Below are positions 1-39,253 of a stretch of 39,253 bases of DNA, piece after piece. The translations under genes and the position numbers were made by a program. The first letter of the stretch is position 1. Each line of letters begins with the position of its first letter. The stretch is from Gemmatimonadota bacterium (lineage in GTDB: Bacteria > Gemmatimonadota > Gemmatimonadetes > Gemmatimonadales > GWC2-71-9), in assembly GCA_003221995.1 (NCBI GenBank), contig QHUR01000009.1:1-39253 (forward strand). Direction: 5' to 3'. The notes beneath the pieces were generated by a model. It saw nothing but the letters and a program-made list of their open reading frames with translations, did no database searches and was not told the DNA's origin.

Positions 1-39
1 GTCCTGGAAGCGGCGCGGGCCTATCTGCGGCGGCGCTAG
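1..39 (+). CDS. 3' end of a truncated CDS (...VLEAARAYLRRR*), product unknown
   Basis: Open frame from the window edge to TAG at 37-39; too short to assign. Confidence 0.3.
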   Translation, partial: VLEAARAYLRRR

Positions 40-653
40 GGAGCGCGCACCGCCACCGCCTCGAAATCGAACGTCACGCGGTCCGCCACCTTGACGCTCC
101 CGCCCGGCCCGCCGCGGAAGGGCCGCATGCCGAAGTCTCGCTGCTTGACGGAAAACCCGCCTCTCGCCCGCACCGTGTCCGCGCCGATCTCCACCTTGAC
201 GTCCACCAGCACGACGCGCGCCGCACCATGCATGGTGATTTCGAGCTCAATGTGGAACCCCGAGTCGATCGGAACGGCGCTCAGCGACGCGAACGTCATC
301 TCGGGAAACCTGTCCACGTGGAGCACTTCCGTCCGCATGGCGGCGGTCACCTTGCGGATCTCCTCCGTGTCGGGGGGCGTGAGGACTTCCAGGCTCTCCG
401 CTGGGACCGTGATCTCGACGTGCGAGGAGGCCGGCGTGCCCGGGTAGCGGACCAGCCGCCCGGAGAACGCCCGCGCGCGGATCACGTGGTCGTGTCCCAG
501 GAAGCCGAACAGGCCTGCCTTGCCGGTCTTCACCTCGAAGCGGCTCGCCGGTGAGACGACGTACACGACGGAGTCTCCGACCCCGCCCTCGGCCTGCGCG
601 GCGACGGGGACGGGCAGCGTGAGCAGGAGCGTGACGGTGAGAAGGCGGATCAG
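36..653 (-). CDS. YceI-family secreted protein
   Basis: ORF 36..776(-); YceI-like pattern (FEVKTGKAGLFGFLGHDHVIRARAFSG... FSVKQRDFGMRPFRGG). The signal peptide begins at a CTG (653..651) overlapping the upstream stop; the 776 TTG start seems unlikely. Confidence 0.75.
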   Translation of the reverse strand: MIRLLTVTLLLTLPVPVAAQAEGGVGDSVVYVVSPASRFEVKTGKAGLFGFLGHDHVIRARAFSGRLVRYPGTPASSHVEITVPAESLEVLTPPDTEEIRKVTAAMRTEVLHVDRFPEMTFASLSAVPIDSGFHIELEITMHGAARVVLVDVKVEIGADTVRARGGFSVKQRDFGMRPFRGGPGGSVKVADRVTFDFEAVAVRAP

Positions 654-985
654 GAGGCGGGGCCGAGGCCCAGCTCGGCCTCCAGGAACTCGCGCGTTCC
701 GGCGGGCCCCGTCAGCTCGAGGCTCACGGGGCCGTGATCGGGCTCGACGATCAGCTGAAACGAGAGGAAGGGGCAACAGGCGCGCTCGGTCTCAATGAGC
801 GCGGCGAGCGACACCATGAGGTCGGCCGATGGCTCGAAGCACAGGCGGTAGCCGTTGGGCAGCGGGCGGCGGTCGCGGCCGTGACGGCGCAGCAACTCGA
901 GCACCTCGTGGCGCCGCTCGCGGAGCTCGGCAGCAGAGAGTGCGCAGGCGACCGGCGACTGCGACGTGGACGACCCCGTGCTCAC
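650..985 (-). CDS. Small conserved hypothetical protein (ERACCPFLSFQLIVEPDHGPVSLELTGP motif)
   Basis: GTG start at 985 overlapping the upstream TGA (GTGA); contiguous with the operon. Confidence 0.65.
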   Translation of the reverse strand: MSTGSSTSQSPVACALSAAELRERRHEVLELLRRHGRDRRPLPNGYRLCFEPSADLMVSLAALIETERACCPFLSFQLIVEPDHGPVSLELTGPAGTREFLEAELGLGPAS

Positions 986-1380
986 GCTGCGTCCGCTCCG
1001 GCGGTCGCCATCCGGCGGGGCGTCAGGACCGCGAGCACGGCGGCGGTGAGGAGCAGGGCCGCGACGTCGCCCCAGAGATGCCCGATCTGGCTCGGGTCGG
1101 TGATGGAGTGGTACGCCATCACGCCGGCGTGAACGATGCTCGACCACACGGTGAACCAGATGAGGCTCAAGTTGCGCAGCGGATCGCGGGCGGCGAGCAA
1201 CAGGAAGACGCCCAGCGTGACATAGATGCCGAGGATCATTTGTAGGTAGGCCGGCTGCTCGGGTTGCCAGGCCCAGCCGCTCGGCCACACGCGGTTCAGG
1301 ATGAAGATGCCGAAGATGAAGATGAGGCCGAACACGGTGAGCGCCGGCCGCAACAGGGGAGAAGGAGACGAAGCGTTCAT
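982..1380 (-). CDS. Small integral membrane protein, about 4 TM (DUF6632-like)
   Basis: ATG at 1380 within ORF 982..1509(-); MNASSPSPLLRPALTVFGLIFIFGIFILNRVWP..., several hydrophobic segments. Confidence 0.65.
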   Translation of the reverse strand: MNASSPSPLLRPALTVFGLIFIFGIFILNRVWPSGWAWQPEQPAYLQMILGIYVTLGVFLLLAARDPLRNLSLIWFTVWSSIVHAGVMAYHSITDPSQIGHLWGDVAALLLTAAVLAVLTPRRMATAGADAA

Positions 1381-1808
1381 GGAGTCCTCACGAGGTAGTC
1401 GTGCGCGGCGACGATCTGCCAGCGTCCGCCCCGACGGAGCCACGTGTCGGTGAAGCGGTAGCGGCGGTCGAATGGTCCGCCGGCGCCGCGGCCGCGGACG
1501 ATCAGCCATCCCGTGACAACTGCCGTGCTCCCGAAAGGGTGCACCTGCATGGCTTCGTTGTGCGCTGCCTCCACTGTGTCGGGCCCGGCGACGATGTCGC
1601 GCAGCAGGGCGTCGCGACCCACCATGCGGTCGTCCTCGGTGTAGATGAACCCGTCCGCGAGCAGGCGGCGAAACACCGTCGCGTCGCGCCGGATCAGCGC
1701 CGCGGCCCAGTCATCCTCCAACTGGAGCAGCGCGCGCGCGTCGGCATCCTGCATGCTGGGGCTCTGCGAGGAGACTGCGAGCAGCACGGCGAAGTGAAGG
1801 GGATTCAT
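1377..1808 (-). CDS. NTF2-like / DUF4440 nuclear transport factor 2 family protein with signal peptide
   Basis: LLQLEDDWAAALIRRDATVFRRLLADGFIYTEDDRMVGRDALL... RRGGRWQIVAAHDYLVRTP is typical of SnoaL/DUF4440. Confidence 0.75.
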   Translation of the reverse strand: MNPLHFAVLLAVSSQSPSMQDADARALLQLEDDWAAALIRRDATVFRRLLADGFIYTEDDRMVGRDALLRDIVAGPDTVEAAHNEAMQVHPFGSTAVVTGWLIVRGRGAGGPFDRRYRFTDTWLRRGGRWQIVAAHDYLVRTP

Positions 1809-1809
1809 C

Positions 1810-2202
1810 CTACGCCATGTAGAGTTCCCATGCGATCCGGTCGGGGTCTTTGAAGGCCACGTACCGCTTTCCCAGAGTCTCATCCTTCTTCACTCCGGTG
1901 TTCTCGATTCCCGCCTGCGTCAGGGCCTTGGCGACGCGGCCGAGTTCGGCCTCGTCTTGGCAAGCGATGGCGAGATGATCGAGGCCGACGCGAAGAGGAT
2001 TGAAGCGGTCGCCCTTCGGTGTCCCCCCCACCGGAGCCCGGATTCCGACCGCCGTGTTTCCGGCCAGGATGATCAGGAGGTCCGGTTGCTCGAGGGCGAT
2101 CGGAAACCCCAGCGTCTCCGTGTAGAACTGCTTGGAGCGGCGGAAGTCGGCAACGCGAAGCGTGACGTGGTGCACGCCGGGTGTCTTGATGTTGATTCCC
2201 AT
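1810..2202 (-). CDS. VOC family (glyoxalase/bleomycin resistance-like) protein
   Basis: GVHHVTLRVADFRRSKQFYTETLGFPI... DHLAIACQDEAEL... FKDPDRIAWELY; SD gaggagg upstream of ATG. Confidence 0.85.
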   Translation of the reverse strand: MGINIKTPGVHHVTLRVADFRRSKQFYTETLGFPIALEQPDLLIILAGNTAVGIRAPVGGTPKGDRFNPLRVGLDHLAIACQDEAELGRVAKALTQAGIENTGVKKDETLGKRYVAFKDPDRIAWELYMA

Positions 2203-2214
2203 GAGTGAACCTCC

Positions 2215-2391
2215 TCAGAATTCGCGCTTCTTCATCTCCGAGAAGAAGTCGCGTCGCTCCAGGTCATCGTCGGTGGTCTCGGGAGGAAGCGTCTTATCGT
2301 ACTGACGCTGCACCTTCCGCTTGGCCTTGGCTGCTTTCGCGGCGTTCTTCTTGATCAAGGCAGCGAGCTTCTGTTCGTCGCTCTTTGACAC
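2215..2391 (-). CDS. 58-aa Lys/Arg-rich small protein (VSKSDEQKLAALIKKNAAKAAKAKRKVQRQYDKTLPPETTDDDLERRDFFSEMKKREF)
   Basis: Read directly from the reverse complement; GTG at 2391 with gggag 7 nt upstream; its TGA adjoins the SD of the downstream VOC gene. Below the ORF-track size cutoff. Confidence 0.6.
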   Translation of the reverse strand: MSKSDEQKLAALIKKNAAKAAKAKRKVQRQYDKTLPPETTDDDLERRDFFSEMKKREF

Positions 2392-2527
2392 CCGGGTACT
2401 CCCATGTCAGAGGGTTGAACTGATCAGGCGAATCCCGCGTACAACCTACATCCTACCGCCCGTCCCGGGCAGCTCCCTCTCCAACTCGCGTTGACCCCTC
2501 CGCTTCCACCCGGGTACATTCCCGCGC

Positions 2528-3610
2528 GTGCCCCCTGCCGACACGCTGCACGCCCGCGTCGAGCGCGCCCTCTCGGGAGTCCAGAACCCCCGCGTTGCCC
2601 AGAACGTCGTCACCGCCGGCATGGTCCAGGACCTCGCCGTGGACGACCGGGGACAGGTGATGTTCACCTTCCTGCTCTCCGCCGAGGACCCGGGCACCCT
2701 GGCGCGTGACGCGCGCAAGGCGGTGCAGGCGGTCGCCGGGGTCACGGGCGTGAAGATCACCGTCGCGGGCGGGGGCGCCCCCGCGCGGGGTGCGGGCGCC
2801 CGTCCCGGGCTCGCCCCCGGCGCCGCCGCCGTTCCCCCGCCGCCCACGCCGGTCGAGCTGCCGCACCTCGGCAAGGTGCTCGCCGTCTCCTCCGGCAAGG
2901 GCGGGGTGGGCAAGTCCACCATCTCGGTGAATCTCGCCACCGCACTCGCGCTCCAGGGCCGGCGCATCGGCCTCATGGACGCCGATATCTACGGGCCCAA
3001 CATCCCGCGCATGATGGGCGTGGACCGGAAACCCGAGGTGCGCGGCGGCAAGATCCAGCCGCTCGAGGGCCACGGCGTGAAGCTGATGTCACTCGGCTTC
3101 ATCGTGGAGCGTGACTCCCCGGCGATCTGGCGCGGGCCCATCATCATGAAGGTGATCCAGCAGTTCTCGCGCGACGTGGAGTGGGGCGAGCTCGACTGCT
3201 TCATCGTCGATCTCCCGCCCGGCACGGGCGACGCGCAGCTCTCGCTGGTGCAGACCATTCACCTGCGCGGCGCGCTCATCGTGACGACGCCGCAGGAAGT
3301 GGCGGTGGGCGACTCGCTCCGGGGTGCGAAGATGTTCGAGCGCGTCGGCGTCCCGGTGATCGGTGTGGCCGAGAACATGAGCTACTTCGTGTGCCCGCAC
3401 TGCGGTGAGCGCACCGAGGTGTTCCGCGCCGGAGGCGGGCAGCGGCTCGCGGACGAGCTGGGCGTCCCGCTCGTCGGCCGGGTGCCGCTGCAGGCGGGGA
3501 TGTCGGATCTCGCGGACCTGGGCCGGCCGATCGTGGTCGCGGAGCCTGGCTCCCCCGCGGGCGTGGCACTGCGCGAGATGGCCGAGCGCGTGGCGCAGCT
3601 GCTGCAGTGA
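2528..3610 (+). CDS. apbC: Mrp/NBP35 family P-loop ATPase, Fe-S carrier protein
   Basis: N-terminal MIP18-like domain; SSGKGGVGKST Walker A; DADIYGPNIPRMMG; CPHCGE CxxC motif. Confidence 0.9.
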   Translation: MPPADTLHARVERALSGVQNPRVAQNVVTAGMVQDLAVDDRGQVMFTFLLSAEDPGTLARDARKAVQAVAGVTGVKITVAGGGAPARGAGARPGLAPGAAAVPPPPTPVELPHLGKVLAVSSGKGGVGKSTISVNLATALALQGRRIGLMDADIYGPNIPRMMGVDRKPEVRGGKIQPLEGHGVKLMSLGFIVERDSPAIWRGPIIMKVIQQFSRDVEWGELDCFIVDLPPGTGDAQLSLVQTIHLRGALIVTTPQEVAVGDSLRGAKMFERVGVPVIGVAENMSYFVCPHCGERTEVFRAGGGQRLADELGVPLVGRVPLQAGMSDLADLGRPIVVAEPGSPAGVALREMAERVAQLLQ

Positions 3611-3611
3611 C

Positions 3612-4421
3612 GTGCGGCTCCTCTGGGCCGCGCTGTTCCTGCTTCAGAGCCCTACCGCCCCCGGCGCCCCCGGCGCCCCCGGCGCCCCCGAGCTTGTCGG
3701 TCGGCCCGAGCTCCGAGCCGGCCTGGACACGTTGTATGGCGGTGGCTTCCCGGCCGCGGCCGCCCACTTCGCCGCGCTCGCGGCGGAGGACACGACCGAT
3801 CCCGCGCCCGTCATTTTCGAGGCGGGTGCCTACATCTGGTGGGCCGCCGCACTCGAGAACGACGGCTACGAGGCGGGACGCATCGACTCGCTGCTCGACC
3901 TTGCGATGGCGCGCGCGCGCCGCCAGGCGGCGGTCCCCGCGCGCGACTTCTGGGTCGGCACGGCGCTCGGCTACCGCGCCCGTCAGCGCGAGCTGCGCGG
4001 CCATCCGTGGGCCGCGGTAAAGGACGCCAGGGCGATGCACGACGCGTATCGGCGCGTGCTCGCCGCGGACTCCGCATGCACCGACTGCTACCTCGGGCTG
4101 GGCGTGTATCAGTACGGGCTTGCCCGCGCGAGCGCACTGGCCCGCTTCGTCGCCAGGCTCATCGGGCTCGGCACGGGAGACGTCGCGACCGCAATGCGCT
4201 ATCTGCGACGCGTGGCGCACGACGGTGACCTCGCTCAGGTGGAAGGAACGTGGGTACTCGCCGCCGCCCTGGTGCGCGAGGCGGCGCGCGATCCCGGCGG
4301 CAAGCCCGTGCTCGAGCGCGAAGCCCGCGGCTATGTGGAGCGGCTCGCCGCGCGCTATCCCGGCAATTCCGTGTTCCAACGCTTCCTGACAGAGGTGCCG
4401 GCGCCGGCCCCATCACCGTGA
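3612..4421 (+). CDS. Secreted TPR-like hypothetical protein
   Basis: GTG at 3612; signal-like N-terminus; CTDCYLGLGVYQYGLARAS helical repeats; ends GTGA-overlapped with the MATE gene. Confidence 0.6.
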   Translation: MRLLWAALFLLQSPTAPGAPGAPGAPELVGRPELRAGLDTLYGGGFPAAAAHFAALAAEDTTDPAPVIFEAGAYIWWAAALENDGYEAGRIDSLLDLAMARARRQAAVPARDFWVGTALGYRARQRELRGHPWAAVKDARAMHDAYRRVLAADSACTDCYLGLGVYQYGLARASALARFVARLIGLGTGDVATAMRYLRRVAHDGDLAQVEGTWVLAAALVREAARDPGGKPVLEREARGYVERLAARYPGNSVFQRFLTEVPAPAPSP

Positions 4422-5758
4422 CCACCCTCGCGCGCCCGGCCGGCACCCTCACCGTCGGTCCGCTCCGGCCCGTCATCCTGCGCCTCGCCGCGCCCGCGGT
4501 GGCGATGATGGCGTGCCATTTCTGCTTCAACCTGATCGACAGCATCTGGGTGGGGAGGCTCATCGGCCCCGCGGCGCTCGCGGCGGTGTCCACGGCCGGG
4601 TTCTACGTCTGGATCCTGCTGGCGCTGGGGGAGATGGTGGAGGTCGGGCTGATCGCGGTCGGCGCGCGGCGCCACGGCGAGGGACTCCCCGACGCGGCGG
4701 CCCGCGCGGCCGGCGCCGCCGTGCTGTATGCGCTCGCCGCGGGCGCGGTCGTCAGCGCGCTCGGCCTCGTGCTCGGCGACCGGCTGTTCCAGCTGATGAC
4801 CGTGCCGCCCGATGTGGCGCGACTGGGTCACGATTACCTGGCGACCTGGCTCGTCGGCGGGGCGCTCGTGTTCGGGTTCTTCGCCGTCGAGGCGACGTTC
4901 CGCGCGTCCGGAGACACGCGTACGCCCTTCCTGTTGCTCGCCGCGTCGGTGCTGCTTTCCGTCTGCCTCGATCCGCTGCTCATCGCTGGCGTCGGCCCGT
5001 TCCCGCGGCTCGGCGTCGAGGGCGCCGCCACGGCGTCCGTGATGGTGCGGGGCGGCGGGTTTCTGATCGGCATCGGCATCGCGCTGCGCCGCAGGTTGAT
5101 CCGGTTCGATGCCCCCGACTGGGCCACGGTCCCGACCATGCTCCGCGTCGGGGCGCCGCTGTCGCTCGCGGGGGTGCTGCTCTCGGGCGTGTACATGTGG
5201 CTCACCCGATTCACGTCCCGGTTCGGTACGCCCGCTCTCGCGGCGCTGGGCGTGGGACACAAGGTGGAAGGGCTGGGGTTCATCGCGATCTCGGGGTTCG
5301 CCCTTTCGGCCGCCGCGCTCGTGGGACAGAACTTGGGCGCCGCTCAGGAGGGCCGCGCCCGGCAGGCGGTGCGCCTCACCGTCGACTACTGCCTGGTTGT
5401 GACCACGGCGACCGCGATCGCGTTCCTCGCGATACCGAGTACGCTCGTGAGCCTCTTCACTTCGGATGCCGCGGTGATCGCGGACGGCGCCCTGTACCTG
5501 CGGGTGATCGCCTTGGCCCAGATCGGTCAAACGTTCGAGATCATTCTGGAGGGTGCGCTCGCCGGGGCGGGGTACACCTTCTGGCCGCAGGTCGTGAGCA
5601 CCGTCCTCACGCTGTCGCGCGTGCCGCTCGCCGCCTGGTGGTCGGGGCCGATGGGCCTGCTGGGTATCTGGCTCGCGCTCTCGGTCACGGCCGTGGCGCG
5701 CGGAGTCGCGATGACGTTGTTCTGGACGCGGGGCGCTTGGACCTCACCCCCTCGCTGA
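4418..5758 (+). CDS. MATE family efflux transporter
   Basis: GTG at 4418 in ORF 4250..5758; about 12 hydrophobic segments; MATE-like LRLAAPAVAMMACHFCFNLIDSIWVGRLIG and ALVGQNLGAAQEGRA. Confidence 0.88.
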   Translation: MTTLARPAGTLTVGPLRPVILRLAAPAVAMMACHFCFNLIDSIWVGRLIGPAALAAVSTAGFYVWILLALGEMVEVGLIAVGARRHGEGLPDAAARAAGAAVLYALAAGAVVSALGLVLGDRLFQLMTVPPDVARLGHDYLATWLVGGALVFGFFAVEATFRASGDTRTPFLLLAASVLLSVCLDPLLIAGVGPFPRLGVEGAATASVMVRGGGFLIGIGIALRRRLIRFDAPDWATVPTMLRVGAPLSLAGVLLSGVYMWLTRFTSRFGTPALAALGVGHKVEGLGFIAISGFALSAAALVGQNLGAAQEGRARQAVRLTVDYCLVVTTATAIAFLAIPSTLVSLFTSDAAVIADGALYLRVIALAQIGQTFEIILEGALAGAGYTFWPQVVSTVLTLSRVPLAAWWSGPMGLLGIWLALSVTAVARGVAMTLFWTRGAWTSPPR

Positions 5759-5761
5759 GGT

Positions 5762-6505
5762 ATGGCGCCCCTGATTACGCTGCTCACCGACTTCGGCACC
5801 TCGGACAGCTACGTGGCCGAGGTGAAGGCGGTGCTCCTGTCGCGGGCGCTCGGCGCCGCGCTCGTCGACGTGACCCACCAGATCCCGCCGGGCGACGTAC
5901 GCTCGGCGCAGTACGTCCTGGCGCGCGTGTGGCACCGCTTCCCGGAGGGGACGGTGCATCTCGTCGTCGTGGATCCCGGCGTGGGGACGAGTCGGCGGGC
6001 GCTGGCGGCGGAGGCGGCGGGGCACTACTTCGTCGCGCCCGACAACGGCGTCCTCTCGCCGCTGCCCGCCGACGCGCGCTTCTTCGAGCTGCCGGTGCCC
6101 CCGGGGGCGGCGCCCAGCTTTCACGGCCGCGATTTGTTCGCGCCCGCCGCAGCGGAGCTGGCGACTGGCACCGCGCTGGCGCACTTGGGCTCGCCCATCG
6201 CCGACCCGTACCGTGTCCCGCTCCCGGCGCCCCACTTCGACGGGACCGCGGTGCGGGGCGAAGTGATCTACGTAGACCGGTTCGGCACCCTGATCTCCAA
6301 CATCCCAGGCGGGCGGGTGGAGCCCGGTGTGCGCATCAAGGTGGCTGGCACGGAAGTCGGGGTGCTGCGTCGTACGTTCGGCGACGTGGAGCGCGGGCAG
6401 CTCGTCGCGTTCGTGGGCAGCGGCGGGGCGGTGGAGATCGCGGTGCGGGACGGCAGTGCGGCGAGACTGCTGGGGGTCGGCGTGGGAGCGGAGGTGAGAG
6501 CCTAG
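5762..6505 (+). CDS. SAM hydroxide adenosyltransferase (DUF62 family)
   Basis: ITLLTDFGTSDSYVAEVKAVLL, VVDPGVGTSRRAL, FHGRDLFAPAAA, NIPGGRV; Asp/Arg/His triad positions present. Confidence 0.9.
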   Translation: MAPLITLLTDFGTSDSYVAEVKAVLLSRALGAALVDVTHQIPPGDVRSAQYVLARVWHRFPEGTVHLVVVDPGVGTSRRALAAEAAGHYFVAPDNGVLSPLPADARFFELPVPPGAAPSFHGRDLFAPAAAELATGTALAHLGSPIADPYRVPLPAPHFDGTAVRGEVIYVDRFGTLISNIPGGRVEPGVRIKVAGTEVGVLRRTFGDVERGQLVAFVGSGGAVEIAVRDGSAARLLGVGVGAEVRA

Positions 6506-6509
6506 GCGA

Positions 6510-6755
6510 TTACCGCTTCTCGAGTCCCCCTGACGGTGTCGGAATCCTCACCTTCGCCATCACCTTGTCGGCGAAATCAGCGGACGGCGCGAGTCGCGCG
6601 AGCTGTGCCAGCTCCCGGAAGAACTTGCGCTCCCGCTCGGCCGCGGCGAGGCAGTCGGCGCACTGCGCGAGGTGAATCGCGCGCGTGGCGCCGAGCAGGC
6701 CCGTGGCCCACTGCTCGACTTCGTCCGGAGTGAGGTGCTGCAGGGGATCGGTCAT
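6510..6755 (-). CDS. Soluble zinc-finger (zf-HC2 type) anti-sigma factor candidate
   Basis: HLAQCADC (HxxxCxxC) in an 81-aa protein downstream of an ECF sigma gene; no TM segment. Confidence 0.7.
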   Translation of the reverse strand: MTDPLQHLTPDEVEQWATGLLGATRAIHLAQCADCLAAAERERKFFRELAQLARLAPSADFADKVMAKVRIPTPSGGLEKR

Positions 6756-6789
6756 TGTGCCCTCCTACGCCCCCCGGCGGGCCCGGGTT

Positions 6790-7374
6790 TCATTCCCGCC
6801 GGTCCTGGAGATGGACCCGCAATTCGTTGCGCGCCCTATGGATATACGTCTTCACCGTGCCCAGCGGCAGGTCCAGGATGCGGGCGATCTCCTCGTAGGA
6901 ATGCCCTTCCACGTGCCGCAGCAGGATGCAGGCGCGGTACTCGGGTCGCAGCCGCCCGATGGCGCGCTCGATGGCGCTGCCCAGCTCGCGCGCCTCGACC
7001 TCCTGGAGCGGGTCTTCCCCGCGGCCATCGAGCTGCAGGGCGGTCGCGGCTATCTCGTCGGGCGTCGTGGCGTGCGGCGACCCGTCGATCGACAGAGTGT
7101 CGAGGTCGCGCTTGCGCAGGTGATCGATCGCGGCGTTGTTCGCGATCTTGAAGATCCAAGAGGAGAACTTGAACTCCGCGCGGTAGCTGGCGAGGCCGTT
7201 CAGCACCTTGACGAACGTTTCCTGCGCCAGGTCCTCGGCGAGGGCGCGGTCGCGCACCATGCGATACAGGAGCGAAAACACCGGTCGCTCGTAGCGGCGC
7301 ACCAGCTCCCGGAACGCCGGCTCGTGACCCTGCTTCGCCCACTCGACGAGATCCTGGTCGCTGGCGCCGGTCAG
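6790..7374 (-). CDS. ECF-type sigma-70 family RNA polymerase sigma factor
   Basis: AFRELVRRYERPVFSLLYRMVRDRALAEDLAQETFVKVLNGL and HSYEEIARILDLPLGTVKTYIHRARNELR. Start uncertain: CTG at 7374 or TTG at 7467. Confidence 0.88.
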   Translation of the reverse strand: MTGASDQDLVEWAKQGHEPAFRELVRRYERPVFSLLYRMVRDRALAEDLAQETFVKVLNGLASYRAEFKFSSWIFKIANNAAIDHLRKRDLDTLSIDGSPHATTPDEIAATALQLDGRGEDPLQEVEARELGSAIERAIGRLRPEYRACILLRHVEGHSYEEIARILDLPLGTVKTYIHRARNELRVHLQDRRE

Positions 7375-7399
7375 GTTGGCCGGCCTATCTTTCGCGCCT

Positions 7400-8146
7400 A
7401 TGACGCCGTCTCCTTCTTCCGAGGTGGTCCGGGCCGCGCGAGGGAGTGCGGCGGACGGCGAGATCAAGCGGGCCTACGTCCGCCGGATGTTCGCCGCGGT
7501 GGCCCCGCGCTACGACCTCCTCAATCACCTGCTCAGCCTCAACCTCGACCGCCGCTGGCGCCGCGCTGCCGTGGCGCGACTCGGCTGGGAAGCGAGACCG
7601 GACGGCGTCTATCTCGACCTCTGTGCCGGCACGATGGACCTGGCCGCCGCGCTGGCGCGCGAGCCCCGGTTCCGCGGCCGGGTGATCGGCGCCGACTTCG
7701 TCGTGCCGATGCTCGCGCTGGGTCGCGGCAAGTCGGCCCGCGCCGCGCCGGTGGCGGCGGACGCGCTACTCCTGCCCTTTCCCGACCGGGCGTTCGATGG
7801 CGCGCTCGTGGGGTTCGGGGTGCGCAACCTGACGGACCTCGACGCCGGGCTGCGGGAGACGGCGCGCGTCCTCAGGCCGGGCGCGCGCTTCGTGGTGCTC
7901 GAGTTCGCGACGCCGCGCTTCGCGCCGCTCCGCGCGATCTACCTGCTCTACTTCCGTCGGGTGCTCCCGGCGATCGGGCGCGCGGTGTCCAAACATAGGG
8001 ATGCCTATACCTACCTGCCAGAGTCGGTGAAGACGTTCCCCGAGCCCGAGGCGCTCGCCGCCCGCATGCGCGCGGCCGGCTTCGCGGACGTGCGCTTCGA
8101 GCTCCTGGCCGGCGGGATCTGCGCCGTCCACCATGGCACTCGATAA
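7400..8146 (+). CDS. ubiE: Demethylmenaquinone methyltransferase / UbiE-family methyltransferase
   Basis: VRRMFAAVAPRYDLLNHLLSLNLDRRWRR; GVRNLTDLDAGLRETARVLRPGARFVVLEF; ATG at 7400. Confidence 0.9.
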   Translation: MTPSPSSEVVRAARGSAADGEIKRAYVRRMFAAVAPRYDLLNHLLSLNLDRRWRRAAVARLGWEARPDGVYLDLCAGTMDLAAALAREPRFRGRVIGADFVVPMLALGRGKSARAAPVAADALLLPFPDRAFDGALVGFGVRNLTDLDAGLRETARVLRPGARFVVLEFATPRFAPLRAIYLLYFRRVLPAIGRAVSKHRDAYTYLPESVKTFPEPEALAARMRAAGFADVRFELLAGGICAVHHGTR

Positions 8147-9611
8147 CCTGCGCGCCTTCGTCGGCGCGATCGACGCCGCGGGCGACCTGCGGCGGGTCGC
8201 GCATCCCGTGTCCGTGGACAAGGAGATCACCGAGATCGCGGACCGCTGCATGAAGTCGGCGGGCGGGGGGCCTGCGCTCCTGTTCGAGCGCCCCACGCTG
8301 CCGCAGGGGGGGGCGTCGCGCTACCCGGTCGCCGTCAACCTGTTCGGCTCCGAGAAGCGCATGGCACTGGCGCTGGGCGTTCCGTGCCTCGACGAGATCG
8401 GCGGGCGGATCGCGACGCTTCTCAACGTCAAGGTCCCGGACACCCTGCTGGGCAAGCTCGCCATGCTCCCCCAGCTCGCCGAGGTCGCCAAGTTCCCACC
8501 CAAGGCCGTCGGCGGCCGCGCGCCGGCCCAGGAGATCGTCGTGCGGGACCGGGACGTCGATCTCTCGCAGTTCCCGATCCCCGTCTGCTGGCCCGAGGAC
8601 GGCGGCCCCTACATCACGCTGCCGGGTGTCATCACGCGCGACCCGAAGACGGGCGTGCGCAACGTGGGGATGTACCGCATTCAGGTGATCGCCCCGAACG
8701 AGCTGGCGATGCACTGGCAGCGGCACAAGGTGGGGGCGGCCCATTGGCGCGAGATGGCGGCGCGGGGGGAGACGATGCCCGTGGCCATCGCCCTGGGCGG
8801 CGATCCGGCGTCGATCTACGCCGCGTCGGCGCCACTCCCGCCCTCGATCGACGAGTTCCTGTTCGCCGGATTCTTGCGGAAGGAGCCGGTCCGGCTCGCG
8901 AAGGCGATCACCTGCGACCTGGAGGTGCCGGCCGAGGCGGAGCTCGTGCTCGAGGGCTACGTGGACCCGCGGGAGGAGCTCGTCCTCGAGGGACCGTTCG
9001 GCGACCACACGGGCTTCTACTCGCTCGCGGATTACTATCCCAAGGTGCACGTCACGGCGGTGACGATGCGCCCGGAGCCGATCTGGCCCCATACGATCGT
9101 GGGCCGGCCGCCGATGGAGGACTACTGGCTCGGTCACGCCACGGAGCGGATCTTCCTGCCGCTCTTGAAGCTCACGCTGCCCGAGATCGTCGACCTCCAC
9201 ATGCCCCCCGAGGGGATCTTCCACAACCTCGTGTTCGTCAGCATCGACAAGCAGTACCCGGGCCAGGCGTACAAGGTGATGAACGGGCTGTGGGGGCAGG
9301 GGCTGATGTCGCTCGCCAAGGTGATCGTCGTCCTCGACAAGGACGTGAGCGTGCGCGACCCCAAGGAGGCGTGGTGGGTGGCATTGAACCACATCGATCC
9401 CGAGCGCGACGTGCGGTTCAGCATGGGACCGATCGACGTGCTCGACCACTCGAGCCGCGGCTTCACCTACGGCTCGAAGATGGGAATCGACGCGACCCGC
9501 AAGTGGAAAGAAGAGGGCTTCACGCGCGAATGGCCGGGGAAGATCGTGATGGACGAGAAGACGAAGCTGCGGGTGGATGCGATGTGGAGGGAGCTTGGCA
9601 TCGAGCTCTGA
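8133..9611 (+). CDS. UbiD family decarboxylase (likely menaquinone biosynthesis)
   Basis: Full-length UbiD pattern: EGPFGDHTGFYSLADYYPKVHVTAVTMRPEPIWPHTIVGRPPMEDYWLG. Confidence 0.9.
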   Translation: MALDNLRAFVGAIDAAGDLRRVAHPVSVDKEITEIADRCMKSAGGGPALLFERPTLPQGGASRYPVAVNLFGSEKRMALALGVPCLDEIGGRIATLLNVKVPDTLLGKLAMLPQLAEVAKFPPKAVGGRAPAQEIVVRDRDVDLSQFPIPVCWPEDGGPYITLPGVITRDPKTGVRNVGMYRIQVIAPNELAMHWQRHKVGAAHWREMAARGETMPVAIALGGDPASIYAASAPLPPSIDEFLFAGFLRKEPVRLAKAITCDLEVPAEAELVLEGYVDPREELVLEGPFGDHTGFYSLADYYPKVHVTAVTMRPEPIWPHTIVGRPPMEDYWLGHATERIFLPLLKLTLPEIVDLHMPPEGIFHNLVFVSIDKQYPGQAYKVMNGLWGQGLMSLAKVIVVLDKDVSVRDPKEAWWVALNHIDPERDVRFSMGPIDVLDHSSRGFTYGSKMGIDATRKWKEEGFTREWPGKIVMDEKTKLRVDAMWRELGIEL

Positions 9612-9612
9612 G

Positions 9613-10503
9613 GTGCGTCGCGAGGGCCAGACCTTCGCCGGCGAGTCGCTGCTCGTCCGCTACGTCAACTTCGTCAAGCTTCCCCATACGATTTTCGCGC
9701 TGCCGTTCGCGCTGCTCGGCGTGGTCGTGGCCTCCTATCACGCTGCCGTCACGTGGCGCACGCTGGGACTCGCGGTGCTCGCGTTCACCTGCGCCCGCTT
9801 CGTGGCGCTCGGCTTCAACCGCATCGCGGACCGCGCGCTCGACGCGAGGAACCCGCGCACGCGGGCGCGCGAGCTGCCGTCGGGGCGGCTGACGCTCGGC
9901 CAGGCGTGGGCCGCGGTCGTGGTCGCCGCCGCGCTGTTTCTCTGGGCCGCATGGGCGCTGAACCCCCTGTGCTTCGCCCTCGCGCCCGTCGCCCTCGTGT
10001 TCATCTCCGGCTACAGCTACGCCAAGCGCTTCACCCACTGGTCGCACCTCTGGCTCGGCCTCGCCGACGGCATCGCGACGCCGGCGGGGTACCTCGCCGT
10101 CACGGGGCGATGGAGCGAGCCGTGGTGGCTGTTGCCGGTCGGGGCGCTCGTGGTCACGTTCTGGGTCGGCGGGTTCGACGTGTTCTACGCGCTGCAGGAC
10201 GAGGATTTCGACCGCGCGGAGCGGCTCAAGTCTCTCGTCGTGCGGCTGGGGCAGGGCCCGGCGATTTTCGCCGCCAAGCTGCTGCACGGACTCGCGCTCG
10301 TGGCGCTCGTCCTGTTCGGGCTGGGCGTGGGGTTGGGCGTCGCCTACTACGCGGGGGTGGCGATCGGCGCGGCGCTGATCGTCTGGGAACACCGGCTCGT
10401 GCAGCCCGGCGATCTGTCACGCCTCGACGCGGCGTTTTTTACCGCCAATGGGATCGTGAGTATGGTCGTGCTTCTCGGCGCGATCGTGGATCGGGTGCTG
10501 TGA
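9613..10503 (+). CDS. UbiA-like polyprenyltransferase
   Basis: FVKLPHTIFALPFALLGVV; GFNRIADRALDARNPRTRARELPSG (NxxxDxxxD); SYAKRFTHWSHLWLGLADGIATPAGY. Start may be 9577, 9595 or 9613. Confidence 0.88.
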   Translation: MRREGQTFAGESLLVRYVNFVKLPHTIFALPFALLGVVVASYHAAVTWRTLGLAVLAFTCARFVALGFNRIADRALDARNPRTRARELPSGRLTLGQAWAAVVVAAALFLWAAWALNPLCFALAPVALVFISGYSYAKRFTHWSHLWLGLADGIATPAGYLAVTGRWSEPWWLLPVGALVVTFWVGGFDVFYALQDEDFDRAERLKSLVVRLGQGPAIFAAKLLHGLALVALVLFGLGVGLGVAYYAGVAIGAALIVWEHRLVQPGDLSRLDAAFFTANGIVSMVVLLGAIVDRVL

Positions 10504-10512
10504 AGAAAAGGC

Positions 10513-10592
10513 GTGGGGAGTGGGGAGTGGTTCGTGACGGTGTGAACCGTCGCTCCGCCGGGGTCCGCAAGGTACCACTCCCCACTCCCCAC
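10513..10592. repeat. Intergenic inverted repeat: 19-bp perfect stem with an internal 6-bp hairpin
   Basis: gtggggagtggggagtggt (10513-10531) pairs with accactccccactccccac (10574-10592); gacggt-gtga-accgtc (10536-10551) in the loop. Confidence 0.9.
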
Positions 10593-10657
10593 TCCCCGGC
10601 GCCACCGGGCCCTTCCCGGCACCCGAAACGAAGCCCCACACCCAATAGGCGCGGGCG

Positions 10658-11245
10658 GTGACGAAGCTTCCCGTCATTCTTGCGATCACCGGCGCCTCCG
10701 GTGCCGTTTACGGCGTGCGCTTGCTCGAGGTGCTCGCCACGCACCACGTGCCGACCTGGCTCATGATCTCGAGCCACGGCTGGCGGCTCCTCGCGGAGGA
10801 GTGCGGCATCAAGGACGACCGCGAGCTGAAAAGCGCGACGGGCGGCGAATGGGCGAGCGTGCGCGTGTTCGACGACAAGGACCGCGGGGCAGCGCCCGCC
10901 TCGGGCTCCGCCCGGAGCACCGGAATGGTGGTCTGCCCCTGCTCGATGGGTACCGTGGCGGCGATCGCGCACGGGACGAGCCGCTCGCTGATCGAGCGCG
11001 CCGCCGACGTCGTGCTCAAGGAACGGCGCACGCTCGTTCTCGTCCCCCGCGAGACGCCGCTCTCGCTCGTGCATTTGCGGAACCTGACGCTCGCCACGGA
11101 GGCCGGCGCGATCGTGCTCCCCGCGGCGCCGGGGTTCTATCACAAGCCCAAGCAGGTCACGGACCTCGTGGACTTCGTGGTGCAACGGACCCTCGACCAC
11201 CTCGGCCTGGAGATCGAGCTCGTCAAGCGGTGGGAAGGCAAGTAG
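10658..11245 (+). CDS. ubiX: UbiX family flavin prenyltransferase
   Basis: LAITGASGAVYGVRLLEVL; APASGSARSTGMVVCPCSMGTVAAIAHGTSRSLIERAADV; LVPRETPLSLVHLRNL. Confidence 0.92.
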   Translation: MTKLPVILAITGASGAVYGVRLLEVLATHHVPTWLMISSHGWRLLAEECGIKDDRELKSATGGEWASVRVFDDKDRGAAPASGSARSTGMVVCPCSMGTVAAIAHGTSRSLIERAADVVLKERRTLVLVPRETPLSLVHLRNLTLATEAGAIVLPAAPGFYHKPKQVTDLVDFVVQRTLDHLGLEIELVKRWEGK

Positions 11246-11255
11246 TTCGGCGGCG

Positions 11256-11729
11256 ATGAGGCTTGGCATCATCTCCGACACGCACGGGCTGCTGCGACCG
11301 CAAGTGTTCGACGTGTTCAAGGAAGTCGATCACATCCTACACGCCGGGGACGTGGGGAAGTCGGAGATCCTGACCGACCTGGAGACGCTGGCGCCCGTGA
11401 CGGCGGTGTACGGGAACGTGGACGACCGCGAGCTGCGCTCCCGCCTGCCGCAGGTCGCCGAGGTCGAGCTGGACGGCTTCGCGATCGTGGTGACGCACGG
11501 CGATCAGTTCGGCCACCCGACGCCGCACAAGCTGCACGCCGCGTTCCCGCGAGCGGAGATCGTCGTGTACGGGCACACCCACATGCCGCTGCTCGAGCTG
11601 GTGGACAAGACCGTGACCGTCGTGAACCCCGGTGCCGCGGGGCCGGCGCGATTCCGGCTCGCGGCCACTGTCGGGATCATGGAGCTCGAGGCGGGGATTC
11701 CGCCCAGGGCGCGGCTGGTGAAGCTGTGA
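11256..11729 (+). CDS. YfcE/MJ0936-family metallophosphoesterase
   Basis: ISDTHGLLRP, LHAGDVG, VYGNVDD, VVTHGDQFG, YGHTHMP motifs. Confidence 0.9.
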   Translation: MRLGIISDTHGLLRPQVFDVFKEVDHILHAGDVGKSEILTDLETLAPVTAVYGNVDDRELRSRLPQVAEVELDGFAIVVTHGDQFGHPTPHKLHAAFPRAEIVVYGHTHMPLLELVDKTVTVVNPGAAGPARFRLAATVGIMELEAGIPPRARLVKL

Positions 11730-11739
11730 CCGAGCGGCG

Positions 11740-12567
11740 CTACCGCTGGCACCGCGGGCAGAACGTCGTCGCCCGGAGATCGATCGTGTGCGTCGTCACG
11801 AGCTTCTTGCCACACCGCACGCACGGCTCGCCCGCCCGCCCGTACACCTTCAGCTCGAACTGGAACCGCCCGCGCTCGCCCACCCCGGTGCGATAGTCCC
11901 GCACCGTGGTCCCGGATGAATTGACCGCGCGCTCCAGCACGTCGCGGATCGCGGCGTGCAGCCGCGCGAATTCGTCGAGCGAGAGCTTGTGGGTGCGCTT
12001 CGACGGATCGATCCGCGCCTCGAACAGCGCCTCGTTGGCGTAAATGTTTCCCACTCCCGCGAGGCGACGCTGGTCCATGATCGCCTTCTTCACCGCGGTG
12101 CGCGTGCCCTTGAGCCGCTCGGCGAACACGAAAGGCGTGAACGTCTCCTCCAGCGGCTCGGGGCCGATGCGGTTGCTATACGCCGCCCAGCCCGGCTCGT
12201 CCAACAGCCACACGGTCCCGAGCCGGCGCACGTCACGGTACAGGAAGTAGCGGCCGTCCTCGAGGGTGCAGGTGAGCACGGCGTACTTCGTCTCGGCCTT
12301 CGTCGGCGGTCGGTCGTACACGATCAGCGAGCCGGTCATGCGCGGCTGCACGACGAGGCGGTGACCGCTCGCGAGGCGCAGCACGGCGTGCTTGGCGCGG
12401 CGGCTCACTTCCTCGACGGCGTTCCCGGTGAGGGTGCGCAACAACCGGGGCTTCGAGACGCGGCGCAACACGTCGGTCTTCTTGAGCCGGGCGCGCACGA
12501 TCTTGTGGCCCTCGAGCCGCGGCCCGATCTCCCGGACAATCGTCTCGACCTCAGGCAGCTCCGGCAC
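11740..12567 (-). CDS. mutM: Formamidopyrimidine-DNA glycosylase
   Basis: MPELPEVETIVREIGPRL; GVGNIYANEALFEARIDP; C-terminal CVRCGKKL...CPRCQR zinc finger. Confidence 0.95.
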   Translation of the reverse strand: MPELPEVETIVREIGPRLEGHKIVRARLKKTDVLRRVSKPRLLRTLTGNAVEEVSRRAKHAVLRLASGHRLVVQPRMTGSLIVYDRPPTKAETKYAVLTCTLEDGRYFLYRDVRRLGTVWLLDEPGWAAYSNRIGPEPLEETFTPFVFAERLKGTRTAVKKAIMDQRRLAGVGNIYANEALFEARIDPSKRTHKLSLDEFARLHAAIRDVLERAVNSSGTTVRDYRTGVGERGRFQFELKVYGRAGEPCVRCGKKLVTTHTIDLRATTFCPRCQR

Positions 12568-13840
12568 GCTGCAACTCCCGCCACCCGATGTCCCGCCGCC
12601 AGGTCTTCCCCTGGAAGGAGATGCGCTCGCACAGCGCCGCGCCCCGGGCCGCCGCCTCCGCCACCGTGTCGCCGAGCCCGGTCACGCCGAGCACGCGGCC
12701 GCCGTGCACCCGCAGGGTGCCGTCCGGGTCGCGGTAGGTGCCCGCATGGAACACGAGCGCGTCGGCGGGCGGCTCCTCGGGCAGCACGATCGCGGCGCCC
12801 ACCTCGGGCTGATCGGGGTAGCCCCGGGCGGCGAGCACCGTGCACACGGCCGCGCGCGCGGCGGGGAGCGTCGGCCGCTCGGGCCGCCACCCGCCTGTGG
12901 CGATGGCCGCGAGCGCTCCCCCGAGCGCACCCGGGGGCAGCACCGGGAGCAGGGCCTGCGCCTCGGGGTCGCCGAAGCGGCAGTTGAACTCGAGCACGTA
13001 GGGCGTTCCGTCGGCCGCGATCATGAGACCGGCGTAGAGCACGCCCTGGTACGGCGTACCCCGGGCTGCCATCTCGCGCAGCGTGGGCACCAGCACCTCG
13101 CGACGCACCCGCTCGATCAGTTCCTCGGTCGCGAGGCTCACCGGGCAGTAAGCGCCCATCCCGCCGGTGTTGGGCCCCGTGTCGCCATCGCCCAAGCGCT
13201 TGTGATCCTGCGCCGCCGGCAGGATCTGGACCTGCTCCCCGTCCGTGAGGGCGAGGACGGAGAGCTCCTCACCCTCCAGAAACTGCTCGATCACGATCTC
13301 GCGGCCCGCGTCGCCCAGCCGGCCATCCGCGAGCATCGCCCGGGCGCTTGCCGCCGCCTCGTCCCGCGTCGCACAGATCACGGCGCCCTTGCCGCCGGCG
13401 AGCCCCGAGGCCTTGACGACGAGCGGCACGGCGTGGCGGGCGATGTAGGCGAGCGCGGGAGGGAGCTCGGTGAAGCCGTGACTCGCCGCGGTCGCGACGC
13501 CGGCGCGGCGCATCACGTCCTTCGCGAACGCTTTGGACGACTCGAGCCGCGCGGCCGCCTGCGTCGGTCCGAACACCGCGCGGCCCGCCGCGCGCAGGCG
13601 ATCGACGAGCCCCGCGGCGAGGGGCGCCTCGGGACCCACAACGGTGAGGTCGATCTTGTGCTCGACGGCGGCCGCTACGAGGTCGTGCACCGCGGTGGCC
13701 GGGATCCTGAGGTTGCTGCCGTGGCGCGCGGTGCCCGGGTTGCCTGGGGCGGCGAAGAGGGTCGCGTCGGGGAGGTCGCGCTGCAGCGCCCAGCAGAGCG
13801 CGTGCTCGCGGCCGCCACCCCCGACGACCAGGACCCTCAC
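12551..13840 (-). CDS. purD: Phosphoribosylamine--glycine ligase
   Basis: MRVLVVGGGGREHAL; PLVVKASGLAGGKGA; GPNTGGMGAYCP; EFNCRFGDPEAQ. Confidence 0.96.
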   Translation of the reverse strand: MRVLVVGGGGREHALCWALQRDLPDATLFAAPGNPGTARHGSNLRIPATAVHDLVAAAVEHKIDLTVVGPEAPLAAGLVDRLRAAGRAVFGPTQAAARLESSKAFAKDVMRRAGVATAASHGFTELPPALAYIARHAVPLVVKASGLAGGKGAVICATRDEAAASARAMLADGRLGDAGREIVIEQFLEGEELSVLALTDGEQVQILPAAQDHKRLGDGDTGPNTGGMGAYCPVSLATEELIERVRREVLVPTLREMAARGTPYQGVLYAGLMIAADGTPYVLEFNCRFGDPEAQALLPVLPPGALGGALAAIATGGWRPERPTLPAARAAVCTVLAARGYPDQPEVGAAIVLPEEPPADALVFHAGTYRDPDGTLRVHGGRVLGVTGLGDTVAEAAARGAALCERISFQGKTWRRDIGWRELQRAGAA

Positions 13841-14835
13841 TTCTTCTTCAAGGCGTCCGCGAAGGCCTGGGCCGCCCGCTTCGCGGTGTCGACCACGTCG
13901 TCCACGACCGCTTTCGCTTCCTTCATGTAGTGGTCACGCGCCTCGTCGATGTCGGGCTCGATGGGGCGCCGCTCGGCGTCGGGTCCGCGGCGCGTGTACT
14001 CGCCCCCGAGCACGCGCTCGTAGTGGCCGGCTTCGATCCAGCGCTGCAGCTCCGCCGCGCGCAGCGTGTTGAAGGGGTGGGAGGCGCCCAGGGTGTTCAG
14101 GATCTTGAACACGCGATCGAGCGCACCGCCGGTCTCCTCGTACTCCTTGGCCTGGACGAGAAACGTGTTCAGGTCCATCTCCGCCATGTCCCCGCCGCCC
14201 GCCATCTTGAGGAACATGCGCAGCGAGGCGCTCGGGTCCTGACTCGCGAGCAGCCCCGCGCGGTCCGAGGACAGCTCGCTCTTGCGGAACCACTCGAGCA
14301 GGGCGAGCTGGATCGGGAGCAGCGCGATGCCGGCGAGGAACGGGAGGAACCCGAGGCTCACGTTGAGGATCAGCACCAGGAGCGTGTGGTACAGCGCATG
14401 GCCGCTCATCACATGCCCCACCTCGTGACCCAGGAGCGCACGCATCTCGTCGTCGTCGAGCAGCTTCAGGGCGCCCGAGTTGATCACGATGAACGGCCGC
14501 TCCATCCCGTACGCGCCCGCGTTGACGAACGGCGTTTGGGAGATGAACAGCTCGGGGCGCGGCTCCCAGTCCATCGTGGTAAGCACGTCGGTGTAGAGGG
14601 CGTTGAGGCGGGGGAACTGGCTCGACCCCACGCGCACGGCGTTCGCCTGAAACAACAGGCGAATGCCGCGCTCGCCCAGGAAGCCGACCACCTTCTTCAC
14701 GACTTCGTCGAACCCGGGCACCGAGCGCAGCGTCTGCAGGGCCGCACGGTCGGCGGAGTGCTCCCAGGTGACGGGGGCGATCCCGGTGAGGACCTTGCGG
14801 GGGCGCTGGGCCGGGACTCCGGTCGGCTCGGTCAT
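13837..14835 (-). CDS. M48 family zinc metallopeptidase
   Basis: LLGHEVGHVMSGH (HExxH), E/D-containing downstream helix SSDRAGLLASQD. Confidence 0.9.
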   Translation of the reverse strand: MTEPTGVPAQRPRKVLTGIAPVTWEHSADRAALQTLRSVPGFDEVVKKVVGFLGERGIRLLFQANAVRVGSSQFPRLNALYTDVLTTMDWEPRPELFISQTPFVNAGAYGMERPFIVINSGALKLLDDDEMRALLGHEVGHVMSGHALYHTLLVLILNVSLGFLPFLAGIALLPIQLALLEWFRKSELSSDRAGLLASQDPSASLRMFLKMAGGGDMAEMDLNTFLVQAKEYEETGGALDRVFKILNTLGASHPFNTLRAAELQRWIEAGHYERVLGGEYTRRGPDAERRPIEPDIDEARDHYMKEAKAVVDDVVDTAKRAAQAFADALKKK

Positions 14836-14873
14836 ACGGTGCTCCTACTATGAATGTAGGCTCTCAACTACGC

Positions 14874-14982
14874 GGGGCGTCGCCCCATGTTTCGCGAGTG
14901 AACTCGCGGCTCGGCCTCGGCCAGCGAACTCGCGTCGGCACGCTTCTTTAGCAGACGATGCCGAGCCGCGGCTTCAGCCGCG
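14874..14982. repeat. Cluster of three perfect short palindromes plus an 11-bp long-range stem (REP-like)
   Basis: GGGGCG-T-CGCCCC (14874-14886); CGCGAGT-GA-ACTCGCG (14893-14908); CGCGGCT-TC-AGCCGCG (14967-14982); CGCGGCTCGGC (14905-14915) pairs with GCCGAGCCGCG (14960-14970). Confidence 0.85.
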
Positions 14983-15006
14983 ATATCGGGCGGGGCTCCC
15001 CTCGCC

Positions 15007-16179
15007 TCATCCAGCTCCCGCGAGCGCCTGATCGAGATCCGCGATCAGGTCTTCCACGTCCTCGATCCCGACGGAGAGCCGCACGAGACTGTCGCTCAGC
15101 CCCATCTTGTCGCGCAGCGTCTGCGGGACGCTCGCGTGCGTCATCGTGGCGGGGTGCCCGATCAGGCTCTCCACGCCGCCCAGCGACTCGGCCAGCGCGA
15201 AGATCCGGGTGCGCTCGACGAAGCGCCGCGCCCGCTCCAGGCTCCCGAGCTCCAGGCTGATCATGCCGCCGAACCCTTTCATCTGGCGGCAGGCGAGCTC
15301 GTGCTGCGGGTGCGACGGCAGGCCGGGGTAATAGACCCGCTGCACCTTGGGATGGTGCGTGAGCCACTCGGCGATGCGGCGTCCGTTGACGTCGTGCTGC
15401 CGCATGCGGAGCGCCAGCGTCTTGGTGCCGCGCAGCGCCAGCCAGCAGTCGAACGGCCCCGGCACCGCGCCCGACGCGTTCTGGATGAACCCGATGCGCT
15501 CGGCCAGGTCGTCGCGGTTCACGACCAGCATCCCCCCCACCATGTCGCTGTGGCCGTTCAGGTACTTGGTGGTCGAGTGCAGCACGATGTCGGCACCGAG
15601 CTCGAGCGGGCGCTGGAAGCAGGGCGTGGCGAAGGTGTTGTCCACGACTAACAGGGCGCCCGCCCGCTGCGCGACCTCGGCCGTCGCCCGGAGGTCACAC
15701 AGTCCCATCATCGGGTTCGTGGGCGTCTCAGCGAAGAGCAACCGGGTCTCGGGTGTGACCGCCGCCGCGATGGCATCCGTGTCCGCGCCATCCACGAAGG
15801 CGAACGCGAGGCCGAGCCGGGCCCACACGTGCGTCATCTGGCGGTGCGTGCCGCCGTACACGTTCTCCCCGGAGACGACGTGGTCCCCTGCCGACAGCAG
15901 CTTCAGCACCGCGTCGACCGCGGCGAGGCCGGAGCCGAAGGCGAAGCCGTGGCGGCCGCCCTCGAGCGCCGCGACGTTCCGCTCCAGCGCCTCCCGCGTG
16001 GGGTTACGCGTGCGGGCGTATTCGTATCCCTTGTGCCGGCCCAGGCCGTCCTGCACGTAGGTGGAGGTTTGATAGATCGGCGTCATCACGGCGCCGGCGA
16101 GCGGGTCGGGGACCTGGCCGGCGTGGACGGCCCGGGTAGCGAAGCGGCGGGCTAGGTCGTCCTTGAGAACCTCGGTCAT
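15007..16179 (-). CDS. Cystathionine gamma-synthase/lyase-family PLP enzyme
   Basis: TRAVHAGQ, YTRNPTR-like ARTRNPTREALE, VVDNTFATP, LHSTTKYLNGHSDMVGG (PLP Lys). Confidence 0.9.
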   Translation of the reverse strand: MTEVLKDDLARRFATRAVHAGQVPDPLAGAVMTPIYQTSTYVQDGLGRHKGYEYARTRNPTREALERNVAALEGGRHGFAFGSGLAAVDAVLKLLSAGDHVVSGENVYGGTHRQMTHVWARLGLAFAFVDGADTDAIAAAVTPETRLLFAETPTNPMMGLCDLRATAEVAQRAGALLVVDNTFATPCFQRPLELGADIVLHSTTKYLNGHSDMVGGMLVVNRDDLAERIGFIQNASGAVPGPFDCWLALRGTKTLALRMRQHDVNGRRIAEWLTHHPKVQRVYYPGLPSHPQHELACRQMKGFGGMISLELGSLERARRFVERTRIFALAESLGGVESLIGHPATMTHASVPQTLRDKMGLSDSLVRLSVGIEDVEDLIADLDQALAGAG

Positions 16180-16235
16180 GGCCGGAACGTAAGGGCGCCT
16201 TTCGCGCCGAGCAAGCGACCTATACGTTAGCGGAG

Positions 16236-17318
16236 ATGCCCCAGCCCAACGCCATGCACTGCCTCGTTGTAGACGACGAGCCGCGGCTGCGCCGCGTGCT
16301 CGTGCGCCTGCTGGAAGGCGAGGGGTTCGTCTGCCGGGAGGCGGGCTCCGGCACCGAGGCGCTGGAGCTGATGCGGCACGAGCCCGTGCCGCTCGTGATC
16401 TCCGACCTGCGGATGCCGCAGATGGACGGCGTCACGCTGCTGCGCGAGGTGATCAGCCGCTGGCCCGACACGGCGGTCATCGTGGTGACGGCGGTGGCCG
16501 AGGTGGAGAGCGCGGTCGCCTGCCTGCAGCTGGGCGCACTCGACTACGTCGCGAAGCCGTTCCACCTCGACGAGGTGCGCGCGCGGGTGATGCAGGCGCT
16601 CGATAAGCGGCGTCTCATTCTCGAAAACCGCATGTACCAGGAGCAGCTCGAGCAGCGGGTGCAGGAGCAGGCGCGCCGCATCGAGGAGCTGTCCCTCGAG
16701 CGCCTGCAGGCTCTGGTCCACGCGCTCGAAGAGAAGGACCCCTACCTCCGCGGCCATTCGGTGCGGGTGGCGAACTACGCGTTTGGGATCGGCCGGGAAC
16801 TGGGGCTCGCGCCTGCGGCGCTCGACTTGATCTCTATGGGCGCCGAGCTCCACGATCTCGGGAAGATCGGCGTCAGCGAGGCAGTGCTACACAAGCCGGG
16901 GAAGCTCACCGACGTCGAGTACCGGCACATCATGGAGCACCCCGTGACCGGGGCGCGGATCCTCGGCCCCCTGATGCGCGATGCCCCGGTTGCACTCGCC
17001 ATCGTGCGCTCCCACCACGAGCGGCTGGACGGGAAAGGGTTCCCCGACGGCCTGAAGGGGGACGAGATTCCGCTCGAGGTCCGCATCGTCACCGTCGCTG
17101 ACTCGTTCGACGCGATGACGAGCCTGCGCCCCTATCGGCCGGCGCTGTCCGTGGCGAACGCGATGGACCAGCTCGAGGAAGGCAAGGGCCGGCAATTCGA
17201 CCAGGGCGCCGTCCAGGCGTTCCTCCGCGCGTTCCCCGACGCCGCGTCGCTCCCCGTCGCCAGCCCGGAGGCGCGTCCGCTGCACCTCCCCACCCCGGTC
17301 GCGGTCCGACGCAGCTGA
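16236..17318 (+). CDS. Response regulator with HD-GYP-type phosphohydrolase output domain
   Basis: REC: LVVDDEPRLRR...LVISDLRMPQMDG...AKPF; HD: HSVRVANYA, ELHDLGKIGV, HHERLDGKGFPDGLKG. Confidence 0.92.
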   Translation: MPQPNAMHCLVVDDEPRLRRVLVRLLEGEGFVCREAGSGTEALELMRHEPVPLVISDLRMPQMDGVTLLREVISRWPDTAVIVVTAVAEVESAVACLQLGALDYVAKPFHLDEVRARVMQALDKRRLILENRMYQEQLEQRVQEQARRIEELSLERLQALVHALEEKDPYLRGHSVRVANYAFGIGRELGLAPAALDLISMGAELHDLGKIGVSEAVLHKPGKLTDVEYRHIMEHPVTGARILGPLMRDAPVALAIVRSHHERLDGKGFPDGLKGDEIPLEVRIVTVADSFDAMTSLRPYRPALSVANAMDQLEEGKGRQFDQGAVQAFLRAFPDAASLPVASPEARPLHLPTPVAVRRS

Positions 17319-17364
17319 CGCGCGTCCGATTGACGCGCCCCACTCCGGTTCCTACGTTGCCCCC

Positions 17365-18773
17365 ATGTCCGACACCCTCATGGTCGGCGTCTCCGGCGTG
17401 CGCGGGATCGTCGGCAAGGACCTCACGCCGGAAGTCGTCGCGCGCTGGGCGATGGCGTTCGGTCTGTGGGCCCGGGAGCACCGCCCGGCCGTCGTCGTCG
17501 GACGCGACGCGCGGCCTTCGGGACCCGAATTCGCGCAGGCCGCGATCGCCGCGCTGCGCCGCGCAGGCTGCGACGTGATCGACGTCGGGCTCGTCCCCAC
17601 GCCCACCGTGCAACTCGCCGTCGAACACCATCATGCGGGCGGCGGCATCGCGATCACGGCGAGCCACAACCCGATCGAGTGGAACGCCCTCAAATTCATC
17701 GGGCCGGACGGCATCTTTCTTGATGGGGACGCCGGCACTCGCGTTCGCGCGCTGGCGGACAACGACACGGGAACAGGCCGGGGAAGGGGAAATCCTAAAG
17801 GACTCCCTGGCGGTCGAGGGGCACGGGGACGGGTCAGTGCGGATCCCGCGGCGATCGAGCGGCACCTCGAGGGTGTGCTCCAACTGGCGGTCGTCGATGT
17901 CGAGCGGATTCGAGCGCGTCGCTTCACCGTGGCGCTCGACGCGGTGCGGGGGGCGGGCGGCGCCATCATGCCGGGGCTACTGGAACGGCTGGGCTGTCGC
18001 GTCGTGGGGGTGAACCTCGAGACGGACGGTCGATTCCCCCGCGCCCCGGAGCCCGTGCCCGAGAACCTGGGTGAGCTCGCGGCGCTGACGCGCGGGAGCG
18101 GCGCGCACGTCGGCATCGCGGTCGACCCCGACGTGGACCGCCTGGCGATCGTCGACGAGAGCGGCACACCGATCGGGGAGGACTACACGCTGGCGTTCGC
18201 GGTGCGGGCGGTGTTGGAACCCGGGAAGGGGGAAGGGGGAAGAGCGAAGGGGAACACCGTCGTCTGCAACCTCTCCACCAGCCTCGTCGTCGAAGACGCG
18301 GCGCGGGACTGCGGAGCGACGGTTGTGCGCACGCCGGTGGGGGAGGTGCACGTAGCCCGCAAGATGGTCGAGCTCGGGGCGCCGATCGGGGGGGAAGGGA
18401 ACGGGGGGGTGATGTACCCGGCGCTGCACGTGGGACGGGACGCTCCCGTGGCGGCCGCGCTGCTGCTGGCGCTGCTCGCCCGCACGGGACGGCGGGTGAG
18501 CGAGTGGGTTGCGGCCGCGCCCCGTTATGCGATCGTGAAGGCCAAGCTGGAACGCGGAGCGCGCAACGCGGAACGGGGACTGGACGACGTGTACGCGGCC
18601 TTGCGCAGCCGCTTTCCGGAAGCGAGCGCCGACACGCAGGACGGCCTGCGGCTCGCCTGGCGCGATCGCTGGCTGCACGTGCGGCCGTCCAACACGGAGC
18701 CGATCATCCGGCTGATCGCCGAAGCGCCGAGCGGCGCGGAAGCCGAGCAGCTCGTCAACGAGGGACGACTCTC

Positions 18774-18789
<16 letters not shown>
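17365..18789 (+). CDS. glmM: Phosphoglucosamine mutase-like alpha-D-phosphohexomutase
   Basis: ITASHNP, VDPDVDRLAI, GGEGNGG, RPSNTEPIIR motifs; immediately upstream of glmS. Confidence 0.9.
17781..17834 (+). repeat. In-frame coding repeat copy A ([10 protein letters not shown] element) inside glmM
   Basis: Core cctaaaggactccctggcggtcg at 17794-17816 is identical to 32391-32413; G-rich flanks on both sides. Confidence 0.85.
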
Positions 18790-20606
<1,817 letters not shown>

Positions 20607-20616
20607 AGCGGGCGGT

Positions 20617-21060
20617 GTGCGGGTAGTCCTGCAGCGCGTCTCGCGGGCGGAGGTGCGCGTGGACGGTCGCGTGACCGGATCCATCGGGGTGGGGTTCGTC
20701 GTGCTCGCCGGGTTCGCGCCCACGGACACCGACCCGACGCTTGAGTGGATGGCGGAGAAGATCCTCACGCTCCGGGTGTTCGGAGACACCGCGGGGAAGA
20801 TGAACCTGGCGCTGGACGACGTGGGGGGCGCGCTCCTCGTGGTGTCGCAGTTCACCCTCTATGGCGACACCCGCAAAGGCCGGCGCCCCAGCTTCGTGGA
20901 CGCCGCGCCGCCCGCGGTCGCCGTTCCCCTATACGAGCGGTTCGTCGCCCTGTTGCGCGAGCGGGGCGGCGGCACGAAGGTGGAGACCGGGGAGTTCGGG
21001 GCGATGATGGAGGTGGAGCTCGTGAATGACGGTCCGGTTACGCTGATGCTCGAGCGATGA
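20617..21060 (+). CDS. dtd: D-aminoacyl-tRNA deacylase
   Basis: [36 protein letters not shown]. Confidence 0.95.
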
Positions 21061-21656
21061 GCCCGTCTCGCGGAGACCATCGCCTGATCCTCGCGAGCGG
21101 CAGCCCGCGGCGGCGCGAGCTGCTCGAGATGCTCGGCCTGCCCTTCGGCGTGATCGTCCCCGCGGTGGACGAGACCCGCAAGACGAGCGAACTCCCCGAC
21201 CGCTACGTCGTGCGCGTCGCGCGCGACAAGGCCCTCGCGGTCGCCCGGCAGGAGCCGGGCGCGGTGGTGCTGGCGGCGGACACCGCGGTGGTGCTGCGGG
21301 CGGAGGAGGTGTTCGGCAAGCCGCGCTCGCCCGAGGAGGCGGTGGCGATGCTGCAGCGGCTCGAGGGGCGCACGCACCAGGTGATGTCGGCCGTGGCTGT
21401 GGCGCAGGGGGAGCGCGTGGAGCACGCCATCGACATCACCGACGTGACGTTCCGCACCCTGCCGCAGCGGATGATCGAGGACTACGTCGCCACGGGAGAG
21501 GCGCTCGACAAGGCGGGCGCCTACGCGGTCCAGGGGCGCGGGGCGGCGCTCGTCGAGGGGATCCGCGGCGACTTCTTCGGGGTGATGGGCCTGCCGCTGC
21601 GGCTGGCGCTCGAGCTGCTCGAGCGCTTCGGGATGACCTACCGCTTCATGCGGTAG
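21057..21656 (+). CDS. maf: Maf family nucleotide pyrophosphatase
   Basis: [79 protein letters not shown]. Confidence 0.95.
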
Positions 21657-23248
21657 ACCGGGACTTTCTTCGACCGCCCCTTCAATTCGATCGGATCGAG
21701 GGCCTCGACCTTCGGGGGCTTCTTCAGCTGCTCGTAGAACGCCTCCGAGATCAGGATCTCGTTGGGCCCGGCGATGGAGCACAGCCGGCTCGCCGTGTTC
21801 ACGGCGTCGCCGATCACGGTGTACTCGAGTCGGCGATCCGAGCCGATGTTGCCCGCGAACACTTCGCCGAAGTTGATGCCGATCCCGATGCCCAGCTCGG
21901 GCCGGCCTTCCGCCTTCCATTTCTTGTTCATTTTGTCGAGCGCGTCGAGCTGATCGACCCCGCACCTCATCGCGCGGTCGGCGTCGTCCTCGTGGGCGAT
22001 CGGCGCGCCCCACAGCGCCATGATCGCGTCGCCCATGAACTTGTCGAGCGTGCCGCCGTGCTCGAACACGATCTCGACCATCTCGGTGAAGTACTCGGTG
22101 AGCAGGGTGGCGATGTCGTCCGGGCCCATCGTCTCGGACATCGTCGTGAAGCCGCGGATATCCGAGAAGAAGATCACCACGGGCCGCTTCTGGCCCCCGA
22201 GCTGCACCGCGCCCTCCTGCTGGGCGATCTGGGCCGCGAGGTTGGGAGCGAAATAGCGCTGGAAGTTCGAGAGCACCAGCGCCTCACGCCGCAGCCGTTC
22301 GGAGCGCCGCGAGTTCTCGATCCCCACTGCCGCGAGCGACCCGAAGGCGATCAGGAACTCGAGGTCCTCGTCAGCGAAGGAGTGCGTGGCGGTGAGGTTG
22401 TCCACGTAGAGGATGCCGAGCACCTGCTGATCGGTGCCCATGAGCGGCGTGCACATCGCGCTGCGCACGCTCTGGATCAGGATCGATTTGCCCTTGAAAC
22501 GCTCGTCCGCGGCGGCGTTGTCGGAGAGGATCGCGACCCGCTCCTCCACGGCCTTGCGGGCGATGGACTGCGGCACGTGCTTCGCCGCCCCCGCCTGGGC
22601 GGTGCGGCCCTTGGAGATCCGTGGCACCAGCTCGCCCGATCCCTCCTCCAGCAGCAGGATCGACACCCGGTCCACGTTCATGATCTGGAACGTGAAGTCC
22701 ACGACCTTGTCGAGCAGTCGGTCGAACTCCTGCTGCTTGGACAGCTCCTTCGAGATCTCGAGCAGCAGCGACAGCTTCTTCTCACGCCGCTCCTCGAGCG
22801 ACTGGGCCTTCACCTTGAGGTGGGACGCGCCGGATGGGCTCGCGTCCACGATGGCGGGTACGCCGCCCGAGACGCTCACCGGCAGCTGACGCAGGATCGT
22901 GCCCCCGGCCGCGCCGGGCTTCGGGCTCGTGAAGTCGGGCACCACCTTGGGGCGCTGGACCGGAGCGGAGACCCCCTTCACCCGGAACGCCACCTTACCG
23001 AAGGTGATGACGTCGTTCTCGGCGGCGACGGCCTCGGTCACCCGGGCGCCGTTCAGGAATGTGCCGTTCGAGGAGCCGACGTCCTTCACCTTGACGCCGC
23101 CGTCGGTGAGGATCAGCTCCGCGTGCCGGCGGGAGATGGTGGGGTCGTAGATGGGGATGTCGCTCGTCACCGCGCGCCCGACCACGATGGTGCGCCCGGG
23201 CTGCAAATCGATCGCCTGTTCGCCCGTGGTGCTCAGCAGCTTGAACAC
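21638..23248 (-). CDS. FHA-GAF class III adenylate/guanylate cyclase
   Basis: FHA: VVGRAVTSDIPIYDPTISRRHAELIL...GSSNGTFLNG; GAF domain; cyclase: FFSDIRGFT, KFMGDAIMALWGAP, GIGINFGEV, YTVIGDAVNTASRL. GTG start at 23248. Confidence 0.92.
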   Translation of the reverse strand: MFKLLSTTGEQAIDLQPGRTIVVGRAVTSDIPIYDPTISRRHAELILTDGGVKVKDVGSSNGTFLNGARVTEAVAAENDVITFGKVAFRVKGVSAPVQRPKVVPDFTSPKPGAAGGTILRQLPVSVSGGVPAIVDASPSGASHLKVKAQSLEERREKKLSLLLEISKELSKQQEFDRLLDKVVDFTFQIMNVDRVSILLLEEGSGELVPRISKGRTAQAGAAKHVPQSIARKAVEERVAILSDNAAADERFKGKSILIQSVRSAMCTPLMGTDQQVLGILYVDNLTATHSFADEDLEFLIAFGSLAAVGIENSRRSERLRREALVLSNFQRYFAPNLAAQIAQQEGAVQLGGQKRPVVIFFSDIRGFTTMSETMGPDDIATLLTEYFTEMVEIVFEHGGTLDKFMGDAIMALWGAPIAHEDDADRAMRCGVDQLDALDKMNKKWKAEGRPELGIGIGINFGEVFAGNIGSDRRLEYTVIGDAVNTASRLCSIAGPNEILISEAFYEQLKKPPKVEALDPIELKGRSKKVPVYRMKR

Positions 23249-23273
23249 AGCGAAAATATACGCGAAAGCCTCG

Positions 23274-24770
23274 CTAGTCGCCCGCTTTCGCGAGGGCGAG
23301 CGCTCGGAGAACGGCCTGGGCTTTCGCCTCGGTCTCCTCGAACTCCCGCGCCGGATCGGAGTCGGCCACGATCCCGGCGCCCGCCTGCACCAGGACGCGG
23401 TCGGGAAGCACGACGGCCGAGCGGATGGCGATCGCCGTGTCGAGGTTGGCCGCGCCCCAGCCCACGTAGCCCACTGCGCCGGCATAGGGCCCGCGGCGCT
23501 CGGGCTCGAGCTCGTCGATGATCTCCATCGCGCGCACCTTGGGCGCGCCCGTCACCGTCCCCGCCGGGAAGCAGGCCTTGAACACGTCCAGGGCGTCGTA
23601 GCCGTCCTTGAGGCGGCCGCGCACCTCGCTCACCATGTGCTGCACGTGCGAGTAGCGCTCGATCGTGAGCAGATCGGTCACCCGCACCGTGCCGTAGCGC
23701 GCCACGCGCCCGACGTCGTTCCGCCCGAGGTCCACCAGCATCAGATGCTCGGCGCGCTCCTTTTCGTCCGAGACGAGCGCGCGGGCGAGCGCCTCGTCCT
23801 CCTCGGGCGTCTCGCCGCGCGGCCGAGTACCGGCGATGGGTCGCACCGTGACCTCCCCGCCCTCCACCCGGACCAGCACCTCGGGAGAGCTGCCGACGAC
23901 CGCGAACTCGTCGAAGCCGAGGTAAAACAGGTAGGGAGCCGGGTTGAGGGCGCGCAGGTAGCGGTACAAGAGCAGCGGATCGGCCCGGCCCACCGCTTCC
24001 TGACGCCGCGACAGCACGGTCTGGAAGGTGTCGCCGGCCGCGATGTAGTCGAGGATCCGGCGCACGTCGCGCTGGAACGCGTCTCGTGGATAGCGCGAGA
24101 CCGTGGGGACCGGCGCGACGCCGTCCGAGATCGCGAGCGGCGCCAGCGGGTGCGGCGCCCCGAGCCGGGCGACCCATTCGTCGAGCCGGGCCTCCGACGC
24201 GTCGTACAGGCGCAGGCGCTCGCCGGCCGAGGCCCCGCGCGGTACCTCGACGTTCGCCACCACAGTCGCGCGGCCGAACAGGTTGTCGAGGATGACGAGC
24301 GTGTCGGCGATCATCACCATCGCGTCCGGCAGACCGAGCGAGTCGGCGGGGGGCCGCGGCAGGCGCTCGATGGTGCGCACGAGATCGTAGCCGAGGTAGC
24401 CCACGGCGCCGCCCGTGAAGCGCGGCAGGCCGGGGACGTCGACGCCGGGGAGCGCACGCATACGCCGGGCGAGGTGGCCGATCGGGTCCTCCGCCTCGCC
24501 CGCCGGGCGCCACGCGGTCTCCCGGGTCCAGCGCTCCACGCGGCGGTCGCGGTAGCGCCACACCTCGCGGGGCTCGGTTCCCAGGAAGGTGTAGCGCGCC
24601 CACCGCTCCCCCCCGACGAGCGACTCGAGGAGGAACCCGAAGGGCGGCCGCGCGACCTTGGCGAACGCGGCGAGCGGCGTGTCGGCGTCGAGCACTACCT
24701 CGCGCGTGAGCGGCACGACCACGCCGCCGCCTGCGCCGCGGGCCAGAAACTCGGCGCGGCGGTCAGGCAC
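23274..24770 (-). CDS. trpE: Anthranilate synthase component I
   Basis: Chorismate-binding motifs PIAGTRPRGETPEED, HLMLVDLGRNDVGRVA, FPAGTVTGAPKVRAMEIIDELEPERRGPYAGAVGY. GTG start at 24770. Confidence 0.93.
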   Translation of the reverse strand: MPDRRAEFLARGAGGGVVVPLTREVVLDADTPLAAFAKVARPPFGFLLESLVGGERWARYTFLGTEPREVWRYRDRRVERWTRETAWRPAGEAEDPIGHLARRMRALPGVDVPGLPRFTGGAVGYLGYDLVRTIERLPRPPADSLGLPDAMVMIADTLVILDNLFGRATVVANVEVPRGASAGERLRLYDASEARLDEWVARLGAPHPLAPLAISDGVAPVPTVSRYPRDAFQRDVRRILDYIAAGDTFQTVLSRRQEAVGRADPLLLYRYLRALNPAPYLFYLGFDEFAVVGSSPEVLVRVEGGEVTVRPIAGTRPRGETPEEDEALARALVSDEKERAEHLMLVDLGRNDVGRVARYGTVRVTDLLTIERYSHVQHMVSEVRGRLKDGYDALDVFKACFPAGTVTGAPKVRAMEIIDELEPERRGPYAGAVGYVGWGAANLDTAIAIRSAVVLPDRVLVQAGAGIVADSDPAREFEETEAKAQAVLRALALAKAGD

Positions 24771-24816
24771 GCTGCGGCGCGGGCCGGAACCGCGGCCTGC
24801 GGGGTACACGAGGGGG

Positions 24817-26886
24817 ATGCGAACGACCGGAGCTCCATTCGTCGCGGTCGCGTGGGCCGCGGCCGGCGTCCTCCTCGGCTGGCCTGCCGCGCTCCCCGCG
24901 CAGGCCTGGAACGACCAGGCGGCGCTCGCGCTCGCCCGCCGCGCGATCGCGCGGCGCAGCCGGGCCGCGGCGGACACCGCGCTGCGCGACTACAAGGCCC
25001 AGGCCCATGGGTTCCTCTTCTTCCTCGGACAGTTCGGCGAGGGGTTGACCGAGCCGCCGCGTCTCGTCAAGGCCGACCAGCTCGAGCTGGAAGTGTACTG
25101 GAAGGCGCCGGGACTCAGCAAGCAACGCATCGTCGGCTGGCGCGACCGCGCCGAGCTCCCCACCGACATCAGCTACCACCGCGACCACCTGGGCATCATT
25201 CAGAACAACTTCGGCGCCGCGATCCGCCTGGGCGAGGGGGACGAGGTGCGGGACGTCCCGCATCCCCTCGCCCCGGGCGGCCCCGACCTGTACGACTACG
25301 CGCTCGGCGACACCACGATCATCGCCTTCCCGCAGCGCGAGGTGCGGGTGGTGGGTCTCGTAGTGCGGCCCAAGAGCTACGACGCCCCCCGCATCGTCGG
25401 GACGCTGTACCTCGACGCGGGAACGGCCGACTTGGTCCGCATGGCCTTCAACTTCACCCCCCGCTCCTATCTCGATCCCTCGCTCGAGGACGTGAGCATC
25501 GCGCTCGACAACGCGCTGTGGGAAGGTCGCTTCTGGCTGCCGTTCCGCCAGGAGATCGAGATACGGCGTCGCGCGACCTGGCTCGACATGCCGGCGCGCG
25601 GGATCATCCGGGGCCGGTGGGAGATCGACGGCTACGCCTTGAACCTGGGCCTGGCGACGAGCTGGTTCGCGGGTGAGGAGATCACGGCGGTCCCGAAGGC
25701 GGAGCGCGACTCGTTCCCCTGGACCGAGCCGCTCGACGCCGCGGTGCAGGCGGTGGCCGAGCCCGTGCGGCGGGGCGACCTCGAGCGCGTGCGCGCCGAG
25801 GTGCAGGAGATCGCCGGGCGGCGCGCGCTCTCGGGGCTGCCGCCCCGCCGCCTCGGCGTGCGTGGGTTCTCCGACGTCGTGCACGCGAACCGCGTCGAGG
25901 GGCTGGCCGTCGGTGCGGGGTTCGTGTGGCGCGGCGGCGGCGAGGCCCGCGAGCTGCGCGCCCTCGCGAGCTACGGCATGGCCGATGACCGTGCCAAGGG
26001 CGAAGTCACGGTCACCGAGCGATGGGGGCGGGTGACGCTCGAGGCGGGCGCGTATCGCGCCGTGCGCGATGTGGCCGACCAGCCGGTCATCGCCCCCGTG
26101 CTCAACTCGTTCGCGTCCCAGGAGCTGGGCGACGACTACGGCGACTACTACCTCGCGACGGGCGCGCGGCTCGCCTACCGGCGGCGTCTCGGGACTCGCG
26201 GTGAGTGGAGTGCGACGTTGGGCCGCGAGGCCGTAGCCTCGCTCGCCGTCGCGACGACCCCGGCCACGGGCACCTTCCGCCCGAACCCGCTGCTCGGCGG
26301 CCCCAGCGTGGACCTGGTGCGCATCGCCGTGCGGCGCCAGAGCGAGGGGTTCGCCGTGCGCCGCGACCTCGCCCTCGAGGCCGCGCTCGAGGAGGGCCGG
26401 CTCGACGGCTCCGGCGCGACGTATACACGGGCCACGGCCGGAGGGCGGGTGCTCGTGCCGCTGGGGTCTACGCGGCTGCTCGCGCGCGCCCAGTTGGGCC
26501 TCGCCAGTGCGGCGCTGCCGCCCCATCGCACGTTCGTGCTCGGGGGCCGCGGCACGCTGCTCGGCGAAGCGTTCCGCACGTGGGGCGGCCGGCGCATGGC
26601 CCTGGTCCACCTCGAATGGCGCGTGCCCCTGTCCTTCGCCTCGATCGCCCTCGGCTCGTGGGCTCGCACGCCCGGCCGCTTGACCGTCGCGCCGTACGTT
26701 GCGACTGGCTCGGCCGACCGGCCCGTCGTGGGGACTCCTTGGTCGGCGACGCCGGGCGCGCGCACCACGCTCGGGCTGGCCCTCGAGTGGCTCGGCGTCT
26801 TCCGCCTCGAGGCCGGCGTGGGAGCCCAGAGCGGCCAGGTCGGGCTCGCGTTCGACGTCACCCGCGACCTGTGGAGCATCTTGTGA
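24817..26886 (+). CDS. Outer-membrane protein with C-terminal Omp85/TamA-like barrel signature and N-terminal carboxypeptidase-regulatory/DUF5686-like region
   Basis: Signal peptide MRTTGAPFVAVAWAAAGVLLGWPAALPAQA; C-terminal LPPHRTFVLGGRGTLLGEAFRTWGGRRMALVHLEWRVPLS; last residues FDVTRDLWSIL. Confidence 0.65.
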   Translation: MRTTGAPFVAVAWAAAGVLLGWPAALPAQAWNDQAALALARRAIARRSRAAADTALRDYKAQAHGFLFFLGQFGEGLTEPPRLVKADQLELEVYWKAPGLSKQRIVGWRDRAELPTDISYHRDHLGIIQNNFGAAIRLGEGDEVRDVPHPLAPGGPDLYDYALGDTTIIAFPQREVRVVGLVVRPKSYDAPRIVGTLYLDAGTADLVRMAFNFTPRSYLDPSLEDVSIALDNALWEGRFWLPFRQEIEIRRRATWLDMPARGIIRGRWEIDGYALNLGLATSWFAGEEITAVPKAERDSFPWTEPLDAAVQAVAEPVRRGDLERVRAEVQEIAGRRALSGLPPRRLGVRGFSDVVHANRVEGLAVGAGFVWRGGGEARELRALASYGMADDRAKGEVTVTERWGRVTLEAGAYRAVRDVADQPVIAPVLNSFASQELGDDYGDYYLATGARLAYRRRLGTRGEWSATLGREAVASLAVATTPATGTFRPNPLLGGPSVDLVRIAVRRQSEGFAVRRDLALEAALEEGRLDGSGATYTRATAGGRVLVPLGSTRLLARAQLGLASAALPPHRTFVLGGRGTLLGEAFRTWGGRRMALVHLEWRVPLSFASIALGSWARTPGRLTVAPYVATGSADRPVVGTPWSATPGARTTLGLALEWLGVFRLEAGVGAQSGQVGLAFDVTRDLWSIL

Positions 26887-26924
26887 CGGCGGCGGACGGC
26901 GGACTAGCTTTGACAGGCTAGGCC

Positions 26925-29156
26925 ATGGCCGATCCGACGTTCCCCGACGAATGGCTCGCGCACTCCCTCGAGGGGGTGCTGAGCGCCGAGCGCTTGGCCG
27001 AATTGCGCGCCAAGGCCACGCCGGGGCGTACCCTGTGGGAGACGCTCGTCGCCGAGAAGATCGCCTCGGACGCGCAGATCCTCGGCGCGCTCTCCACGCG
27101 CTTCCGGCTGAAGCTCGCCGACGTCGCCACGATCGACCCCAAGGTGCGTGAGGGGGTGCCGGAGCAGTTGGCGCGCCGCTACCGGGTGCTGCCGCTCCGC
27201 ATCACTGACTCCTTCCTCGAAGTCGCGACCGCCAACCCCTTCGATCTCGACGCCGAGAAGGCGCTCGCGTTCGCCACGGCGCGCGAGATCCGCACGCAAC
27301 TGGCGGCACCGTCCCGCATCGCGGAACGCCTGGACGAGATGTACCGGCCGGAGAAGGCCATCGACAAGGTATTGCAGGGCATGGAAAGCTCGGCCGACCT
27401 CGTGCTGCACCCCCAGAACGAGCCCGAGGAGCTCGTCGTGTCCGAGGCGGAGGCGAGCCAGCGGCCCGTCGTGCGCCTCGTGGACCTGATCATCTCGGAG
27501 GGGATCCTCTCGCGCTCGAGCGACATCCACATCGAGCCGGAGGAGGGCGGGGTCGCGGTGCGCTACCGCATCGACGGCGTGCTGCGCCAGGTCATGAAGA
27601 TCCCGCGCGCGGCCGGACTGCCCCTGATCTCACGCATCAAGATCATGTCGCAGCTCGACATCGCGGACCGGCTCCGGCCCCAGGACGGCCGCGCCCGCGT
27701 GTCGGTGAACGGGCAGCCGATCGACCTGCGCGTCTCGACACTCCCCGCGTCGCAGGGCGAAAAGGTCGTGATCCGGGTGCTCGACGCGCGCGCCACCGTG
27801 AAGTCGCTCGATTCGTTGGGGCTGAACCCGGTCGAGAGCGAGCACATCAAGAGGCTGCTCGAATACCACGAGGGGGTCGTTCTGGTCACCGGGCCCACGG
27901 GGTCCGGCAAGACGACCACGCTCTACTCCTGCATCAACCAGATCAAGAGCGAGGGCGTGAACATCGTGACCGTGGAGGACCCGGTGGAGTACCGAATGCC
28001 GGGGATCGTGCAGGTGCAGGTACAGGAGAAGGCGGGGCTGACGTTCGCGTCCGCGCTGCGGTCGATCCTGCGGCAGGACCCGAACGTCGTGCTCGTGGGC
28101 GAGATCCGCGATCGCGAGACGGCGCAGATCGCGGTGCAGGCGTCGCTCACGGGGCACCTCGTGCTCTCGACGCTCCACACGAACGACGCGGCGAACGCGG
28201 TGACCCGCCTCGTCGACATCGGCGTCGAGGCCTACAAGATCGCCGCGGCGCTGCGCGGGGTGATCGCCCAGCGCCTGATGCGGAAGCTGTGCCCGACCTG
28301 CAAGCAGGTGTGGATGGAGGCGCCGGCCGACCGATTGAAGAAGTGGCTACCGAAGGAGACCCCCCTGTATCGCGCGGCCGGCTGTCCCGATTGCGCGATG
28401 ACGGGCTATCGCGGCCGCTTCTCCATCCTCGAGGTGCTCACTGTGACACCCGAGGTGGAGCGGCGCATCGCCGCCGGGGAGACGGCGGACCACATCGCCG
28501 AAGCGGCGCGGCGGGCCGGGATGAAGACGTTGTGGGAGAGCGGCCTGTCCCACGTGCTGCGGGGCGAGTCCACGATCGACGAGTTGCTGCGCGTGGTGGA
28601 CGTGCCGGCGGAGGAGGACGGCCCGGCCGCAGCAGCGCCGCGCGGCTCGCCGGGCGCGGTTGCAACGCCGCGCGTCGCGCCGGCGGCCGGCTCCGCAGCG
28701 CCGGCGGTCGAACCCATGGTCGAGCATTTCGAGCTGCTGGAGGAACCGGCGCCGCCTCGCGCCTCCGGCCCCCACGGGCTCCCCGCGCCGAAGGTGCTGC
28801 TCGTAGACGACGAGGACAGCCTCCGCAAGGTGATCAGGGAGCTGCTGGAGCGGGACGGCTACGTCGTGGCGGAGGCGCGCGATGGCGCGCAGGCGCTCGA
28901 CCAGATCGACCGCGTGGGGCCGGACATCATCGTCCTGGACCTCAACATGCCGGGCCTCGACGGCTACGGCGTGCTCTCCCACCTGCGGTCGCGGCCCGCC
29001 ACGGCGGACATCCCGGTGATCGTGCTGACCGCCAAAGGCGACGAGGACAACGAGGTCCGGGTGTTCGAGCTCGGCGCCGACGATTTCCTGACGAAGCCGT
29101 TCCGGGCCCGCGCGCTCTCGGCGCGGCTGGAAGCGGTCCTGGGCCGCCGCCGCTAA
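26925..29156 (+). CDS. PilB/GspE-family type II/IV secretion ATPase with C-terminal response-regulator receiver domain
   Basis: Walker A GPTGSGKTT; Walker B VVLVGEIRDRETA; HTNDAA; CPTC/CPDC zinc site; then VLLVDDEDSLRKV...VLDLNMPGLDGYG...TKPF. Confidence 0.93.
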   Translation: MADPTFPDEWLAHSLEGVLSAERLAELRAKATPGRTLWETLVAEKIASDAQILGALSTRFRLKLADVATIDPKVREGVPEQLARRYRVLPLRITDSFLEVATANPFDLDAEKALAFATAREIRTQLAAPSRIAERLDEMYRPEKAIDKVLQGMESSADLVLHPQNEPEELVVSEAEASQRPVVRLVDLIISEGILSRSSDIHIEPEEGGVAVRYRIDGVLRQVMKIPRAAGLPLISRIKIMSQLDIADRLRPQDGRARVSVNGQPIDLRVSTLPASQGEKVVIRVLDARATVKSLDSLGLNPVESEHIKRLLEYHEGVVLVTGPTGSGKTTTLYSCINQIKSEGVNIVTVEDPVEYRMPGIVQVQVQEKAGLTFASALRSILRQDPNVVLVGEIRDRETAQIAVQASLTGHLVLSTLHTNDAANAVTRLVDIGVEAYKIAAALRGVIAQRLMRKLCPTCKQVWMEAPADRLKKWLPKETPLYRAAGCPDCAMTGYRGRFSILEVLTVTPEVERRIAAGETADHIAEAARRAGMKTLWESGLSHVLRGESTIDELLRVVDVPAEEDGPAAAAPRGSPGAVATPRVAPAAGSAAPAVEPMVEHFELLEEPAPPRASGPHGLPAPKVLLVDDEDSLRKVIRELLERDGYVVAEARDGAQALDQIDRVGPDIIVLDLNMPGLDGYGVLSHLRSRPATADIPVIVLTAKGDEDNEVRVFELGADDFLTKPFRARALSARLEAVLGRRR

Positions 29157-29168
29157 GTTTCGTTTCCC

Positions 29169-30308
29169 ATGACACGCGTGCCTGCCGCCCAGGCCCCCCC
29201 CGCGGGGGCCGCCCTCCGGGACTCCCCTGCGGTCGCCGCCGCGCTGGCCCGCATCAAGCCGGAAGTCCGCGCGCAACAGGCGTACACGCTCACGGCCCCC
29301 GCGGCGGCGCGCAAGCTCAACCAGAACGAGAGCCCGTTCGACGCCCCGGACGGCGTGAAGGACGCGGTGCTGGCGGCGGCGCGCACCGCTCCCTGGAACC
29401 GCTATCCGCCGTACTCGCCGGCGGAGCTGCTGGAGCGGATCGCCCGACGGCACGGCTGGACTCCCGACGGCGTGCTCGTGGGCAACGGCTCGAACGAGCT
29501 GATCCAGGCGACGCTCGCCGTGACCGTGGGACACGGGACGCCGGTCGTGACGCCGGTCCCCACCTTCACCCTGTACGGGCTGCTCGTGGCGGTGTACGGG
29601 GGACGCCACGTCGGGGTCCCGCTCACGTCGGCCTTCGAGTTCGACGTCACGGCCGTGATTCGGGCGGCGCGCGACACCCGGGCGCCGGTCGTCGTCGTCA
29701 ACTCGCCCAACAACCCCACGGGCACGCCGCTCCCCGAGGGCGCCGCGGAGCGGCTCCTCGCCGAGACGGAGGCGCTCGTCGTGCTCGACGAGGCGTATCA
29801 GGACTTCGGAGGCCCCACGGCGATCCCGCTGCTCGGGCGGGCGCCGCGGCTCGTGGTGCTGCGCACCTTCAGCAAGGCGATGTCGCTGGCGGGGCTGCGC
29901 TTCGGCTATGCGCTCGCGCACCCCGCGGTCGCGGCCGAGATCGTCAAGGCGAAGCTCCCCTATAACGTGAGCCGGCTGACCCTCGCCGCAGCGCACGCGG
30001 CGCTCGACGCGGCCCCGGTGCTCGAGGAGCGCACCCGGGCGGTGCGCGAGAGCCGGGACCTCCTGTACCAGCGGCTGCGGGCCATTCCGGGGCTCTTGGC
30101 CTACCCGAGTGCCGCCAATTTCGTGCTCGTCCGCTGCCTCGCGCGGCCCGGCAGCGAGGTGTTCCACCGTCTCGCCGCGGAGCACGGCATCGTCGTGCGC
30201 GACGTGTCGCGCGGCGGCCCGGGGCTCGAGAACTGCCTCCGCATCACGGCGGGCACCCAGGAGGACGTGGACGCGGTGGCGGCGGCGCTCGGGGCGATCC
30301 TCGGATGA
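29169..30308 (+). CDS. hisC: Histidinol-phosphate aminotransferase
   Basis: [43 protein letters not shown]; in his cluster. Confidence 0.94.
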
Positions 30309-30895
30309 CCCGTACGGGCGAAGCGAGCCGCAAGACGCGAGAGACCGAGGTACGCGTGCGCCTGAGCCTCGACGGCTCGGGTCGGGCGCACGTCGAGACC
30401 GGCATCGGCTTCTTCGACCACATGCTGGAGGCGTTGGCGCGGCACGCTCTCTACGACCTGGACGTGCGCGCCGCGGGCGACCTGCGGGTGGACGCCCATC
30501 ACACCGTGGAAGACGTGGGGATCGTGCTCGGCCAGGCGCTGTCCCAGGCGCTGGGAGAGCGGCGGGGGATCCGCCGCTACGGGGAGGCCACCGTGCCGCT
30601 CGACGAGGCCCTGGCACGCGTGGTCGTGGACGTGAGCGGCCGCCCGTTCCTCGCCTACCACGCGGAGCCCCCGACCTGGCAGAAGCTCGGGGACTACGAC
30701 GTGGCGCTGACGCCCGAGTTCTTCCGCGCGCTCGCGACGCACGGCGGCCTGACCCTGCACGTCGATCTGCTGCGGGGGCAGAACGCGCACCACGTCGTGG
30801 AGGCCGTGTTCAAGGCGGCGGCGCGGGCGCTCGGAGCGGCGAGCGGGCTCGACCCCCGGGTGACGGACGTGCCGTCGACGAAGGGCTCGCTGTAG
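30305..30895 (+). CDS. hisB: Imidazoleglycerol-phosphate dehydratase
   Basis: [40 protein letters not shown]-term PSTKGSL. Confidence 0.96.
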
Positions 30896-31516
30896 ATGAT
30901 CGCGGTCGTGGACTACGGTGCCTCCAACGTGCCCAGCGTGTTGCGCGGGCTGCGGGCGGTGCGTGCCGACGCAATGGTGACGGCGGACCCGGAGACGGTG
31001 CGTCGCGCCCCACGCGTCGTCGTGCCGGGCGTCGGCAACTTCGCTCCCGCGATGCGGCGGCTCGCGGCGGCGGGGCTCGCGGACGCCGTGCGTGAGGTCG
31101 CGCAGAGCGGCCGGCCGGTACTCGGCATCTGTCTCGGCCTGCAGTTGTTCCTCGAGTCGAGCGACGAGGCCCCGGGTGTGCCGGGCCTCGGCTTGCTCGC
31201 CGGTCGGGTGCGGCGTTTCGCGACCGACCTGCCGGTGCCGCACGTCGGGTGGGCAAAGGTGACCCTGACGGCGCGCGGCCGGGCCCATGCCGCGCTACGC
31301 GGCGCCTTCCCGGGCGGCGATGCCTTCTTCTATCACGTGCACAGCTACCACCCGGACGGCGTCGAGCCCGCCGCCGACCTCGCCGACGCGGAGTACGGCG
31401 CCCCGTTCGCCACCATCGTGGGCCGGGATGCGGTGTTGGGCGTCCAGTTCCACCCGGAGAAGTCGCAGGCGGCGGGCCTTGCGCTGCTCGAGGGCTTCGC
31501 CGGCTGGACGCCATGA
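30896..31516 (+). CDS. hisH: Imidazole glycerol phosphate synthase glutaminase subunit
   Basis: VVDYGASNVPSV; VLGICLGLQLFLESS; VQFHPEKSQ. Confidence 0.95.
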   Translation: MIAVVDYGASNVPSVLRGLRAVRADAMVTADPETVRRAPRVVVPGVGNFAPAMRRLAAAGLADAVREVAQSGRPVLGICLGLQLFLESSDEAPGVPGLGLLAGRVRRFATDLPVPHVGWAKVTLTARGRAHAALRGAFPGGDAFFYHVHSYHPDGVEPAADLADAEYGAPFATIVGRDAVLGVQFHPEKSQAAGLALLEGFAGWTP

Positions 31517-31977
31517 CGGAGCTGCGCGTCGCGTTCGTGGACACCTACGTGCTGCGGCGCGCTGGCCCGACCTTCGAGGTGCTCGTGCTGCGCCGTGCCA
31601 GCGGGCGCTCGCCCGGCTCGTGGGAGACGGTGCACGGCACCATCGAGCCGGGCGAGACGCCGGTGCAGGCGGCGCTGCGGGAAGTGCGTGAGGAGACGGG
31701 GCTCTCGCCGCTCGGGCTCTACAACGTGAGCCGCGTGGAGAGCTTCTATCTGCCCCAGGCGGACGCCGTCGCGCTCGTGCCCGTGTTCGCCGCGTTCGTC
31801 GATCCGGCGGCGCAGCCGGCCCTCTCGGCGGAGCACGACCGGGCCGAGTGGCTTCCAGCCGCGAAGGCGGCGCCTCGGTTCGCCTGGCCCCGCGAGCGGC
31901 GCGCGATGGAGGATCTCGTCGCGCTGCTCGGCTCGGGCGGCGGGGACTTGCTGGACGACGCGCTGCGTGTATGCTAG
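31513..31977 (+). CDS. NUDIX hydrolase
   Basis: Nudix box [27 protein letters not shown] overlap with hisH; overlaps hisF start by 7 nt. Confidence 0.92.
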
Positions 31978-32765
31978 CACGGCGCCTCATCCCCTGCCTC
32001 GACGTGACGGGGGGGCGGGTCGTGAAGGGGGTGCGGTTCCAGGAGCTGCGCGACGCCGGCGATCCTGCCGAGCAGGCGGCCCGCTACGACGCCGAGGGCG
32101 CGGACGAGCTCGTGTTGCTCGACATCAGCGCGAGCCACGAGGAGCGCGGCACGACGCTCGACATGGTGAGCCACGTGGCGGACACGCTGTTCATCCCGTT
32201 CACCGTGGGCGGCGGGATCCGGAGCGTCGCGGACGCCCGCGTCGTGCTGCGGGCGGGAGCCGACAAGGTGGCTGTCAATACCGCGGCCGTGCGAGATCCG
32301 TCGCTCGTCACGCGGCTCGCCGACGAGTTCGGCCGTCAGTGCGTGGTGGCCGCGGTGGACGCGAAAGACCGAGAAGGGGGAAGGGAAAACCCTAAAGGAC
32401 TCCCTGGCGGTCGGGGGGAAGGGTGGGAGGTGATGGTGCGGGGCGGTCGTGAGCCCACCGGGCTCGCAGCAGTGGAGTGGGCTGCACGTCTGGAGTCGCT
32501 CGGCGCGGGGGAGATCCTCCTGACTTCGATGGATGCGGACGGTACCCAGAACGGCTACGACCTGGCTCTCACGGGGGCCGTGGCGCGGGCAGTGCATATC
32601 CCCGTGATCGCCTCAGGCGGCGCGGGGCGGCTCGAGCACCTCGCCGCGGCGCTCGACGCAGGGGCCCACGGGGTACTGGCCGCGACGCTGTTCCATTATC
32701 GCGGCACCACGCTCCGAGAGGCACGGGCCTACCTCGCCGGGCGCGGCTTCCCGGTCCGACCGTGA
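31971..32765 (+). CDS. hisF: Imidazole glycerol phosphate synthase cyclase subunit
   Basis: [65 protein letters not shown]. Confidence 0.95.
32373..32427 (+). repeat. In-frame coding repeat copy B ([10 protein letters not shown] element) inside hisF
   Basis: Core cctaaaggactccctggcggtcg at 32391-32413, same frame and orientation as the glmM copy. Confidence 0.85.
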
Positions 32766-33151
32766 ACCCGTTCTATCACCGGATCTACAAGGTGGTGCGG
32801 CGAATCCCGCGCGGCCGCGTCGCGACCTACGGCGTGGTGGCCCGCCTGGCCGGGCACCCGGGCGCGGCGCGCACGGTGGGGTGGGCGCTGGCGGCGCTTC
32901 CCGGCGAAGCCGACGTCCCGTGGTGGCGGGTCATCAATGCCGCGGGCCGGATCTCGCTCGGGGGCCGCGATCACGGCGCCGTGCTGCAACGCGCGCTGCT
33001 GCTCCGGGAGGGCGTGAAGTTCGCGCCCGCCGGCGGTGTCGGCCTGACGGCGTTCGGGTGGCCGGCGCAGGCCTACGAGAGCGCCGCGGCGGCCCAAACC
33101 CGTGCCGCCTCGTCCCGCAGGTCCCGCAGGTTGAAGGGCTTGCGCACGTAG
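32762..33151 (+). CDS. MGMT-family alkyltransferase-like (ATL) protein
   Basis: [31 protein letters not shown], with Trp in place of the catalytic Cys. Confidence 0.88.
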
Positions 33152-35190
33152 CGCAGGCCGAGCTGGCCCAGCGCCACCTCCGTCGTCGGGCGCACGTCCC
33201 CCGTGGCGACGAGAATCCGGTCGCGCAGATCGGGACGCGCTTCCATCAGCTCTTCGACAAAGCGCCGCCCCCGGGCGCTCGCCTGGCCGTCGGCGAGGAT
33301 GAGGTCGTACGTGCGGGTCCGCGCGAGGTCGAGGGCCTGCCCCGGATTGCGGGCCACTTCTACGGTGTGCCCCTCCCGGCCGAACAGCGCCTTGATCATG
33401 CGGCGGACGGCCGGATCGTCGTCCACGAGCAGGATCGTGCGCCTGGCGGCGGGCGGCAGAGGGGGCGCTTCCACCTCGGCCGAGTGACGCTGCGGGACAT
33501 CGGCCCCGGCGGGCGGCAGCTCCACGAGGAAGGCTGCTCCGCCCTCCGCGGGCTGCTGGACCGTGATTTGCCCGCCGTGCGCCTCCACGATCGAGTAGGT
33601 GATTGACAGCCCCAGCCCGGTCCCGTGGCCAGGCTCCTTCGTCGTAAAGAACGGCGTGAACAGGTGCGGGAGCACCTCCTCGGGGATCCCGGGGCCCGTG
33701 TCCGCCACCCGCAGCCGCACGCGCTCGTCGAACCACGTGCTGATGCGGATCGTGCGCGGGCGCCCCGCCTCGTTCCCGGCGAGGGCGTGCGCCGCGTTGG
33801 TCACCAGGTTCAGCACCACCTGCTGTAGCGCGTGGCGGTCGCCCACCACGTCCGGCATGCCGGACCCGAGGTTCTTCTCGGTGCGGATGTCCTTAAGCTT
33901 CAGGTCGTAGCTCATGAGCAGCAGGGTGCGCTGGACGACGTCGTTGAGGTTCACGCGGGCCCGCTCGCCGGGGCCCTTGCGCGCGAAGGTCAGGAGGTTC
34001 CGCACGATCCGGCCCGCCCGCTCCGCCTGCTCGTGGATCACCTGCAGGTGGTCCCGGTCCTTGGGTCCCAGCTCCTGCTGCTCGAGCAGGAACTCCGCCA
34101 GCCCGGCGATCGAGGTCAGCGGGTTGTTCAGCTCGTGCGCGACGCCCGACACGAGCTGGCCCACGGCGGCGAGCTTCTCGCTCTGGATGAGCTGCGCCTC
34201 CATCGCCTGCTGGTCGGTGACGTCCTCCACGAGCACGACGAGGCCCCGTCCCGGTCCGGCGCCCCCGATCCGGGCCGCGTTGAGGCGCAGGGTGCGGCGC
34301 AGGCGGTCGGAGCGCGCGACCAGCGCGGCCGCCTGCTCTCCCCGGCGGGCGGCGGCGAGCAGCTCGGTGCTTTCCGTGGCCTGGCCCACGAGCGCAGGGA
34401 GCAGCTCCTCGCCCACGACGGCCGCCACCGGCCGGTCGAGCATCTGCGCGAGCGAGCGGTTGGCGCGCAGCACCCGACCGCCCTCGTCCACCACTGCGAT
34501 CCCCTCGTGCAGCGCGTCGAACGCTGTCTCCCACTGCTCCTTCGCGTGCCGCACCATCTCGAAGAAGCGGGCGTTGGCGAGCGCGACCGCCGCGTGGGTC
34601 CCCACGGTGGAGAGTAGCCTGAGGTCCTCGGGGTTGAACACGCCGCCGCGCGGGTCGGCGATGACGAGCGTTCCCACCACCGCCCCGTGGGCGCGCAGCG
34701 GTACGGCCGCCGCCGACTCGGCATGCACCCCGCTCACCAGCTCCGTGGGTGCGTCCCCGGAGTTGCGGACCAGCTCGAGCCGCTCGCGCCCCAACGAGCG
34801 GGCTACGAGACCGGGATCGTCCCCCCGGATCGACTGCCCCTTGAGCGAACCGAGCGTCCCTTCAGCCGCCGCCACGCGCAGCTGGGGCGTCTGGCCCTCC
34901 TGCTCGATCGTGAGCGCCAGCAGCGCGCCGCGGGCATCGAGGAAGCGGGTGGCGTAGCGCACCACCTGGTCCACGATGCGGTCGAGCTGCAGCGACTCGG
35001 AGAGCACGTAGGCGAGCTCCTGGAGGGAGAAGAGCTCGGACAACCGCCGGTTTAGCTCGTCCGCCGTGCGCCGGCGCTCCCGCTCGCTCTTCGCCACCCG
35101 GCGCCGCAGCGCAGTCGCCCACAACGCGAGCCCCGCCGCGACGAGCAGCGCCGCCGCGGCGATCAGGAAGGGGAGCGGAGTCTGGATCAG
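33073..35190 (-). CDS. Membrane-anchored hybrid histidine kinase (TM-GAF-PAS-HisKA-HATPase-REC)
   Basis: VSGVAHELNNPLTSIAGLAEFLLE H-box; VADTGPGIPEEVLPHLFTPFFTTKEPGHGTGLGLSI; REC RTILLVDDDPAVRRM. The frame upstream of the called TTG (35124) encodes LIQTPLPFLIAAAALLVAAGLAL; likely CTG start at 35190. Confidence 0.88.
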   Translation of the reverse strand: MIQTPLPFLIAAAALLVAAGLALWATALRRRVAKSERERRRTADELNRRLSELFSLQELAYVLSESLQLDRIVDQVVRYATRFLDARGALLALTIEQEGQTPQLRVAAAEGTLGSLKGQSIRGDDPGLVARSLGRERLELVRNSGDAPTELVSGVHAESAAAVPLRAHGAVVGTLVIADPRGGVFNPEDLRLLSTVGTHAAVALANARFFEMVRHAKEQWETAFDALHEGIAVVDEGGRVLRANRSLAQMLDRPVAAVVGEELLPALVGQATESTELLAAARRGEQAAALVARSDRLRRTLRLNAARIGGAGPGRGLVVLVEDVTDQQAMEAQLIQSEKLAAVGQLVSGVAHELNNPLTSIAGLAEFLLEQQELGPKDRDHLQVIHEQAERAGRIVRNLLTFARKGPGERARVNLNDVVQRTLLLMSYDLKLKDIRTEKNLGSGMPDVVGDRHALQQVVLNLVTNAAHALAGNEAGRPRTIRISTWFDERVRLRVADTGPGIPEEVLPHLFTPFFTTKEPGHGTGLGLSITYSIVEAHGGQITVQQPAEGGAAFLVELPPAGADVPQRHSAEVEAPPLPPAARRTILLVDDDPAVRRMIKALFGREGHTVEVARNPGQALDLARTRTYDLILADGQASARGRRFVEELMEARPDLRDRILVATGDVRPTTEVALGQLGLRYVRKPFNLRDLRDEAARVWAAAALS

Positions 35191-35228
35191 TGGTGTCGCC
35201 TCCTCGGCCTAAACATGCTATGGATCGC

Positions 35229-35257
35229 TTGACCGTCCTAATCCCGATAAATATATT
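35229..35257 (+). promoter_or_regulatory. Near-consensus housekeeping-sigma promoter for the porin/FMN/ApbE operon
   Basis: TTGACC (35229-35234), 17-nt spacer, TATATT (35252-35257). Confidence 0.7.
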
Positions 35258-35266
35258 CGCCTATCG

Positions 35267-35317
35267 CAGGCTGAAAACCATTCTCACCTCATGGCCGCAA
35301 GCTGCCATTTCAGCCTG
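35267..35317 (+). promoter_or_regulatory. Structured 5' leader (nested hairpin) upstream of the porin gene
   Basis: CAGGCTGAAA (35267-35276) pairs with TTTCAGCCTG (35308-35317), 10 bp perfect; inner ATGGC/GCCAT stem. Confidence 0.6.
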
Positions 35318-35350
35318 AGCCGCTGATTCCCCGACTGAGCCGGAGGTTGC

Positions 35351-36484
35351 GTGTCCCGAGCGCTCGCGCCCGGTGCCCTGGTAGCCGTTCTTGCGTCCAT
35401 CGCCACCGTGCCTCCCGGTGGGGCGGCGGCGCAGGAGCGAACCACCGTCGGTGGCTACGGCGAGGTGCACTACGTCAATCGCACGGGGCCGGACACCCCG
35501 GGCACGGTCGATCTCAAGCGCTTCGTCGTCTACCTGGCCCACACCTTCAACGACCAGATCGCCTTCCGCTCCGAGCTGGAGGTCGAGGACGCCAAGGTGG
35601 AAGGTGCCGAACCCGGCGGTGAGGTGGCGCTGGAACAGGCCTACCTCGACTATCGGTTGTCGGACGCGCTCACGCTGCGCTCCGGTCTCGTCCTCCCGCC
35701 GGTCGGAATCATCAACGAGACGCATGAGCCCCCGACGTTCAATGGGGTCGACCGCCCGGGCTTCGACAACGACGTGATTCCCACCACGTGGCGGGAGATC
35801 GGGGTAGGCGCGGTGGGGCGCGTGCCCGGCGTCGAGGGTTTGAGCTACCGCGTGTATCTCGTGAACGGGCTGCGGTCGGCCGGGTTTTCGGCCGCCACAG
35901 GGATCCGTGAAGGCCGCCAGGAAGGCCGTGAGGCGAGCTTCGCCAACCCGTCCTTCACGGGCCGGCTCGAGTGGGCGAGGCCCGGCCTCAAGCTGAGTGG
36001 CTCGTTCTGGTACGGCGGCACCGCCGCCGCCGACCCCGCGCTCGGGAAGGGCGCGTTCGCCGCCCCGATCACGTTGCTCTCGGCCGACGCCCGCTTCGAC
36101 GTGAGCGCGTTCATGTTCCGCGGAGTGGCGGCGAGCATCTGGGTGAGCGACGCCGCGGCGATCAACACGCGTTACGCCACCGCGGTCGGCAGCCGCATCG
36201 CCGGTGGCTACCTCGAGGCCGCGTACAACCTGCTGCACGCGCTCGCCCCGGCGTCGTCCCAGAAGCTGAACGCGTTCGTGCGGCACGAGCGGTACGACAC
36301 GCAGGCCGCCGTTCCCGCCGGCACAGCCAGGGACGAGACGCTGGCGCGGCGCATCACGACGTTCGGTCTCTCCTACAAGCCGACCTACAACACGGCGTTC
36401 AAAGGCGATTACCAGCTGCTGCGCAACAAGGCCGGGGCAGGCGAAGCCGAAGTCGTGAGTCTCGGCATCGGGTATCAATTCTGA
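35351..36484 (+). CDS. Outer-membrane porin-like beta-barrel protein
   Basis: Signal peptide; VGGYGEVHYVNRTG...DLKRFVVYLAHTFNDQIAFRSELEVEDAKVEG...LEQAYLDYRLSDALTLRSGLVLPPVGIINETHEPPTF; terminal GIGYQF. Confidence 0.82.
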   Translation: MSRALAPGALVAVLASIATVPPGGAAAQERTTVGGYGEVHYVNRTGPDTPGTVDLKRFVVYLAHTFNDQIAFRSELEVEDAKVEGAEPGGEVALEQAYLDYRLSDALTLRSGLVLPPVGIINETHEPPTFNGVDRPGFDNDVIPTTWREIGVGAVGRVPGVEGLSYRVYLVNGLRSAGFSAATGIREGRQEGREASFANPSFTGRLEWARPGLKLSGSFWYGGTAAADPALGKGAFAAPITLLSADARFDVSAFMFRGVAASIWVSDAAAINTRYATAVGSRIAGGYLEAAYNLLHALAPASSQKLNAFVRHERYDTQAAVPAGTARDETLARRITTFGLSYKPTYNTAFKGDYQLLRNKAGAGEAEVVSLGIGYQF

Positions 36485-36485
36485 C

Positions 36486-36989
36486 ATGATCCGAGCGCGC
36501 CGCGCGGCGGTGGTGTGCTGCACGCTTGGGGCACTCGTCGCCACGCCGGGGGCCGCCGCGCAAGCGCCGCCCGCCAAGCTCGCCGCCTCCCTTGCCCGGC
36601 TGTTCGGGCCGCACGCGCGCGTCGACACGCTCCACGTGGACAGCGCCGCGGCGCTCCGGATCTCCACCGGGGACTCGCTGCTCGGCTTCGCCCAGGTGGG
36701 GAACGTCATCGGGAAGGACCAGCCGATCACGTTTCTCGTGGCGATCGACCCCGCGAACCGGCTGAAGGACGTGGACATCCTGGTGTACCGCGAACCCTAC
36801 GGCGGCGAGGTGGCCTACGAGGACTGGCGTAAGCAGTTTCGCGGCAAGCGTGCGGCGGACCCGCTGCAGGTGGGCCGGGACATCCGGAGTATCTCGGGCG
36901 CGACGATCAGCGTTCAGGCCGTCACCGCCGGCGTGCGGCGCGTGCTCGCCGAGCTCACCGCCTGGCACGAGAGCGGGGCGATCCGATGA
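36486..36989 (+). CDS. Secreted FMN-binding domain protein (ApbE-type flavinylation target)
   Basis: Signal peptide MIRARRAAVVCCTLGALVATPGAAAQ; GRDIRSISGATISVQAVT matches the DxxxxxGAT flavinylation-type motif. Confidence 0.82.
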   Translation: MIRARRAAVVCCTLGALVATPGAAAQAPPAKLAASLARLFGPHARVDTLHVDSAAALRISTGDSLLGFAQVGNVIGKDQPITFLVAIDPANRLKDVDILVYREPYGGEVAYEDWRKQFRGKRAADPLQVGRDIRSISGATISVQAVTAGVRRVLAELTAWHESGAIR

Positions 36990-37504
36990 GCGACGCGGTC
37001 TCGCCCCTCGCCTGGAGGGTGGTGCCCGCGGCGCTCCGCACCCTGGCGCGGTGGATCACGATCGTCCAGCTCGTGGGCTACACCACGTCCCTCGTGTACG
37101 TGTGGCATACCACGCGGCTCACGCCGCCGGGCATCGAAGCGCGGTATCGCGGCACGAACCCCGAGGGGGGCACCGCCCCGATGCAGTTCCCGAAATCCTT
37201 CGCCGAGATGCTGACGATCACCCACACGCACCTCCTGAGCATGGCCGTGATCTTCGTCCTCACGGGCCTCGGCGTGGCCCTGTGCGGCTCGCTTCCGGAG
37301 CGGTGGCGGCGGTTCCTCGTCGCCGAGCCGTTCGCGGCGCTGCTCGTCTCGTTCGCCGCGATGTGGCTGATGCGCTACGTCGACCCCCGGTTCGCCTGGC
37401 TGCTCGAGGCGTCGAGCGCCCTCCTCGCGCTGACCTTCTACGTCCAGTCGTATCTCATCCTGCGCGACCTCGCACGTGTGCGGAGGGGGGAGGCGGGGCG
37501 GTGA
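36986..37504 (+). CDS. Integral membrane protein, about 4 TM, with conserved-looking ITHTHLLSM histidines
   Basis: ATGA overlap with FMN-binding gene and GTGA overlap with apbE; hydrophobic helices with internal HTH residues. Confidence 0.7.
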   Translation: MSDAVSPLAWRVVPAALRTLARWITIVQLVGYTTSLVYVWHTTRLTPPGIEARYRGTNPEGGTAPMQFPKSFAEMLTITHTHLLSMAVIFVLTGLGVALCGSLPERWRRFLVAEPFAALLVSFAAMWLMRYVDPRFAWLLEASSALLALTFYVQSYLILRDLARVRRGEAGR

Positions 37505-38511
37505 GGCGCCGCGCGTTTCTCGGCGTCCTGGGGAGTGGCGTCGTGGGGATGTGGGGAAGACTGCCCGCACCGCGGTGCGCTGGCGACCAGTTCGTCGAGC
37601 GCTGGTCCTGGGCGATGGGGCAACCGGTGCACCTGATGGCGTTCGCCCGCTCGCAGGCGGAGGGTCTCGATGCTTGCGCCGCGGCGCTCGCGGAGCTGCG
37701 GCGCGTCGAGGCGCGGCTCACCCTGTTCGACGACGCGAGCGACCTGTGCGAGCTGAACCGCCGCGCGGGGCGCAAGGCCATGCGCGTGGACCAGGACCTA
37801 GGGGCGGTGTTGGCGCTCGCGCAGCGATTCAAAGGCCACACGCGTGGCGCGTTCGACGTCGCCGTCGAGCCGCTGATGCGCGCCTGGGGCTTCCACCGTC
37901 GGCGCGCGCGTGAGCCATCCCCGGCCGAGATCGCGGAGGCGCGGGAGGCCGTGGGGAGCGCCGTCATCGAGCTGGACGGCGACCGGGCGCGGCTTCCCAA
38001 CGCCCACACCCAGCTCGACTTCGGTGGCATCGGCGTGGGGTACGGCATCGCCCGCGCGCTCGCGGTGCTGCGGGCGCGGCGGATCGGGCGCGCCTTCCTG
38101 GACGTGAGCGGGGACTGCGCGGCGATCGGCGCCCCGCCCGGGGAGAAGGGGTGGCTCGTGGAGATCGCCGACCCCGATCGGCCGCGTGGCGTCATCGCGG
38201 CGACGCGGCTATGCGATTCGGCGCTCGCCACCTCCGCCAACAGCGTGGCCGTCGTGCGCTACGGCGCGCTCGTCTGTGGCCACGTGATGAATCCCGCGAC
38301 CGGATGGCCGGCGCACGCCTTGAGGCAGGCGTCCGTGGTGTCGCACGACCCGGTGGCGGCCGACGCGCTCTCGACGGCGATGCTCGTGTCGGGCCGGACG
38401 CCGGCCGGGGCGCTCCAGGTCTACGCGGTGGCGCGGGGCCGCGACCGCGCTACGGATTCGGCCGGCTCTGCGCCCGGGCCACGACACGGGCGCGCTCGCG
38501 CTCCAGCGTGA
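37501..38511 (+). CDS. apbE: FAD:protein FMN transferase with Tat-like signal
   Basis: RRRAFLGVLGSG Tat-like N-terminus; GAFDVAVEPLMRAWGF; LDFGGIGVGYGIARA; FLDVSGDCAAIG; SANSVAVV; HVMNPATGWPA. Confidence 0.9.
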   Translation: MRRRAFLGVLGSGVVGMWGRLPAPRCAGDQFVERWSWAMGQPVHLMAFARSQAEGLDACAAALAELRRVEARLTLFDDASDLCELNRRAGRKAMRVDQDLGAVLALAQRFKGHTRGAFDVAVEPLMRAWGFHRRRAREPSPAEIAEAREAVGSAVIELDGDRARLPNAHTQLDFGGIGVGYGIARALAVLRARRIGRAFLDVSGDCAAIGAPPGEKGWLVEIADPDRPRGVIAATRLCDSALATSANSVAVVRYGALVCGHVMNPATGWPAHALRQASVVSHDPVAADALSTAMLVSGRTPAGALQVYAVARGRDRATDSAGSAPGPRHGRARAPA

Positions 38512-39058
38512 GAATCGAGCGCGACCAGGAGTCGTTCGCGAGCCCCTGGTAGCTGACCGTCAGCGTCTCGCGGAAGCTGATCCCCTCCTCGAACAGGTAG
38601 ATCGCGACGGCCTGCTCGCGGGCGTCGAGCTGGTAGGAGGCCCATTTCGGCGACAGCGGCACGATCCCGACGGGCCGGAACAGCCGCCCCCGGCTCGTGA
38701 TGTTCACGTCCTCCGGCACGAAGCGCGCCTGCTGCACGAGGCCGAAGAAGCTCACCATGGCGAGGACCGGCCGCAGCACGCCGGCGCGCCGCGCCAGGTC
38801 GTCGATCTCGCCTCGCTTCGAGCGCAGCAGGTCCTGCAGCGACCGGTACGTGTCAGGGGCGAGGAGCCGTGTCACGCTCTGCTCGAGAGGGAGGAACTGG
38901 ATCTCCAGCTCCGGGGTGTCGAAGCGCACGACGATGTCGTCGCGCTTGAGCGTACCGAAGCCGACCGGCAATGAGTCTTGGGCGGATAGGCGGATGGTCG
39001 GACCGACGGCCAGGAGCACCGCCGCGAGCACTTGTGGAGCGTGGCGTCGTAGCGTCAT
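38450..39058 (-). CDS. Secreted hypothetical protein
   Basis: Signal peptide VLAAVLLAVGPTIRLSAQ; ORF coupled to the upstream GTPase gene by overlap. Confidence 0.65.
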   Translation of the reverse strand: MTLRRHAPQVLAAVLLAVGPTIRLSAQDSLPVGFGTLKRDDIVVRFDTPELEIQFLPLEQSVTRLLAPDTYRSLQDLLRSKRGEIDDLARRAGVLRPVLAMVSFFGLVQQARFVPEDVNITSRGRLFRPVGIVPLSPKWASYQLDAREQAVAIYLFEEGISFRETLTVSYQGLANDSWSRSILTLERERARVVARAQSRPNP

Positions 39059-39253
39059 GCGACGGCATCGCGTACGAAGGCCGCGATTGCCTCTCGAAGC
39101 TCCGTGATGCCTTCCCCCGTCCGCGCGCTCGTGACGACCGCCTGGTCCGCGTCGAGTCGCAGCGCCGCCGCGAGCGCCCGCTCCCGGCGCCGGCGCTCGC
39201 CCTGCGGAAGCTTGTCGCTCTTCGTGAGGGCCGCAAGCACGCGGGTCTGGCGG
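39055..39253 (-). CDS. C-terminal part of EngB/YihA/YsxC-type GTPase (truncated at window edge)
   Basis: RQTRVLAALTKSDKLPQGERRRRERALAAALRLDADQAVVTSARTGEGITELREAI: TKxDKL G4 motif and SA G5 motif. Confidence 0.7.
   Translation of the reverse strand, partial: RQTRVLAALTKSDKLPQGERRRRERALAAALRLDADQAVVTSARTGEGITELREAIAAFVRDAVA

Follow-up and report, generated by a model that had tools for sequence, protein, structure and literature searches.

A conserved porin, FMN_bind protein, four-helix membrane protein and ApbE operon as a candidate periplasmic flavin-based electron-transfer module of Gemmatimonadota

A four-gene operon at positions 35351-38511 of the window (the whole stretch of 39,253 nucleotides that was analysed) encodes an outer-membrane porin, a secreted FMN_bind protein, an inner-membrane protein with four transmembrane helices (4-TM) and an ApbE FAD:protein FMN transferase, and is read, with the balance of probability modestly in favour, as a periplasmic flavin-based electron-transfer module working by the following scheme as a whole. 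ApbE, predicted to be exported via its Tat-like signal, would use FAD to place an FMN on T140 of the FMN_bind protein. The 4-TM protein, probably a dimer or higher oligomer, would exchange electrons in the inner membrane with the FMN_bind domain and probably also with the quinone pool, at a cofactor or quinol site that would involve H80/H82 and lie at about one third of the membrane depth, counted from the periplasm, and the porin would admit a small oxidant or reductant to the periplasm. Electron transfer by the module is likely but unproven, and we infer its path, cofactor, direction and substrate as well as the role of the porin.

Operon architecture and the flavinylation pair

The initial annotation described a porin/FMN_bind/membrane protein/ApbE operon with the genes coupled by overlaps. 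All four ORFs were present in this order on the plus strand with families or folds supported, and the FMN_bind/4-TM and 4-TM/ApbE junctions are indeed ATGA and GTGA overlaps, but the porin/FMN_bind junction is TGACATG, in which a single spacer base separates stop from start without overlap. The third-position GC content is 0.88-0.95 across all four genes, which are under purifying selection, since dN/dS was about 0.16-0.44 in 11 of 12 pairwise comparisons (the 11 that were computable). None of the genes in the operon encodes a reductase, a cytochrome c or a quinone enzyme. The source is a Gemmatimonadota metagenome-assembled genome (MAG; contig C196), 87.6% complete.

The porin gene (35351..36484, plus strand; 377 aa) starts with GTG behind a GGAGG, and its product carries a Sec signal and 16 beta strands. 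The porin alone gave no Pfam match, and among its orthologues 4/18 matched Porin_O_P (best 1.3e-6) and 4/18 matched BBP2. The AlphaFold model is a 16-strand barrel with Foldseek matches to general porins (best E 2.2e-14, probability 1.00), so the porin assignment of the initial annotation is borne out; barrel and signal peptide, the latter judged by eye, are those of a general 16-strand porin.

The secreted periplasmic FMN_bind protein (36486..36989, plus strand; 167 aa) matches PF04205 with an E-value of 1.6e-9 and 38.7 bits (cut-off 22). Its SGAT, already pointed out in the initial annotation, occupies residues 137-140, agrees with the [S/T]GA[S/T] acceptor motif and is kept in 18/18 orthologues, T140 being the predicted FMN-phosphothreonine site. 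The flavinylation motif has been reported as D-x-x-[S/T]GA[S/T] (PMC12052999), a spacing from which the FMN_bind protein departs, as its Asp stands five residues before the Ser (DIxxISGAT). This Asp, shifted two residues upstream (window 36879-36905, residues 132-140), is conserved throughout the subfamily and recurs in proteobacterial FMN_bind relatives adjoining an ApbE. According to a review, exchange of the motif Asp for Ala has only a minor effect on modification (PMC12052999).

The ApbE gene (37501..38511, plus strand; 336 aa) starts with GTG, and its product matches PF02424 with an E-value of 1.8e-58 and 198.6 bits (gathering score 25.6). The Tat-like signal assigned to it earlier corresponds to an RRxFL N-terminus, and an RRxF[LVI] start is kept in most orthologues as judged by eye. 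S245, H261 and D288 stand at the same spacing as the triad S241-H257-D285 of the V. cholerae enzyme; across 15 aligned sequences H261 and D288 are invariant and S245 is replaced by Ala in two. The conserved domain ends near 38448, and the final ~60 bases of the ORF overlap the end of a gene that runs towards it on the minus strand (38450-39058). The usual ApbE consensus includes the stretch GGIAKGYA. At window 38017-38055 (residues 173-185) the operon ApbE and its close orthologues have GGIGVGYG, with Val for Lys; the remaining ApbEs compared, from Gemmatimonadota and Proteobacteria, have Lys here (GGIAKGYA-like).

ApbE and the FMN_bind protein are very probably enzyme and substrate, since each is the sole match to its Pfam family in the 88%-complete source genome and both lie within the operon. 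RnfG, NqrC or NosR proteins that might compete for ApbE were absent from this genome, within the limits of its 87.6% completeness, which leaves room for a missed copy. Flavinylation of the FMN_bind protein by the ApbE of the operon is thus very likely, as the sequences strongly indicate. In the phylum at large, 223 of 395 genomes have ApbE and 185 have FMN_bind. Among four ApbE/FMN_bind loci inspected outside the operon, two (L119 and L120) are RNF clusters, one (L122:2010-7816) combines an 845-aa FMN_bind fusion protein and ApbE with a heavy-metal P-type ATPase, and one (L123) shows no evident FMN_bind gene next to its ApbE.

The four-helix membrane protein and its HxH motif

The inner-membrane 4-TM protein (36986..37504, plus strand; 172 aa) carries the motif EMLTITHTHLL with H80 and H82. 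Its model (pLDDT 92) consists of four long helices (15-43, 72-98, 105-131 and 136-170) and an additional short helix in the first loop (47-55), and H80 and H82 are present in 45/45 primary 4-TM copies, which upholds the earlier description of a 4-TM protein with an ITHTHLL segment. T79-H80-T81-H82 lies in helix 2, and the N-in/C-in topology suggested by the charge pattern would place it some eight residues deep, as measured from the periplasmic surface.

The protein represents a family without annotation. The window protein had no significant Pfam, NCBIfam or PDB family match, sequence search gave no solved relative of the family, and a Foldseek search of the fold returned nothing significant, the best hits being MAPEG enzymes at E 0.24. 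For prokaryotic cytochrome b561 (PF01292), the window protein gave no match, and two divergent ApbE-type copies scored below the cut-off (3.4e-4 and 1.5e-3; 20.9 and 18.8 bits versus 30.1). Identity with DUF4405/FezC was rejected, as there was no PF14358 match and H80 and H82 are the only conserved histidines, and family scans without any matching Pfam or NCBIfam led to rejection of the RnfG/NqrC (RNF/NQR), NosR, NapH, MsrQ, PepSY and DsbD systems.

The pairing of an inner-membrane protein with a periplasmic flavoprotein is most simply read as making the 4-TM protein an electron donor or acceptor. With only two conserved histidines, two residues apart on the same helix, a bis-His heme within one 4-TM monomer is unlikely; two histidines so spaced on a single helix cannot both ligate one heme, which leaves a metal, a quinol site or a heme held by a dimer. 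For the last of these FezC offers a precedent, its heme sites being predicted where two identical subunits meet (PMC10979944).

Gene order, the sister module and the history of the locus

A profile search for the 4-TM protein in 395 genomes of the phylum gave matches in 40, and the neighbourhoods of the loci were searched with a separate profile for each gene. A strict 4-TM motif pattern applied to one genome per GTDB species returned 12 loci, all from Gemmatimonadetes; the cross-phylum reach of the survey is limited, Gemmatimonadota being the only group searched well. The named contigs encoding close 4-TM relatives all belong to Gemmatimonadetes or Gemmatimonadales MAGs, a congener included, and sequence searches returned no relatives of the family on plasmids.

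Conservation of the gene order, on which the initial annotation had staked its proposal, was found in 19 ApbE-type loci from 19 genomes (type A), arranged as porin, FMN_bind protein with SGAT, 4-TM protein and ApbE, with ApbE absent solely from L102, which lies at a contig end. Several genera share this arrangement at 60-92% identity, and other families at 20-45%. Three type A loci insert a second 4-TM copy between the porin and FMN_bind genes (L023:7117-7581, L101:1939-2418 and L102:1174-1632), and these second copies have lost both HxH histidines; such tandem copies would fit a hetero-oligomer. All 49 4-TM loci (49/49) have an adjacent porin gene and an adjacent FMN_bind or FMN_bind-like gene unless a contig end intervenes, and ApbE accompanies them only where SGAT is present. 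A chance neighbourhood was rejected, as the arrangement is found in 49 loci; the operon is a real unit and is strictly conserved in this group of soil-dwelling bacteria.

The other 30 loci (type B), one of them cut by a contig end, form a sister module in which a BBP2-type porin and a 4-TM protein are followed by an FMN_bind-like protein that lacks SGAT, and from which ApbE is absent. Several genomes carry both types, including the source genome, in which type B lies on contig C128 (L022:10598-12763). The 4-TM proteins of the two types share only 19-28% identity but have Y54, T/S-H-x-H, F116 and W127 in common. The type B FMN_bind-like protein is probably a degenerate FMN_bind, which is likely rather than proven: PF04205 matched 3/26 members (best 0.0038), and hhalign with FMN_bind gave a probability of only 6.7%, the alignment running along the domain. 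Retention of the 4-TM protein without ApbE and SGAT indicates that it is tied to the porin or to the FMN_bind-type protein as its partner and not to flavinylation.

The same loci bear on the idea that the 4-TM protein carries no electrons and instead helps ApbE with assembly or with the supply of flavin. Such a helper would suit the place of the 4-TM gene between the substrate and transferase genes, and FAD does need some route to the periplasm, but the 30 sister modules keep a 4-TM protein beside an SGAT-less FMN_bind-like protein with no ApbE to assist, and this role is judged very improbable.

Immediately upstream of the porin, nearly all sister modules (for instance L022, L021 and L083) encode a small exported protein rich in His and Cys (e.g. 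CRHHAAHH...PCFCGEMTGG), which hints at metal involvement. The main rival to electron transfer is reductive metal handling, in which the porin would admit a metal chelate, the flavinylated protein would reduce Fe or Cu in the periplasm, and the HxH of the 4-TM protein would bind or move the metal. Flavinylation clusters often serve iron uptake (PMC8238504), and the HxH, joined by a third nearby His in 26/27 type B 4-TM copies (HxVDxxLIQDTHVH), resembles a metal site. However, the His/Cys-rich gene is confined to the sister module, the 4-TM protein is small for a transporter, and clustering of the neighbouring genes revealed no conserved metal transporter, TonB receptor or metal regulator adjoining the operon, leaving metal handling rather unlikely.

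The divergent neighbour of the operon (33073-35124, minus strand) is a GAF/PAS hybrid histidine kinase. In the relatives L113, L114 and L118, which lack the operon, the kinase gene and a small secreted-protein gene, which border the operon in the window (33073-39058), stand 75-141 bases apart within the same tig-clpX-engB block. Because the flanking genes stand together in such relatives, the operon is a presence/absence cassette, gained or lost whole at a fixed site in many genera. A part for the FMN protein and porin in envelope stress or redox sensing linked to this kinase was considered, given that by cluster count as many as 16 ApbE-type loci have a member of the kinase family beside the operon. 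The kinase occupies the same block in genomes without the operon, so its position does not depend on the operon; regulation by the kinase is weakened as a candidate, and a sensing role has little probability.

Significance and comparison with known systems

Extended to both module types, the electron-transfer reading leads to a broader and more tentative proposal, which is possible though held with less than even confidence: the 4-TM HxH proteins may be a new class of inner-membrane electron carriers that serve flavinylated and non-flavinylated FMN_bind-type proteins, always alongside a porin dedicated to them, providing Gemmatimonadota with a route from quinone to periplasm. Flavinylation surveys contain many apbE clusters without a recognised membrane electron carrier, for which the 4-TM protein is a conserved, unannotated candidate, bringing a precise two-histidine motif and a dedicated pair of one enzyme and one substrate. 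The porin is added as a constant part of the unit, and the sister module without flavinylation offers a natural contrast that makes it possible to test what covalent FMN does and what the membrane protein does.

Clusters that combine flavinylation with a membrane electron carrier are an established type (PMC8238504, PMC10979944), and the 4-TM protein matches none of the membrane systems that were linked to flavinylation in the descriptions of 2021 and 2024. Similar to the NapH-like, MsrQ-like, PepSY, DsbD and NQR/RNF-like systems (PMC8238504), the operon clusters ApbE, a secreted flavinylated domain and a membrane protein; different from them, its 4-TM protein falls outside their Pfam families, a porin belongs to the unit, and NAD-binding, Fe-S and thioredoxin parts are absent from it. 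DUF4405/FezC (PMC10979944) is likewise a small membrane protein beside apbE, with heme sites predicted at the homodimer interface, but it has six helices and four central histidines for heme B, as against four helices and an HxH pair of conserved histidines in the window protein. RnfG/NqrC share an FMN_bind domain with SGAT that is flavinylated by ApbE, whereas the window FMN_bind protein is soluble and falls far short of the cut-offs for RnfG and NqrC.

A parallel is found on five proteobacterial replicons (L104-L108, from Methylocystis, Ideonella, Bradyrhizobium, Novosphingobium and Sphingomonas), which encode an outer-membrane barrel, an FMN_bind protein, ApbE and a small membrane protein, hence the same four kinds of component as the window operon in a different order, with the membrane protein last. 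Neither version was found described in the literature that could be searched. The proteobacterial FMN_bind proteins are 32-41% identical to that of the window across the alignment, and the nearest plasmid relatives reach at most 50% where they match best. Of the five barrels, those of L105 and L108 are of another type, DUF6662. The proteobacterial small membrane protein has four invariant histidines, as in a di-heme cytochrome b, and profile comparison detected no homology between it and the window 4-TM family. The same kit therefore seems, as far as these profiles tell, to have been put together with two different membrane parts.
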